From Bacteroidaceae bacterium (GTDB lineage Bacteria > Bacteroidota > Bacteroidia > Bacteroidales > Bacteroidaceae): 54,966 nucleotides of DNA. Position numbers and translations under genes: made by a program. Position 1 is the stretch's first letter. Each line of letters begins with the position of its first letter. Of this stretch, positions 1-54,966 are shown piece by piece. The stretch covers positions 1-54,966 of the forward strand of contig JAFUYM010000061.1 in assembly GCA_017470525.1 (NCBI GenBank). Direction: 5' to 3'. The notes beneath the pieces are model-generated. The model searched no databases. It saw only the letters and a list, made by a program, of their open reading frames with translations, and was not told the DNA's origin.

Positions 1-100
1 CCTCAAGTCGCATCGTGGGGTAAGGGGATGGTGGCTACATATTGATGTTGTGCTGTTGCTTTTTACTGAAAGCTGCTACTAACGACTCATAAATCTACCC

Positions 101-649
101 TTAATCGTGTATTGGATGATAGTTGCGGATTTTAGGTATATAACGCTCTAAGATATATTTCTTACGTATCGAACAATTATTCATAGTTGTTTTGGCATCC
201 TCAATGAGTGTATCCAAATTAGAAATCTCTTCTACAATTCTTTTTTGCTCTTCCATAGATGGAAGTGCAATAGCATACTTAATGATGCCATTCTTATTGC
301 CTCGTGGCATCTTCAATCCTTTTGTTCCAGCTTCATTCATTATATAATCAAAGAAAGCATCACGACGCAAACTATAGTACAAGAATTGCTTATCTACCTT
401 CTCTGTGTTAGGCCGTAGAACTAATACGTCTGGCGAACAACTTCCATTTCGGTCTGCCTGCCAAATCTTTTTAAGGTAGGGGCGGATGTTTGAAAGCAGA
501 ATGTCACCTTCTTGATATGCTATACCAGAAGAGATATTTTCTGTTCCATCGTATGTTCGTATGCCTTCACAATTCTGTAGCATATTGTCAGTTGTAATAT
601 ATGAATCCATCTCTATTTCAGTTGTCCTGAGTGTAATGTATTTACACAA
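101..649 (-). CDS. Second target-recognition domain of HsdS type (out-of-frame C-terminal part of the upstream RM enzyme)
   Basis: About 182 residues when read from a TTG at 649; no ATG start is convincing. It contains one specificity (HsdS-type) target-recognition half: early 'YITTDNM', then 'GDILLSNIRPYLKKIW', and the typical domain end 'LPSMEEQKRIVEEI' followed by a helix. The frame stays open upstream through the run of ten G at 664-673, and the extra residues (VKISELCKYITLRT) look like the normal beginning of a recognition domain. This makes it the missing C-terminal half of the gene at 661-3816 rather than an independent gene. It may be translated only when the G-run changes length, or weakly on its own. 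The first 100 bases of the window hold nothing I can recognise. Confidence 0.75.
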   Translation of the reverse strand: MCKYITLRTTEIEMDSYITTDNMLQNCEGIRTYDGTENISSGIAYQEGDILLSNIRPYLKKIWQADRNGSCSPDVLVLRPNTEKVDKQFLYYSLRRDAFFDYIMNEAGTKGLKMPRGNKNGIIKYAIALPSMEEQKRIVEEISNLDTLIEDAKTTMNNCSIRKKYILERYIPKIRNYHPIHD

Positions 650-660
650 TTCGCTGATTT

Positions 661-3600
661 TTACCCCCCCCCCATTTGCTTAGAGACAACTTCGACTCTG
701 TCGAATATCTCTGCTATCTTTTGGCGATAGGTTTCAATGCTCATTCGACTATTATTATATTCTTTATCAATAGCTTCGCATTCTTTGACAATCCTCTTTT
801 GTATTGTTAAAGGAGGCATTGGTATTTGAACAGCAGCAATTCTTTCTGTTGATGCTCTATAGGAACGCGAAAAGCCATAGTGATATCCTACCGATTCGAG
901 AACTAAAGAAATGTAATAAGGTTCGATTTCTGAATCCAATACCCTAAGTACCCCACAATGGTCTGTCGGGAAAAATGGTGTGTCTTTTTCTATGTAACTT
1001 ACCATCCAATCTCCATCAATCCCCCATAAGATAGAAGGTTTATCAAAATCATCAAACAACAGGCGATTGATATAACCGAACTTTTCCTTTACGTTTGCAC
1101 TATACACGGGATATTTGTCTTCATCAGATATTTCGGTTGAAAGAACACGTCTTCCTATCCTTAGTTCAAACTTCTCTGGGTCGTTTAATCGAATAAGAGG
1201 ATATTTACTTTGAATTCTTTCTTCGATCTTCGCATTCAATGCTATTGTCTTGGCAAAACTTGGCAATGCGAATTCCACCATATCCTTTAAGAAATATCCT
1301 TTTACAAACTTGTTGACACTTTCAGAAAGCCCCAGGATAGAAGCACCATGGAAGGAGTTTCTTACTGCACATGCCAATGTACCTCTTGCAAATCGGTCTT
1401 CAGCATTATATAGTTTTCCACCAGGCTGCTTTATCTTTATACCTTCTGCTCCCTTACGGTTGCTCCATTCATAGCCCAAGAAGTCTTTTTGTTCTTTATT
1501 CTCAGAAGGAGCAGTTATAACGAGTGTTTGCTGCTGATAAACCAATGAGAAATAATATAGTTTTTCTTTCTCAATAGCTAATGCCCATGCATAGAACTTG
1601 TCCTTACGTATCTGTGCCTTTTCTGCATCGCTACTGCGTTGGGGGTATTTAATAGATTCCCACGCAAATGTTTCTGCATAGCTTTTCAGATAAGCATTAG
1701 AAAGAATATCTTCTTTGGAAAGTTCTTTCTTTATAAAGTGCAAGTATGTGTCGAGGTTTATTTTTTGATGTGAAACATACGCTTCAAGCACTTGTTTGTC
1801 TTCCCATTCCGCATCACCACCATTTGCAAGAATACCATTGACGGTATCGTGTGCAAGTTCTGCAAGACGAGGCGGCTCGTTGAATCTTTCAAGGAATAGG
1901 GTAACGGTGTTTGTGCCTGTTGCCCCAAACGTCTGACTGCCAAATGCAACAATCGAATGAATAAAGAAATTCTGCAATAAACTTTCGCGGGCTGCTATTC
2001 CGCTTGACGATGTGTCATTAAGGATAGATGAGGGGAGAACAACAGCGGCAATACCTTTTGGTTTCAATAACTGAGAAATACGTTCTACAAACAACATCTC
2101 TATTTCATCACCATCAGTACTTACTTTATCAAGAATTGAAAAACCATTGTTCTTCAACTTTAGGTGCTGTTTGAAACCTTTTACTGCATACGGAGGATTT
2201 GCAACTAAAATGTCGAAAGATGCGGGTGTTATGTCTTTCTCTGGGTAATTCTCCAATCCATCACCAAAAATGATATTGCTACCACCTGCACCATTCATAA
2301 ACATGGAGATTTTTGAAACGCGAGCCAGGCGATAGTCTTTTTCCACTCCATAAATATGCTTTTCCACCCAACTATTATCTCCGTCTGGTCGTACTGCATT
2401 AATGGCTTCCACTCCTTCTGTCAAGAAATGACCTGCGCCACAAGCATAATCAATTACTCGTGGCAAATCGTGTTCATTAATATAATTCTGCAGAGGAAGG
2501 GAGTCCCAAATGAAACGAGTTATTGGAGTTGGTGTGAAGAATTGTCCCTCGTTTTGCTTAAACCCCTTGTTCAACAATTGTTCAAATAGATCACCAAGGA
2601 ACTGATGCTTACTTGGATATACAATGCGATATGGCTGAAACAATTGCACTACTTCCACAAGAATCTTTCCATTCTGATAGAAAAGCTCCTCATTGTGAAC
2701 ATCCTTAAACGCAAAATCATTGTTGCTGTAAAACTTTAGGATTCGTATGGTGCGATTAAGGTCTTCTATAGCAGCCTTACGCTGCCGACCTGTATATTGT
2801 TTAAATAACCTTTCTGCATAGTCGGCTTCCACATAGAAGATTTTTTCTTTCATAAACTCTTCCATGCCTTGCTGATGGAGATGCTGAAGACGGTCTTGTA
2901 GGATTTCGTAAGTATCTTGTCCCTGCTTGTATTGGAACTCAACCACGTCAAAGTCTTGCTTCTTTATTTCATCTACCAGTTTGCAGATGAAAAGAGCAAC
3001 TAAACGGTTAAACGCATTCTCTTTATCACTCACGTTGTTATGACGCAGTATCTCCTCAAAACGATTCACGATACGGTCATCGGGTGTAAAGTCTTTCAGT
3101 TTCCTTTTTCTTAGTGGCGGTATTCCTATGTTATAAGCCTGGCTTTCTTCATTAAAGACAACATCATCAAGCCATTGCTTTTGGTAGGTCTCTTCCCAAA
3201 CTTCAAAACGTTCTTTATCGTTACGGGCATTAGCATAGATTTTAACGTCTTTGTCTTTTTCTGCCATTTTTACGATGTTAGCATCGTCAGAGCAGTTAAT
3301 AACCAGACAATTGTACGTAAGTGTGTCTTCTTTCCAATCAGAAGCGTATAGAGCCAACCAACGCGTTGATATTTCTTGTTGCCAATAACTGAAGAGCTGA
3401 CCACCATCCTCTTCTGTGTTTTTCTTTTCCTTATTGAACTCTGTGCCCGCAGTCTTACATTCAATGATGAGCAAAGACTTTCCCTCATTATTTTTAACAA
3501 GGATATCAGCCTTACCGCCTTTTGCATCGTGCCCTAAAGTCCATCGTGGTTCCAATTCAATATGTTCGGGTCTGTATCCTTTTTCTAACAAACGGCAGAC

Positions 3601-3816
3601 ACATTCCAAAACAACAAAATTTTCAGGATGTTCAAAGTTGCTTGTTGTTTTGTCATTTACAATTAGTCCTTTATCTTCTGGGTATATGATTTTCTTGTTA
3701 TCACAATCAACAGAAACCACACAGGCTCCATATTCTCGTTTATAGAATTCACCCATAGACTCACGGACAAAGCCTATCGCAGACAAAACTTCTTTAAGAT
3801 TATCTAATTGTATCAT
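661..3816 (-). CDS. Single-chain type IIG-like restriction-modification-specificity enzyme
   Basis: 1051 residues. N-terminal nuclease domain of HsdR_N type with a PD-(D/E)xK core visible as D104 and E119-x-K121 (IIECKT). A helical linker leads to an N6-adenine methyltransferase: motif I around residues 456-464 (DYACGAGHF) and motif IV NPPY at 540-543. The last ~200 residues form one HsdS-like target-recognition domain ending 'MPPLTIQKRIV' plus a helix. It should bind a specific DNA site, methylate adenine and cut unmodified DNA in the cytoplasm. The chain ends QMGGG-stop inside a G10 tract; a second recognition domain continues in another frame (101-649). The ATPase/TOPRIM pair lies 69 bp upstream on the same strand, suggesting one defence operon. 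Confidence 0.9.
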   Translation of the reverse strand: MIQLDNLKEVLSAIGFVRESMGEFYKREYGACVVSVDCDNKKIIYPEDKGLIVNDKTTSNFEHPENFVVLECVCRLLEKGYRPEHIELEPRWTLGHDAKGGKADILVKNNEGKSLLIIECKTAGTEFNKEKKNTEEDGGQLFSYWQQEISTRWLALYASDWKEDTLTYNCLVINCSDDANIVKMAEKDKDVKIYANARNDKERFEVWEETYQKQWLDDVVFNEESQAYNIGIPPLRKRKLKDFTPDDRIVNRFEEILRHNNVSDKENAFNRLVALFICKLVDEIKKQDFDVVEFQYKQGQDTYEILQDRLQHLHQQGMEEFMKEKIFYVEADYAERLFKQYTGRQRKAAIEDLNRTIRILKFYSNNDFAFKDVHNEELFYQNGKILVEVVQLFQPYRIVYPSKHQFLGDLFEQLLNKGFKQNEGQFFTPTPITRFIWDSLPLQNYINEHDLPRVIDYACGAGHFLTEGVEAINAVRPDGDNSWVEKHIYGVEKDYRLARVSKISMFMNGAGGSNIIFGDGLENYPEKDITPASFDILVANPPYAVKGFKQHLKLKNNGFSILDKVSTDGDEIEMLFVERISQLLKPKGIAAVVLPSSILNDTSSSGIAARESLLQNFFIHSIVAFGSQTFGATGTNTVTLFLERFNEPPRLAELAHDTVNGILANGGDAEWEDKQVLEAYVSHQKINLDTYLHFIKKELSKEDILSNAYLKSYAETFAWESIKYPQRSSDAEKAQIRKDKFYAWALAIEKEKLYYFSLVYQQQTLVITAPSENKEQKDFLGYEWSNRKGAEGIKIKQPGGKLYNAEDRFARGTLACAVRNSFHGASILGLSESVNKFVKGYFLKDMVEFALPSFAKTIALNAKIEERIQSKYPLIRLNDPEKFELRIGRRVLSTEISDEDKYPVYSANVKEKFGYINRLLFDDFDKPSILWGIDGDWMVSYIEKDTPFFPTDHCGVLRVLDSEIEPYYISLVLESVGYHYGFSRSYRASTERIAAVQIPMPPLTIQKRIVKECEAIDKEYNNSRMSIETYRQKIAEIFDRVEVVSKQMGGG
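664..673 (-). repeat. Homopolymeric G10 tract at the 3' end of the RM gene (putative phase-variation switch)
   Basis: Ten consecutive C on the plus strand (G on the coding strand) run straight into the TAA stop of the RM gene. With 10 G the protein stops after M-G-G-G. With 11 or 8 G the frame passes without a stop into the second recognition domain. With 9 G it stops about seven codons later. Such tracts commonly change length by slipped-strand mispairing; that this one does is inference. Confidence 0.8.
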
Positions 3817-3885
3817 GTTGCTTTATTTGACTTTCCCACTAACTTTTCCGAGTTACCCACTGAATGTATTAAGTTACTCATTAAC

Positions 3886-4521
3886 TCACTTCTCGTCCTC
3901 TTGGATACGCTCTGTCAAGTTCTGCTCCAGAAAATCCTTTAGAGGCTTCAGATACTCTGCATCCAGATTCCAATGCTGGGTATTTTTGTAGTTACGATTG
4001 GCCTCCTTTATCAAGTTCTTTTGTGTTTTTGACTCGCCTAACAAGGCTTCAAGATAACCATATATCTTTGTTTTCTTGGCTGGAGTTGTCAGAGGTGGAG
4101 GCGTTCGCCCAGGAATGTCCAACTTGACAAGTTCCTTCTCATAGTTTTCCCAGCAATCCATGATGGGGCGATTGTTGGGATTGATGATATTTTCGAGCAA
4201 ATCTTCCAAAGCGCCAGCATCTTGATTATTGGGGAGAAGAAACAGTACAAACTCCAATTCATGTTGCTGTTTCCATGATAGGATGTCTGCTTGTCTCGCT
4301 TCTATATCAGCATCTGCATCTATGATGACAATATTTGTACCTCCATTAGCAGTATTTGTCCTCATTCGCTGTTGCCAAGTCAAGCCTTTCAGATTTATCC
4401 ATCCGTCTAACTTCTGAATTCGATTATCAGGAACGGTGATTCCGAAAAGATGATGTAAATACTGCCTGAAGAACACTTTGTCTGCAATGCCTTCAACAAA
4501 GATTGTAAATATGTCTTTCAT
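3886..4521 (-). CDS. TOPRIM-like (DUF3226/OLD-type) partner protein
   Basis: 211 residues from the ATG at 4521, which overlaps the upstream stop as TGATG; a GTG three bases earlier is possible. The start 'FTIFVEGIADKVFF' supplies the conserved glutamate of a TOPRIM fold and 'IVIIDADAD' (about residues 65-72) the DxD metal site, as in OLD-family nucleases and DUF3226/DUF4435 proteins. Such proteins are usually paired with an ABC/SMC-type ATPase, exactly as here, in OLD, Gabija-like and PARIS-like defence systems. The likely role is a metal-dependent nuclease or effector controlled by the ATPase. The short length compared with AriB of PARIS (about 300 residues) makes assignment to a named system uncertain. 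Confidence 0.7.
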   Translation of the reverse strand: MKDIFTIFVEGIADKVFFRQYLHHLFGITVPDNRIQKLDGWINLKGLTWQQRMRTNTANGGTNIVIIDADADIEARQADILSWKQQHELEFVLFLLPNNQDAGALEDLLENIINPNNRPIMDCWENYEKELVKLDIPGRTPPPLTTPAKKTKIYGYLEALLGESKTQKNLIKEANRNYKNTQHWNLDAEYLKPLKDFLEQNLTERIQEDEK

Positions 4522-5594
4522 CACACAATACTTCTTAGTTCGACATCATTATCACAAGCCTCAGCCAGTCCTTCGTATGTATACATATAAGCCTGCATAC
4601 CTTTCTTGATAGTCCTCTCTAAAGTGAATAACCGCATATCTGGCTGATAGGCAGGGGTCTCTTGTAGCATTTCATTTAGATAATACAAGGTCTCCTTGCT
4701 ATGGGTGGATACGAATATCTGCTTGTCTGTTGCATTAGCCAAAGCAAACAAAGATTGCCACAACTTCTTGTAGACAGAATAATGAAGCCCGTTGTCAATC
4801 TCATCAATAAGAAGGATATTCGTAAGAGGATTAGCGGCAGCAGCCACAATGTTCAAATAACGGCGCAGACCGTCACCCATCATGCTCTGAGACAGCATTT
4901 GGGCCATACCTTCGAATCCAACATAAATATCATCTGTAAGAATCTCTATCCCATTAATACGCGAATCAAACAATTTCAGCAATGCCAGAATTGCGTCCTT
5001 CCGATTGCGCTTGAACAACTCAGCCAAGTCATTAGCCAGATTGCTCGTCATTAAATCCGATGGGGTCAGCCATGCTCTCTTATTTTCCAGATACCCGTCT
5101 GCCACTTTTCGGTTGACTACCAAGCCTTGTGAGTTTACTCGCAGCCAACTCTGATAATTCTGCTTAAACGTTCCATTAGAAATATCGAAATTCATTTCCA
5201 ACGTATTGACATACTTGACAGTCCCCATCTGCTGTTGCGGCTCATTCTGAGGATCTGCCAACTCATCAAACACATAAGATAATGCAAACTTCAAATGTCG
5301 GGAAAAACCATCCGTCTGTTCAGCCTTCACTTCCGGAGGTGTTGCAACATCCAGATTGTTGAAATAGTACTGAATATCTATAAATTTGCTAAACGGCTTG
5401 CGGGCACGTACAGCATTAATAGCCTGGGGTATGTCTGGATTTGACATACTCATCAACATCGCTATAGACTCAAGTACGGTTGTTTTGCCAGAATTATTCT
5501 GACCAAGGAACACATTCACGCGAGAGCAGTCTTCAATGAGCAAATGGTCTATGCCCCTGAATTTCTTTATCTCTATACTTTTAAATCCGTCCAT
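4521..5594 (-). CDS. AAA_15/AAA_21-type ABC ATPase, putative anti-phage sensor
   Basis: 357 residues. 'MDGFKSIEIKKFRGI' is the typical RecF/OLD-type beginning. Walker A is at 31-39 (GQNNSGKTT), an ABC-signature-like 'SQSMMGDG' near 235-242, Walker B 'LLIDEID' at 261-267 and an H-loop 'STHS' at 296-299. The gene is translationally coupled to the TOPRIM-like gene (TGATG overlap) and they probably form one complex. ATPase plus TOPRIM pairs of this kind act as phage-sensing defence modules. Location beside a restriction-modification gene supports a defence role. It resembles AriA of PARIS or the ATPase half of a split OLD protein; I cannot choose between them by eye. Confidence 0.8.
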   Translation of the reverse strand: MDGFKSIEIKKFRGIDHLLIEDCSRVNVFLGQNNSGKTTVLESIAMLMSMSNPDIPQAINAVRARKPFSKFIDIQYYFNNLDVATPPEVKAEQTDGFSRHLKFALSYVFDELADPQNEPQQQMGTVKYVNTLEMNFDISNGTFKQNYQSWLRVNSQGLVVNRKVADGYLENKRAWLTPSDLMTSNLANDLAELFKRNRKDAILALLKLFDSRINGIEILTDDIYVGFEGMAQMLSQSMMGDGLRRYLNIVAAAANPLTNILLIDEIDNGLHYSVYKKLWQSLFALANATDKQIFVSTHSKETLYYLNEMLQETPAYQPDMRLFTLERTIKKGMQAYMYTYEGLAEACDNDVELRSIV

Positions 5595-5616
5595 TTGTAT
5601 GCTTATAATTAGGCTA

Positions 5617-5624
5617 CAAATTTA
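5617..5624 (-). promoter_or_regulatory. Putative -7 box of the defence operon
   Basis: TAAATTTG on the minus strand matches the Bacteroidetes TAnnTTTG box and lies 22 bases before the ATPase start codon. Confidence 0.5.
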
Positions 5625-5929
5625 CACAAAAATTCTCAAAGTCAGTGCTATTCGGATGAAAATCTACTGTTAATGAGTGGAAAAATTGCTTTTATATTCA
5701 ATTCACTTGCCGTTTGTATATTCTTTATATTCATTTGTCAACTCCATTGCATTGACCATTACCAGCACGAACTGAATCATGTATTTTTTCAATTTGTAGC
5801 CCCAAGCCATTGTCCTATGCTCTGAAGAACGGTGTCACTCCATCACCTCTGTGCTCTGTCTTCCATTGCTTCTAATAACGACCACTCGTAACCTCTGCTC
5901 ACAGCCTTACATGACTACTAAAACTTTTA

Positions 5930-6079
5930 GTTTGATTATAAAAATAGATTTGGCTTGATTATACAAAATAATTTGGCTTGAATACACTGAAGTGTAATCA
6001 AGCCAAATTGAAAGTTATATTCAAGCCAAATTTTGAGGTGTAATCAGGCTAAATGAATTTGGATAGTTAGGCTAAATGA
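5930..6079. repeat. Cluster of direct and inverted copies of an ATTTGGCTTGA-like motif
   Basis: The 600-base gap 5595-6197 has no gene I can support. Its right part holds about six copies of a 14-18 base motif: TTTGGCTTGATTATA (about 5948), ATTTGGCTTGAATACA (5971) and then reverse copies near 5993, 6021, 6041 and 6066. Copies at 5971-5988 and 5991-6008 form an 18-bp hairpin with one mismatch. It lies after the end of the TonB receptor gene and before the defence promoter, so it may act as a terminator, but the extra copies are more than a terminator needs. Confidence 0.65.
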
Positions 6080-6197
6080 CTTAGAGGTTGTGGAAGGAAG
6101 AGATTATAGGCTATGGAAGGAAGATGCTGGGGATATGAAGGGGTTGGAGGTTGTAGGTGTGAACGTTCTATGAAAAAGGTATTGTGGGGTGCTCTTT

Positions 6198-8174
6198 TTA
6201 CAGCGACACGTTGAGGTTCACATACACATTCCGTCCCTTTTGGGGAATGTTGCACCAGTCGGAGTAGGTGGAGTAGGCTTTGTCGAAGAGGTTTTCCACT
6301 CCTGCGCGGAGGGTCATGCGGGTCTTTAGGATGGAGAAAGTGTTGTCGGCATTGAGGTTGACGATGGCGTAGGCAGGTGTTTCTGTCTCGCCATATTTTT
6401 TGCCGTAGCGTACCTGTCGGGCATTGCCTCGCACGGTCAGTCGGCAGTTGATGGTTGACAGTTGGCAATGGAGGGAAGATGCGTAGGCTAAGGGTAAGAT
6501 GAGCGGCAGGGGGTCACCTTCGGCATCCTTCCCGATGCTGTAGTTGAGGCTTGTGTGCCATGACAGCCAGGGCAGGGCTTGCCACTCTGTCTTCAGGGAG
6601 GTGTTGACGATGGTGGCATGGTCGATGTTGCCATACACTTTCACGCCTTCGGCGTCGACGGTCATGGGGGAGAGGCGGTCTTCAAACTCGCCGATGATGT
6701 AGTTGGAGAAGAAGAAGGCATTGGCATCCACACCGATGTTGAAGCGTGGATGGGGGTGCCACTTGGCAGCACCGTTCAGTTCTACGGCACTTTCGTTCTT
6801 CAGCCGAGGGTTGCCGATGTAGTCGTACTGGTCAAAAGTGTTGTTCAGATAGTAGCCATACGCCTCGGTCACGGTCGGCGCACGGCTTCCCCATCCTGTG
6901 CCCAAAGAGAAGTCCCAATGTGCAGGACTCCATGCGTAACTCGCTCCCACTCGTCCAGTGGTTTGCTGATAGGCATCCTTCATGCCCGGGAAGAACACTC
7001 GCAAGGCATGATAGCCCTCTTCGCTGTTCAGTTTCTGCCACTGCACAGCCACTTTGGCAGACAGGTGGAGGGATTGCTGATGGGGTAGGGAGATGGCATC
7101 GGTCAGTGCCACACCTGTGTTCAGTGTGCCCACATCGGGCCATGTAATCATGTACATGGGTGCCGCACCGCCAGGGTACATGGTCATGTCGGCAAAGAGG
7201 CGGTTGTAGTACAGGTCGTAGTTCAGTTGTGCCTCATGCACCCCCTTGCTGGCAGACAGGAGGCTGTAGAGTCCGCTTGTCCAACTCTTGCCGGGCATGT
7301 CCATGTGGATTTCTACGTCAGGACGTTTCGTGTCGTCCATCACGTGGGTGATGTGGTTGTAGTAGAGTTTCGTCTCCCATGTGTTCAGCACAGGATGGTC
7401 GAACAGCCTTTTGTAAGCGACAGAACCGATGAACGCCTCCGCCTTCTTCACATCCATGTTCAGGGCAGGATAGCCCACATTGTTGGCACGGTCGAAGATG
7501 AAAGTGCCCTCCACCACATCCTGTTTCGTCAACTTCACCCCCACATTGCCAAACACATTCACCTTCTGAAACTGCGAGAACCGCACCTCCTTACCGCCTC
7601 CCTCCTTGTAGTTGTCGGCATGTCGGTAGAAGACACCTCCGTTCATGTAGAACCTGTCAGACGAAGTCGATGCGTCTGCTCCATACACTTGCAGATGCCC
7701 ATTTGTTTCGTAGCCGGCATCAGCATTCAGATGGAAACTTTCGCCACCGAACCCTGCCCTTCTCAACTTCAAATCCAGACTCCCTCCGATGTTGCCAGTC
7801 GATTGCGGATTGCCGTTCAGCCCTGAGTTGAGCAAGATGATCTGCAAGTTGCTGCTCTCCACATAACTCGTCACAGGGTCCATCTTGTCGGTGCAGGCAT
7901 AGAAAATCTTCATGCCGTCGATGGTGGTCGAGACACGCTCCGTCTGCATGTTGTTCACCACAGGCTCCCAAGCATACGAACCACGGCGCACCAGATTCAC
8001 GTGCGAGAGTTCCGACAAGTGCTCGTCGATGCTTGCCGCCACACCCTTTGCCGACCGCTTCCGTCCCTCCGATTGGGAGGACACCACCACGACCTCATCA
8101 ATCGTATGACTCCCGTTGTCGATGCTATCTACGGGGAAGACACCTGAAGTGAATAACAATAACGCACCCAGCAT
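6198..8174 (-). CDS. TonB-dependent outer-membrane receptor
   Basis: 658 residues. A short signal segment is followed by a TonB box-like stretch (TIDEVVVVS, about residues 24-32), a plug domain with 'TGNIGGSLDLKLRR', and a beta-barrel ending 'GVENLFDKAYSTYSDW...VNLNVSL', a classical receptor C-terminus. It would import a bound ligand across the outer membrane using TonB energy. It starts 13 bases after the FixH-like lipoprotein gene and is probably cotranscribed with it. The next receptor and an HMA protein lie upstream, which suggests a metal or metal-chelate substrate, but the ligand cannot be read from sequence. The signal peptide is short (MLGALLLFTSG), so the true start could be slightly different. 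Confidence 0.85.
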   Translation of the reverse strand: MLGALLLFTSGVFPVDSIDNGSHTIDEVVVVSSQSEGRKRSAKGVAASIDEHLSELSHVNLVRRGSYAWEPVVNNMQTERVSTTIDGMKIFYACTDKMDPVTSYVESSNLQIILLNSGLNGNPQSTGNIGGSLDLKLRRAGFGGESFHLNADAGYETNGHLQVYGADASTSSDRFYMNGGVFYRHADNYKEGGGKEVRFSQFQKVNVFGNVGVKLTKQDVVEGTFIFDRANNVGYPALNMDVKKAEAFIGSVAYKRLFDHPVLNTWETKLYYNHITHVMDDTKRPDVEIHMDMPGKSWTSGLYSLLSASKGVHEAQLNYDLYYNRLFADMTMYPGGAAPMYMITWPDVGTLNTGVALTDAISLPHQQSLHLSAKVAVQWQKLNSEEGYHALRVFFPGMKDAYQQTTGRVGASYAWSPAHWDFSLGTGWGSRAPTVTEAYGYYLNNTFDQYDYIGNPRLKNESAVELNGAAKWHPHPRFNIGVDANAFFFSNYIIGEFEDRLSPMTVDAEGVKVYGNIDHATIVNTSLKTEWQALPWLSWHTSLNYSIGKDAEGDPLPLILPLAYASSLHCQLSTINCRLTVRGNARQVRYGKKYGETETPAYAIVNLNADNTFSILKTRMTLRAGVENLFDKAYSTYSDWCNIPQKGRNVYVNLNVSL

Positions 8175-8187
8175 AAGAAAATAATTC

Positions 8188-9129
8188 CTAAATCGTCACA
8201 TCCCAGTACAGCGAACTCAGCCCGTCCTTCAAGTCATCGCCCCCAGCCACGATGTTACCCTCAGCATCCTTCACCGTCAGGTGGATGCGCCACAAGCCAG
8301 TCATGGTCAGGTTCACCCTGCCCACGTATGAACCATCCTCCTGCCGCGTCAGAGCCACATTGTCGGGCGAGGTGTGGTTGCCCATGTCGGGCATGCGGGG
8401 GTCAATCTCGATGGTGAACCTCTCTGTAGCCAAAGCGTATGGTGTGGTGATGGGTTGGCTCTTCTTCGAAACGTATGCCTGGATAGCGTTCGTGCCCGTC
8501 TGCCAATCCGTCGGATTCACCAACGAAAGCACATACACCTCGTCGCCCACCTTGAACGTCTTCAACCATTCCTGTCCATCAGGCAAGGCATCCACGGTGA
8601 TGTTCACATTTCCTGTGCCTCCTGTGCTGCCCAACACATCCACGTCATACGAAATCGTCCATGAGCCGTTCTCGCTGCTGTTCATCAGGAAAGACACCCA
8701 TCCGCGTTTCACTGCCAGATAGCCGTCGTTGAAACTCTCCACTCCAGCCGACACGGGTGTGCTGTGGCTCATGTTCATTTGGGTCATATACATCAGTGGC
8801 GTGATGTTCTTCACCTCGAAGTTCTTCACGTAATTGCCCGAAATCTTTTTCGTCGCCACAAAATAGAGTTCGTTATACCCCGTGTGGAGCGACCCCGTTT
8901 TCGAATAGGCATACACATTGTATTTGCCATCCACTTCTACCGAGAGTTCGGGAATGATGCTCACTCCTTGCAAGAACCGATACACCTGCAGAGCCTCCTC
9001 AGCCGAGCAGCAGTCCACATCGTCCGTAATCGTGATGCCATCAATTGTAATACCATTCTCATCGTCATTGCTGTTGCACGACACCAGTCCTGCCACGAGC
9101 ACTAAAAACAGTCCTAATACCTTTTTCAT
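8188..9129 (-). CDS. Surface/periplasmic lipoprotein with FixH/YtkA-like domain
   Basis: 313 residues from the MKK start at 9129, chosen because a lipoprotein signal follows at once (KKVLGLFLVLVAGLVSC) and a promoter lies just upstream; the frame is open further to 9186. The mature N-terminus is rich in N/D, then a CC pair (DVDCCSAEE). The C-terminal ~100 residues (around 'MPDMGNHTSPDNV' and 'GLWRIHLTVKD') resemble FixH/YtkA-like beta-sandwich domains, often found with copper or cytochrome oxidase maturation. First gene of an operon with the TonB receptor downstream. It is one of the genes carrying the shared double operator. Confidence 0.75.
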   Translation of the reverse strand: MKKVLGLFLVLVAGLVSCNSNDDENGITIDGITITDDVDCCSAEEALQVYRFLQGVSIIPELSVEVDGKYNVYAYSKTGSLHTGYNELYFVATKKISGNYVKNFEVKNITPLMYMTQMNMSHSTPVSAGVESFNDGYLAVKRGWVSFLMNSSENGSWTISYDVDVLGSTGGTGNVNITVDALPDGQEWLKTFKVGDEVYVLSLVNPTDWQTGTNAIQAYVSKKSQPITTPYALATERFTIEIDPRMPDMGNHTSPDNVALTRQEDGSYVGRVNLTMTGLWRIHLTVKDAEGNIVAGGDDLKDGLSSLYWDVTI

Positions 9130-9154
9130 ATACATTGACCTTTCAAATTTTTTT

Positions 9155-9224
9155 GCAAAGGTACGGACATTTCCATACCCCCACAATCCCCATTGTGAGG
9201 TATGGATGTACCATAAAAGTGGTA
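9155..9224 (-). promoter_or_regulatory. Promoter with two TACC-N8-GGTA operators (lipoprotein/TonB operon)
   Basis: Minus-strand TACCTTTGC box at 9155-9163. A first dyad lies at 9187-9202 (48 bases from site start to box end) and a second at 9209-9224 (TACCACTTTTATGGTA). Same layout as the susC, susD and cysK promoters. Confidence 0.75.
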
Positions 9225-9243
9225 GCAGGGGGGGACACCTCGT

Positions 9244-9555
9244 TTAGTTCTTCTTCACTTTTTCTCCTTCTTTCAGTTGACGAGCCTTATAGCCAAACTT
9301 GGAGAAGGCTTTAAGCAGTTGCTCTGCGGTGATTTTGTCCGCATCATACTCCACAGTGACCGTTTGTTTTTCGATGTTCGTTTCAATCTTCTTCACTCCC
9401 TTTTTGAATCGGAGGTTGTTTTTGATTTTCTTCTCGCAGTTCTCACAGTGCATCTGTGGAGTGGTGGTGAAGACGATTTTCTGGATGTCCTTGGCAAAGC
9501 AGGCGGCAGATACTGCCAATGCGATGAAAAGTGCTTTTGTACGTGTCATAATCAT
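9244..9555 (-). CDS. Secreted heavy-metal-associated (HMA) domain protein
   Basis: 103 residues from the ATG at 9555 (9549 is equally possible; an upstream start at 9579 lacks a ribosome site, while AAGGA precedes 9555). A signal peptide (TKALFIALAVSAACFA) leads to one HMA fold with the metal-binding 'MHCENC' motif and the usual GVKKIETNIEKQTVTVEYD strand. Such domains carry Cu(I) or another soft metal and here would work in the periplasm. It lies 44 bases after the stop of the TonB receptor gene at 9600-11570 and is probably cotranscribed with it, a pairing common in Bacteroidetes that suggests metal uptake or handling. Confidence 0.8.
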   Translation of the reverse strand: MIMTRTKALFIALAVSAACFAKDIQKIVFTTTPQMHCENCEKKIKNNLRFKKGVKKIETNIEKQTVTVEYDADKITAEQLLKAFSKFGYKARQLKEGEKVKKN

Positions 9556-9599
9556 TCCTTTTTTATATGAATTGTTCATTGTGAATTATCAATGATGAA

Positions 9600-11570
9600 T
9601 TATCTATTGTTCAAATTCCAACGGATGCCGATATAACCGAGTGCACCATGTACGGGTCCCCACACCAGTGTAGGGTCGAAGGTGGTGCCCCAAGGATTTG
9701 CGGCATCGATGATGGTCTGTTTCTGGCGGAATCCCGTTAGGTTCTCGCCGCCGATGTAGATGGAGAAATGGCGGAACCAACGGGTAATCTGCGCATTCAG
9801 TTGCTGGTAGGAGTGAAAAGATGTACGGCTGTCTGTTGTCCATTGTCCATTATCCAATGTTTCCAGATGATGAGGGATTCTTCCGCCTCCGTTCAGTTGC
9901 AGGGTTACGTCCATCTGCCACAATTCCAGTGGAGTCTTGTAACTCAAAGTGACAAGTCCTTTGTATCGGCTGGTCAGGGGCTTCTGCATCAGTCGTCCGT
10001 TGTAGGTCGTCTTCACGTCATTCAGACGGTAGGCAGCCGTGAGTTCCAGTCCTTCGATGAGGGGGTAGGTGGCATCCACCTGAAAAGTGTTGGAATAGGA
10101 CCGCCCCTGCAGGTTGGTGATGCGCAGCAGGGTAGGGTCGCTGTCGTAGTCGATGATGGCTTGTTGGCTGAAGTGCGTATGGTAGTATTCGGCATTGAGT
10201 TTCAGGGTCTTGCCCCACAGCGGAATGTAGAAAGCCGAACTGATGCCGTAGTTCCAAGCCCGTTCCTGCTTCAGATCATCAATCAGGAGTGTGCGTCCGC
10301 TGGAGAGCAGGTAAGTGTTTTCTGCCAAGGCATGCACCGTGCGATACCCCTTGCCAGCAGAGAGACGGAGGGTGAGGAAGTCGGCAGGAGTGTATTTGAG
10401 GTGGAAACGTGGGGTGACGAATGTGCCATAGCGGCTGCTGTGGTCGGCACGGACTCCAGCCATGGCAACGAGTTTGCCCGCAAGGTTGTAGGTGTACTGA
10501 GTGTAGATGCCGGGAGTGGTTTCTTTGTCATCCTTGGTCAGATAGTCATGGTTGAAGGAGATTCCAGCGGAGAGGTTGTGTACTTCGGTGAAGTTGGTCT
10601 CGAACATCAGTTGTGCGTATGCTGTCTTCTCATCCACGTTGTAGGTCTTGTGTCCGTAGGTGGCATCCAACTTGTGCAGTGAGGCGTTAGCCATCAGGGC
10701 GATGTTGGTTCCATGTTCAGCATTGAGAATGAAGGCATGCTTCATGTAGCCTTCGTAGCGGTCAGTTTCCACCCCTATAGCATAGGGATGATGGCTATTG
10801 GGAGCCGTATGGTGATTCTGCCCCCCCTCTCGCTTCTCCTTCACCATGCTGAGTCCACCATGGAAGAGGTAGTGGTCACCCCTCCATTTCCAACGGTTCT
10901 GCAAGTTCCATTGCCGCACGTTGGGTTGGTCGAGAAAACCGTCGTCGTTCTCGTCATGGTGTCCCCAATCGTCCTGATAGTGCAGCAGCACCTCCGCACT
11001 CAGATGCTCGTCCAGATGGATGTTGCCATCGGCATTTGCCTCCATGCGGCTTAAGGTGTTGCCATATAGGTTCACCGTCATCCCTGGGTCGGCATCAGGC
11101 TTCAAATACTCGATGTCAATCTGTCCCGTGATGCTCTCATAGCCATACTTCACCGACGAGGCACCTTTCGGCACCTGAATGCTGTTCATCCAAGGTCCTG
11201 GCACATAGTCGAGCGCGTATGGAGCCGCTGCCCCACGGAAGTTGGGCAGATTCTCTGTCAGCATCTGCACATAGATGCCGCTCAGCCCCAGCAGTTTGAT
11301 TTGCTTGGCACCCGTCGTGGCATCCGAATAGTTTACATCCACCGACGGATTCGTTGTGAAACTTTCTCCCAGATTGCAGCATGCTGCCTTGAACAGTTCC
11401 GCCTTTCCCATCTTTATCCCATTCTCGGCACCGCCCATCCGTAGCATGCCTGAAGGACGTGCCGTCACCGTCACATCGTCCAAACCTCTCGATTGGAGCG
11501 AATCCGTTTGGGCGGTGATGTTCATTCCCACCATCCAAATGATAGTTGCAAGAAAATATTTTGTGTTCAT
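9600..11570 (-). CDS. TonB-dependent receptor, probable metal-linked
   Basis: 656 residues from the ATG at 11570, chosen because a signal peptide follows (NTKYFLATIIWMVGMNITAQ) and a TAACTTTGC promoter is 20 bases upstream; the frame runs open to 11666 but that part overlaps another gene. Plug features include 'LDDVTVTARP' as TonB box and 'PKGASSVKYGYESITGQIDIEYLKP'. The barrel contains a His/Asp-rich stretch (WGHHDENDDGFLD, then GGQNHHTAPNSHHP) in extracellular-loop positions, which with the HMA gene downstream points to a metal or metal complex. Ends 'LGYIGIRWNLNNR'. Confidence 0.85.
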   Translation of the reverse strand: MNTKYFLATIIWMVGMNITAQTDSLQSRGLDDVTVTARPSGMLRMGGAENGIKMGKAELFKAACCNLGESFTTNPSVDVNYSDATTGAKQIKLLGLSGIYVQMLTENLPNFRGAAAPYALDYVPGPWMNSIQVPKGASSVKYGYESITGQIDIEYLKPDADPGMTVNLYGNTLSRMEANADGNIHLDEHLSAEVLLHYQDDWGHHDENDDGFLDQPNVRQWNLQNRWKWRGDHYLFHGGLSMVKEKREGGQNHHTAPNSHHPYAIGVETDRYEGYMKHAFILNAEHGTNIALMANASLHKLDATYGHKTYNVDEKTAYAQLMFETNFTEVHNLSAGISFNHDYLTKDDKETTPGIYTQYTYNLAGKLVAMAGVRADHSSRYGTFVTPRFHLKYTPADFLTLRLSAGKGYRTVHALAENTYLLSSGRTLLIDDLKQERAWNYGISSAFYIPLWGKTLKLNAEYYHTHFSQQAIIDYDSDPTLLRITNLQGRSYSNTFQVDATYPLIEGLELTAAYRLNDVKTTYNGRLMQKPLTSRYKGLVTLSYKTPLELWQMDVTLQLNGGGRIPHHLETLDNGQWTTDSRTSFHSYQQLNAQITRWFRHFSIYIGGENLTGFRQKQTIIDAANPWGTTFDPTLVWGPVHGALGYIGIRWNLNNR

Positions 11571-11589
11571 TGTTGTTGGTCTTGGAGTT

Positions 11590-11598
11590 GCAAAGTTA
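11590..11598 (-). promoter_or_regulatory. -7 box of the TonB receptor gene
   Basis: TAACTTTGC on the minus strand, 20 bases before the ATG at 11570. Unlike its neighbours it has no TACC-N8-GGTA dyad at the expected distance; a copy of the structured leader element occupies that region. Confidence 0.65.
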
Positions 11599-11628
11599 CG
11601 ACTTTTTTCTGAAACATGTAAACTTTTT

Positions 11629-11702
11629 GACTTACGTCTTATTCCTCCTTGCAAGGCATAGCCCAAACGAGTTTGGCTCTGCTCTTGCTGCGTTCGTCAT
11701 TT
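11629..11702 (-). ncRNA. Structured leader-type element, copy 1 (overlaps the end of the cysteine desulfidase gene)
   Basis: Seventy-four bases identical at all but two positions to 21130-21203. It can fold as outer stem GCAAG/CTTGC, an internal loop, and an inner hairpin CCAAAC/GTTTGG, and has a conserved tail containing AATAAGACGTAAGTC. It also encodes 22 residues ending at TAA (MTNAARAEPNSF...). Here the reading frame is fused to the upstream gene. Function unknown. Confidence 0.6.
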
Positions 11703-12969
11703 TCCTGTTCATCAGGTGTACAATGACCTCTTCCGTCCCCTCCATGCCAGGAGATGCAATCAACCCCATGTGACGCATGGTGGCTTCGGGGGTGGAGCCA
11801 TTGATGCCGTGCATGGGCTCGATGGTGATGCCGTGAAGGGCAAAATCCACGGAACGATAGGCTGCATCCACAGCCACGACACCCTTCATCGTGCATCCAT
11901 GATTGCCACCATCGCAAATCATGCCGGTGATGGAGGATGCCATGTTCTGAATGGTGAGCGTGAGGTTTTTGAGTGTGCCACCTTTCAGATATGCCAGTCC
12001 GCATGCCATGCCTGTACCAGCAGCAATGGCGCATCCGCAGAAGGCGGAGAGTTTGCCCGAGTGCTCCTTGATGTACATGCAGACCAGATAACTCAGGGCT
12101 GTGGCGCGCAGGAGTTGCTCCTCCGTGTAGCCATTCACTTGCTGGGAGGCATAGAGGGGCAGGGTGGCGATGATGCCGTGAGCGCCACTGCCCGTGATGC
12201 TCATGGCAGGTCGGGACAGACCCAGCACCCGTGCCTCGATGGCGGCGTTGCAGAGCAGAGAGGCTGACTGCTGTTCGTCGTCGGAAATGATACGTTCTCC
12301 GTTCTTCTTATATAAATAATGTGTAAAAGTCGTTCGTCGGCTTTTGATGGCTTGCTCGAAGAGGGCAAGGTTGAGGTCGTATGCCCGATGGATGAAACGG
12401 ATTTCCTCGATGGGAACCGATTGAGCATAGTGGAGCAGTTGGCGAAGGGTATAGCGGTGGATAGGGACAGGAACAGTCTCAGACCTCATTCCCTGTAAGG
12501 AGGGTGAGGAGAAAGACAGCCTTCCGTTCTCCTTGATTTCCACGATATTTGTATGGGCATCCTCGATGGTCACGCTGGCACTACCCTCATCGGTCGTCAC
12601 TTCGGCATAGATGTGGATGCGGCTGCTGATTTCTCCTAACTCCACCTTCACCTTGCCTGTTTCTACCAATGCACGGGCTTCTCGGTTATGGTGAGGCTTC
12701 ACACCTTCCAGACACTCCAGACCCTTGCTGGCATCGGCAGCCACATAACCAAGGGCGGCTGCATGTTCGTTGCCCACCTCGCGGCTGTTGGGAATGCCGC
12801 ATGTGAAAGCATTTTTGTACATGCCGCTGTTGAGCACCAGCCGAACTTCTTGCAGGGTGCCGCTCACATGCTCCTTGGCAGTAGCCACCGCAAAGGCAAT
12901 GGCACCAGGCTCTGTCACCCCAAGGGCAGGATGCATGTCGTCGAGAATCAGTTTTGTCAATTCTTTCAT
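11632..12969 (-). CDS. L-cysteine desulfidase / UPF0597 (CyuA/YhaM-like) iron-sulfur enzyme
   Basis: 445 residues from the ATG at 12969, which overlaps the stop of the transporter gene as ATGA; the frame extends upstream but that part lies inside the transporter gene. The protein matches the UPF0597/CyuA family: 'GVTEPGAIAFAVA' start, conserved cysteines in 'FTCGIPNS', 'GMACGLAYLKGG' and 'ICDGGNHGC' that would hold an [Fe-S] cluster, and 'ARVLGLSRPAMSITGSGAHGI'. Known members split L-cysteine into pyruvate, ammonia and sulfide. The usual family end is near 'VIVHLMNRK'; the final 22 residues come from a copy of the repeated leader element. Translational coupling to an NhaC-type transporter suggests coupled uptake and breakdown. 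Confidence 0.85.
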   Translation of the reverse strand: MKELTKLILDDMHPALGVTEPGAIAFAVATAKEHVSGTLQEVRLVLNSGMYKNAFTCGIPNSREVGNEHAAALGYVAADASKGLECLEGVKPHHNREARALVETGKVKVELGEISSRIHIYAEVTTDEGSASVTIEDAHTNIVEIKENGRLSFSSPSLQGMRSETVPVPIHRYTLRQLLHYAQSVPIEEIRFIHRAYDLNLALFEQAIKSRRTTFTHYLYKKNGERIISDDEQQSASLLCNAAIEARVLGLSRPAMSITGSGAHGIIATLPLYASQQVNGYTEEQLLRATALSYLVCMYIKEHSGKLSAFCGCAIAAGTGMACGLAYLKGGTLKNLTLTIQNMASSITGMICDGGNHGCTMKGVVAVDAAYRSVDFALHGITIEPMHGINGSTPEATMRHMGLIASPGMEGTEEVIVHLMNRKMTNAARAEPNSFGLCLARRNKT

Positions 12970-14330
12970 GGGATGTTTCTTTGATAGCCCGTGAGGCATC
13001 CCACCAGCATCATTGCCAGCAATGCCCACGGATAGAATGCCGTGAAAAACACGTCGGTTGCCTGGATGTTGACACCGCATGCAGATGCTTCCACTCCTTT
13101 TTGCAGCAGGAGCACACAGCCCCCGTATGGCAGGACGAAGGGAAAGGTGCAGATGACAGTGGCAAGCAGGGTGGCGCGTCGGTAAGGATGCAGCCCGTGC
13201 TGCTTGCCGATGCTATTGACGAAAGGCGCAATACAGATGCTTGCAATTGTGTTGACCGCTGCTATCAGAATGCCAGCCACCGACACGAGCGAGAAGATGG
13301 TGAGTTCCGCACTTCGTGGTGAGCGGATGACATGCGCATTGAGTGTGCCCGTGATGCTTTCCATGCAGCCACTGCGGATGATAAGCCCCGACAATGACAC
13401 CACCACCATCAGGAGGATGCAGATGTTAGCCATGCCTCCGATGCCTTCCACCACAGCACCGCTCACCTTGCCGTCAGCGATGCAGACGAGGCTATCCAGT
13501 GTAAACAGATGGAGAGGCAGCCCGATGCCTATGGCTACAGCCATGCCTGTGGCAAGAGAAACGAAGATGTTGACTTTTCGGAACGAAAGCCCAATGACCA
13601 CCAGTGTGGGGATGAGCAATGCCAAGCCCTGCGGATGTTCGGCTGTGCTGTTCTGTACTGGATGCAGGGATGCCGTATGTAATCCTCCTGCCATGCTGTA
13701 AGTGATGAAAGTCACCACCAAGGCTGCCAGCACGAAGGGCAGACGCTTCTTCACGCTTCCTCCGATGTCGGCAACTCTTTTCCCGTCAGCGTACTCCTGT
13801 GTGGTGGCTGCAATGACAGCCGTGTCAGACACGGGGGCGATGCTGTCGCCTAATGCTGCTCCCGAAAGAATGGCACCACCCAATAATGCAGGGCTTGCCC
13901 CCAACATGATGCCCGCAGGAAAGAGCGTGAGGCTCATCGCGCTGATGGTGCCGAACCCCGACCCCGTGCTGATGGCGAACAAGCCCGAAAAGAGGAACAC
14001 CACCAGCGTACACCCTGTGGCATTGATGTCGAACAGATGGGCAGCCCACACCAGCCCTTCCACCATGTGCCCTTCTTTCAGGATGTTGCCATACACACCC
14101 ACCATGAGCCACAACAGCGTGGCAGTCATGGCGGTCTTGCTGCCCATGTAGTCGAAGATGGTTTCCCAATAGGTGTCATTCTCCTGGGTGAGGAAAGAAC
14201 CGAAGAGAATTGCCACGATGCCGACACCCACCAGCAGGTTGATGTCAACAGCCCCCACAAAGGAGAGTCCGATGGCTGTTCCCACAAAGAGGGCGAAAGG
14301 CACCAAGGATATGATTGCTTTTCTTGTCAT
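12966..14330 (-). CDS. NhaC-family transporter (Na+/H+ antiporter-like)
   Basis: 454 residues from the ATG at 14330, chosen because the promoter box ends 26 bases before it; the frame runs open to 14450. About 11-12 hydrophobic segments, with family motifs 'STGSGFGTISAMSLTLFPAG', 'SGAALGDSIAPVSDTAVIAAT' and 'AVNTIASICIAPFVNSIG'. NhaC relatives exchange Na+ for H+ or for an organic anion or amino acid. The ATGA overlap with the cysteine desulfidase gene makes a substrate linked to cysteine plausible, but that is inference. Confidence 0.8.
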   Translation of the reverse strand: MTRKAIISLVPFALFVGTAIGLSFVGAVDINLLVGVGIVAILFGSFLTQENDTYWETIFDYMGSKTAMTATLLWLMVGVYGNILKEGHMVEGLVWAAHLFDINATGCTLVVFLFSGLFAISTGSGFGTISAMSLTLFPAGIMLGASPALLGGAILSGAALGDSIAPVSDTAVIAATTQEYADGKRVADIGGSVKKRLPFVLAALVVTFITYSMAGGLHTASLHPVQNSTAEHPQGLALLIPTLVVIGLSFRKVNIFVSLATGMAVAIGIGLPLHLFTLDSLVCIADGKVSGAVVEGIGGMANICILLMVVVSLSGLIIRSGCMESITGTLNAHVIRSPRSAELTIFSLVSVAGILIAAVNTIASICIAPFVNSIGKQHGLHPYRRATLLATVICTFPFVLPYGGCVLLLQKGVEASACGVNIQATDVFFTAFYPWALLAMMLVGCLTGYQRNIP

Positions 14331-14355
14331 AAACGCAGGTGTTCGCAATTTGGCT

Positions 14356-14403
14356 GCAAAGGTACACACTTTTAAGTAGTGACGAAATACCCTTTTTATG
14401 GTA
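14356..14403 (-). promoter_or_regulatory. Promoter with one TACC-N8-GGTA operator (transporter/cysteine desulfidase operon)
   Basis: Minus-strand TACCTTTGC at 14356-14364 and the dyad TACCATAAAAAGGGTA at 14388-14403. From site start to box end is 48 bases, the same as at six other promoters here. No second dyad upstream. Confidence 0.75.
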
Positions 14404-14420
14404 GGCGAAAATGTTGATGC

Positions 14421-14456
14421 AAAAAGCAAGGACGCTTCGTCGCGAAGCATCCTTGC
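14421..14456 (-). terminator. Rho-independent terminator of the candidate small RNA
   Basis: Perfectly paired 15-base arms except one G-T type pair (GCAAGGATGCTTCGC / GACGAAGCGTCCTTGC) followed by T5 on the minus strand. Confidence 0.75.
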
Positions 14457-14585
14457 CCATGATGTGTAAAGTCTCTTGAGTTCCGTCTTTTTTTAGTTAT
14501 GGCATTTTCAATTCTATCTAATATATTATGATGTTCTTACTGCATGTTTTGTTTGAGAACCTGTCGATAGGATCGAGGTTTTTTG
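14425..14585 (-). ncRNA. Candidate small RNA with its own regulated promoter and terminator
   Basis: A promoter at 14591-14599 points leftwards into about 160 bases with no reading frame worth naming (ATG codons are followed at once by stops). The stretch ends in a strong hairpin at 14426-14456 followed on the minus strand by TTTTT. The promoter carries the same two operator dyads as susC and cysK. It may alternatively be the 3' end of the GNAT transcript, but the promoter argues for a separate RNA. Confidence 0.5.
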
Positions 14586-14590
14586 ATGAT

Positions 14591-14661
14591 GCAAAGTTAC
14601 GGACTTTTCGTCGGGTGAGAAATACCACAGGCATGGTAAAATGAATACCATGAATGTGTGG
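14591..14661 (-). promoter_or_regulatory. Promoter with two operators in front of the candidate small RNA
   Basis: TAACTTTGC at 14591-14599; dyad TACCATGCCTGTGGTA at 14623-14638 is the most symmetrical copy (TACCA-N6-TGGTA), 48 bases to box end; a second dyad lies at 14646-14661. Confidence 0.7.
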
Positions 14662-14693
14662 ACTTCACTTTAAGTGTGAATGAAAGTGCTGGT

Positions 14694-15158
14694 TTACAGC
14701 AGAATCTCCATCAGAATGTCGCAACGCTCATAGACTGCACCTTCTAAGGGAATCTCCTTGAATCCGAGTTTACGATACAGATGGATGGAGGCTTCCAAGT
14801 GGGTGTTCCCCTCTAAATAGATGCGTTTGGCACCTAACTGACGAGCATACGCAAGAAGGGCATTGCCCAACGCATAGCCAATGTGTTTGCCTTGTGCATG
14901 GGGCGACACAGCCATCTTCGCCAGTTCGTAGCAGTCTTTTTCGGGATGGAAGATGAGGGCACAGCAACCCGCTACCTCATGAGACTCATCATCTACAGCA
15001 AGAAAGATTTGTCCACCACCCCCGATGATGTAGTTATCAATCTGGGCAAAAGTCTTCAGGTCGGAATCTTCCAATCGGAAATAAGTCCCTATCCACTCAC
15101 GATTCAGGCGAATGAAATCCTCCTTGTATCGCTCCTCGTATGTAGTCACATGAATCAT
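14694..15158 (-). CDS. GNAT-family N-acetyltransferase
   Basis: 154 residues. The acetyl-CoA binding motif A is visible as 'AVSPHAQGKHIGYAL' (about residues 87-101, R/Q-x-x-G-x-A type), with the following 'AKRIYLEGNTHLEASIHLYRKLGFKEI' strand-helix-strand typical of the fold. It should transfer an acetyl group to a small amine or protein N-terminus; the substrate is unknown. It stands alone on the minus strand with its own promoter carrying one shared operator, so it may belong to the same regulon as the cysteine genes. Confidence 0.85.
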   Translation of the reverse strand: MIHVTTYEERYKEDFIRLNREWIGTYFRLEDSDLKTFAQIDNYIIGGGGQIFLAVDDESHEVAGCCALIFHPEKDCYELAKMAVSPHAQGKHIGYALGNALLAYARQLGAKRIYLEGNTHLEASIHLYRKLGFKEIPLEGAVYERCDILMEILL

Positions 15159-15176
15159 GCTTGATGCGTTTTTACT

Positions 15177-15224
15177 GCAAAGGTACGATTCTTTCTGTTC
15201 TGATGAAATACCATATTGATGTTA
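15177..15224 (-). promoter_or_regulatory. Promoter with one operator in front of the GNAT gene
   Basis: TACCTTTGC at 15177-15185 and dyad TAACATCAATATGGTA at 15209-15224, again 48 bases from site start to box end. Confidence 0.65.
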
Positions 15225-15297
15225 GTTTGTGATGACGATGGACTTGGAAAACAAGGGGGGGCGTTTCAAAAAAACAGCCCCCCCCTCTTTTGTTGTG

Positions 15298-15957
15298 TTA
15301 TTTTCTTTTCACGCCGCGCACAGAACCGCCTTGGTAACTGTAGTAGCCCGCTTGTCCTGCGCCACCAGCATTGATTTCTGTCCTGACACCCAACCCAACG
15401 TACCCCGGGTCGGCTGTGCTGGACACGTAGGCGCCGAGGAAACCCACACGCTGGAAACCTTCTTCGATGGCGTAACCTGCTGCAGGAAAAAAGATGCTGT
15501 TGCCGTTAGGACCGATGAACTTTAGCCCCTTCACATCGTTTACTGTTGTCCATTCCTTTGTGGTATTGAGAATTAACTCGTTGTAATCGGAATAACTGGG
15601 AGTGCGCCAGTTTCCGCCATACGTGAGGGTCGCAATGTCGAAGAGTGGATTGCCACCCCAATCGGCACCAGCCGCATCGGTGTCAACTACATAGGTGTCG
15701 GTGCTGTAAGATGTATAGGTGACAATGGCACCCCATGCGTAGTAGCCACCAAATTCTTCAGGCGCATTGGCTCCCACGTTTTGGTCTGCCCACAGGTTGC
15801 CACTGGGAAGTCCGAGGTCTATGGCATGGGAATCGAACGCTACACTGGATGATGAGGATGAATTACTGGAATCGTTGTCATCATCGTTGCTGCATGATAT
15901 GAATGCCACGCTTAATAGTGCAGTGGCTGCATAAAGGAAATGTTTGTTGATAGTCAT
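15298..15957 (-). CDS. FISUMP-domain lipoprotein
   Basis: 219 residues from the ATG at 15957; the frame extends to 16017 but only this start is followed by a lipoprotein signal (KHFLYAATALLSVAFISC). After a Ser/Asn/Asp-rich linker comes 'AIDLGLPSGNLWADQNVGANAPEEFGGYYAWG' (about residues 47-78) and 'GNWRTPSYSDYNEL', the hallmarks of the FISUMP (Fibrobacter succinogenes major paralogous) domain found in surface proteins. It probably sits on the outer face of the outer membrane. No separate TAnnTTTG box is evident, so it is likely transcribed from the SusD promoter. Ends with unusual 'GVKRK'. Confidence 0.75.
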   Translation of the reverse strand: MTINKHFLYAATALLSVAFISCSNDDDNDSSNSSSSSSVAFDSHAIDLGLPSGNLWADQNVGANAPEEFGGYYAWGAIVTYTSYSTDTYVVDTDAAGADWGGNPLFDIATLTYGGNWRTPSYSDYNELILNTTKEWTTVNDVKGLKFIGPNGNSIFFPAAGYAIEEGFQRVGFLGAYVSSTADPGYVGLGVRTEINAGGAGQAGYYSYQGGSVRGVKRK

Positions 15958-16007
15958 AGTCGTGTGTTTATTTTGTGTTTGTGTTGTTGCTTTTTTGTGT
16001 ATAAGAA

Positions 16008-16043
16008 GGGCTGGCACACTTTCGTGCTTAGGTGTACCAGCCC
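16008..16043 (-). terminator. Hairpin between SusD and FISUMP genes
   Basis: GGGCTGGCACAC at 16008-16019 pairs with GTGTACCAGCCC at 16032-16043 (one mismatch). No clear T-run follows on the minus strand, so it may be a partial terminator or an mRNA-processing/stability hairpin. Confidence 0.45.
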
Positions 16044-16083
16044 TTTCACTAAATAAATCTAACCTATATGAAACCGTTTCGTT

Positions 16084-17736
16084 TTAATATCCGGGGTTCT
16101 GTGGTGTGATGCCAAGGTCTTCGCCTGAGAGTCCTGTGGGGATAGGTTGGCGGTAGTGCTTGCCACGGATGTTGTCATACTTGGCATGGAGGTGCTTATA
16201 GACTTTGGCGAAGAAGGAACTGACGGTGTTGCCGTCCTTGCCCGTACCGCCTGCTGTGGCATAAGATGAGTCGAAGTGCTTGTAGTTGCTGACTTCTTTG
16301 ACGGAGGCGATGTAGTCCTTCCAGCGGTAGTGGTTGATGAGGTCGAACTGCTCGTAGGTGAACTCATAGTCCCATTCACGCTTGATTTGGTCGAAGGTGG
16401 GTGCTGTCACGGTGGCTATGCCGGCACGGGTGCGCAGTTGGTTGAAGGGTGCGGCTGCCTCGCTGTTGCGACCGAGTTGCACGAGGGCTTCTGCCTTGGT
16501 GAGCAGCACTTCGGCGTAGCGAATCTCGATGCGGTCGATGGAGTTGAAGGTGATTTCGAGGTTTTCAGCATCTTCGTAACTCTGGTCAACTCCCTTGCCG
16601 TTGATGGGCGTGTAGATGGGTGAGTAGTAGGTGTAGGTGAAGCCGTCCTCGGGATTCTTTACCTTGGTGAAATAAGTCTTTGCCAAACGCTTGTCGGTTG
16701 GGAACTCTGCGTACCAGTTGTCATAGAGGTCGTCATCTGCCACTTCGGTGTGGTTCTCGGTGAGGGTGCTTCCGTTCTCTCCGTTCTGGAATGGGAAGGT
16801 CCATGAGCAGTGTGTCTGGTGATTGCCTTGTGCATCGGTGGCATCGCCGTCGTGGGCGATGGTGAGCAGATGCTCATTGGTGCCACGCTTGTTGCTCTCA
16901 TAGTCACGACCGAAGAGTTTTGAGAAGTCGGGGTCGAGGGCGAGTTTGCCGCTGTTGATGACTTTGTCGGCATACTCCACAGCCTTCTCCAGACGGCTTG
17001 GAGTAGTGGTGAAAGCAGGGTCGTTCTGACCATTGGCAATCGCTGCCACTTCGCTCTGAGAGAGTGGGTTGTCGCCCCAGAAGAGGTAGGCGCGTGCAAG
17101 GAGTCCCTGTGCTGCCTGCTTGGATGGGGTGCGTGGGTCGCCGTCGTAGTCTTTCAGGAGTGATTCTGCATCTGTCAGGTCACTGACCACTTGACTGAGC
17201 ACTTCGTCGATGGACTTACGGGTGGTGCTGCTGCCACCTGCTTCGGTGAAGACGGGTACTTCGCCCCACAATTGTGCCAGTTTCAGATAGGCGAGACCGC
17301 GAAGGAGTTTTGCCTTTCCGACGGCGGCATTGTATCCTGTCTGTGAAATCTTACCTTCATTCAACGAGTTCTGCACGGTGGAGATTGCTTCGTTTGCCTG
17401 GGCGATGCCGAGGAAGAGGTGGTTGAAGATTTTCACCTGATACCAAGTGGTGGGTTGCTGTTCGAGTCGGCTCACCACAGGACCTGGCTCGTCTTCTTCA
17501 CCTTCGAAGGAAATGAGTTTGTTGGTGGCACTCTCAATGATGAACGTGAACGAAGAACTGAGTGGCTGCCAGTGGCTGTAAATACCATTGACCAGCGAGA
17601 GGGCTTCGGCATCGTTTCCTGCCACGTTGCCAGTGTTCACTTGGTTGTTGCTGTCATCATCATCGTCTGAGCATGATGTGAACCCTGCCAAGAGGGTTGT
17701 TGCTGCAACCGCAGCAAGGAGTAAATTCTTTTTCAT
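16084..17736 (-). CDS. SusD/RagB-family nutrient-binding lipoprotein
   Basis: 550 residues with lipoprotein signal 'LLLAAVAATTLLAGFTSC' and an acidic start, then the SusD-like TPR helices (AVGKAKLLRGLAYLKLAQLWGEVPVF is diagnostic) and the SusD/RagB end 'RQPIPTGLSGEDLGITPQNPGY'. It binds a ligand at the cell surface and caps the SusC-type channel encoded just upstream. Contrary to the usual arrangement, a 26-bp perfect hairpin and a separate regulated promoter lie between susC and this gene. The ligand is unknown; no glycoside hydrolase is adjacent, so it need not be a sugar. Confidence 0.9.
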   Translation of the reverse strand: MKKNLLLAAVAATTLLAGFTSCSDDDDDSNNQVNTGNVAGNDAEALSLVNGIYSHWQPLSSSFTFIIESATNKLISFEGEEDEPGPVVSRLEQQPTTWYQVKIFNHLFLGIAQANEAISTVQNSLNEGKISQTGYNAAVGKAKLLRGLAYLKLAQLWGEVPVFTEAGGSSTTRKSIDEVLSQVVSDLTDAESLLKDYDGDPRTPSKQAAQGLLARAYLFWGDNPLSQSEVAAIANGQNDPAFTTTPSRLEKAVEYADKVINSGKLALDPDFSKLFGRDYESNKRGTNEHLLTIAHDGDATDAQGNHQTHCSWTFPFQNGENGSTLTENHTEVADDDLYDNWYAEFPTDKRLAKTYFTKVKNPEDGFTYTYYSPIYTPINGKGVDQSYEDAENLEITFNSIDRIEIRYAEVLLTKAEALVQLGRNSEAAAPFNQLRTRAGIATVTAPTFDQIKREWDYEFTYEQFDLINHYRWKDYIASVKEVSNYKHFDSSYATAGGTGKDGNTVSSFFAKVYKHLHAKYDNIRGKHYRQPIPTGLSGEDLGITPQNPGY

Positions 17737-17808
17737 GTGTTTGTCTCCTTTCTTTTACCTTAAATATTAATAATAATGTGTCGTGTTTTATTTGTTTTGA
17801 AATCTGGT

Positions 17809-17878
17809 GCAAAGTTACGGACATTTCCCCATGTGGGAAATCCCCAGTGTGAGGTATTTGTGTACCACGAAGAGGGTA
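17809..17878 (-). promoter_or_regulatory. Promoter with two operators in front of SusD
   Basis: TAACTTTGC at 17809-17817; dyads at 17841-17856 and 17863-17878. Spacing to the box is 48 and 70 bases, identical to the susC promoter. Confidence 0.75.
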
Positions 17879-17890
17879 GAAGTGAAAAAA

Positions 17891-17969
17891 TGAAAAGTGA
17901 AAAATTGGCTACCGCAACAGTTAGCAAATCGTTGTAGTACAAGTGCGGTAGCCAATTTTTCACTTTTCA
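17891..17969 (-). terminator. 26-bp perfect inverted repeat after SusC
   Basis: Arms 17891-17916 and 17944-17969 are exact reverse complements; the loop is 27 bases. It begins three bases after the SusC stop and the arms are bordered by A/T-rich runs (GTGAAAAATTGG), so it could stop transcripts in either direction. Confidence 0.75.
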
Positions 17970-17971
17970 CT

Positions 17972-20900
17972 TTACAGCGTCAGATTCACCCCAAACACGA
18001 AACTTCGTGCTGATGGATAGGCTCCGCTGTCGGTACCGCTGCTCACTTCGGGGTCATATCCCTTGTAGGGGGTGAGGGTGAAGAGGTTGGAGGCAGTGGC
18101 ATAGATGCGGATGCCGACGGGGAAGGTCTTGGGGAGTCGGGGACGGTAGCCGACGGTGAGGTTGCGAAGTTTCAGGTAGGAGGCACTCTGCACGTAGCGG
18201 CTGTCGATGTAGGAGAAGGGACGGTCGTTGCTGGCATAGGGTAGGGTGTTGCCACCGTTCTCGGCTGTCCAAGAGTGAAGTACAGTGGAGAGCACATTGT
18301 AGGAGTCACCTGTCTGCTCTAACCGTCTGCCCAAGGCATTGTAGAGTTTGGCACCATGGCTGCCTGCAAAAGTGAGGGAGAAGTCAAATTCCCGAACCTG
18401 CAATTGCGTGGAGAAGCCATAGGTGAAGTCGGGTTGGATGCTGCCGAGGATTTGACGATCGTTGCCATCTATTTTGCCGTCATGGTTAGTGTCCTCAAAC
18501 TTCAGGTCGCCAGCCTTAGGGATGGAACCATTTACGGTGGGTAACTGGCTTGCATCCTCACCACTCTGCACAATGCCGAGGAATTTCAGTCCGTAGAACG
18601 AACCCAAAGCCTCTCCTTTGCGGAGGATTTGCTGATTGTCTGCTCCTTGCAGTACGTTGTTGGTGGTGCCCATATCGGTGATTTCGTTATGGTTGTGGGC
18701 GATGTTGGCAGATGCGGTCCAAAGCAGGTGGCGGCGCTTGAGCAGTGTACCGTTCACTGCCAGTTCAATACCTTTGTTCTCCACGTTGCCGACGTTCTGG
18801 ATTTGACTGCTCACTCCGTTGGCAAAGCCCATGGGCACGTCGAGCAGCAGGTCGGAAGTCTTCTTATAGTAGAGGTCAAGCACCACACCGAACCGTCCCC
18901 TCCAGAGTCCAAGGTCAGCACCGAGGTTGTAGGAGGCGGTCGTTTCCCATTTCAGATTCTCGTTGGCTGTGTTCTGCTTGGCATAACTGGACGAACCTGC
19001 ATACGACCCCGTGGCATAGGAGGTGGTGAATGCGTAGTCGCTGATTTCCTGATTGCCTACTACACCACCTGTGAGTCTCAACTTCAGATAGTCCACCTGA
19101 GTGGCATGGGCAAGAAAAGCCTCCTTGTCCACATTCCACGACAATCCCAACGATGGGAAATATCCCCAACGGTGCTTCTTTGAGAATCGGCTCGAATGGT
19201 CAGCACGGAATGTGGCAGTGGCGTTGTAGCGGTCTAACAGCGTGTAGTTCACACGTGCGAGGATGCTGTTTAAGGTGGATTCTACAATACCTGTCTGTGG
19301 AGTATAGACATTGGCTCCGTCGCCCAGATTGTACTGCTTCAGGGTCTCGTTGGTGAAGTGGTTGGTGCGGATGCTGCTGTAGGTCGAGGTGGTGTTCTGC
19401 TTTGTATAGCCAGCCAATGCATCCACATGATGGTTGTCGTTGATGTCTTTATTATAAGTGATGGTATATTCCTGCTGCCATGTGTCGGTCTGACGGTTGC
19501 CCACTCCGCCGATACCTTCGTTGGCAAGTCCCAGGGAGGTGTAAGCCCCCGAGAAGTAGTTCTGTGTGAGTTTCTCGCTGTTCAGACCTACTGCTGCTTT
19601 CAGGGTGAAGTCGCCCAGTTTGTAGGTTGCCCACACGTTGGAGAGCAGGTAGTTGTTGATGTTCTCTGCCACACTCTCCTTCAGGTCATACAGGGGGTTG
19701 GAGGCATGGTCGCCAATGGCAAAGTAGGCATACTCGTAAGGGTTGTGGAAGTTGTACGACCCATCAGCCTGATAGACTGGCACCACGGGTGGCATGAGCA
19801 GGGCATACACAAAACTGTTGGTGATGCCTGCTGAGTAGGGTGAGGAGTTGTATACCTGTTCCTCTGTGGTGGTCAGTCCTGATTGTTTGCTCCGTCCGTA
19901 GGTGGCATTGATGCCGAACTTGAGGTTCTTCTGCAACTCCCACTCCACGTTGGTGTGGAAGTTGTAACGCTGAAAGCCCGAATTGACAATGATGCCATCT
20001 TGGTCGGCATAGTTGGCAGAGAAGGCATAGCGTCCCTTCTCTGTGCCTCCGTTGATGCTCACTTCATGTGTCTGTTGCAAGGCTGTCCTGAGCACGGCAT
20101 CCTGCCAGTCGGTGCCTTTTCCTAACGTGGCAATCTGCTCGTCGGTGTAGCCTCCTTTATTATTGTAATAGGTCTTTTGGAACTGTGCCCATTCCGTGGC
20201 GCTGAGCAAGTCGAGTTTCTTTGCCGCTGTGCTGAATCCAAGGCTGTAGCCATAGTTCACATTCGCCTTCTTCTCGCCCTGTTTGCCTTTCTTGGTGGTG
20301 ATGAGGATGACTCCGTTGGCTCCTCTCGACCCATAAATGGCTGTGGCACTCACATCTTTCAATACCTCGATGCTCTCGATATCGTTAGGATTGATGGTTG
20401 CTAAGGGATTCAGACTGCTCTCAATCGAACCTAACCCAGTGCTGCTTGTACTGGCATCCTTGAAGTAGATGAAGCCGTCCACTACATACAGCGGTTCATT
20501 GCTTGCATTCACCGAGTTGCCACCACGGATACGGATACTGCTCTCTGCTCCTGGCTGTCCGCTCGATGCCGTCACATTCAGTCCAGCCACCTGTCCGCTT
20601 AGAGCACCGTCCAATGTTGAGGCGGTACTGTTTTCAAACACATCAGCCTTCACTGTCACTACCGAACCAGTCAGTTGGGTGCGGCTCTGTGTGCCATACC
20701 CCACCACGACGACATCATTCAGCAGACTACGTTTCTCTGTCAGTTTCACCTCAATTTCCTCCTCGTCGTCATACACCGTGATGTCCTGCTTCCTGTAGCC
20801 TGTATAGGTGATACTCAGTTTTACTGGAAGTTTGTTCACTGGGATGGAAAACTCTCCGTCGTAGTTCGTCACCACACCCTTTGCATCGCCATACTTGACT

Positions 20901-21022
20901 GTTGCACCGATAATGCTTTCTCCTGTTGTAGCATCTTTCACGTTACCCGTGATGGTCTGACTCGCTGCGGTCAGCACCGTTGCGGCTGTCAATGCCGCCA
21001 AAAACAACCTTTTCTTTACCAT
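17972..21022 (-). CDS. SusC/RagA-family TonB-linked outer-membrane channel
   Basis: 1016 residues. Signal peptide (KKRLFLAALTAATVLTAASQ), a carboxypeptidase-like regulatory domain (about 22-100, 'ITGNVKDATTGESIIGATVKYGD'), a TonB box (NDVVVVGYGTQSR), a plug with the SusC signature 'ATAIYGSRGANGVILITTKKG', then a 22-strand barrel ending 'ARSFVFGVNLTL'. It forms the pore of a pedal-bin importer with the SusD lipoprotein encoded next. Transcription starts just before a structured leader element, and the promoter carries two operators of the proposed regulon. The substrate is unknown; shared regulation with cysteine genes allows a sulfur compound or peptide as a hypothesis. Confidence 0.92.
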   Translation of the reverse strand: MVKKRLFLAALTAATVLTAASQTITGNVKDATTGESIIGATVKYGDAKGVVTNYDGEFSIPVNKLPVKLSITYTGYRKQDITVYDDEEEIEVKLTEKRSLLNDVVVVGYGTQSRTQLTGSVVTVKADVFENSTASTLDGALSGQVAGLNVTASSGQPGAESSIRIRGGNSVNASNEPLYVVDGFIYFKDASTSSTGLGSIESSLNPLATINPNDIESIEVLKDVSATAIYGSRGANGVILITTKKGKQGEKKANVNYGYSLGFSTAAKKLDLLSATEWAQFQKTYYNNKGGYTDEQIATLGKGTDWQDAVLRTALQQTHEVSINGGTEKGRYAFSANYADQDGIIVNSGFQRYNFHTNVEWELQKNLKFGINATYGRSKQSGLTTTEEQVYNSSPYSAGITNSFVYALLMPPVVPVYQADGSYNFHNPYEYAYFAIGDHASNPLYDLKESVAENINNYLLSNVWATYKLGDFTLKAAVGLNSEKLTQNYFSGAYTSLGLANEGIGGVGNRQTDTWQQEYTITYNKDINDNHHVDALAGYTKQNTTSTYSSIRTNHFTNETLKQYNLGDGANVYTPQTGIVESTLNSILARVNYTLLDRYNATATFRADHSSRFSKKHRWGYFPSLGLSWNVDKEAFLAHATQVDYLKLRLTGGVVGNQEISDYAFTTSYATGSYAGSSSYAKQNTANENLKWETTASYNLGADLGLWRGRFGVVLDLYYKKTSDLLLDVPMGFANGVSSQIQNVGNVENKGIELAVNGTLLKRRHLLWTASANIAHNHNEITDMGTTNNVLQGADNQQILRKGEALGSFYGLKFLGIVQSGEDASQLPTVNGSIPKAGDLKFEDTNHDGKIDGNDRQILGSIQPDFTYGFSTQLQVREFDFSLTFAGSHGAKLYNALGRRLEQTGDSYNVLSTVLHSWTAENGGNTLPYASNDRPFSYIDSRYVQSASYLKLRNLTVGYRPRLPKTFPVGIRIYATASNLFTLTPYKGYDPEVSSGTDSGAYPSARSFVFGVNLTL

Positions 21023-21129
21023 AAACCTTTTTGTTTAATATATAAATTTATAATGTATAATAGGGTTAACGCGATGCCAACAAACCGCATGGCTATTATA
21101 AATTACACATTATAAATGTATATTATTTT

Positions 21130-21203
21130 GACTTACGTCTTATTCCTCCTTGCAAGGCATAGTCCAAACAAGTTTGGCTCTGCTCTTGCTGCGTTCGTCA
21201 TTT
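21130..21203 (-). ncRNA. Structured leader element, copy 2, in the susC 5' UTR
   Basis: Begins about six bases downstream of the susC -7 box, so it should be the very start of the transcript. It forms GCAAG/CTTGC with an inner hairpin CCAAAC/GTTTGG and could encode a 22-residue peptide (MTNAARAEPNLF...NKT, stop TAA). About 107 bases separate it from the susC start codon. Confidence 0.65.
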
Positions 21204-21208
21204 CGGCT

Positions 21209-21278
21209 GCAAAGGTACGTACTTTTCCCCATCTGCCAAATACCCTTTGTGGGCGATGTCTGTACCGCAAATGTGGTA
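21209..21278 (-). promoter_or_regulatory. Promoter with two operators in front of SusC
   Basis: TACCTTTGC at 21209-21217. Dyads at 21241-21256 and 21263-21278 (TACCACATTTGCGGTA). Spacing 48 and 70 bases to the box end. Confidence 0.75.
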
Positions 21279-21388
21279 GTGATACTTGAATAAGTCACTT
21301 GTTTAGAAAAAAAATGAAGTGAAGGAGTTTGGGGTGGAAAATTTTTCTAAAGAGAACTATTCTTGTTGTTCACTTTTTCTATAATCCC

Positions 21389-21397
21389 TACCTTTGC
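21389..21397 (+). promoter_or_regulatory. Promoter of the NarL-type regulator gene
   Basis: TACCTTTGC with a TTG-containing element about 20-25 bases upstream. It lacks the operator dyads, so the regulator is not obviously self-controlled through them. Confidence 0.65.
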
Positions 21398-21408
21398 AAC
21401 AAAAATAA

Positions 21409-21503
21409 TTAATGAAGCAAGGGCAGAGCAAACCTTTTGTTCGTCGTTAGGTAACCGAACTAAAGGACGATGCCTTGCAAAGAGAAATAAGACGTTAGTC
21501 AAA
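21409..21503 (+). ncRNA. Structured leader element, copy 3, in the regulator 5' UTR
   Basis: Starts about ten bases after the -7 box. It keeps the outer stem GCAAG (21417-21421) / CTTGC (21474-21478) and the tail AATAAGACGTTAGTC of copies 1 and 2. The inner hairpin has a different sequence but still pairs: CCTTTTGTTCG (21433-21443) with CGAACTAAAGG (21456-21466). This covariation supports a conserved RNA structure rather than only a peptide. Confidence 0.65.
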
Positions 21504-21516
21504 ACAAACTTCATCT

Positions 21517-22182
21517 ATGGTTATGGCAGAGGTAAGACAGATTATATTGGCGGACAATCAGGATGTGACGCGGTTGGGCTTGAAGACCATCATCCGTGGG
21601 GCACTCTCGGGTGTGGAGAACCTTGTGGTGAAGGAATTGAGCCGACGGGCAGAACTGATTGCGGAACTGAAGGAGAATCCTTCATCGGTTGTGGTGATTG
21701 ACTATACCCTGTTTGACTTGGGCAGTGCGGACGAGTTGCTGAACCTGAGTGAACGGTTTCCCTTTGCATTGTGGGTGCTCTTCTCGGAGGATTTGACGGA
21801 AGGGCTCATCAGGCGGTTGAGTGTGGAGCAGCAGTTCAGCATGGTGCTGAAGACGGACTCGGCGCAGGAAATCATCACAGCATTGAAGTGTGCGGTGACG
21901 GGTGTACGTTTTCTCTGCCATCAAGTGACAAACTTACTGCTCACACCGCACACACCGATTGAACGGGAAGACCAACTGACTGCTACAGAACGTGAGGTGT
22001 TGCGTCTGATTGCGTTGGGCAAGTCGGTGAAGGAGATTGCGGCTGAACGCAATTCGAGCATCCACACGATTACGACGCACAAGAAGAACATCTTCCGCAA
22101 AATCAGGGTGAACACGGTGTATGAGGCTACGAAGTATGCCCTCCGTGCAGGACTGGTGGAAATGGTGGAGTATTATATATAA
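21517..22182 (+). CDS. NarL/FixJ-family response regulator
   Basis: 221 residues (start could also be the ATG at 21523). The receiver domain has the acidic pocket 'LADNQDVTR' (D13), candidate phospho-acceptor D62 in 'VVVIDYTLFD' and a lysine in 'MVLKTD'. The C-terminal LuxR-type helix-turn-helix spans about 152-210 (LTATEREVLRLIALGKSVKEIA). It should bind DNA as a dimer. No sensor kinase gene is present in the window. It lies between susC and the sulfur cluster, and NarL-type proteins bind 7-2-7 palindromes like the repeated TACC-N8-GGTA dyads; that it controls those promoters is inference. Its mRNA leader carries the structured element. Confidence 0.88.
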   Translation: MVMAEVRQIILADNQDVTRLGLKTIIRGALSGVENLVVKELSRRAELIAELKENPSSVVVIDYTLFDLGSADELLNLSERFPFALWVLFSEDLTEGLIRRLSVEQQFSMVLKTDSAQEIITALKCAVTGVRFLCHQVTNLLLTPHTPIEREDQLTATEREVLRLIALGKSVKEIAAERNSSIHTITTHKKNIFRKIRVNTVYEATKYALRAGLVEMVEYYI

Positions 22183-22214
22183 TTCAAATTTCGGGTGTTT
22201 TTTACGCTTCGCGT

Positions 22215-22344
22215 GACGAAAGAAAAACAGAAAAAAACAAGTAAAAACAAATAAAAACAGGTCTTTCTTGTTTCATTTCTGTTAGAAAAACGAAGAACAT
22301 GTTTTTATTTGTTTTTACTTGTTTTTATTTGTTTTTTCTTCGTC
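22215..22344. repeat. Long A/T-rich inverted repeat, family 2 copy 1
   Basis: Arms start GACGAA (22215) and end TTCGTC (22344); inside are AAAACAAGTAAAAACAAATAAAAACA and its complement, almost 50 bases each with few mismatches. It fills the gap between the regulator and the MetZ-like gene. No promoter box of good quality is seen here. Confidence 0.7.
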
Positions 22345-22381
22345 CGCCGAAGGCGAAAACGGCTAAACTTTTATATTGAAT

Positions 22382-23557
22382 ATGAGAAAGAACACAATAG
22401 CAATTGATACGAAACTGCCTCGCACGGATGCATACGGGGCGATTGCCATGCCAGTGTATCACACGGCAGCGTATGAGTTCGGGACGGCGAAGGAGATGGC
22501 GGATGCTTTCTGCGGCAGGGTGCTGGCTCCCGACTATTCGAGGGTGATGAACCCGACGGTGATGCACTTGGAGGACACGGTGAAGGCTCTGACGGGGGCA
22601 GCGAATGTGTTTGCCTTCTGTTCGGGCATGGCGGCGATTACGAATGCGCTGCTGGCTGTGGTGGAGCAGGGCAAGAAGGTGGTCACGTCGAAGCATCTGT
22701 TTGGGAACACGGTGGCGTTGCTCAACAAGACGTTGGCACGGCTGGGCGTGGAGACCCAAATGGTGGACTTGCTGGACTTGGAGGCTGTGCGCAATGCGGT
22801 GGATGAGAACACGGCTTGTCTGTTCATGGAGATTGTGACGAATCCGCAGATGGAGGTGGCTGACATCAAGGCGTTGGCAGCAATTGCCCATGAGAAGGGT
22901 GTGCCGCTGATTGCCGACACGACGGTGATTCCGTTCACACAGTTCAGCGCGAAGGCATTGGGCGTGGATATTGAGGTGGTTTCGTCCACGAAGTATATCT
23001 CGGGCGGCGCGACGTCGTTGGGCGGTTTGGTGATTGACTATGGTTCGTTCCCGGTGGTGAACCAGCGCATACGGTTCGAGTTGCTGTTCAATGTGGGCAG
23101 TTATATGGCGCCTCATGCAGCGTATATGCAGTCGTTGGGCTTGGAGACGCTGGACGCACGTTACAGGGTGCAGGCAGGGAATGCATTGGCATTGGCAAGG
23201 AAGTTGAGGGAGGTGCCCGAAATCAAGCGGGTGAACTATATCGGCTTGGAGGACAATCCGTTCTATGCGTTGGCAAGGGAGCAGTTTGGAGAGACCAGCG
23301 GAGCCATGCTGACGATTGACTTGGCAGACAAGCGGACGTGCTTCCGGTTCATCGACAGCCTGAAGTTGGTGCGCAGGGCGACGAACCTGTTTGACAACAA
23401 GACCCTTGCCATTCATCCTTACAGCACGATTTTCGGTCCTTTCAGCGGTTCGCAGAAGAGGGAGATGGATGTGCTGGACACGACGATTCGCCTCTCAGTG
23501 GGCTTAGAAGATGTGGAGGATGTGTTTGAGGATATCGTGCAAGCGGTGGGGAGTTGA
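22382..23557 (+). CDS. MetZ/MetY-like O-acyl-homoserine sulfhydrylase (Cys/Met metabolism PLP enzyme)
   Basis: 391 residues from the ATG at 22382 (the frame opens with TTG at 22376). It belongs to the Cys/Met-metabolism PLP family: 'SGMAAITNALL' at about 81-91, catalytic lysine K204 in 'SSTKYISGG', and the C-terminal 'LSVGLEDVEDVFEDI'. Length fits MetZ. It likely replaces the acyl group of O-acetyl- or O-succinyl-homoserine with sulfide or thiocarboxylate sulfur to give homocysteine; cystathionine gamma-synthase or lyase activity cannot be excluded. It heads the sulfur cluster. In Wolinella succinogenes, MetY/MetZ enzymes are encoded with HcyS, HcyF and HcyD, whose equivalents follow here. 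Confidence 0.85.
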   Translation: MRKNTIAIDTKLPRTDAYGAIAMPVYHTAAYEFGTAKEMADAFCGRVLAPDYSRVMNPTVMHLEDTVKALTGAANVFAFCSGMAAITNALLAVVEQGKKVVTSKHLFGNTVALLNKTLARLGVETQMVDLLDLEAVRNAVDENTACLFMEIVTNPQMEVADIKALAAIAHEKGVPLIADTTVIPFTQFSAKALGVDIEVVSSTKYISGGATSLGGLVIDYGSFPVVNQRIRFELLFNVGSYMAPHAAYMQSLGLETLDARYRVQAGNALALARKLREVPEIKRVNYIGLEDNPFYALAREQFGETSGAMLTIDLADKRTCFRFIDSLKLVRRATNLFDNKTLAIHPYSTIFGPFSGSQKREMDVLDTTIRLSVGLEDVEDVFEDIVQAVGS

Positions 23558-23583
23558 CAATTGACAGTTGATGGTTGAGGGAA

Positions 23584-23653
23584 TACCATAAATGTGGTAG
23601 TAAAATGCCGTAAAGAAGGTATATGGCAATTGGGTGAAAACCACGAACTTTGC
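23584..23653 (+). promoter_or_regulatory. Promoter with two operators in front of cysK
   Basis: Dyads TACCATAAATGTGGTA (23584-23599) and 23606-23621; box GAACTTTGC at 23645-23653 departs from TAnnTTTG at its first base. The 70- and 48-base spacing equals that of susC and susD although this promoter faces the other way. Confidence 0.7.
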
Positions 23654-23690
23654 ACCAGAAATTATTTATAGACAAAAAACTTTAATCACT

Positions 23691-24626
23691 ATGGCAAGAA
23701 GAGTAGCAAACAGTTTGACTGAACTGATTGGCAGGACGCCGCTTCTGGAACTGTCGAAAACAAAGAAGCAGCAGAAGTTGAAGGCGCGCATCTTGGCGAA
23801 ACTGGAGTATCTGAACCCGGGCAGAAGCGTGAAAGACCGCGTGGGTTTGGCACTGATTGAGAGGGCTGAAAAACAGGGTCTTCTCAACAAGAACACCGTC
23901 ATCATCGAGCCGACAAGCGGCAACACGGGTGTGGGATTGGCATTGGTGGCTGCACAGCGCGGCTACAAACTGATTCTGACCATGCCTGACAGCATGAGCA
24001 TCGAACGCAGGACGCTCCTGAGAAGTCTGGGCGCCAAGTTGGTGCTGACTCCTGCTTACGAGGGCATGCCGGGCGCCATCCGCAAGGCGAAGGAACTGGC
24101 TGCTGAGACGAATGCTTTCATTCCGCAGCAGTTTGACAATGAGGCAAATCCGCAGATTCACCGCACGACCACGGCGAAGGAGATTTGGGAAGACACGGCA
24201 GGACGTGTGGACATCTTCGTGGCTGGCGTGGGCACGGGCGGCACCATCACGGGTGTGGGCGAGGTGCTGAAGAGCCTGAACCCCAAGGTGAAGGTGGTGG
24301 CTGTGGAGCCTTACGACTCGCCGGTGCTGTCGGGCGGCAAGCCGGGTCCGCATAAGTTGCAGGGCATCGGTGCGGGTTTCAAGCCGGGTGTGCTGAACGA
24401 GGCGGTGTATGACGAAATCTTCAAGGTGAAGAATGAGGATGCGTTTGCCGCGAGCCGCGAGTTGGCAAAGTCGGAGGGTGTGCTGGTGGGCATCAGCAGT
24501 GGTGCAGCCGCTCATGCCGCTATCCAGATTGCCAAGCGCCCTGAGAATGCGGACAAGACCATCGTGGTGCTGTTGCCCGACACTGGCGAACGCTACTTGA
24601 GCACTGCTTTGTTTTCAGAAGAATAA
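23691..24626 (+). CDS. cysK: Cysteine synthase A-type O-acetylserine sulfhydrylase
   Basis: 311 residues from the ATG at 23691, chosen over 23634 because the latter would lie inside the promoter and family members begin near '[16 protein letters not shown]'. PLP lysine K48 in 'NPGRSVKDR', substrate loop 'TSGNTG' at 75-80, and the glycine-rich '[10 protein letters not shown]' loop are all present. It joins sulfide, or possibly the thiocarboxylate of the neighbouring carrier protein (as CysM does with CysO in mycobacteria), to O-acetylserine to form cysteine. First gene of the regulated cluster ending with the encapsulin pair. Confidence 0.93.
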
Positions 24627-24651
24627 CACAAAAACAAAATTAATTAGAAAA

Positions 24652-24775
24652 ACAACGAATATATCTAATATTCCGAATAAGAAATGGGCAAGCCCGACGA
24701 ATGAAATCATTCTGATTTTTCGAATGGAAATGCCATACATTTGTTTTCATTCGGTAGATTTGGAAAATTCGTTGT
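24652..24775. repeat. AACAACGAAT...ATTCGTTGTT inverted-repeat element, family 1 copy A
   Basis: Ends are ACAACGAAT and ATTCGTTGT. The interior contains repeated CGAAT/ATTCG words. It separates cysK from the sulfur-carrier gene. Confidence 0.7.
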
Positions 24776-24794
24776 ACAAAAAACTTCAATCAAA

Positions 24795-25031
24795 ATGGCA
24801 AAAATTATCGTAAACGGTGAGGAGCAGGAGGTGCTGCTCCCTGCCACCGTGGCAGACATCATCAAGCAGAACAATGTGGCACAGCCTGAAATGGTGAGTG
24901 TGCAGGTGAACGAGGAGTTCGTTGACCGTGAAGAGTTCTCGACGCTTCAGTTGAAGGAGGGCGACGAGGTGGATTTCTTGTACTTCATGGGAGGGGGAAC
25001 AGCGAATGTTTCGAATCTTGCGAATGAATGA
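24795..25031 (+). CDS. ThiS/HcyS/CysO-like sulfur-carrier protein with a C-terminal extension
   Basis: 78 residues from the ATG at 24795. It has the ubiquitin-like ThiS/MoaD fold pattern (AKIIVNGEEQEV...LLPATVADIIK...VQVNEEFVDREEF...LKEGDEVDFLYFMGG). The Gly-Gly that should end the chain (G66-G67, G68) is followed by ten more residues, TANVSNLANE. Such a precursor needs a protease to expose the Gly-Gly; a JAMM peptidase gene lies downstream at 27493. The mature protein would be adenylated and converted to a thiocarboxylate that donates sulfur for cysteine or homocysteine synthesis, rather than for thiamine, judging by the neighbours. Confidence 0.85.
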   Translation: MAKIIVNGEEQEVLLPATVADIIKQNNVAQPEMVSVQVNEEFVDREEFSTLQLKEGDEVDFLYFMGGGTANVSNLANE

Positions 25032-25071
25032 TGTGAGATGGTGAATATGTCGAATTTAACAGAAGACGGAT

Positions 25072-25881
25072 ATGTTTGATTTCACAGAAGAAGAGTTGAA
25101 CCGTTACTCGCGGCACATTCTGTTGCAGGATGTGGGCGTGGAAGGTCAGGAGAAGATACGTGAGGGCAAGGTGCTCGTGGTCGGCGCTGGCGGACTGGGC
25201 GCACCGGTTGCCATGTACTTGGCTGCGGCTGGTGTGGGCACCATCGGCATCGTGGATGGCGACGTGGTGGACCTGAGCAACTTGCAGCGCCAGATTATCC
25301 ACACCACACCCGATGTGGACAAGTGGAAGGTGGAATCCGCCAAGGAGACCATCAACGCGATTAACCCCCACGTGAAGGTGGAGACGCACAGAGAGTTTCT
25401 GATGGCTGACAACGCGCTGGACCTGGTCAGGGAGTATGACTTCATCGTCGATGGCACCGACAATTTCCCCGTGAAGTTTCTGATTAACGATGCCTGCGTG
25501 ATGGCTGGCAAGCCGTTCAGTCATGGCGGCATCCTCAGGTTTGAGGGTCAGACGTTCACGCATGTGCCGGGTACGGCTTGCTACCGTTGCATGTTCAAGA
25601 CTCCGCCACCACCGGGAGCGGTGCCGACGTGCAGTCAGGCAGGTGTGCTGGGTGCCATTGCTGGCATGCTGGGCACGATTCAGGCTGCGGAGACGCTGAA
25701 GTGGCTGACAGGGGTGGGGGAACTGCTCACGAACAAGTTGCTCACGTTCAACGCGAAGACGATGGACTTCCGCAAAATCAACGTGAAGAAGACTGACCGG
25801 TGCCCCATCTGCGGCGCGAACCCCACGATTACGGAACTGATTGACTACGAACAGGCTGCTTGCGACCTGAAAGGACATTGA
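25072..25881 (+). CDS. ThiF/MoeB/HesA-family sulfur-carrier adenylyltransferase (HcyF-like)
   Basis: 269 residues. Nucleotide loop 'GAGGLG' at 38-43, the 'VDGDVVDLSNLQRQ' strand at 61-74, 'DGTDNF' at 125-130, a candidate catalytic cysteine C185 in 'PTCSQAGV', and a zinc site from C168/C171 and C242/C245. It activates the C-terminal glycine of the adjacent carrier with ATP. There is no rhodanese domain as in long MoeB forms, so sulfur must come from another protein, for example TusA, DsrE or the cysteine desulfurase of this cluster. Confidence 0.88.
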   Translation: MFDFTEEELNRYSRHILLQDVGVEGQEKIREGKVLVVGAGGLGAPVAMYLAAAGVGTIGIVDGDVVDLSNLQRQIIHTTPDVDKWKVESAKETINAINPHVKVETHREFLMADNALDLVREYDFIVDGTDNFPVKFLINDACVMAGKPFSHGGILRFEGQTFTHVPGTACYRCMFKTPPPPGAVPTCSQAGVLGAIAGMLGTIQAAETLKWLTGVGELLTNKLLTFNAKTMDFRKINVKKTDRCPICGANPTITELIDYEQAACDLKGH

Positions 25882-25921
25882 ACAGAACAGGAATGATAGA
25901 TAAGTAACGCTATTTTTTGGA

Positions 25922-26110
25922 ACAACGAATTTTGCGAATATGACGAATTTGTTTTCTTGCAATGCCGCAAGCGGCAACGAATGGAAACGAATATCGCCAC
26001 AAGCAATGAGCCTGCCGCATGGCAGAGCCGTCCGAGGCTCCCGTTCGTTTTCATTCGTCGTCGCCCTGCGACATGAAAAAGCGATTCGTTCCATTCGTGA
26101 AATTCGTTGT
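25922..26110. repeat. Family 1 inverted-repeat element, copy B
   Basis: ACAACGAAT at 25922 and ATTCGTTGT ending at 26110; interior includes GCCGCAAGCGGC and several ATTCGTT/AACGAAT words. Between the E1-like and DsrE genes. Confidence 0.7.
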
Positions 26111-26160
26111 CCCAAGAACTTGACAGGCGTGATGACTATTCATAAATATATATATGTGAT

Positions 26161-26640
26161 ATGGAGACAAAGAAGAAACTGTCATTGATTGCCTTCTCGG
26201 GCGACTTCGACAAACTGACCGCGGTGTTCACCCTGGCGACGGGGGCTGCGGCTGTGGGATATGAGGTGAACATCTTCTTCACCTTCTGGGGCTTGGATGC
26301 CATCAAGCAGAAGCGGGGACGGAGTTTCACGGGCGGCTCGTGGCTCACCCGAATCTTCGGGTTCATGATGGGTGGACTGAGTGTGGCACCGAACAGCAAG
26401 TTCAACTTCTGCGGCATCGGGCCCAAAGTGTTCCGCCACTTGATGAAGAAGCAGAATGTGGCGACACTGGAGGAGTTGGTGGATGCCGCCAACGCGCTGG
26501 GCGTGAACCTCTATGCGTGTGAGATGGCGATGCACGTGCTCGGACTGGAGAAGAAGGACTTCATCCACGAGGTGAAGGACGTGCTGGGCGTGGCGACATT
26601 CCTCAACATCAGCGAGGGGGGCAGGACGATGTTCATCTGA
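26161..26640 (+). CDS. DsrE/DsrF-like (DsrE2-type) sulfur-relay protein
   Basis: 159 residues. It follows the DsrE2 pattern: 'KLSLIAFSGDFDKLTAVFTLATGAAAVGYEVNIFFTFWGL' start, a hydrophobic middle (FGFMMGGL), and the conserved cysteine region 'GVNLYACEMAMHVLGL' near residues 114-129. DsrE-family proteins accept and pass on persulfide sulfur, often with TusA, which is encoded next. In the cytoplasm or at the membrane it may carry sulfur from the cysteine desulfurase towards the carrier protein. Confidence 0.8.
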   Translation: METKKKLSLIAFSGDFDKLTAVFTLATGAAAVGYEVNIFFTFWGLDAIKQKRGRSFTGGSWLTRIFGFMMGGLSVAPNSKFNFCGIGPKVFRHLMKKQNVATLEELVDAANALGVNLYACEMAMHVLGLEKKDFIHEVKDVLGVATFLNISEGGRTMFI

Positions 26641-26844
26641 GCAAGGCAGTCACGGACGAGCCGATGCGGAGGGGAGAAAATAAAAAGGTGTGCCGTCTGC
26701 ATCACCTCCGAAAAGATGCCTCCAGCACATCATGATGAATATCATCACTGGCAAAGATAAGAATAATTTTCCGAACCTCCAAATTTTCTTAACGTTATTT
26801 AACTAAAAAAACTGCATTTTTTCTTGCAAAAACGGAACGTCGTA

Positions 26845-26913
26845 GCCGATAAATTGATAACGACGTTATCGATTAATTGATTACGACGTTGTCGATAAAT
26901 TGATTGCGACGCT
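26845..26913. repeat. Three tandem 23-bp repeats
   Basis: Units at 26845-26867, 26868-26890 and 26891-26913, core ATAAATTGATTACGACGTT-like. The 398-base gap 26641-27038 otherwise holds nothing recognisable. No spacer structure, so it is not a CRISPR array. Confidence 0.8.
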
Positions 26914-27038
26914 GCAGTTTTTGCTAACTCGACATTGCACCGGAACGGATTTCGCCGCAAGCCCATTTCAGGCACCGCCGGAACCCGAAAACCGGACCCG
27001 ACAGAAACATAAAAACCAAAAAGAAAGGAGACAAAGAC

Positions 27039-27263
27039 ATGGCAACTCACACACTCGACATCACCCGGGAGCATTGCCCGATGACCTTCGTGAAGACAAA
27101 ACTCAAACTGGCGCAAATCGCTCCCGGCGACACGCTCGAAGTGCTCCTCACCGAGGGGGAGCCGCTGGAGAATGTGCCGCGCTCGGCAAGGGAACAGGGC
27201 TACAACGTGCTCTCGGTGGAGCACGTGGAGGGTAATGTGCACAAAGTAACTATACAGAAGTAA
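27039..27263 (+). CDS. TusA/SirA-like sulfur-transfer protein
   Basis: 74 residues. The TusA fold is seen as 'HTLDITREHCPMTFVKTKLKLAQIAPGDTLEVLLTEGEPLENVPR' with the single catalytic cysteine C13 in the CP motif at the N-terminus of the first helix. It carries persulfide sulfur between a desulfurase and downstream acceptors. An AAGGAGA ribosome site precedes the start. A SirA-like gene is also part of the Wolinella HcyS cluster. Confidence 0.88.
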   Translation: MATHTLDITREHCPMTFVKTKLKLAQIAPGDTLEVLLTEGEPLENVPRSAREQGYNVLSVEHVEGNVHKVTIQK

Positions 27264-27306
27264 CATGATTTCGGTATCAGACAATGTGAAGCCAAATGCT
27301 TTTATC

Positions 27307-27461
27307 GCCTTCGGCGGACGAAAGAAAAACAGATAAAAACAAGTAGAAACAAATAAAAATAGGTCTTACTTGTTTTTTAAATCTGTACAAATGATGACGA
27401 AGAACCTGTTTTTATCTATTTTTATTTGTTTTTATCTATTTTTTCTTCGTCCGCCGAAAGC
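27307..27461. repeat. Family 2 inverted-repeat element, copy 2
   Basis: Arms GCCTTCGGCGGACGAA (27307-27322) and TTCGTCCGCCGAAAGC (27446-27461) flank A-rich and T-rich tracts. The same outer word CGTCCGCCGAAGGCG borders copy 1. Confidence 0.75.
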
Positions 27462-27492
27462 GAATAACTGTTAACAAACTCAAGTAGAAGCA

Positions 27493-27891
27493 ATGAACAT
27501 CATTATTACCGAAAGCGCCTACCAGTCCATCCTGGCACAGGCACAGAAGGACGCGCCCGTGGAGTCGTGCGGCTACCTGCTCGGCACCGACCGCGACATC
27601 GTCACGGAGAACTATCCCATGACGAACATCGACCACTCCGAGGAGCACTTCACCTTCGACCCCAAGGAGCAGTTCGCCATGCTGAAATATGCCCGGCAGA
27701 AGGGGCTCAGCATCGTGGGCAACTGGCACAGCCACCCCGCCTCCCCCTCCCGTCCCTCGGAAGAGGACAAGCGGCTCGCCCTCGACCCCAACATCCTCTA
27801 CTTCATCCTCTCCCTGGCAGAGGAGAAGCCTGTACTGAACGCCTTCCGCATTGTGGATGGCGAAGTGAAAGAGAAAATTCCACTGAGATAG
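27493..27891 (+). CDS. JAMM/MPN+ metalloprotease (HcyD/Mec+-like)
   Basis: 132 residues with the full JAMM zinc motif: E24 in 'PVESCGYLLG', H79 and H81 in 'NWHSHP', S89 and D92 (HxH-x7-S-x2-D). In CysO and HcyS pathways such enzymes release the amino acid from the carrier or trim the carrier's C-terminus. The neighbouring carrier has a ten-residue tail after its Gly-Gly-Gly, a natural substrate. Between two family 2 repeats, in front of the encapsulin gene. Confidence 0.88.
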   Translation: MNIIITESAYQSILAQAQKDAPVESCGYLLGTDRDIVTENYPMTNIDHSEEHFTFDPKEQFAMLKYARQKGLSIVGNWHSHPASPSRPSEEDKRLALDPNILYFILSLAEEKPVLNAFRIVDGEVKEKIPLR

Positions 27892-27956
27892 ACAACACTA
27901 TACATTATTAATTAATAACTGAATTTTCGGATGTGATTTTACCGCAAGCGGTCTTT

Positions 27957-28060
27957 CAAAAACAAGAAAAAACCTAAAAAGACCCAAAATAACAAATGGC
28001 TCATTTGAAGAAGATGATGGTTTTATGAGGTTTTCTTTGGTTTTTTCTGGTTTTTCTGAA
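27957..28060. repeat. Family 2-like inverted repeat, copy 3 (diverged)
   Basis: AAAACAAGAAAAAACC on the left and GGTTTTTTCTGGTTTTTC on the right, preceded by CCGCAAGCGG. Between the protease and encapsulin genes. Confidence 0.55.
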
Positions 28061-28087
28061 GACGCGAAGCGTTAAAAACAACTTTCG

Positions 28088-29551
28088 ATGATTAAAAAAC
28101 AAACCAACAACATGGCAGACAACAACATTCAGCGCAGCATCACGACTGCAACGGCTCGCAAACTTGCGAACACCACCAAGACGCCCCCCCAGATGGGCAG
28201 TATCACACCGAGACTCCTTCTCAAACTCCTCCCCTGGACACAGGTGGAGAGCGGCACCTACCGCGTCAACCGCACCAAGGTGGAACTGAAGAAGGCAGAG
28301 CGCATCGAGATTCAGTACTTCGACGGCGTGCCCAGTTTCACGGCAAAGAACCTACGCGCCATCCCGCTCTTCCAGAACATCGACCAGGAAATCGTCGCCC
28401 GCCTCGCACGCAACTTCGTGCCCGTGGAAGTGGCACGCGGCAAGAACCTCGTCACCCAGGGCACGGACAAGCAGCGCTTCTTCATCGTGGCAAGCGGTCA
28501 GGCTGAAGTCATCAGCACGGGCACACACGGCGAGGAGTTGCGCATCGCCCTTCTCGGCAATGGCGAATACTTCGGCGAGGCAGACCTGCTGAGCGCAGCC
28601 GACTCCACCGTCAGCGTCCGTTCCGTCACCGACTCAGTCTTCCTGGTGCTCGACACACCCGTGCTCGAATCCCTCATCGAGGAAATCCCCGACTTCCGCA
28701 ACCAGTTCAACAATGCCGTGGATAAGCAACTGCGCCTCAAAGCCACCGTCAACGAGCACGGCGAGAAGCACATTGACCTGGTGAGCGGACATGAAGAGGA
28801 CAACGTCATCCCCGAAACCTACATCGACTACGAGGAGAACCCAACGGAATACTCCCTCAACACCCTGCAGACAGTCGTCCGCGTACACACCCGTGTGAGC
28901 GACCTCTACAATGCGCCATACAACCAACTCGAACAGCAACTCCGCCTCTCCATCGAGAGCATCAAGGAGCGCCAAGAGTGGGAACTCATCAACAACAAGA
29001 AGTTCGGTCTCCTCGCCCAAACCGCCCCGGGCTACAAGATCAGTGCGCGCTACGGGACTCCGACCCCAGACGACCTCGACGAACTCCTCTCGCTCGTCTG
29101 GAAAGAGCCAGCCTTCTTCATCGCCAATCCACGCGCCATCGCCGCCTTCGAGCGTGAATGCACTTGGCGTGGTGTGCCACCTGTGGCAATCGACCTCTTC
29201 GGCACTAAGGTCATCACCTGGCGCGGAGTGCCCATCATCCCGTCCGACAAAGTGGAAGTGAAGGGACAATACCTGACCAACCGTGGCGTCGGCACCACCG
29301 AAATCATCCTTGTGCGTGTAGGCGAGAAAGAGCAAGGAGTCGTAGGTCTGCATCAGGCAGGCATCCCCGGCGAAATCGCTCCAAGCCTCTCGGCACGTCT
29401 GATGGGACTCGACCAGTACGGCGTGGCAAGTTACTTGCTCACGAAGTACTTCAGCCTTGCCTCCCTCACCGACGATGCCATTGCAGTCCTCGAGAACGTA
29501 GAGGTAGGCTATTACCACGATTATCAGCACCGCAATAAAATAGAAAAGTAA
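28088..29551 (+). CDS. Family 2 encapsulin shell protein with cNMP-binding-like domain
   Basis: 487 residues (an internal ATG at 28112, giving MADNNIQ, is an alternative start). HK97-fold encapsulin segments flank a cyclic-nucleotide-binding-type domain at about 92-205 (IPLFQNIDQEIVARLARNF ... GEYFGEADLL), the mark of family 2B shells. The C-terminal part, with 'RYGTPTPDDLDELLSLVWKEPAFF' and 'FGTKVITWRGVPIIPSDK', matches family 2 encapsulins. The phosphate-binding cassette reads FGEADLLSAADSTVSV without the usual R-[TS]-A, so ligand binding may be lost. It should build a protein nanocompartment around the cysteine desulfurase encoded by the overlapping next gene. Confidence 0.9.
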   Translation: MIKKQTNNMADNNIQRSITTATARKLANTTKTPPQMGSITPRLLLKLLPWTQVESGTYRVNRTKVELKKAERIEIQYFDGVPSFTAKNLRAIPLFQNIDQEIVARLARNFVPVEVARGKNLVTQGTDKQRFFIVASGQAEVISTGTHGEELRIALLGNGEYFGEADLLSAADSTVSVRSVTDSVFLVLDTPVLESLIEEIPDFRNQFNNAVDKQLRLKATVNEHGEKHIDLVSGHEEDNVIPETYIDYEENPTEYSLNTLQTVVRVHTRVSDLYNAPYNQLEQQLRLSIESIKERQEWELINNKKFGLLAQTAPGYKISARYGTPTPDDLDELLSLVWKEPAFFIANPRAIAAFERECTWRGVPPVAIDLFGTKVITWRGVPIIPSDKVEVKGQYLTNRGVGTTEIILVRVGEKEQGVVGLHQAGIPGEIAPSLSARLMGLDQYGVASYLLTKYFSLASLTDDAIAVLENVEVGYYHDYQHRNKIEK

Positions 29552-31224
29552 TGTATCTGAACGAGTTAGATAACTTTCACTTTGACTTGCCGAACTTGGG
29601 AACAGCACCGCAAGTGGCAGTGCCGAACGAGGCACCCGACGAGTTGGACTTGTCGGCATTGCCATTGCCCACAGGCTTTCCATCGGGAGGAAGTGTCTTG
29701 CCAACAGGGGGAGCCGCCGTGCCATCGGCAGGAGCAGGCGACCTTCCATTGACGGGCAGCGTGGAGGATGCCCCTCAAATAGGCAGCCTCAGCCCTGCTG
29801 GCACCGAACTCTTCAAGGGAGTCATTGCCAAATACTTTGCAGAGGACCTCTCCTCCTACGAGGCTCCTTCCCGTGTTGTTCCTTCAGAGGGTGACGACGT
29901 GGAGCCACAGGAGAAGCGATGTCTGCTGAAAGACAACGGCTTTGGCATCGGCATTCCCGAGACGGAGATAGTCAAGAACCTCCAGTACGAGGAGGCGGAC
30001 ACGGTGAACACCACCGAAATCCGCAAGCAGTTCCCCATCCTGCATCAGAAGGTGAACGGGCACGACCTCGTGTGGTTCGACAACGGCGCGACGACACAGA
30101 AGCCCCTGCGTGTGATTGACGGATTGAGCGAGTTCTACAAAACCGACTACTCCAATATTCACCGTGGGGCACACACGTTGGCGGCTCGAAGCACCGACCA
30201 GTACGAAGGTGCGCGCGAGAAGGTGGCGCGCTTCATCAATGCCCCGTCGAAGGACAACATCCTCTTTGTGCGTGGCACCACCGAGGGCATCAACCTCATC
30301 GCACAGACGTTTGGCAGGAAGTACTTGGAGGAAGGCGATAACGTCATCGTCTCTACGCTCGACCACCATGCCAACATCGTGCCTTGGCAGCAAATCTGCA
30401 AGGAACGGAAAGCGGAACTCCGTGCCATCCCCATCGACAAGAATGGTGACCTCATCCTGAGTGAATTGGAACGTCTCATCACGCCTCGCACTAAGTTCGT
30501 CAGTGTGGGTCATGTGAACAATACCTTCGGCACTATCAACGACGTGGAAAGCATCATCCGCACAGCACATTCGCACAATATCCCCGTGCTCATCGACGGT
30601 GCCCAAAGCATTGCCCACACCCAAGTGGATGTGCAGCGCCTCGACTGCGACTTCTTCGTGTTCTCCGGACACAAGATTTACGGTCCTTCAGGCATCGGAG
30701 CCGTCTATGGCAAGAAGGAACTCTTGGAGCAACTTCCACCATGGCAAGGCGGTGGCAACATGATTAAAGACGTCACCATCGAACGCACCGAGTTCAACGG
30801 TCCTCCAGCACGTTTCGAGGCAGGCACACCCAACATCGCCGATGCCATTGGCTTGGGTTATGCCCTCGACTTTGTGCAAAGCGTAGGAATCCACAACATC
30901 GAACACCACGAACACGAACTGACCGAGTATGCCCGTCAGCAAATCAGTCGCATACCGGGCATCACCATCATGGGTAATCCCAAGAAGCGGGTCAGCGTCA
31001 TCTCACTCGACATCCCGGGCATCCCCGCACCACAGGTAGGGCAATTGCTTGACAAGGAAGGCATTGCTGTCCGTGCTGGTCACCACTGTGCACAGCCAGC
31101 CCTGCGAGCCCTTGGCTATGAGATGTCGGTACGTCCTACATTTGCCGTCTATAACACGAAGGAAGAGGTTGACCGTCTGGTCATTGCTCTTCAGAAAATA
31201 GTGGCAGACGTGCAGCAGAAATAG
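29551..31224 (+). CDS. SufS-like cysteine desulfurase with encapsulin-targeting N-terminal extension
   Basis: 557 residues; start overlaps the encapsulin stop as TAATG. Residues 1-154 are low-complexity, rich in P, G, A, L and acidic residues (DELDLSALPLPTGFP ... GDLPLTGS), as in known cargo-loading extensions of encapsulated desulfurases. From about 155 a complete SufS fold follows: 'FDNGATTQKP', PLP lysine K375 in 'FSGHKIYGPSG', and catalytic C513 in 'RAGHHCAQP'. It removes sulfur from L-cysteine as persulfide or elemental sulfur, presumably inside the shell. Its products could feed TusA/DsrE and the thiocarboxylate pathway, or be stored. Confidence 0.92.
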   Translation: MYLNELDNFHFDLPNLGTAPQVAVPNEAPDELDLSALPLPTGFPSGGSVLPTGGAAVPSAGAGDLPLTGSVEDAPQIGSLSPAGTELFKGVIAKYFAEDLSSYEAPSRVVPSEGDDVEPQEKRCLLKDNGFGIGIPETEIVKNLQYEEADTVNTTEIRKQFPILHQKVNGHDLVWFDNGATTQKPLRVIDGLSEFYKTDYSNIHRGAHTLAARSTDQYEGAREKVARFINAPSKDNILFVRGTTEGINLIAQTFGRKYLEEGDNVIVSTLDHHANIVPWQQICKERKAELRAIPIDKNGDLILSELERLITPRTKFVSVGHVNNTFGTINDVESIIRTAHSHNIPVLIDGAQSIAHTQVDVQRLDCDFFVFSGHKIYGPSGIGAVYGKKELLEQLPPWQGGGNMIKDVTIERTEFNGPPARFEAGTPNIADAIGLGYALDFVQSVGIHNIEHHEHELTEYARQQISRIPGITIMGNPKKRVSVISLDIPGIPAPQVGQLLDKEGIAVRAGHHCAQPALRALGYEMSVRPTFAVYNTKEEVDRLVIALQKIVADVQQK

Positions 31225-31278
31225 TTTTTCTACTTCAAAAACGATGGCTTAATGCCATAACAGATGAAGTTTTTTGTC

Positions 31279-31316
31279 AGCCCCATGCTATCTGTGAAGA
31301 CGGCGTGGGGCTTTTT
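31279..31316 (+). terminator. Terminator of the sulfur/encapsulin cluster
   Basis: AGCCCCATGC (31279-31288) pairs with GCGTGGGGCT (31303-31312, one G-T pair), followed by TTTTT. Confidence 0.8.
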
Positions 31317-31351
31317 CCGTGTGATACTCTTTGTATGTCAGATTTTTTGTG

Positions 31352-31360
31352 TACTTTTGC
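31352..31360 (+). promoter_or_regulatory. -7 box of the PatB-like gene
   Basis: TACTTTTGC, 24 bases before the start codon; it fits TAnnTTTG. Confidence 0.55.
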
Positions 31361-31383
31361 AGCAGGAAATAAAGTGAAAATAT

Positions 31384-32556
31384 ATGATGTATGATTTTGA
31401 CAAACCTGTTGACCGTAAGGGAACAGGTGATTTGAAGCATGAGGTGTTGGCAGAGCGGTATGGCAGAGCGGATTTGTTGCCGCTCTGGGTGGCAGATATG
31501 GATTGGGAAACGCCTGCCTTCATCACGGATGCGCTGAAGGCACGGATGGAGCACTCGCTGTTTGGCTACACGGTGGAGCCGAAGGAGTATTGGCAGACTG
31601 TGCAACAGTGGATTGAGGAGCATCACCAATGGAAGGTGGAGCGGGAGTGGATGACTTACATCCCTGGCATTGTAAAAGGCATCGGCATGGTCATCAATTT
31701 CTTCCTGAAACCAGACGAGAAGGTGATTGTGCAGCCGCCTATTTATCATCCGTTCTATCTGACACCACAAGGAAATAAGCGAGAAGTGGTGTGGAATCCG
31801 CTGAAAGCAGACGGGAACTCTTATTCTATGGATTTTGACAATCTTGAACAGGTGTGTGATGAGAAGTGTCGATTGCTCATCCTTGCCAATCCGCATAACC
31901 CTGCTGGCATTGTGTGGGACAGGGATACACTACAGCGATTGGCACATTTTGCGAAGGAGCACAACCTGATTGTGATTAGTGATGAGATTCACTGCGACAT
32001 GGCATTGTATGGCAACAAGCACATCCCGTTCGCCTCGGTGAGTGACGAGGCGGCTGAGGTGAGCATCACGTTCTGTGCACCCAGCAAGACGTTCAACATT
32101 GCTGGCATTGTCAGTTCATGGTGTATCATTCCGAACGAACAACTGCGGAAGCCTTTCTATGATTGGCTATCGGCAAATGAACTGAACGACCCCAACATAT
32201 TTGCACCGATTGCAACGATTGCTGCCTTCAAGCATGGAGAAGAGTGGCGACAGCAGATGGTGAAGTATGTGGAAGGAAATATTGAGTTTTTGATTGATTA
32301 TTGTCAAAAGCATATTCCACAAATCAAGCCGTTGCGTCCTCAAGCATCTTATCTGGTGTGGCTCGATTGTCGAGCGTTGGGCTTGAATCAACAGAACCTT
32401 GTAGATTTCTTTGTCAATAAGGCTCATCTTGCACTGAATGACGGGGCTATGTTTGGTCCTGGTGGTGAAGGTTTCATGCGACTGAATGTGGGAACGCAAA
32501 GGAGTGTGTTGGAAATGGCATTGAAACAGTTGGAAGAGGCTGTAAAAGGTCTATGA
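31384..32556 (+). CDS. MalY/PatB-family PLP-dependent C-S beta-lyase
   Basis: 390 residues (the second ATG at 31387 is an equal choice). Characteristic beginning 'MYDFDKPVDRKGTGDLKHE', 'LPLWVADMDWETP', 'NPHNPAGIVW', 'SDEIHCDM' and the PLP lysine in 'APSKTFNIAG'. Family members cleave cystathionine or cysteine-type C-S bonds to give homocysteine or sulfide, pyruvate and ammonia. It has its own promoter after the encapsulin-cluster terminator, but continues the sulfur amino acid theme of the region. Confidence 0.88.
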   Translation: MMYDFDKPVDRKGTGDLKHEVLAERYGRADLLPLWVADMDWETPAFITDALKARMEHSLFGYTVEPKEYWQTVQQWIEEHHQWKVEREWMTYIPGIVKGIGMVINFFLKPDEKVIVQPPIYHPFYLTPQGNKREVVWNPLKADGNSYSMDFDNLEQVCDEKCRLLILANPHNPAGIVWDRDTLQRLAHFAKEHNLIVISDEIHCDMALYGNKHIPFASVSDEAAEVSITFCAPSKTFNIAGIVSSWCIIPNEQLRKPFYDWLSANELNDPNIFAPIATIAAFKHGEEWRQQMVKYVEGNIEFLIDYCQKHIPQIKPLRPQASYLVWLDCRALGLNQQNLVDFFVNKAHLALNDGAMFGPGGEGFMRLNVGTQRSVLEMALKQLEEAVKGL

Positions 32557-32636
32557 GAAAGTGATTTGATAAAACTGGCTTGACGGGCGATTTGATAAAA
32601 AAGACCATTTTATTTTGTATTGTGCTCATTTAATTG

Positions 32637-32645
32637 TATCTTTGC
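32637..32645 (+). promoter_or_regulatory. Promoter of the esterase gene
   Basis: TATCTTTGC, 18 bases before the start. The preceding TTTTGTATTGTGCTCATTTAATTG closely resembles the ilvE promoter at 49435-49464. Confidence 0.65.
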
Positions 32646-32662
32646 AACGGAAAAGAACATAT

Positions 32663-33463
32663 ATGCTTAGATTTGTCATTCTCATCGTCGTGTTTGTGTG
32701 TACTTTAGCAGGTCATGCACAAGACACGAGCAAGGCGTATCGCAACACCGTGGCTGGCAGTTACAACTTCTGGTTTTATCGTCCCGAAGAGGACGAGAGC
32801 GATGGCACCCACCGTCCCTTGCTTATATTCTTGCACGGGGCGAGTCTCTGTGGCAGCGACTTGGCGAAGGTGAAGCGCTACGGTCCCATGGAGGCACTGA
32901 AACGCGGACGTGCCATTGACTGTTACATCCTTGCACCTCAGAATCCGGGCGGCGCATGGAATCCCGACAAAATCATGAAACTTGTGGAATGGGCTGAGGA
33001 ACACTACAATGTCGATTCCGACCGCATCTACTGCTACGGCATGAGCCTTGGGGGGTACGGAACGCTTGATTTGTGTGCCACCTACCCCGACCGCATCGCG
33101 GCAGGCATGGCAATGTGTGGAGGAGCCACGGTGAAAGACCTGAGTGGGCTGTCGCGCATCCCCATGTGGATTGTGCATGGAACAGCAGACACGGCAGTGC
33201 CTGTTTCCGCATCAGACCGAGTGGTGGAAGCCATCAAGAAGACGGGTGATGATTCGCGTCTGATTTATACTCGAATGCCTGGTGTCAACCATGGTCGCCC
33301 TGCTCGCATCTTCTACTGCTATCAAACCTACGATTGGATGTTCTCTCACTCGCTGAAAGATGAGGGAAGACCCGTCAACCGGGACTTTGAAATTACGCCA
33401 CAACTCTTACAGAATGCGTACCATGACCTTGGACGTAATGCTAACTTTGCCTCGTACGATTAA
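32663..33463 (+). CDS. Secreted alpha/beta-hydrolase (esterase/prolyl-oligopeptidase-like)
   Basis: 266 residues from the ATG at 32663; the longer frame from 32615 would begin upstream of the promoter box. Signal peptide (RFVILIVVFVCTLAGHAQ), oxyanion region 'LLIFLHGASLCGSD', nucleophile elbow 'CYGMSLGGYGTLD', an acidic residue in 'WIVHGTADTAVP' and a histidine in 'GVNHGRP'. Similar proteins are feruloyl or acetyl xylan esterases and polyhydroxybutyrate-depolymerase-like enzymes. The substrate is unknown. It is followed after 28 bases by a phosphatase gene and both may be one operon. Confidence 0.82.
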   Translation: MLRFVILIVVFVCTLAGHAQDTSKAYRNTVAGSYNFWFYRPEEDESDGTHRPLLIFLHGASLCGSDLAKVKRYGPMEALKRGRAIDCYILAPQNPGGAWNPDKIMKLVEWAEEHYNVDSDRIYCYGMSLGGYGTLDLCATYPDRIAAGMAMCGGATVKDLSGLSRIPMWIVHGTADTAVPVSASDRVVEAIKKTGDDSRLIYTRMPGVNHGRPARIFYCYQTYDWMFSHSLKDEGRPVNRDFEITPQLLQNAYHDLGRNANFASYD

Positions 33464-33491
33464 CACTTACTAAAACCTATATTAAAAGCCA

Positions 33492-34781
33492 ATGAAAAAA
33501 ATTCTTTTATTTGTGTCATTCTTTCTGGCACTTGCTTCGACTCAGGCACAAACCGCTAAAGAGGAAATCTATGCCGACATCTTGAAATCAGGTTCAAACT
33601 ATATGGCATATCAAGCTCCGACGAAGCCGCTGACCAAGACTCCCAAAGGTTACGAGCCATTCTACATGTCTCACTATGGTCGTCACGGTTCGCGCTGGCT
33701 GCTTGGTGACGGTGACTACCTCAACGTGCTCCGTCCGCTTCGCCGTGCCAAGGATCAGGGAAAGTTGACGGTGCTTGGACTCGAGGCGCTCGAAAAGATG
33801 GAACGCTTTTATCCAACTACGCAAGGACGACTTGGCGACCTCTCCGATATCGGTGAAAAGCAACACCACGGCATTGGAAAGCGCATGACGGAACACTTCC
33901 CTGAAATCTTCAGCGGACGCGATGCTGAAGTAGATGCCCGTAGCACCGTAGTTATCCGCTGCATCCTCAGCATGGTGGCAGAGTGCGAGGAAATCACAGC
34001 ATTCAACAAAGACCTCAAGATGCACAATGACGTGAGCGAGTCGCTGCAATGGTACCTCAACGCAGGATGGAGCCGACGATTGAGAGATGCAAGCGCTAAC
34101 CGTGGCAGTATCGTGGATCACTACAAACGGGAATACACGCACCCTGACCGCTTCTGTCGCGCCCTGTTTACGGATGAAAGTTTTTGGAACGATGAGGACT
34201 TCCGCCCACGCTCCTTCATGCGCGCAGTCTTCAATGTCATCACCAATATGCAGAGTCACGGATTTGGTGAAGATATGTGGAACCTCTTCACCAAGGAAGA
34301 ACTCTTCGACCTCTGGAAAATCGTTAACATCGACTGGTACTTGGGATATGGTCCTGCACCTCAGAGCAAGGGTATCATGCCTTTCTCGCAGGCGAACCTG
34401 CTGCGCAACATGATTGAAACGACTGACACCATCCTGACGAGTAAAACCTTCAAGAACGGTGCTACGCTTCGTTTCGGACATGAAGTGTGTGTGATGCCGC
34501 TTGCCTGTCTGATGGAACTGGATAGTTGTGGTCGTCAAGTGGAAGACCTCGACCATCTGGAAGACCAATGGGTGAACTACCGCATCTATCCGATGGCATG
34601 CAACATTCAGTGGGTGTTCTACCGCCCGAAGAAGGGCAACGGCGACATCCTCGTGAAAGCGCTCCTCAACGAGAAGGAGGCGACCATGCCTGTGAAGACT
34701 GACCAGTTCCCTTACTACAAGTGGTCAGACATCCGTGCTTACTACCAGAAGAAACTGGATGATTTTGAAGCAGGAAACTAA
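33492..34781 (+). CDS. Periplasmic histidine phosphatase (MINPP/phytase-like)
   Basis: 429 residues with signal peptide (KKILLFVSFFLALASTQAQ). The branch-2 histidine phosphatase RHG motif is 'YGRHGSRWL' (R64-H65-G66) and the distal motif 'FGHEVCVMPLACL' has the HE pair used by MINPP-type enzymes instead of HD. Bacteroides relatives hydrolyse inositol phosphates such as phytate. Here it would act in the periplasm or on the surface to release phosphate. It ends 6 bases before a bidirectional terminator. Confidence 0.85.
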   Translation: MKKILLFVSFFLALASTQAQTAKEEIYADILKSGSNYMAYQAPTKPLTKTPKGYEPFYMSHYGRHGSRWLLGDGDYLNVLRPLRRAKDQGKLTVLGLEALEKMERFYPTTQGRLGDLSDIGEKQHHGIGKRMTEHFPEIFSGRDAEVDARSTVVIRCILSMVAECEEITAFNKDLKMHNDVSESLQWYLNAGWSRRLRDASANRGSIVDHYKREYTHPDRFCRALFTDESFWNDEDFRPRSFMRAVFNVITNMQSHGFGEDMWNLFTKEELFDLWKIVNIDWYLGYGPAPQSKGIMPFSQANLLRNMIETTDTILTSKTFKNGATLRFGHEVCVMPLACLMELDSCGRQVEDLDHLEDQWVNYRIYPMACNIQWVFYRPKKGNGDILVKALLNEKEATMPVKTDQFPYYKWSDIRAYYQKKLDDFEAGN

Positions 34782-34786
34782 GAAGA

Positions 34787-34833
34787 AAAATTGTCGCCCC
34801 AAGAGTTCCGTACACTCTTGGGGCGACAATTTT
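34787..34833. terminator. Bidirectional terminator between convergent genes
   Basis: Perfect 20-bp arms (34787-34806 and 34814-34833, GC-rich core GTCGCCCCAAGAGT) with a 7-base loop, bordered by A-runs on the left and T-runs on the right. Confidence 0.9.
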
Positions 34834-34852
34834 GTTTATCATTGAATATCTG

Positions 34853-36451
34853 TTATCTTACGGTTGTGAAGTTCTCCGTCAAGGTGAAGGTCTTTTCGTA
34901 GTCCTTTGTCTTGACGGTGTAGTTTTCACCCACCTTGAAGGATGGGCTGGTGAGGAGGCTCGAACTGCGTCGCAGGGAGAATGGTGCGGTGATGGTGTCG
35001 ATGAGTCTCCCCTTGCTGTCGTAGATTTGGATGGGTTCGTCTTTCACGATGTTGATGCCAATGAGCAGTGCTGTGGCTTGTTTGGCTGTCTCGTTGGTGG
35101 GCACTGATGGCATATCGCCCATGCCGGCACCGATGGAGAAGACTTTTCCGCCAGAAATCTCGATGGGGGAGAAGTCGCAATCAAGCCCTTCTTCTGGGGC
35201 TCCCATCTGGCTCCAAGCATAGACGATGCCGCCTCGGATGATGATGGCAGGGTCGTTCTTCTGCTCACCTTCTCCACCTCCGAAGTATGGCATGAAACCG
35301 CCTTGCAGGTTGGCATCCACAGCATCGTTGGTGGTGCTTCGGGCAATGACGTTGGCACCGTTGAACTCGATGACCGCATTGGCATTGATGGCATCGTCGG
35401 TCGCCAGCACATCCACGTTGCCGCCATTCAGGATGACACCCTCTTTCCCTTCGATGCCCTCTGCACCAGGGGTGTTGGTCCTAACGGTCACATTACCGCT
35501 GTTGATGATGACTTGACCTTTCGAAGCGATGCCCTTGGTGGGAGAGACGTATTTGTGCTTGCCTCCCCAAGCCATGCCTCCACCTTCACCCTCATCATCG
35601 TTTCCACCTCCGAATGGTGGGAAACCGCCTTGCCGAGTGCTGTCGTTTCTCTCAGGGCGCATGCCACCCATGGGACCCCCGAAGCCACCTTGTCGGGTGC
35701 TGTCGTTTCTCTCAGGACGCATGCCCCCCATAGGACCACCGAAGCCTCCCATCGGGAAGTCACCGTTCTTCATCCGCTCTTCAAATTCCTTGCGCATCTC
35801 TTCAAACTGCTGCTTCATTTCCTCGGGCATGTTCTCAAAGTCAAATGGAGGTGCACCTCCCATAGGACCACCGCCAAAACCACCCATGCCAAATGGCTTC
35901 TCACCCAGGTTGTTGCCCGATGTGGTGACGTTGAGGGTGATGTCCTCGATGGTGATGTCGTCCTTACTTTTGATGCCTCGGCAACCATCGCCTGTGGCAA
36001 TGACATCCAGTGTGCCCTTCCCAGAAAAGAGAATCTTGTTCGCCCAGATTGTGGCGGACTTGTGGTTGGCTGTGTCGTTGCATGCCATGATGGTCAGCGT
36101 GTTCTTCGTTCTTTCCGTCGCTACAATCTCCACTTTCTTCTTGTTCTTCAACCACAGGGGCGCTCCTTCCTGACTGGTCAGATTCAGGTTGTCGAGTTTC
36201 ACTTTTGCTTTGCCTGCTGTCTTCAAGATGAGTTGCCCGTCATCGCTTTTTCCAGTCAGGCGGATGCTGAGTTTGTGTACCTGATAGAAACTTTCAATGC
36301 TTACGTGTGAACCTTCAATGGTCACGTTCACACTGTCTTTTGTCTGTTGTTCCACCTTGGCTGTGGAACCGTTGTAGCGGATGGTGATGTCCTCTGCTTG
36401 ACAAATGCCACCCATCAAAAAGGGAAGTACCCATAAAAAGAATCGTCTCAT
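34853..36451 (-). CDS. DUF4353-like (Cthe_2159-type) secreted beta-helix protein
   Basis: 532 residues, signal peptide 'FFLWVLPFLMGGICQA'. The repeated beta-helix strands ('KATIWANKILFSGKGTLDVIATGDGCRGIKSKDDITIED', 'GIASKGQVIINSGNVTVRTNTPGAEGIEGKEGVILNGGNVDVLATDDAINA') match the DUF4353/Cthe_2159 polygalacturonic-acid-binding family. A Gly/Met/Pro-rich insert at about 190-300 interrupts the helix and contains a 20-residue tandem duplication (GGFGGPMGGMRPERNDSTRQ). A C-terminal sorting-type domain ends 'YEKTFTLTENFTTVR'. It may bind pectin at the cell surface; the function is not established. Confidence 0.7.
   Translation of the reverse strand: MRRFFLWVLPFLMGGICQAEDITIRYNGSTAKVEQQTKDSVNVTIEGSHVSIESFYQVHKLSIRLTGKSDDGQLILKTAGKAKVKLDNLNLTSQEGAPLWLKNKKKVEIVATERTKNTLTIMACNDTANHKSATIWANKILFSGKGTLDVIATGDGCRGIKSKDDITIEDITLNVTTSGNNLGEKPFGMGGFGGGPMGGAPPFDFENMPEEMKQQFEEMRKEFEERMKNGDFPMGGFGGPMGGMRPERNDSTRQGGFGGPMGGMRPERNDSTRQGGFPPFGGGNDDEGEGGGMAWGGKHKYVSPTKGIASKGQVIINSGNVTVRTNTPGAEGIEGKEGVILNGGNVDVLATDDAINANAVIEFNGANVIARSTTNDAVDANLQGGFMPYFGGGEGEQKNDPAIIIRGGIVYAWSQMGAPEEGLDCDFSPIEISGGKVFSIGAGMGDMPSVPTNETAKQATALLIGINIVKDEPIQIYDSKGRLIDTITAPFSLRRSSSLLTSPSFKVGENYTVKTKDYEKTFTLTENFTTVR
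35640..35759. repeat. 60-bp tandem duplication inside the DUF4353-like gene
   Basis: Two nearly identical 60-base units encode GGFGGPMGGM-RPERNDSTRQ twice. In-frame copy-number change is possible. Confidence 0.75.
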
Positions 36452-36485
36452 ATATAAATCGAACTTGTTTTATTGATTGGATGCA

Positions 36486-36493
36486 CAAAGTTA
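36486..36493 (-). promoter_or_regulatory. -7 box of the DUF4353-like gene
   Basis: Minus-strand TAACTTTG, 34 bases before the start codon at 36451. Confidence 0.55.
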
Positions 36494-36608
36494 CGAAAAA
36501 GATTAAAGTCGTGCTGCTGATTTCACATTTTTTCGTATCTTTGGCTGTGCCGAAGATACTCACGTTCGGAAAAACTCAAATAAATTTGGTCATCCTCTCA
36601 CTTAATCG

Positions 36609-36617
36609 TATCTTTGC
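36609..36617 (+). promoter_or_regulatory. Promoter of the helicase gene
   Basis: TATCTTTGC, 16 bases before the ATG; the CTCACTTAATCG upstream resembles the ilvE promoter. Confidence 0.6.
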
Positions 36618-36633
36618 CCCAAATATAAGAGCA

Positions 36634-38946
36634 ATGGATTATTTGGATTTGATACCTGAGGAGGAAACCTACTCGTCGATAGTAGGGGAGGATGCTGGCG
36701 AACATAACCGCGAGATGAATTTGGCGTGGCAGTTTGTGACCAGTACGAACGTGTCGGTGTTCCTGACAGGAAAGGCAGGAACGGGGAAGACAACGTTCTT
36801 GCGCACCCTGAAAGAGCGGACACCCAAACGGATGGTGGTGCTGGCACCGACGGGTGTGGCTGCCATCAATGCACAGGGGCAGACGATTCATTCGTTCTTC
36901 CAATTGCCGTTTGGTCCTGTGGTGCCGGGGATGAAGATGGGGGAGAAACAGTCGCATTACAGAATGAGCAAGGAGAAGAAGAACCTCATCAAGACGCTGG
37001 ATTTGCTGGTGATTGATGAGATTTCGATGGTGCGGTGTGATGTGCTGGATGCGGTGGATCAGGAGTTGCGGAAGTATCGGGATAGGAGCAAGCCGTTTGG
37101 TGGGGTACAGTTGCTCTTGATTGGCGACTTGCAGCAGTTGGCTCCTGTGGCACAAGAGCGCGAGTGGGCGTTGCTGTCGCCTTATTATCAGACACCCTAT
37201 TTCTTTGGCAGCAAGGCATTGCAACAGATTCAATATGTGACGATTGAGTTGAAGCACATCTATCGTCAGCAGGATGAGGCGTTCATTGAGATTCTGGGAA
37301 AGATTCGGAACAATCGGATTGACGATGGGGTGTTGCGGTCGCTGAATGCTCGCTACGTGGAAAACTTTCAGCCGTCTGCCGATGAGGATTGGATTCGATT
37401 GACCACGCATAACCGCATGGCACAGCAATATAACGAGCAGATGCTTGGGGCATTGAAAGGGAAGGAAATGCGTTTTGTGGCGGAGATACACAAAAACTTC
37501 CCTGAGAGCAGTTATCCTGCCGATGAAACGCTCATCTTGAAGGAGGGAGCGCAGGTGATGTTCATCAAGAACGACCCGAACCTGGGGAAGGAGTATTATA
37601 ATGGCAAGATTGGTGTGGTGAAGGGTTTTGTGTGGGATGATGAAACGGACGAACGGCAGATTGTGGTGTATTGTAAAGAGGACAGGCGGACGGTGTATGT
37701 GCCGCAGTTGGTGTGGGAAAATACGAAGTATGTGATTGATGAGGAGACAAAGGAGATTCGGGAGGAAGTGGATGGCACGTTCAAGCAATATCCCTTGCGG
37801 TTGGCATGGGCAATCACGGTGCATAAGAGCCAAGGCTTGACGTTCGACCATGCCGTGCTTGACATCAACGACTCGTTCACCCACGGACAGGTGTATGTGG
37901 CATTGAGCCGTTGCCGCACGTTGGAAGGCATGGTGCTGGCACGTCCCTTGGCGATGCGTTCGGTCATTACGGATGCCTCTGTCAATGCCTACATCGACCG
38001 CGAACTGGCTGAAGCCCAGCAGACGGAAGGGAAGTTGCCGCAGATGAAGTACGACTATTTCTTGACCTTGCTGAACGAAATGTTTGATTTCCAGCCTTTG
38101 AAACTGGATACACAATACCTCTATCGGGTGGTGAATGAACATCTGTATGCAGCCTATCCCGACTATCTTTCTACGCTTCAGAAGGTGCTGCCAGAACTGG
38201 ATGCCCAAGTGCTGACCGTTGCCATCAAGTTCCGTCAGCAATACATGCAACTGATGCAGCAGAGCGGCACATCCTTTGCTCGCAACGAACACCTGCAAGA
38301 GCGTCTGAAAGCGGCAATGGGCTACTTCACACAGAAACTCCACGAACTGCTTGACCCCGTGGTGGCTGCCTCGAAAGTGACCATCAACAACAAGCAGGTG
38401 ATTTCCCAATACAACAACGCCCTCGATGCCTTCCTCCTCTCGCTGAAACTGAAACTCGGCGTGTTCACCCGTCTGCAACCCACAGGCTTTAATGTGCGGG
38501 ATTTCTTGAATGCGAAGGCAAAGGCTGTGCTGGATGAAGTGAAGGTGGAAGATGGTAAGGTGAAGACTTTCGGCAACGCTCCCAAGAACTCTTCCAACGG
38601 AAAAACGGTGAAAGCAAAGAAGGAAAAGGAGGAGAAGCCTAAGAAAGAAAAGGTGGATACGAAAGCGACCACCCTCAAACTCTATCGTGAAGGCAAGTCT
38701 CTCCAAGACATTGCCAAAGAGCGTTCCCTCACCGTCGGCACCATTGAGAACCACCTTGCCCATTTCGTTACAGAAGGCGAACTAAAGGTGGGTGACGTGG
38801 TCAGCACTCAGCACCAGACAATCATCCGTGGCATCGTCAACTCATTCACCAAAGCCTACTCGCTCAGCGAAGTGAAGAATCTCCTGCCCAATGACTACAC
38901 CTATGCCGAAATCAAATTGGTGATTGCCGACATGAACAAGAAGTGA
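36634..38946 (+). CDS. Pif1/RecD-like DNA helicase with C-terminal helix-turn-helix
   Basis: 770 residues from the ATG at 36634, just after the promoter box; the frame is open to 36481. Walker A 'GKAGTGKTT' (about 45-53), 'APTGVAAINAQGQTIHSFF' (Pif1 motif Ia), Walker B 'LLVIDEISM', 'LLIGDLQQLAP', and the C-terminal motor motif 'YPLRLAWAITVHKSQGLTFD'. The tail has a Lys-rich linker and a winged or RQC-type HTH (LKLYREGKSLQDIAKERSLTVGTIENHL). It unwinds DNA 5'-3' in replication or recombination. Its last ~35 bases are part of a 129-base repeat found again at 39601. Confidence 0.88.
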   Translation: MDYLDLIPEEETYSSIVGEDAGEHNREMNLAWQFVTSTNVSVFLTGKAGTGKTTFLRTLKERTPKRMVVLAPTGVAAINAQGQTIHSFFQLPFGPVVPGMKMGEKQSHYRMSKEKKNLIKTLDLLVIDEISMVRCDVLDAVDQELRKYRDRSKPFGGVQLLLIGDLQQLAPVAQEREWALLSPYYQTPYFFGSKALQQIQYVTIELKHIYRQQDEAFIEILGKIRNNRIDDGVLRSLNARYVENFQPSADEDWIRLTTHNRMAQQYNEQMLGALKGKEMRFVAEIHKNFPESSYPADETLILKEGAQVMFIKNDPNLGKEYYNGKIGVVKGFVWDDETDERQIVVYCKEDRRTVYVPQLVWENTKYVIDEETKEIREEVDGTFKQYPLRLAWAITVHKSQGLTFDHAVLDINDSFTHGQVYVALSRCRTLEGMVLARPLAMRSVITDASVNAYIDRELAEAQQTEGKLPQMKYDYFLTLLNEMFDFQPLKLDTQYLYRVVNEHLYAAYPDYLSTLQKVLPELDAQVLTVAIKFRQQYMQLMQQSGTSFARNEHLQERLKAAMGYFTQKLHELLDPVVAASKVTINNKQVISQYNNALDAFLLSLKLKLGVFTRLQPTGFNVRDFLNAKAKAVLDEVKVEDGKVKTFGNAPKNSSNGKTVKAKKEKEEKPKKEKVDTKATTLKLYREGKSLQDIAKERSLTVGTIENHLAHFVTEGELKVGDVVSTQHQTIIRGIVNSFTKAYSLSEVKNLLPNDYTYAEIKLVIADMNKK

Positions 38947-39040
38947 CCCCTCTTTTCTGAAGTTTCACCAACAAAAATCCCACCTCTCCCGCATTTTCTC
39001 CAAGAATAATTGTCTAATTGGAAAAAAGGGTGTACCTTTG
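38912..39040 (+). repeat. Direct repeat A, copy 1 (helicase 3' end plus promoter)
   Basis: 129 bases, about five differences from 39601-39729. It includes the last codons of the helicase and a TACCTTTG box that would drive the next small gene. Confidence 0.9.
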
Positions 39041-39081
39041 TGGGGCAATGTTTTGTAAAAGATAATGAAAATTTGTAATTT

Positions 39082-39432
39082 ATGGAAACTTTAAGATATA
39101 GTATCATTTATGCTGTAATTCGCTCGGAAATAGCGGAACGGTTGAGTTTGGGACTTATCACGGTTGCCGATGGTCAAGTGGATGTGCGCTATTCAGACAA
39201 AAAACTGCGAGTGCTTGAAAGTCTGTATTCTCCCAAGGACTATCAATTTATCTCTAAGACAATTCGTTCATTATATAGTAACAAAAACGTCAACTCGGTG
39301 GATACCATCAACTACCTTGCCCGATACTCCAACAATCTGATGACCGTTTCTCAACTTCAAGGTATTGACCTTGCTCCTACAAAGCAGTCGAAAGATTGGC
39401 TTTTCCGCAGATATGTGTATGCCGGGAAATAA
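39082..39432 (+). CDS. Small protein of unknown function (possibly DUF3037-like)
   Basis: 116 residues, not confidently recognised. 'RYSIIYAVIRSEIAERLSLGLITVADGQVDVRYSDKKLRVLESLY' faintly resembles DUF3037 proteins, which begin with a similar strand and 'E..n.G...'. Basic C-terminus 'KDWLFRRYVYAGK'. It is carried on a cassette bounded by repeat A upstream and repeat B downstream. The next cassette, with the same borders, carries a zeta-toxin pair, so a stress or defence-type accessory role is possible. Confidence 0.55.
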   Translation: METLRYSIIYAVIRSEIAERLSLGLITVADGQVDVRYSDKKLRVLESLYSPKDYQFISKTIRSLYSNKNVNSVDTINYLARYSNNLMTVSQLQGIDLAPTKQSKDWLFRRYVYAGK

Positions 39433-39465
39433 CAGGTCTGTTATCGCAATACACGTCTTCAATTG

Positions 39466-39608
39466 TAAGAAAGAAACAAGGCGGGTGATTAGGGTGCGGT
39501 CTTTGAATGCTTGAAATCATGCTTTCAATGTGAAATGATACAGGAGTCTTTTGGAACTCTCCCAAAATAAGAGTTAAGTTTTCATTGGGTGCTGACTGAT
39601 TCAAATTG
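39466..39608 (+). repeat. Direct repeat B, copy 1
   Basis: TAAGAAAGAAACAAGG... to GCTGACTGATTCAAATTGG; diverged copy at 40543-40680 with several small indels. Confidence 0.75.
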
Positions 39609-39729
39609 GTGATTGCCGACATGAACAAGAAGTGACCCCTCTTTTCTGAAGTTTCACCAACAAAAATTCCGCCTCTCACGCATTTTCTCCAAGAATAATT
39701 GTTTAATTGGGAAAAAGGGTGTACCTTTG
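39601..39729 (+). repeat. Direct repeat A, copy 2 (helicase-end pseudocopy plus promoter)
   Basis: Carries the final helicase codons again (out of any gene context) and the TACCTTTG box used by the antitoxin/toxin pair. Confidence 0.9.
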
Positions 39730-39752
39730 GGGCAAGAAAAAATGGAAAGTGT

Positions 39753-39956
39753 ATGACAGAGATTCATAAAAAATATCGCCTGACTTCGACGGAGGAACCT
39801 ACCGACGAGATGCTGCATGCATTGATGGAAGATGTGGCTGCTGCTGCCAGAGAGTCAAGTGCGAGGGCGGAAGCAGAAAAGCAAAGAATGCTTCGCAATG
39901 CAGCAGACATAATTGCTATCAGACGGTCTCAACGTAATGCTGTGCCACATGATTGA
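39753..39956 (+). CDS. Putative antitoxin of the zeta-toxin pair
   Basis: 67 residues from the ATG at 39753; the frame is open to 39699 but that includes the promoter box. Helical and charged (PTDEMLHALMEDVAAAARESSARAEAEKQRML), as expected of a small helical antitoxin. It overlaps the toxin start by eight bases (ATGATTGA), so translation is coupled. I do not recognise the family; the call rests on position and size. Confidence 0.65.
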   Translation: MTEIHKKYRLTSTEEPTDEMLHALMEDVAAAARESSARAEAEKQRMLRNAADIIAIRRSQRNAVPHD

Positions 39957-40545
39957 AAGAAAACCCACTCTTTGTGTAGTTGCGGGTCCTAATGGGTCAG
40001 GCAAAACTACAACAACCATTCAACTGCTTCAAGATGAATGGGCTGCTAATAGTTTGTACATCAATCCCGACAACATTGCCCAAGAGACCTTCGGCGATTG
40101 GAACTCGCCAGAAGCAATCTTGAAAGCGGCAGAACAGGCAACGAAACTGCGTTATGAGTGTTTGGAAAAAGGTCGTGATTTCGTGTTTGAAACCGTCTTT
40201 TCATCACCAGAAAAACTGGAGTTTTTGAGAAAAGCCAAGGATGCAGGCTTTTTTATTCGTTTTTTCTATGTTTGTACTTCTGACCCAGCCATCAATGTTG
40301 CCCGCATCACGCAGCGTTACTTGAATGGGGGTCACGAAGTTCCCATCTCCAAAGTTATTTCTCGTTATTACAAGTCGTTGGTCAATGCCGAAGAAGCCAT
40401 CTCTTTTGTTGACCGTGCTTACATCTACGACAACTCCATCAACAACCAACTCCCTCGTTTACTTTATCGTACAGCAGATGGAACTCTTTTCAAGCAATAT
40501 ACAGACGATATCCCCGAATGGGCAAATATGTTGTTGAAGGGATAA
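39949..40545 (+). CDS. Zeta-toxin-family kinase
   Basis: 198 residues from the ATG at 39949 inside the overlap. Walker A 'VVAGPNGSGKTTTT' (about 9-22), 'YINPDNIAQETFG', and 'FVFETVFSSPEKLEFLRKAKDAGF' match the zeta-toxin/AAA_33 group. Such enzymes phosphorylate UDP-N-acetylglucosamine or other substrates and poison cell-wall synthesis unless held by the antitoxin; some members have different roles. Followed directly by repeat B copy 2. Confidence 0.82.
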   Translation: MIERKPTLCVVAGPNGSGKTTTTIQLLQDEWAANSLYINPDNIAQETFGDWNSPEAILKAAEQATKLRYECLEKGRDFVFETVFSSPEKLEFLRKAKDAGFFIRFFYVCTSDPAINVARITQRYLNGGHEVPISKVISRYYKSLVNAEEAISFVDRAYIYDNSINNQLPRLLYRTADGTLFKQYTDDIPEWANMLLKG

Positions 40546-40680
40546 GAAAGAAACAGGACGGTGATTAGGGGTGGCAGTTCTTGGATGCTTGAGATGGTGT
40601 GTTTGATGTGGAATGATGCAGGATTCCTTTGGAACTTCCTCAATAATAGTTGAGTTTTCATTGGATGCTGACCAAATTCA
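40543..40680 (+). repeat. Direct repeat B, copy 2
   Basis: Resembles 39466-39608 with substitutions and small indels; begins at the zeta-toxin stop codon. Confidence 0.7.
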
Positions 40681-40754
40681 AAATGGTCAGCACCAACCTT
40701 GTACTTGATACTGACCAATTCTTCAATGATTCTCTTACAAAGTGTATCGGCTCA

Positions 40755-40892
40755 TCACCCCATTTGAATTGAGACGTTCTTCCATTTAAATTGGTTCAGT
40801 TTTTCGGATGGCTCAAAGAGTTGTCTCATACCATCGTGGTCGGCATTCGACATTTTCACCAAATAACTTGTTGTTAATGTCTTCATTGCCAT
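40755..40892 (-). CDS. Possible 45-residue protein with a strong ribosome-binding site
   Basis: Reads MAMKTLTTSYLVKMSNADHDGM...SIQMG. It is preceded on the minus strand by AAAGGAGACC eight bases before the ATG, unusually good for this genome. No family recognised; it could be a remnant. The rest of 40546-41070 shows no other gene. Confidence 0.3.
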   Translation of the reverse strand: MAMKTLTTSYLVKMSNADHDGMRQLFEPSEKLNQFKWKNVSIQMG

Positions 40893-41070
40893 ATTTTAGG
40901 TCTCCTTTCTATTCTTATTGTTAATACTCGTGATAATAGGTCACTAAATTTGACCTCCAAGTTAGTCACTTTTCAGTCGATTCATGCATCATAACCCAGA
41001 AACTTCTGTTTCTTGCCATCATTTTATTGTTTTTTAGTTAAAAACAGGCAGCGAAGTGCTTTTTTTTATG

Positions 41071-41322
41071 TAATTTTGCAACCGCATTCTGCAAAGAGTG
41101 CAAGACATACGGCTCAATTTCCTCTTGAATTGCGACCTCAGACAGAAAACGAGCAACCCTATATTCGGAGTTTGTGCATATAGCGCAGACTACGACCATA
41201 GAATATAGGGGCTGTCGCAAGCCTAAGAGGAATATGGAGCGAGGCTGCGCTATTCTTTTGTTCTAAAGTTAGTGCTGGCTTCACACAAGAGAGATTGATA
41301 ACATAATATAAAACGTAAGATT
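41071..41322 (+). promoter_or_regulatory. Promoter and long leader of the orphan SusD-like gene
   Basis: TAATTTTG at 41071-41078 would give a leader of about 235 bases. It contains CCCTATATTC paired with GAATATAGGG, and GCGCAG paired with CTGCGC, so it may fold. No reading frame of merit. Confidence 0.4.
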
Positions 41323-43155
41323 ATGAGAAGTCTAATGAACATTTTGGCGCGATGTGCCATGCCCATCGTAACCTCTGCAATCCTTATGTCTGCTTGCAGC
41401 AGCGACGAAAGCAACAATGAAACACCTAAATCGGTGGAGAAGTCCAATGTGCAGGGAACCATCGAGAAGGGTCCTTTTGTACAAGGCTCAAAAGTGATGC
41501 TGTATGAACTTGATGCTAACTTTGGACAGACGGGAAAGAGTTTCAGGACTCAAACTGTCAGCGACCTTGGTGCTTTCTCCTTTGACTCACCCATCCAGTT
41601 GAGCAGTCAATATGTGGAATTGGAAACCAGTGGCTATTTCTATAATGAGGTTAAAGGCAAGTTGTCTGCATCCCAGATTACGCTCAATGCCATCTCTGAT
41701 GTGTCTAATCGCAACACTGTGAACGTGAATCTTATCACACATCTGGAATTCGAGCGTGTGAAGCGTTTGATTCGCGAAGGCAAGAATTTCAGTACAGCAA
41801 AAAGTCAAGCAGAGCAGGAACTGCTGAAGTCTTTTGCAATAACCGATAGGATTTCTTCGCCTGAAGATGTTTCCATCACGGACAATAGCAAAAACTCTGC
41901 TATACTATTGGCCATCTCAACAATACTGCTTTATGACAAGAGCGAAGCAGAGTTTTCGGAGTTTATCGCCAGACTTTCCACAGACTTTGCAGACAATGGA
42001 CAGGTTGACAACGAATTGCTTCTCTCCACGATTGCCGAGGGCAAAAAGTATGCGCATCCAGATGATGTAATAGAAAAGATGAAGGATTTCTATGAGCAGA
42101 AGGGTGTGACGCTGCAATGTGATGACTTCTCGCGTTTTATCGACTTCAATGGAGATGGAGTGATAGACGATAATGACGATGAGGAAGACGATGAACCAGT
42201 ACCTTATATTGACCCCACAACAGAATCCTTCAGAACTGAGGCTGGTGTACGCGAATATCTTGCTGCCATATATACACAGATAGCAAAGTTCGAGGCTTAC
42301 CAACTGATACTGGAAGCAGTGCGTTTAGGTAGAATCGATGGCACAGAATATGACATAGACCTGAGCGACCCTTCGGACAAGACCATCTTGCAGGCATGGA
42401 CAACTGCATATACGGCAGCAAGACAAATCAATGCCTTGAATTTAGGCCTTAGGTACTCGACACAAAGTTTTAATATCAACCCCTATATGGCAGAAGCACA
42501 ATGTTTGCATGCATTCATCTACTACAACCTGGCAGTGCTGTGGGGGAATGTTCCTTTCATTCCTTTTCATTATATGCAGAATAACGACACGCAGATACCT
42601 CAGTCTGACCAACGCACAATATTGGAATCCATTTCTCCAGAAGTGGAAGAATGCCTGAATAGTAGCAGGATGTCGTTCCCCACCTATTCCGACAGTGAAG
42701 CCCCTTTCCACCTTGCCAGCGTCAAAAAGGCCTGTATGCTGATGGCAGAGATACAGTTGACACTTTACTACCCCTACGGAGCCGACCAGTGGATAGACAG
42801 AATAGGTTCTTTCGAAAATGAAGACCGTTTTCTGGTTGCCAATGACATAGCAGGGGTGCCATCCTATTACACCACGAATGCCACGTTTTATCGACAAGGC
42901 GGGCAACCTATCTATGATAGTGACTATTTCCAACGCCTGAGTGACGAGACTATTGCCTTTAGGGAGCATGTAAATGAACCCGTCGTTGCCGACCATTGGT
43001 ACTATGCATTCAATCAGTATGGTATATGGGCAGCCTTGAAACGAATGGGGTGGATTCAAGAGTTCATGGAGTGCCAAAGCCATGAACTATTACTGCCTAT
43101 CCCAACACAGGAACTGCAAACCAATCCAATCTTGAGACAAAACCCAGGATATTGA
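41323..43155 (+). CDS. Orphan lipoprotein: N-terminal carboxypeptidase-like region fused to a SusD-like domain
   Basis: 610 residues. Lipoprotein signal ending 'ILMSACSSDES'. Residues ~40-290 contain 'VQGTIEKGPFVQGSKVMLYELD...QTVSDLGAFSFDSP' (a Cna-B/carboxypeptidase-like strand set) and a calcium-loop-like 'DFNGDGVIDDNDDEEDDE' near 270-287. The C-terminal ~300 residues are SusD-like ('QCLHAFIYYNLAVLWGNVPFIPF', 'LLPIPTQELQTNPILRQNPGY'). No SusC gene is adjacent, which is unusual. It may bind a ligand at the surface together with a distant channel. Confidence 0.75.
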   Translation: MRSLMNILARCAMPIVTSAILMSACSSDESNNETPKSVEKSNVQGTIEKGPFVQGSKVMLYELDANFGQTGKSFRTQTVSDLGAFSFDSPIQLSSQYVELETSGYFYNEVKGKLSASQITLNAISDVSNRNTVNVNLITHLEFERVKRLIREGKNFSTAKSQAEQELLKSFAITDRISSPEDVSITDNSKNSAILLAISTILLYDKSEAEFSEFIARLSTDFADNGQVDNELLLSTIAEGKKYAHPDDVIEKMKDFYEQKGVTLQCDDFSRFIDFNGDGVIDDNDDEEDDEPVPYIDPTTESFRTEAGVREYLAAIYTQIAKFEAYQLILEAVRLGRIDGTEYDIDLSDPSDKTILQAWTTAYTAARQINALNLGLRYSTQSFNINPYMAEAQCLHAFIYYNLAVLWGNVPFIPFHYMQNNDTQIPQSDQRTILESISPEVEECLNSSRMSFPTYSDSEAPFHLASVKKACMLMAEIQLTLYYPYGADQWIDRIGSFENEDRFLVANDIAGVPSYYTTNATFYRQGGQPIYDSDYFQRLSDETIAFREHVNEPVVADHWYYAFNQYGIWAALKRMGWIQEFMECQSHELLLPIPTQELQTNPILRQNPGY

Positions 43156-43174
43156 ATCCTTACTTTATATTATT

Positions 43175-43205
43175 ATAGCCGTCCATTGTGGCGGCTATTT
43201 TTTTG
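43175..43205 (+). terminator. Terminator after the orphan SusD-like gene
   Basis: ATAGCCG (43175-43181) pairs with CGGCTAT (43192-43198), followed by a T7 run. The remaining gap 43206-43567 shows no gene, promoter box or repeat that I can support. Confidence 0.75.
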
Positions 43206-43567
43206 TCAAAGAAATCATATCATTCATTGACAATGAACACATAACAACGGCAGCGGAGGGCTTCGGTCTTCTCATGCATACAGTCATTGTAATCCTTTTC
43301 GTTTTTCCATAACTCACTCCATATCGGAACGTAACAGGACGTTAAGACATCAATCTACTTCGCTTACGTTTCGGAGGTATTGGGGATGACCTATGTTTCT
43401 TAAACGAGTAAAAGCCCATGCCGAACGGCGTGAACTATCTACTTCAGTTCTTGAATGCTTCTTCTAATTCCCCAATTATCGAACAACAAGAATCAAAAGT
43501 GGACGTTCAGTCTTATGTCCTTATGTTTATTTTACGTTACCATACGTAGTTATTGTTGTTACTTTTG

Positions 43568-43981
43568 TTATGGATATAACATAATTGCCTTGAAGTCGGC
43601 AAGTTTGATAATCTTGGTTTGCTGATACTGCCCGATGTCGGTTAGGTCGGCATCGCCGCTGACAATGTAATCTGCACCAATGGTTTCTGCCAGCGCAAGG
43701 AGATAAAGGTCTTTTGGGTCTCGAACTGCTGATGGAGAAACTTTTGTATGAATGGTTGCAAATTGACAGAAGGCATGAATGATGGATAACAAGTCTTCCA
43801 CGTCGGTAGGAGTGACGCGTTTGCGAATCTTGTCACGACTTGCGACATCTCGGATTTCTTCTAAAAGACGGTCGCATACGTAAACGTCAAAACGCAAGTC
43901 GGTCAACATCCAACGCACCAACTGCGTCTGATGACCAATCAGGAACGATATCCAAAGATTTGTGTCTATGATAACCTTCAT
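43568..43981 (-). CDS. PIN-domain toxin-like ribonuclease
   Basis: 137 residues. The PIN fold acidic residues are seen in 'KVIIDTNLWISFL' (D6), 'AVRDPKDLYLLALAE' and 'YIVSGDADLTDIG'. It matches the COG1569-type predicted toxin group. It would cleave RNA when freed from its antitoxin, which is probably encoded immediately upstream (three-base gap). Confidence 0.82.
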   Translation of the reverse strand: MKVIIDTNLWISFLIGHQTQLVRWMLTDLRFDVYVCDRLLEEIRDVASRDKIRKRVTPTDVEDLLSIIHAFCQFATIHTKVSPSAVRDPKDLYLLALAETIGADYIVSGDADLTDIGQYQQTKIIKLADFKAIMLYP

Positions 43982-43984
43982 ACG

Positions 43985-44194
43985 TTAGTTGGCGTATCTG
44001 ACGGCTCTCACCTCGTCCATGATTTCCTCTTCGCTGAGGGTCGGAGTGGTGGGGCGGGCACTGATGAAGCGGTCAAGCATCTGTTCGCGGGTCTCAGCCT
44101 GCCAGCCGAACTTGCGTATTAGTTCGCGGAACAGCGCCCAATCTACGGTCGGCACATTCACGTAAACGCCTTGCATTATTGCACTGTTTGTCAT
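43985..44194 (-). CDS. Putative antitoxin of the PIN-domain toxin
   Basis: 69 residues from the ATG at 44194 (a TTG at 44218 is less likely). 'GVYVNVPTVDWALFRELIRKFGW' followed by 'EEEIMDEVRAVR' resembles small antitoxins found before PIN toxins in Bacteroidetes. The conclusion rests on size, order and spacing. Confidence 0.7.
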   Translation of the reverse strand: MTNSAIMQGVYVNVPTVDWALFRELIRKFGWQAETREQMLDRFISARPTTPTLSEEEIMDEVRAVRYAN

Positions 44195-44376
44195 ATTGCT
44201 GTTCTTTAAAAACTTCAATTGAATACTATTTCATTGCCATTATGTCTCGGACTCCACAGCTTAAATGGAAATCCAAGTGCAAAGGTAATAAAAAGATTGT
44301 AAAGTAGAGAGGGTGTTGCCGTAAAAAATGCAGATAGAGGTTAAAAACATGTGGGGAAGGGGAAAGAAATCTCTCC

Positions 44377-44447
44377 AAGCCGTACCCCTCGGGTACGAGG
44401 TGGCATACCCGAGGGGTACACTGCTTCGTACCCGAGGGGTACGGCTT
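44377..44447 (-). terminator. 22-bp perfect hairpin with a third internal copy, after the GH105 gene
   Basis: Arms 44377-44398 and 44426-44447 (core CGTACCCCTCGGGTACG) pair perfectly; TACCCGAGGGGTA occurs again at 44406-44418. The right arm reaches into the stop codon of the GH105 gene. Confidence 0.7.
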
Positions 44448-45745
44448 TATTTTACGTAGAAGATGGGGGCGTCCGTTTGGGGGTCTTCGGGGTAGAAGTG
44501 GATGGCGGAGTCGTTGAGTTTGATGTGGTGGGTCTTGACGAGTTGGTAGATTTCGGCACCTGCCCAGAGGGTGGGGCCGTAGCCGTGGGCGGCGAAGTTA
44601 TTGACGGGGCGGTAGGCGTAGAAGGCAGGGTCGAAGGCGAGGCCTGTGCCGACGCAGGTGCCTTCCACTTGACCTTGTTGGTTGACGTGGGCATTGACGT
44701 AGTTCCATGCGAGGATGGCTTGCGCTCCGTAGGTCTCGGCATCGAGCCACCCTTGGTTGATGGCATGGGCAAGGCAGTAGCAGTAGATGGCGGTGCAGGA
44801 GGTTTCGAGGTAGGTGTCGGGACGGTCGAGGAGTTGGTGCCATGCGCCGTCGTGGTGCTGGAGGGGTAGGAGTCCTGCGAGGTGCTCCTTGAAGTAGGTC
44901 ATGATGATGGCGGATTCTTTCACGTCGAGGAGTTCACAGGCGGTCAGGAGTGCCCAACCGTTGGCTCTTCCCCAGAAGAAGGAGGGGTGATGTTCGCTTG
45001 GCACCCATCCATGCCGATACAGATGTTTGTCTTCCACCCACATCTTGTCGTGGAAGAGTTTGAACTGGCGTTGGGCTTCGTCGATGTCGCCGTGGAGGGC
45101 GAGGGCAGGGATGCCCATGAACATGTCGTCGAGCCACACGGTGTTCTTCACCGGGCGGAGACGGGCAAACATGCCGTCGGTGTAGCGGTATTGCTGATGG
45201 GCGATGAAGTCGTAGTAGGTCTCAATCTGCTTGGTGAGTTTCTTGTCTTTTGCCTTCAGCATGGCGGCACAGATGGCTCCTGCATCGTCGAGGGCTTCGG
45301 GCTTCACCACTTGGTGCATGAGGGGGTCGATGTCTTCGCCCTTGTCGAGCCGTGCCTTGAAGTCGGGGGCAAGTCGGGCAAGGTATTCCATGCGGTCGAT
45401 GGCGTATCGGGTGTAGGATGGGTCGCCTGTCACTTCGCCAGCACGGAGCATGGCGGAATAGGTGACACCCCACTCATAGGAGGTGAGGCGGAAGGTGCCC
45501 CGTTTGAGCATCTTGCCCGATTCGTCCAGTTCCATGAAGGTGGTGGCATCGAGGTAGTTCTTGATTCTGTCCATCGTGGCTTTCACCTCTTCTGCCTTGG
45601 GTATTCCGTAGGGGATTTTGTAGGCAGGACGCATGAGGTGGAGAGGCGCGGTGGCATCGTTCTGTACTTCTTGGGCAGACACGGATGAGGCGATGAAAGA
45701 CAGCGCAAGGAGCGCTGATAACATTTTGTTTTTTGTAGGAAACAT
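44447..45745 (-). CDS. GH105/GH88-family unsaturated rhamnogalacturonyl hydrolase
   Basis: 432 residues from the ATG at 45745 with signal peptide (KMLSALLALSFIASSVSA); the frame opens upstream within a repeat. Alpha/alpha-barrel motifs: 'WLDDMFMGIPALA' (the WxDD-type catalytic aspartate), 'HPSFFWGRANGWALLTACELL', 'HHDGAWHQLLDRPDTYLETSCTA'. It cleaves the unsaturated uronic acid left by pectate or rhamnogalacturonan lyases. The adjacent YetA-like lyase gene on the same strand would make its substrate, so the two form a small pectin-degrading unit. No SusC/D is adjacent. Confidence 0.9.
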   Translation of the reverse strand: MFPTKNKMLSALLALSFIASSVSAQEVQNDATAPLHLMRPAYKIPYGIPKAEEVKATMDRIKNYLDATTFMELDESGKMLKRGTFRLTSYEWGVTYSAMLRAGEVTGDPSYTRYAIDRMEYLARLAPDFKARLDKGEDIDPLMHQVVKPEALDDAGAICAAMLKAKDKKLTKQIETYYDFIAHQQYRYTDGMFARLRPVKNTVWLDDMFMGIPALALHGDIDEAQRQFKLFHDKMWVEDKHLYRHGWVPSEHHPSFFWGRANGWALLTACELLDVKESAIIMTYFKEHLAGLLPLQHHDGAWHQLLDRPDTYLETSCTAIYCYCLAHAINQGWLDAETYGAQAILAWNYVNAHVNQQGQVEGTCVGTGLAFDPAFYAYRPVNNFAAHGYGPTLWAGAEIYQLVKTHHIKLNDSAIHFYPEDPQTDAPIFYVK

Positions 45746-45764
45746 ACTCGGATAAGGTTTTTTA

Positions 45765-45900
45765 ACAACGAATTGCACGAATGAGTCGAATAGGAGGAAA
45801 TGCCGCAAGCGGCAACGAAGACAAGCGAATGCCATTCGTTTTTATTGGTCACCGCTTGCGGTATTTCTCGTTCATTCGTTCTATTTGTGTCATTCGTTGT
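45765..45900. repeat. Family 1 inverted-repeat element, copy C
   Basis: ACAACGAAT to ATTCGTTGT. Contains GCCGCAAGCGGC and ACCGCTTGCGGT. Between the two pectin genes. Confidence 0.7.
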
Positions 45901-45906
45901 TGAAAG

Positions 45907-48900
45907 TTATTGATTGATGGTTTCTTTCAAGAATATGGCATCGAGTGTCCATGTGGCACAGTCGTTTGTCCAGATGGTTTGTCGGTTGGTGAGGGGTATG
46001 TGATGCAGCAGGTCATCCCATGCTTGTTGCTTCAGGTGTTCGTCGCCGAGTCGCCAACCAGCGTAGGCGGAGAGACGGGGGATGAGGAACTTGTTTTTCT
46101 TGAGGTTCCACGCGTTTTCTTTGTAGAGGCGGTTGTGTTCGAGCCACTTCTGGTAGAAGGCGGGACACTCAATCATGGGTTCCATCTCGTTGATGAGTTC
46201 GAAGCCGCCCATGATTGCCATGAGGTGATTGGTGGAGGCGAAGGGCGGATCCACTTCGGAGGTGAGGATGCCCGTGGCAGGGTCGTAGCCGAGGGCGAGG
46301 GGACCTTGGTAGAAGCCGAAGGGGAAGGAGGCGATGGAGGACATGCCTGCCAATAAGACCCTCTCTGCCCTTTGGGCATCTCCCCCATAATGGGGAGACC
46401 CATTCGGGGTGTTGGTCATTGAGAAATTTGCCGCAAGGTCTCCCTCCCCATCATGGGGGAGGGTTGGGGAGAGGGTCTCTCTCCTTTCCCATTCGGTGAG
46501 CCAGTTGCTGGCATAGGCAAGCCAGTCGGGGCCGATGCGGAGGCGGGCAGGGGCGGTGCAGGGGTAGAGTTCGCGAGGTTGGGCGAGCCGCATGGGGTCT
46601 AATATATATAATAATGTATCGGCATCAGCCACCTCATGCATGATGTCGCCTGTGCGTTCGTCGGCAGTCAGGTAATAGTAGAAGCGGTTCCACCAGGCTT
46701 CGCTGATGCGGGCTTCCTTGGCTCCGCAACCCCAATGGGTGACGTTGTGGCGAGAGCCGAGACCTGCGTGGGGGCCTGTGTGGTAGGTATCGACCTCGCT
46801 GCAATGGCGGGTCATGGCTTCTGCCATTCGCCACACGTCGGGGTCGCCTGTGCGCAGGAACTGATACCAGAGCATGGCAGGGGTGCCCAGTTCGGTGTTG
46901 TCCCATGCGTAGCCGCCCACGTCGTATCGCCATTCGTCGCGGAAGGCATCGTAGGCATGCATCACGTCGCCGTAGTTGAAGAAGCCGTACCAGTGGTTGC
47001 GTTCGATTTCTTTTTCATAGAACTGCATGATGCCGCTGAGGGTGCTTTCGATGAGGCTGTCGCGTGGGGTGTCGAGGGTGGGGAGGCTCCAGATGCCGAA
47101 GGCACGCTTGCGGTGCAGATATTCGGGTGTGCAGACGAGTTGTGAACTGTAGCGGTGTAGCGGTGTAGCGGCAGAACTGATGTAGATGGTGCTGGTGCGT
47201 CCGATTCCCCATGCGGTGCTCATGCCTGGCTGCACGTCTTCGTAGGCGGCTTCGAGGGTGTGGGCGATGGTGTCGTAGTGCTCGAAGGAGTAGGGTTCGG
47301 CTTCGGGCGAATAGAGGCTGATGGTGACGATGGCGGTGTCGCTTCTCATGCCGTCCACTTGGAGGGTGGAGGGGTAGGATTGCCAGAAGTCTTGGAGGTG
47401 GAAGGAAAAGACCCTCTCTGTCCTTCGGACATCTCCCCCATAATGGGGAGAGCCATCCGGCTTGTTCGGAGCGAGGGTCCCTATCGTTACTGTTCCGTCA
47501 TGCCTTCTCCCTTCCATCGTGCCAATCCACGGGGAGGCATGGGTGGCTCGTTTGCGGATGCTGTAGCCGTTGGGGGAGAGTTGGGAGAGTCGGAATCCGT
47601 CCCATTGGGCGATGTTTTGGAGCATGGAGAGAGTGGTGGCATCCATCCTTTCGAGGTCGATGTTCCTGCGGGCAATGAGGGGTTGTACACTCATGGGTTT
47701 GCCTTCAAAATCAGCGAAGCGTTCGTAGGGCTTTCCGTGCATGGGCACCTTGAAGTGGATGGAAAGTTCTTTCAGGCCTTCTTTGTTCAGGGCACTATCC
47801 ACGAGGAGGGTATGTACCAGTTTCATCTCTTTTCTGCCTGCATATTGGTAGGTGCGGATGATGAAGTTCTTGCCCATGTATTTGTGTACCTCGCGAATGT
47901 CACCTTTCGACTCGATTTCGTGGGTGAGGATGGGGCATTTCTCTCTGTTCAGCGTGACATAGAACGGTGGGAATGTTTCTTCTAGCGGATAGGGTGGCAC
48001 CATCTTCAATTTTGCGGATGGCTTTTTGATGAGGAGGACGGAGTCCGTTCCTTCGGGTACGATGGTGGTGAAGGCTTGCCACTTCGCACTTTCGTCTTGC
48101 CATGAGGCGAGTCGCCAGGTGTCGAAGGGGAGAGGGATGCCTTTGTCTGTCTGCAATGTGAAAGCCTCTTCTGTCACTTCGCCTTTGGAGAACGGTACAC
48201 CGAAGGTGGTCACACCACTTCCTATGCCCCCAATCCACTTCAAGACAATGGGTTCTTCATCGAGTTTTCGGCATTCGTATTTGAAGTTTCTCAGTTCCGC
48301 TTTTGCCAAGGTGGTTCTGAATCCGAAGTAGCCTTCTGTGAGTGGGGTGGGGTCAACGTAATCGACCAGCAGTTCTCCATCGATGAAATATCGTGCATGC
48401 CCATCCACTTGCTCCAAGCGAATCTTGTACCACTTGTCTTTGACCAGCAGGTGCTCCTTGTCGGTGTACTCCTTCAGGATGATGGGGCGATATGCTGCGC
48501 TGTCAATGCCTCGTGCGTCGCCTGTATAGCGGCGGAATCGGGTGGTCGTGTTCCAGTTTCCTCCATATCCCACATAGTAGGTTCTCAGGGCATAATTGTC
48601 CACAAACTTCCCTCCGTATCCACCGCACTTATCTGCCATCCAGAAGCAGTTTAGGTCGCTCACTCGCACGTTTCCCTGCTCATCCTTGAAACGCCTGTCC
48701 CCCACAATCCGTGCCTCATATTCAATCACCACGTTCCCCTCCATCTTCTCTTCGCACCACAGGGTCAGCCCCTTCGGAGCCACGATGGTTGCCGTGCCGT
48801 TCTTCCATGTCACGGTCGATGTGGGGTCTTCCGCCTCCACATGCCATGTTTGAGCCTTCGTGCCGAGCGAAACGAATAGGAACAGGATGCTCAGCAAAGT

Positions 48901-48915
48901 GATGATTTTCTTCAT
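45907..48915 (-). CDS. Exo-rhamnogalacturonan lyase-like protein (PcRGLX/YetA type) with N-terminal LamG-like domain
   Basis: 1002 residues, signal peptide 'IITLLSILFLFVSLGTKA'. Residues ~22-215 look like a DUF6250/LamG-type binding domain ('WYKIRLEQVDGHARYFIDGELLVDYVD'). The rest resembles YetA/PcRGLX lyases ('WIGGIGSGVTTFGVPFSKGE', 'YDVGGYAWDNTELGTPAMLWYQFL', 'HTGPHAGLGSRHNVTHWGCGAKEAR'). It would split rhamnogalacturonan I from chain ends outside the cytoplasm. Two palindromic repeat insertions are translated in frame (around 46355-46485 and 47407-47487), each giving a 'GSPHYGGD-xxR-ERV' peptide, and a GTAGCGGTGTAGCGG repeat lies near 47150. Confidence 0.8.
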   Translation of the reverse strand: MKKIITLLSILFLFVSLGTKAQTWHVEAEDPTSTVTWKNGTATIVAPKGLTLWCEEKMEGNVVIEYEARIVGDRRFKDEQGNVRVSDLNCFWMADKCGGYGGKFVDNYALRTYYVGYGGNWNTTTRFRRYTGDARGIDSAAYRPIILKEYTDKEHLLVKDKWYKIRLEQVDGHARYFIDGELLVDYVDPTPLTEGYFGFRTTLAKAELRNFKYECRKLDEEPIVLKWIGGIGSGVTTFGVPFSKGEVTEEAFTLQTDKGIPLPFDTWRLASWQDESAKWQAFTTIVPEGTDSVLLIKKPSAKLKMVPPYPLEETFPPFYVTLNREKCPILTHEIESKGDIREVHKYMGKNFIIRTYQYAGRKEMKLVHTLLVDSALNKEGLKELSIHFKVPMHGKPYERFADFEGKPMSVQPLIARRNIDLERMDATTLSMLQNIAQWDGFRLSQLSPNGYSIRKRATHASPWIGTMEGRRHDGTVTIGTLAPNKPDGSPHYGGDVRRTERVFSFHLQDFWQSYPSTLQVDGMRSDTAIVTISLYSPEAEPYSFEHYDTIAHTLEAAYEDVQPGMSTAWGIGRTSTIYISSAATPLHRYSSQLVCTPEYLHRKRAFGIWSLPTLDTPRDSLIESTLSGIMQFYEKEIERNHWYGFFNYGDVMHAYDAFRDEWRYDVGGYAWDNTELGTPAMLWYQFLRTGDPDVWRMAEAMTRHCSEVDTYHTGPHAGLGSRHNVTHWGCGAKEARISEAWWNRFYYYLTADERTGDIMHEVADADTLLYILDPMRLAQPRELYPCTAPARLRIGPDWLAYASNWLTEWERRETLSPTLPHDGEGDLAANFSMTNTPNGSPHYGGDAQRAERVLLAGMSSIASFPFGFYQGPLALGYDPATGILTSEVDPPFASTNHLMAIMGGFELINEMEPMIECPAFYQKWLEHNRLYKENAWNLKKNKFLIPRLSAYAGWRLGDEHLKQQAWDDLLHHIPLTNRQTIWTNDCATWTLDAIFLKETINQ
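46355..46485. repeat. In-frame palindromic repeat insertion, long copy
   Basis: Bounded by AGACCCTCTC (46356) and GAGAGGGTCT (46480), a 10-bp terminal inverted repeat. Inside are CTCCCCCATAATGGGGAG and CCTCCCCATCATGGGGGAGG palindromes. It is wholly inside the coding region without breaking it. Confidence 0.8.
47407..47487. repeat. In-frame palindromic repeat insertion, short copy
   Basis: Shares AAGACCCTCTCTG, the CTCCCCCATAATGGGGAG palindrome and GAGGGTC end with the long copy, same orientation and same frame. Confidence 0.75.
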
Positions 48916-48952
48916 AGGTTTGTCTCTCTGGTGCGATTTTTACTTTTCGTTT

Positions 48953-48961
48953 GCAAAGATA
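48953..48961 (-). promoter_or_regulatory. -7 box of the YetA-like gene
   Basis: Minus-strand TATCTTTGC, 37 bases before the start codon at 48915. It lacks the TACC-N8-GGTA dyads. Confidence 0.6.
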
Positions 48962-49187
48962 CGACATTTCCATTGCGGTTTACAAATTTTTCACCATTTT
49001 TTTCATCCATCCCCGTCTCGCTGCTACGCTGCTACACCGCTACAGTTCTCCAAAAGGTCATTTGTGACCCCAAAAAACTATTTATATTTATATATATAAA
49101 TATAAAATTTCTTTTTAACCTTTCTGTCTCTTGTTTTTTGAACTGTAGCACTGTAGCACTGCAACACTGCGTGGTTCTGACGCACTC

Positions 49188-49279
49188 GTTACCGTCATTG
49201 CGTCGCACCAGTTGCCGTAATTACGTCGCACCTGTTGCCGTAATTACGTTGCGCCCGTTACCGTAATTACGCTGCACCT
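49188..49279. repeat. Four tandem 23-bp repeats
   Basis: Units at 49188, 49211, 49234 and 49257, consensus GTTGCCGTAATTACGTCGCACCT with two to four changes per unit. The intergenic region 48916-49493 also carries GTAGC-containing short repeats (49018-49046 and 49143-49170) but no gene. Confidence 0.85.
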
Positions 49280-49455
49280 TGCAGGTCTTTTGTGGCGCGA
49301 CTTGCAGAGGCATGGTGAAGAAAATGGAAAAAAATGCACGTTTCTTTTGTTATTGTGCGAGGGAAATCGTACCGTTGGCTCCGCCCAAGGTACTCTCGTT
49401 CGACAAAAAAAATGAAAATTTTATGTTTTCATTTTGTTTTGTGCTCACTTAATCG

Positions 49456-49464
49456 TACCTTTGC
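49456..49464 (+). promoter_or_regulatory. Promoter of ilvE
   Basis: TACCTTTGC, 29 bases before the start codon. Upstream TTTTGTGCTCACTTAATCG is nearly the same as at 32620 and partly at 36597. Confidence 0.65.
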
Positions 49465-49493
49465 AATCGAAAATAATGATTAAACACAGAGAT

Positions 49494-50516
49494 ATGGAAA
49501 ATTTGGATTGGTCGAGTCTTGGTTTTGGCTACCACAAGACTGATTACAATGTGCGCTGTTACTTCCGTGACGGCAAATGGGGCGAGATTGAGGTTTGCTC
49601 AGAGGAAACCATCCCACTCCACATGGCAGCCACCTGTCTGCACTATGGGCAGGAAGCATTTGAAGGTTTGAAGGCTTATCGTTGCCCGGATGACAAGGTG
49701 CGTGTGTTCCGTTCTGACGAGAACGCTGCCCGTCTGCAAAGCACTTGCCGCGGCATCTTGATGCCTGAGTTGCCCACAGAGAAATTCAACGAAATGGTGG
49801 ACAAGGTGGTGCGTCTCAACGAGCGTTTCATCCCTCCCTACGAAACAGGCGCCACACTCTACATCCGTCCGCTCCTCATCGGTACGAGTGCTCAGGTGGG
49901 TGTGCATCCAGCCACAGAGTATCTGTTCATGATTTTCGTCACTCCCGTGGGTCCTTACTTCAAGGGTGGATTCTCTTGCAACGACTACGTGATTATCCGC
50001 GAGTATGACCGTTCGGCTCCGCTCGGCACAGGCATCTATAAGGTGGGTGGCAACTACGCTGCATCCCTCCGTGCCAACAAGATGGCTCACGACCTGGGTT
50101 ACGCTTGCGAGTTCTATCTCGATGCCAAGGAGAAGAAATACATGGACGAGTGTGGTGCTGCCAACTTCTTCGGCATTAAGGACAACACCTACGTGACTCC
50201 AAAATCCACTTCCATCCTTCCCTCCATCACCAACAAGTCGCTCATGCAGTTGGCTGAGGACCTTGGCTTGAAGGTGGAGCGTCGCCAGATTCCCGAAGAG
50301 GAACTTGCCACCTTCGAAGAGGCAGGTGCATGTGGCACGGCAGCCGTGATTTCTCCTATCGGCAAGATTGACGACTTGGAGGAGAAGAAGACCTTCCAAA
50401 TCTCCAAGGATGGCAAACCAGGTCCAATTTCCGAGAAACTTTACAACAAACTGCGTGGCATCCAGTATGGTACAGAACCAGATGTGCACGGCTGGACACG
50501 CGTGGTGATTGAATAA
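49494..50516 (+). CDS. ilvE: Branched-chain amino acid aminotransferase
   Basis: 340 residues from the ATG at 49494; earlier in-frame starts lie before the promoter. It follows the class IV PLP aminotransferase pattern: 'LHYGQEAFEGLKAYR', 'YIRPLLIGTSAQVGVHPA', the PLP lysine in 'GIYKVGGNYAASL', and 'FEEAGACGTAAVISPIG'. It makes valine, leucine and isoleucine from their keto acids with glutamate. A single gene with its own promoter. Confidence 0.94.
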   Translation: MENLDWSSLGFGYHKTDYNVRCYFRDGKWGEIEVCSEETIPLHMAATCLHYGQEAFEGLKAYRCPDDKVRVFRSDENAARLQSTCRGILMPELPTEKFNEMVDKVVRLNERFIPPYETGATLYIRPLLIGTSAQVGVHPATEYLFMIFVTPVGPYFKGGFSCNDYVIIREYDRSAPLGTGIYKVGGNYAASLRANKMAHDLGYACEFYLDAKEKKYMDECGAANFFGIKDNTYVTPKSTSILPSITNKSLMQLAEDLGLKVERRQIPEEELATFEEAGACGTAAVISPIGKIDDLEEKKTFQISKDGKPGPISEKLYNKLRGIQYGTEPDVHGWTRVVIE

Positions 50517-50547
50517 AAAGACGGACTTTGAACTTTGATTTTTAGAA

Positions 50548-50708
50548 ACAACGAATTTGTCGAATTAAACGAATAATCGGGAATGCTGCAAATGCAGCGA
50601 CGAATAAAAACTAATGTCATTGGTTTCTGCCAAGTTGAAAAATTCGTTTTCATTCGTTGCCGTTCACGGCATTGAAAAATCATTCGTCCAATTCGTGTCA
50701 TTCGTTGT
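50548..50708. repeat. Family 1 inverted-repeat element, copy D
   Basis: ACAACGAAT to ATTCGTTGT, with many CGAAT/ATTCG words. Between ilvE and the nucleotidyltransferase gene. Confidence 0.7.
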
Positions 50709-50755
50709 TGAAAAAGAAAGAATAGATGTATAACAATTAGTTTATTTTCCTGTTT

Positions 50756-51676
50756 ATGAAACCAACATTATTCCTCCTTGCTGCGGGAATGGGCAGCCGC
50801 TACGGTGGCTTGAAGCAGTTAGACGGTCTTGGACCAAACGGTGAAACCATCATGGATTACTCCATCTACGATGCTGTGAAGGCAGGCTTCGGCAAAATCG
50901 TGTGGGTGATTCGTAAGGATTTTGAAGAGCAGTTCCGCACACAGATTCTCTCCAAGTATGAGGGTGTGGTGCCATGCGAACTCTGCTTCCAGAGCATCGA
51001 TAGCCTTCCAGAAGGCTTCAAGTGCCCAGAAGGTCGTGTGAAGCCATGGGGTACGAACCATGCTGTCTTGATGGGTAAGGATGTGATTAAGGAGCCATTC
51101 GCTGTGATCAACTGCGACGACTTCTACGGCCGCGATGCCTTCATGTCCATTGGCAAGTTCCTCTCTAACCTGCCCGAAGGCTCCAAGAACAAGTATGCGA
51201 TGGTCGGCTTCCGTTGCTGCAATACCCTCTCCGAGAATGGTTCTGTGGCTCGCGGTGTGTGCGTCTATGACAACAACCGTCACCTCACCGACGTGGTGGA
51301 GCGTACCGAAATCATGCGTCAGGCAGACAAGGGCAACGCTATCTGCTACAAGGACGAGCAGGGCGAGTGGCAGCCACTGGAAGAGAACGTGCCTGTCAGC
51401 ATGAACATGTGGGGCTTCACGCCTGACTACTTCCAGTACAGCGAGGAGTACTTTAAGGAGTTCCTGTCCGACCCCAAGAACATGGAGAACCTCAAGGCCG
51501 AGTTCTTCATCCCATTGATGGTCAACAAACTCATCAACGAAGGCACGGCTACTGTTGAAGTGCTCGACACCACTTCCGTTTGGTTCGGCGTGACTTATGC
51601 AGCCGACCGTGAGGCAACCGTAGAGCGCATTGCCAAACTCGTTGCCGACGGTGTTTATCCTAACAAACTGTTCTAA
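50756..51676 (+). CDS. Sugar-phosphate nucleotidyltransferase-like protein
   Basis: 306 residues. N-terminal nucleotide-binding loop 'LLAAGMGSRYGGLKQLDGLGP' and metal-binding 'VINCDDFYGRDAF' are those of the NTP-transferase family. The remainder is not enough to name the sugar. Common in Bacteroidetes as a stand-alone gene. The sequence is well conserved in codon use with ilvE upstream. Confidence 0.8.
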   Translation: MKPTLFLLAAGMGSRYGGLKQLDGLGPNGETIMDYSIYDAVKAGFGKIVWVIRKDFEEQFRTQILSKYEGVVPCELCFQSIDSLPEGFKCPEGRVKPWGTNHAVLMGKDVIKEPFAVINCDDFYGRDAFMSIGKFLSNLPEGSKNKYAMVGFRCCNTLSENGSVARGVCVYDNNRHLTDVVERTEIMRQADKGNAICYKDEQGEWQPLEENVPVSMNMWGFTPDYFQYSEEYFKEFLSDPKNMENLKAEFFIPLMVNKLINEGTATVEVLDTTSVWFGVTYAADREATVERIAKLVADGVYPNKLF

Positions 51677-51757
51677 GGATGCATTGTCTTAACAAGATGC
51701 AATATTTTAACAAACTGTTCTAAAGACATAGTTTCTCTGCTTTAAGAAACACATGGT

Positions 51758-51808
51758 GGGCACGACGTATTCAAAGACTCTCTTTGAGTGCATCGTGCCC
51801 TCTTTTTT
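51758..51808 (+). terminator. Terminator after the nucleotidyltransferase gene
   Basis: GGGCACGACG...TCAAAGA pairs with TCTTTGAGTGCATCGTGCCC, followed by a T6 run. Confidence 0.85.
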
Positions 51809-51926
51809 GTCACTTTCTGTCCTTTATTCGCTGATTTTTTGTTACAAAAGAGCATAAAATCAAAGAAATCTTAATTATTTAATCAAAAAGTAAGCAAAAT
51901 ATTTGTTTTATATAACAAAAAGTAAT

Positions 51927-51935
51927 TAACTTTGC
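51927..51935 (+). promoter_or_regulatory. Promoter of the porin-glnK-amtB operon
   Basis: TAACTTTGC; the leader to the first start codon is about 130 bases and A-rich. Confidence 0.6.
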
Positions 51936-52072
51936 ACTGTTAAATAACAAAATGATTTTGTTTGAGACAAAAAAGAAACACAATACAAACACAAAACAAA
52001 GCACGACAAACACATGTCGGAAAAGAAGAGAGAAGTAAAAAAAGTATTCATGATTAAAAAAAGGTAAAGGTT

Positions 52073-52786
52073 ATGAAAAGATTGCTTAAGGTAGTGGCTG
52101 CGTATGCAGCAATGGCGTTCCCTCTGATGGCGAATGCACAAGACAAGGTGGAGGCGAGCGTGGGTGCCGACCTCGTTTCTAATTACATCTGGAGAGGTCA
52201 AGACCTCGGTTCGGCAGCCATTCAGCCCTCGGTGGGTGTGGCATGGAAAGGTTTGAGCCTGACAGGGTGGGGCTCTTACGGTTTGGTTGACCGTGACGAC
52301 ACGAAAGAGTTTGACCTCACATTGGCTTACACGACAGGCGGATTCACCATCGGCATCACCGACTATTTCTGTGTGAATGGCATCGACAACTGTCCTCATA
52401 AGTATTTCCTCTACGATGCCCACAAGACTGCCCACACGTTTGAGGCAAACATCGGCTACGATTTCGATGTCCTCTCCCTCAACTGGTACACCAACTTTGC
52501 AGGGGCAGACGGTGTGAACAAGTCGGGCGACCGTGCTTACTCCTCTTACGTGGAACTGGGCGTTCCTTTCAAACTCGGCGGTCTTGATTGGGATTTCACC
52601 CTCGGGGCAGTGCCATACGCCACCGACTTCTATGAAGATGCCCACAAGTTCGCGGTCACGAACATCAGCCTCGCGACCAGCAAGGACATCAAGATTACGC
52701 CCACCTTCACGGTGCCCCTCTTCGGCAGCGTTTCTGCCAATCCGAGCACCCAGAAACTGTACTTCACGACAGGCATTTCGTTCTGA
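52073..52786 (+). CDS. Outer-membrane porin-like beta-barrel protein
   Basis: 237 residues; signal peptide 'LKVVAAYAAMAFPLMANAQ'. The pattern 'VGADLVSNYIWRGQDLGSAAIQPSVGVAW' and alternating strands ending 'KLYFTTGISF' fit the TorF/'IWRG' family of small barrels. It precedes glnK and amtB and may allow nitrogen compounds through the outer membrane; this is inferred from position. Confidence 0.75.
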   Translation: MKRLLKVVAAYAAMAFPLMANAQDKVEASVGADLVSNYIWRGQDLGSAAIQPSVGVAWKGLSLTGWGSYGLVDRDDTKEFDLTLAYTTGGFTIGITDYFCVNGIDNCPHKYFLYDAHKTAHTFEANIGYDFDVLSLNWYTNFAGADGVNKSGDRAYSSYVELGVPFKLGGLDWDFTLGAVPYATDFYEDAHKFAVTNISLATSKDIKITPTFTVPLFGSVSANPSTQKLYFTTGISF

Positions 52787-52861
52787 CATGCTATATCGGC
52801 AACTATATGATACAGGCACTATAGACGCAACTATATACACAAACACAAAATACAACACATT

Positions 52862-53209
52862 ATGAAAAAGATTGAAGCGATTATCCGCAAGACAAAGTTC
52901 GAGGAGGTGAAGGACGCATTGCTCCACTCCGACATCGACTGGTTTGAGTATCACGACGTGCATGGCATCGGTCAGAGCCGCCAAGAGCGCATCTACCGTG
53001 GTGTGCAGTACAGCACCGACGTGATTGAACGGGTGGCACTCACCATCGTGTGTCGCGACATGTTCGTAGAGCCCACCATCAAGGTGATTCTGCAAGTGGC
53101 GCACACTGGGGAAATCGGTGACGGACGCATCTTCGTCAGCGACATGATTGACACCTACTCCATCCGCACGGGTGAGCATGGCGACACCGTTTTGAGAGAC
53201 AAAAAGTAA
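52862..53209 (+). CDS. glnK: Nitrogen regulatory protein P-II
   Basis: 115 residues. PII fold 'MKKIEAIIRKTKFEEVKDAL', the T-loop around 'GQSRQERIYRGVQYSTDVIERV', the B-loop 'TGEIGDGRIFVSD'. It senses 2-oxoglutarate and ATP/ADP and binds the ammonium channel encoded next. The T-loop keeps a tyrosine in 'IYRG', though the stretch before it is shorter or differs from the E. coli sequence. Coupled glnK-amtB order is standard. Confidence 0.92.
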   Translation: MKKIEAIIRKTKFEEVKDALLHSDIDWFEYHDVHGIGQSRQERIYRGVQYSTDVIERVALTIVCRDMFVEPTIKVILQVAHTGEIGDGRIFVSDMIDTYSIRTGEHGDTVLRDKK

Positions 53210-53237
53210 AAGTAGGACAACACACAAACACAGACAC

Positions 53238-54620
53238 ATGAAAAAGATTGATTATAAGAAGCTCACGATGGCTTCTCTCATGGCTATTACCCCCATGTTT
53301 GCACATGCCGAGGAAGCGGCGACAGCGATTGCCGACCCTGTGGCAGAAACTTCGCTCAACACCGTATGGATGCTGTTGGCAGCCATGCTTGTGTTCTTCA
53401 TGCAGCCAGGCTTTGCCCTCTGCGAGGCTGGTTTCACGCGCTCGAAAAACACTGCCAACATCCTCATGAAGAACTTCTGCGACTTCATGCTCGGCTCCGT
53501 CTGCTTCTGGCTCATCGGCTTCGGCATCATGTTCGGATGCGACGGTGCAGGCTTCATGGGCATCCCCTCATGGGGCGACCTCAGTTTCATGACCCGTGAG
53601 GACGGGCTTCCGGTCGAAGGCTTCCTCATGTTCCAAACCGTCTTCTGTGCCACCTCGGCAACCATCGTGTCGGGTGCCATGGCAGAGCGCACCAAGTTCT
53701 CCATGTACCTCGTCTATTCGCTCCTCATCTCCTTGGTCATCTATCCCATCGAGGCACACTGGTCGTGGGGTGGCGGATGGCTCAACGATGGCGGCGAAGG
53801 CACCTTCATGCACGACCTCTTCGGCACAGGCTTCCACGATTTTGCAGGTTCCACGGTCGTTCACTCCGTGGGTGGTTGGCTCGCCTTGATTGGTGCCCTC
53901 GTGTTGGGTCCCCGTCGCGGCAAGTATGGCAAAGATGGCAAGTCACGCGCCATCCCCGGTCACTCTCTGAGCCTTGCCGCTCTGGGTGTCTTCGTCCTCT
54001 GGTTCGGATGGTTCGGCTTCAACCCCGGCTCACAGTTGGCTGCTTACGGTGATGTGAACAGCCTTGCCATCTCCCACACCTTCATCACCACCAACATGGC
54101 GGCTTGCACGGCAGGTGCGGCAACCCTCATCGTCTCTTGGCTCCGCTACGGCAAACCCTCCCTTTCGCTCACCCTCAACGGCATCTTGGCAGGTCTTGTC
54201 GCCATCACCGACGGTTGCGACCTCGTCAGCATTGGCGGTGCAGCCATCATTGGTGTCATTGCAGGAGTCGTGATGCCGTTCTCCGTGGAATTTATCGACC
54301 ATGTGCTCCACATCGACGACCCCGTCGGAGCCAGTTCCGTGCATGGTGTGTGCGGTGTGCTCGGCACCATCCTCACAGGCTTCTTCGCCACAGGCGAGGT
54401 GGATGACACGATGGTGGGTGTCTTCTATGGCGACCACACATGGGGCTTCCTGGGCGCACAGGTGTTTGGCGCATTGGTGGTAGGCGCATGGGCAGTCGCC
54501 GTCGGCTTCCTCGTGTTCAAAGCCATCGACAAGATTCACGGCCTCCGTGTTCCTGCCCGCATTGAGGACGAAGGTCTCGACATCTACGAGCATGGTGAGA
54601 CTGCATACGGCGACGCGTAA
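53238..54620 (+). CDS. amtB: Ammonium channel
   Basis: 460 residues with an N-terminal signal-like segment and eleven transmembrane helices. Family residues seen: 'QPGFALCEAGFTRSKN', 'IYPIEAHWSWGGGWL', 'DFAGSTVVHSVGGWLALIGAL' (first channel histidine region), 'WFGWFGFNPGS', and 'SSVHGVCGVLGTILTG' (second histidine). It moves ammonium or ammonia across the inner membrane under control of GlnK. Last gene of the three-gene operon. Confidence 0.95.
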   Translation: MKKIDYKKLTMASLMAITPMFAHAEEAATAIADPVAETSLNTVWMLLAAMLVFFMQPGFALCEAGFTRSKNTANILMKNFCDFMLGSVCFWLIGFGIMFGCDGAGFMGIPSWGDLSFMTREDGLPVEGFLMFQTVFCATSATIVSGAMAERTKFSMYLVYSLLISLVIYPIEAHWSWGGGWLNDGGEGTFMHDLFGTGFHDFAGSTVVHSVGGWLALIGALVLGPRRGKYGKDGKSRAIPGHSLSLAALGVFVLWFGWFGFNPGSQLAAYGDVNSLAISHTFITTNMAACTAGAATLIVSWLRYGKPSLSLTLNGILAGLVAITDGCDLVSIGGAAIIGVIAGVVMPFSVEFIDHVLHIDDPVGASSVHGVCGVLGTILTGFFATGEVDDTMVGVFYGDHTWGFLGAQVFGALVVGAWAVAVGFLVFKAIDKIHGLRVPARIEDEGLDIYEHGETAYGDA

Positions 54621-54675
54621 TAAACCCTGATAATACATTTTGAATCCATTTGCAACGCATTAAAGTTGTTGACGG

Positions 54676-54705
54676 GGCGGCTCATCGTGAGATGGACCGC
54701 CTTTT
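54676..54705 (+). terminator. Terminator after amtB
   Basis: GGCGGCTCATC pairs with GATGGACCGCC (4-base GTGA loop), followed by TTTT. Confidence 0.75.
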
Positions 54706-54786
54706 GTCGCATTCCCCCCCTGTTCCGCTTTTGCAGTTATCAACTGAAGTTTGACTTCGTCGAGCAAAAGGTTCGGATGTATTTTT

Positions 54787-54860
54787 ACCGCAAGCGGCCT
54801 TTAGAAAAACAAGAAAAAACAAAAGAAAACAAGAAAAAATATGTTCTTCTGGTTTTAGGA
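54787..54860. repeat. Family 2-related A-rich repeat (partial copy)
   Basis: ACCGCAAGCGGCCTTTAGAA followed by AAACAAGAAAAAACAAAAG, resembling 27940-27975. The rest of 54621-54966 holds no gene. Confidence 0.5.
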
Positions 54861-54966
54861 AAGAAATTAGAGTAATTGGAATAATTAAGTTCAGAACCTT
54901 TAGCTCGGCGTAGCCAAATATCAAGAAATAAAAAGTATTTATTATTCTCATTTCTGGATAAAATTA

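Follow-up and report, generated by a model that had tools for sequence, protein, structure and literature searches.

A family 2B encapsulin and a sulfur-carrier gene set form one conserved neighbourhood in rumen Bacteroidales

The fate of the sulfur released by a caged cysteine desulfurase has been posed as a choice between carriers and storage (PMC8049743). The same question is raised by a locus on contig JAFUYM010000061.1 of a Bacteroidaceae bacterium, where genes for an encapsulin and a desulfurase lie beside those of carrier-protein sulfur chemistry. The whole stretch of 54,966 nucleotides was analysed, and is called the window. A sequence-only reading had described nine plus-strand genes there as one cluster. 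The open reading frame list of the window contains all nine at 22382-31224, each matching its family profile, in the order MetZ-like enzyme, CysK, ThiS-like carrier, E1, DsrE2, TusA, JAMM protease, family 2B encapsulin and N-extended SufS. The features, with profile scores, are:

21517-22182, plus strand: LuxR-family regulator (GerE domain, 53.3 bits)
22382-23557, plus strand: MetZ/MetY-like homocysteine synthase, a PLP enzyme (Cys_Met_Meta_PP, 312.9 bits)
23691-24626, plus strand: CysK, the genome's second cysteine synthase (TIGR01139, 459.8 bits; cut-off 350.95)
24795-25031, plus strand: ThiS-like sulfur carrier whose FMGGG is followed by a tail of 10 residues (TIGR01683, 64.3 bits, cut-off 37.45; Pfam ThiS, 47.6 bits)
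25072-25881, plus strand: E1-like carrier-activating enzyme without a rhodanese domain (ThiF, 279.7 bits, the sole Pfam domain)
26161-26640, plus strand: DsrE2-like sulfur relay protein (Pfam DrsE_2, 136.7 bits)
27039-27263, plus strand: TusA-like sulfur relay protein (TusA, 78.4 bits)
27493-27891, plus strand: JAMM metalloprotease, putative carrier-processing enzyme (Prok-JAB, 90.1 bits)
28112-29551, plus strand: family 2B encapsulin shell protein with an inserted cNMP-binding-like domain (encap_f2b, 556.6 bits; cut-off 400)
29551-31224, plus strand: putative cargo, a cysteine desulfurase of the SufS type extended at its N-terminus by about 150 residues (TIGR01979, 552.2 bits; cut-off 475.1)
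about 31279-31312, plus strand: intrinsic terminator, a hairpin and then a run of T (fold of 31225-31330)

The stop codon of the encapsulin overlaps the start of SufS in a TAATG at 29549-29553, as originally described, and the terminator placed at the end of the cluster is borne out by the folding of 31225-31330 (-37.1 kcal/mol, z -5.43, with none of 200 shuffles equally stable). The gaps preceding the TAATG are 199, 133, 168, 40, 279, 398, 229 and 220 bp, and their size counts against a single transcript in the window. In this lineage such gaps have been widened by hairpins between the genes. Those of relatives are short and often operon-like, being 5, 2, 4, 71, -4, 17 and -1 nt in locus L066 and 1, 11, 3, 20, 0, 3, -4 and 3 nt in L112. 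The LuxR-family gene is probably a tenth member of the cluster; a match of at least 40% identity lies no more than 1 kb from the MetZ gene in 27 of 59 named MetZ-bearing loci. No Rfam family reached its gathering threshold in the window.

Are the two halves of the cluster together by accident? Out of 435 encapsulin loci found we kept 80, and 52 of these are flanked named loci. These 52 were assembled separately, and a chance or misassembled join of the halves is therefore ruled out. The encapsulin is accompanied by DsrE2, TusA and SufS in all 52, with SufS always adjacent, by ThiS, E1 and JAMM in 50, by CysK in 47 and by MetZ in 45. There are several gene orders among the relatives, so that the genes have been reshuffled yet remain together. 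The encapsulin half and the carrier half form one conserved neighbourhood in rumen Bacteroidales, and the absence of such a neighbourhood, named at the outset as grounds for rejecting the proposal, is excluded. When the open reading frames of 33 loci were clustered without bias, the most frequent families were exactly these nine, each present in between 16 and 31 loci, followed by LuxR (8 loci) and a CysE-like protein (6 loci). The CysE-like examples of L068 and L173 score below the cysE cut-off.

The association extends to whole genomes. Within the family, 35 of 301 genomes carry both encapsulin and the cluster-type JAMM, two encapsulin only, four JAMM only and 260 neither; the corresponding numbers for a sample of 295 genomes from the order are 5, 0, 5 and 285. 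Weak matches were left out of these counts, for the encapsulin in G452 (family) and G109 (order), and for JAMM in G338, G366, G408 and G492 (family) and G072, G093, G190 and G242 (order). Fisher tests give p of about 8e-39 and 1e-8, values that are descriptive only, with related genomes counted as independent. Between the genus and three genomes from other families, encapsulin identity is 90-92% although that of the housekeeping SufS is only 55-58%; for genomes in the same family the encapsulin falls to 80-82%, while housekeeping SufS reaches 66-75%. The cluster looks to have been transferred horizontally as a unit.

The shell protein had been assigned to family 2, and its profile score refines this to 2B. 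It contains an HK97-type shell domain (SrpI-like PF19307, 371.7 bits; cut-off 22.8), and aligns over residues 6-466 of 479 with its best solved relative, 9BJE (372.8 bits). Alignment shows that its start at 28112 is shared by the relatives. A phage capsid was considered and rejected, as the sole PHROGs match is 28 bits (major head protein) against 557 bits to the encapsulin model. The cage of the cluster, a virus-derived protein shell, probably holds a sulfur-releasing enzyme. The cNMP-binding-like domain noted earlier is present (PF00027, 56.8 bits), inserted at residues 113-198 after the N-arm and ahead of the main shell domain, but on alignment to 3SHR the usual phosphate-binding arginine is missing. 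The R of RTANV in the second site of that cGMP-dependent kinase, which we take to be the phosphate binder, is replaced by Ser165, invariant in 18 aligned sequences. Family 2B CBDs are reported not to bind cyclic nucleotides (PMC12407261).

The desulfurase domain of SufS matches TIGR01979 over residues 156-550, beginning near residue 156 of 557 and leaving a long N-terminal extension. The protein scores 693.1 bits with the cargo model NF041166, which is named for family 2A, and lies under its cut-off of 800. The cargo motifs LARLANEFFS and AASPYYFLDG, taken from the account of the Synechococcus elongatus cargo in PMC8049743, are not recognisable by eye in the aligned extension of the window SufS, unlike in that protein; similar stretches are present in the distant relatives L161 and L173. 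The AlphaFold model of SufS has a mean pLDDT of 60.5, with residues 1-151 mostly below 50 and one predicted helix at 82-95. The low values for the extension are compatible with the disorder proposed for it, although so weak a model is not evidence for disorder. The model of the encapsulin shell domain is also of low confidence (mean pLDDT 42.8), and these two weak models support nothing on cargo loading. All 15 of the encapsulin-bearing genomes examined have a second SufS, compared with none of 10 others. A housekeeping SufS was not seen in the window's own genome, which is 83% complete, and the only other long PF00266 match there is a phosphoserine transaminase.

The carrier half presents a consistent set of features. 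The cluster carrier has a variable tail past GGG in 73 of 73 named loci, whereas 13 of 13 ThiS-family proteins outside the cluster end at GG. This contrast is new here, and is as expected for a pro-carrier trimmed by JAMM. There is one exception, the JAMM-partnered carrier of the encapsulin-free locus L233, which stops at GGG without a tail. The JAMM motif is complete, with E24, H79, H81, S89 and D92 invariant in 71 sequences, and the best solved relative of the protease is 2KKS (139 bits). In E1, Cys187 and the four CxxC cysteines are invariant in 73 sequences, and the protein scores 348 bits with a MoeB-type model. Beside that score the partial padloc defence-model matches of E1 (E1-E2, 64.2 bits) and JAMM (JAB, 36.3 bits) are weak. 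These matches are what would suggest ubiquitin-like conjugation or an antiphage system, a reading that we consider exceedingly improbable since the nine conserved families include no E2-like gene and the partners are sulfur enzymes. A CBASS- or Bil-type conjugation system was rejected on the lack of an E2-like family and the weakness of the padloc matches. The carrier half has the signatures of a Wolinella-type homocysteine pathway.

The MetZ-like enzyme agrees with this. Its nearest solved structure is the O-acetylhomoserine sulfhydrylase 3RI6, which we take to be the Wolinella enzyme, at 356.5 bits, leading the next (225 bits) by 131 bits. This closeness is new here. Lys204 is invariant in 59 aligned sequences. 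Alternatively the protein might be a cystathionine gamma-synthase partnered with a neighbouring PatB-type lyase, with ThiS and E1 serving thiamine. A PatB gene does follow the cluster in the window (31384-32556), and in L115 and L123 the PatB and MetZ genes share an overlap of 11 nt. Yet listed chains named as cystathionine gamma-synthase alone score no more than 170 bits, and most encapsulin genomes examined have separate GG-ending genes of the ThiS family, making this alternative very unlikely.

The cluster synthase is of the CysK kind, scoring 286.5 bits with the cysM model TIGR01138, below the cut-off of 394.2. Within the genus there are two cysteine synthases per genome in five of five encapsulin-bearing genomes examined and one in three of three encapsulin-free genomes. 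MetZ and CysK might have been strict alternatives, as MetZ is missing from seven and CysK from five of the 52 flanked loci and none lacks both; only about 0.7 loci without either would be expected by chance, and the zero count is therefore uninformative. A CysK-type enzyme could instead act upstream, converting sulfide to cysteine from which a caged SufS would store sulfur for detoxification or banking, the carrier being only the route of withdrawal. The CysE-like genes in 6 of 33 loci would suit this direction, which also removes the circularity of making cysteine from a desulfurase product. We think it improbable all the same, as L233 and L234, which have no encapsulin and hence no cage to be charged, also carry CysK next to the carrier genes.

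TusA and DsrE2 are the candidates for the connection between the halves. Cys13 of the TusA-like protein is invariant in 73 sequences, and Cys120 of the DsrE2-like protein in 78; the latter is assigned by its Pfam family, scoring 69.6 bits with the NCBIfam DsrE2 model NF047629, under the cut-off of 210. Encapsulin-free loci act as natural controls where they have a sulfite reductase. This enzyme lies beside the carrier genes in six of nine encapsulin-free JAMM loci against none of 80 encapsulin loci, an observation that is new here. It is usually fused to TusA, and is so wherever the end of the gene is visible. The three loci without it are L231, L234 and L237, the last just 3.5 kb long. The fusion occurs in eight family genomes, all eight with a cluster-type JAMM. 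In cage-free clusters the sulfite reductase, usually TusA-fused, probably plays the part of the donor. The fusion is also present in six encapsulin genomes, so that the two are not exclusive.

Several loci bear on a reading in which there are two sulfur modules that share only regulation, the cage storing surplus cysteine sulfur and the carrier being fed by sulfide or sulfite. The flanked loci L100 and L102 have encapsulin, SufS, DsrE2 and TusA with no ThiS, E1 or JAMM nearby, and in G357 and G381 the carrier genes are on a contig apart from the encapsulin, together with the sulfite reductase-TusA fusion. Carrier clusters free of encapsulin occur in 5 of the 295 genomes sampled from the order and in 4 of the 301 from the family. 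Distant phylum-level loci (family f125, which presumably resembles Chlorobi in gene content) have encapsulin and SufS paired with CysK and CysE-like genes, with no DsrE2, TusA or JAMM match. Against such independence stand the near-complete co-occurrence and the repeated re-packing into short-gap operons, and TusA and DsrE2 adjoin caged and cage-free forms alike. We regard two separate modules as rather unlikely.

The reading that we favour, and think reasonably probable, is an operon-like unit that loads carrier-bound sulfur onto amino-acid precursors with the protein cage as its source of sulfur. By analogy with the family, the N-terminal extension would load the desulfurase into the shell, where it would convert cysteine to alanine and the sulfur would be held or stored, as in related 2A shells. 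From the cage, sulfur may pass through TusA and DsrE2 to E1 and so feed the carrier. The tail contrast strongly suggests that JAMM cuts the carrier to free its glycine end, which by homology E1 would adenylate and convert to the thiocarboxylate. The MetZ-like enzyme could then make homocysteine from the thiocarboxylate. The second CysK might make cysteine from the same donor, or supply cysteine to charge the cage; the desulfurase consumes cysteine, so that feeding CysK would be circular without storage of the sulfur or an upstream role for CysK. The outcome would be transfer of cysteine sulfur to homocysteine without cystathionine, or its banking and reuse. The interpretation offered by the sequence-only reading is partly supported as a whole. 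More tentatively, and with somewhat less than even confidence, the organelle could be a dedicated rechargeable sulfur depot of the carrier pathway, in which cysteine sulfur is banked until TusA and DsrE2 withdraw it onto the protease-matured carrier, so that homocysteine (and cysteine) would arise with no cystathionine step. The cage would then be a plug-in that takes the place of a sulfite reductase-TusA donor and has spread as a transferable unit among rumen Bacteroidales. If so, abundant rumen bacteria would provide a case of a protein compartment linked to the sulfur chemistry of carrier proteins. Evolution here points to TusA and DsrE2 as candidate receivers of the sulfur of a caged desulfurase, and to a pathway downstream of them.

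Both halves of the cluster are already known separately. The earlier reading gave as established that family 2 encapsulins enclose cysteine desulfurases, and pairs of a family 2B encapsulin and such an enzyme are already listed, in 199 operons from nine phyla (PMC8346489). They resemble the present system in the class of shell with its inserted CBD, and in the desulfurase next to it, whose N-terminal region is unannotated; in section 8 of that paper the accessory genes are serine O-acetyltransferase and rhodanese, with no mention of the ThiS, E1, JAMM, TusA and DsrE2 set found here. PMC12407261 refers to the storing of sulfur by caged desulfurases as already known. In Synechococcus elongatus a role in sulfur starvation was shown, and storage proposed, for the SrpI/CyD nanocompartment of family 2A (PMC8049743); it shares with our cluster an SrpI-type shell and a desulfurase, caged there and a putative cargo here, but its shell lacks the inserted CBD. 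Full-text literature searches for encapsulin with thiocarboxylate or with TusA returned no paper uniting the halves, and did not contradict the earlier statement that a system with all these genes had yet to be described.

On the carrier side, Krishnamoorthy and Begley reportedly described in 2011 the homocysteine pathway of Wolinella formed by HcyS, HcyF, HcyD and MetY. That pathway shares with the cluster a carrier whose tail must be removed, a JAMM protease, a rhodanese-free E1 and a sulfhydrylase, 3RI6 being nearest to the MetZ-like enzyme of the cluster; it is not known to include an encapsulin or a caged desulfurase. Mycobacterial CysO, CysM and Mec+ likewise combine a carrier and a JAMM protease with a cysteine synthase. 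Both parallels had been drawn before. That with HcyS is upheld by the carrier tail and the affinity to 3RI6, whereas CysO/CysM fits less well, the cluster synthase being of the CysK and not the CysM kind. The Wolinella pathway is cited in PMC5764234 and PMC6225789. Operons of ThiS, JAB, E1, SirA and O-acetylhomoserine sulfhydrylase, many with sulfite reductase, form row 4e of Table 1 in PMC1779556; encapsulin, caged desulfurase and DsrE2 are all absent from that row, whose operons have in common with our cluster the carrier, the JAB protease, E1, TusA (SirA) and the sulfhydrylase.

The sequence-only reading had described nine consecutive plus-strand genes, the last two overlapping, ahead of a terminator, and all of these elements are present in the window:

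22382-31224, + strand: nine-gene cluster encoding a MetZ-like enzyme, CysK, ThiS-like carrier, E1, DsrE2, TusA, JAMM, family 2B encapsulin and N-extended SufS

The encapsulin and SufS genes overlap as TAATG, the terminator lies downstream of SufS at the cluster end, and a LuxR-family gene is located immediately upstream, also on the plus strand. The nearest named relatives (loci L051 and L052, from Bacteroidaceae of goat reticulum and yak omasum) have an encapsulin 99% identical to that of the window. Downstream of the cluster there is a PatB-type C-S lyase at 31384-32556, and in two relatives (L115 and L123) a gene of this family overlaps that of MetZ by 11 nt; these positions suggest a further tie to sulfur amino acids.

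Long imperfect inverted repeats with arms of 32-75 nt lie in the cluster gaps, one per gap, at 22200-22359, 24652-24775, 25914-26118, 27305-27463 and 27958-28055. Two of them share AAAACAAGTAAAAACAAATAAAAACAGGT, which has four matches in the window versus none expected. The gaps are much shorter in sister locus L051, and the repeats thus look like later insertions or expansions widening an operon. Intergenic hairpins of a second kind are repeated along the window, at 24652-24775, 25914-26118, 45760-45905 and 50547-50709; their outer arms are of the AACAACGAAT...ATTCGTTGTT type and their interiors differ.

An encapsulin-based scan of genome contigs gave 435 relatives, of which the best 80 were kept, biasing the set toward close relatives; 52 of these loci extend for at least 4.5 kb ahead of the encapsulin match and at least 3.5 kb past it. 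The conserved encapsulin/JAMM/ThiS neighborhood that the earlier reading had anticipated is found, with ThiS, E1 and JAMM in 50 of the 52 flanked loci (the exceptions being L100 and L102). SufS, TusA and DsrE2 are each present in all 52, CysK in 47 (missing in five), MetZ in 45 (missing in seven), and the full set of eight partner genes in 38. Gene order is variable. The carrier genes lie between CysK and DsrE2, after SufS or before CysK according to locus, are inverted upstream in L094 and L118, and follow MetZ in L130; intergenic gaps are a few bases in several relatives. When the ORFs of 32 dereplicated loci and L161, 33 in all, were clustered without the window genes as guides, the top families were exactly the same nine, in 31, 29, 25, 25, 23, 23, 23, 21 and 16 loci, followed by LuxR (8/33) and a CysE-like protein (6/33). 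It is almost beyond doubt that the nine genes form a real and conserved unit. One Prevotella MAG, RGIG5985, has encapsulin loci on two different contigs (L119 and L106), only one of them with carrier genes within reach; this could represent two copies or strain mixing.

After removal of weak matches, 37 of the 301 genomes sampled from the family contain encapsulin and 39 contain this JAMM; 35 have both, two have encapsulin only (one of them on a 4-kb contig), four JAMM only and 260 neither. For 295 genomes of the order the corresponding numbers are 5, 0, 5 and 285. The encapsulin family is present in 24 of 45 genomes of the genus. Compared with three genus members, genomes from other GTDB families (G201, G195 and G049) have 90-92% identity in encapsulin and 55-58% in housekeeping SufS, whereas same-family genomes (G406, G433, G357 and G381) have 80-82% and 66-75%. 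This reversed ranking is as expected if the cluster had moved between families. For most of the window's remaining cluster genes, similarity to these other-family loci equals or exceeds that to the same-family loci, with a small margin for SufS, DsrE2 and E1.

In all 15 encapsulin-bearing genomes examined, an N-extended SufS-type protein is encoded in addition to one of ordinary length; the 10 encapsulin-free genomes examined have a single SufS-type protein each. Two CysK proteins score over the model in five encapsulin genomes of the genus, including that of the window, and one in three encapsulin-free genomes of the genus and in three encapsulin genomes outside it (G406, G433 and G355). The published 2A motifs have no counterpart in the SufS extension. 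Candidates for cargo loading are a short conserved stretch at residues 82-95 (ELFKGVIAKYFAED) and the sequence GFGIGIPET, conserved ahead of the enzyme domain. In the cNMP-binding-like domain (CBD) inserted in the encapsulin, Ser165 aligns with the phosphate-binding arginine of cGMP-dependent kinase and is invariant in 18 aligned sequences, distant ones included. This agrees with PMC12407261, where family 2B CBDs are reported not to bind cyclic nucleotides.

All 73 carriers from named loci have an invariant FMGGG and, after it, a variable tail of 1 to 40 residues. ThiS-family proteins outside the cluster, taken from genomes with and without encapsulin, served as a control, and all 13 end exactly at GG (one, L260, resembles MoaD more); twelve cluster carriers found by the same search have the tail. 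Among loci retrieved via JAMM, nine of ten carriers are tailed, and that of L233 stops at GGG. A tail always present in the named loci but not conserved, with an intact JAMM alongside, fits a pro-carrier that would be matured by the adjoining JAMM. The pair resembles that of Wolinella, where HcyS is reportedly a pro-carrier matured by the JAMM protease HcyD. We consider it likely that JAMM matures the carrier and that the latter is used in making homocysteine or cysteine. The MetZ-like enzyme matches the O-acetylhomoserine sulfhydrylase structure 3RI6, which we take to be the Wolinella thiocarboxylate-using enzyme, at 356.5 bits, versus 225 bits for the next chain. It falls below the curated cut-off of every NCBIfam model among the 25 matches listed, so the models do not determine its substrate. 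Model scores for the cluster CysK indicate CysK, not CysM.

Sulfite reductase lies near the carrier genes in six of nine encapsulin-free loci with this JAMM (L229, where it is cut by the contig end, L230, L232, L233, L235 and L236) and is lacking in L231, L234 and L237, the last being only 3.5 kb. It occurs in none of the 80 named encapsulin loci (the best 80 of 435 relatives). In L233 the genes for CysK, carrier, MetZ, E1, DsrE2, TusA, JAMM, sulfite reductase-TusA and siroheme-type proteins are consecutive. Such fusions, with a C-terminal TusA domain by Pfam, lie next to carrier genes at:

L230, 4558-6879: sulfite/nitrite reductase-TusA fusion
L233, 10446-12824: sulfite/nitrite reductase-TusA fusion
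L235, 7401-9740: sulfite/nitrite reductase-TusA fusion
L238, 6757-9174: sulfite/nitrite reductase-TusA fusion, from an encapsulin genome

In such a fusion the sulfite reductase would carry its own sulfur relay. The fusion is present in eight of the 301 family genomes, all with this JAMM and six with encapsulin too; the 39 JAMM genomes comprise 29 with encapsulin without the fusion, two with the fusion without encapsulin, six with both and two with neither. TusA and DsrE2 accompany both the caged and the sulfite reductase forms, and from this gene company they are likely a shared relay. The best reading, which we hold with somewhat better than even confidence, is that the cage is the sulfur donor of the carrier; that it acts as a rechargeable sulfur depot has an even chance at most.

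In phylum-level loci (L172-L178) an encapsulin of 63-65% identity is accompanied by SufS and CysK, and at some of these loci also by MetY, LuxR, CysE-like and thiazole-synthesis genes. The loci contain no DsrE2, TusA or JAMM match, and the ThiS of L178 ends at GGG. It follows that encapsulin and desulfurase were linked to cysteine synthesis earlier than to the JAMM-type carrier. In L173, L177 and L178 alike, the 2B encapsulin and SufS occur with CysK, a LuxR-like regulator and MetY/MetZ-family enzymes, and L173 is also annotated with ThiF-like, thiazole-synthesis (ThiG, radical SAM-BATS) and CysE-like genes.

No paper joining encapsulin with thiocarboxylate or with TusA was found in open-licence full texts, which is weak evidence of absence. 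Family 2B encapsulins with desulfurases are already published (PMC8346489), as are operons of carrier, JAB, E1, SirA and sulfhydrylase (PMC1779556), and sulfur storage by caged desulfurases is cited, from a 2024 paper, in PMC12407261.
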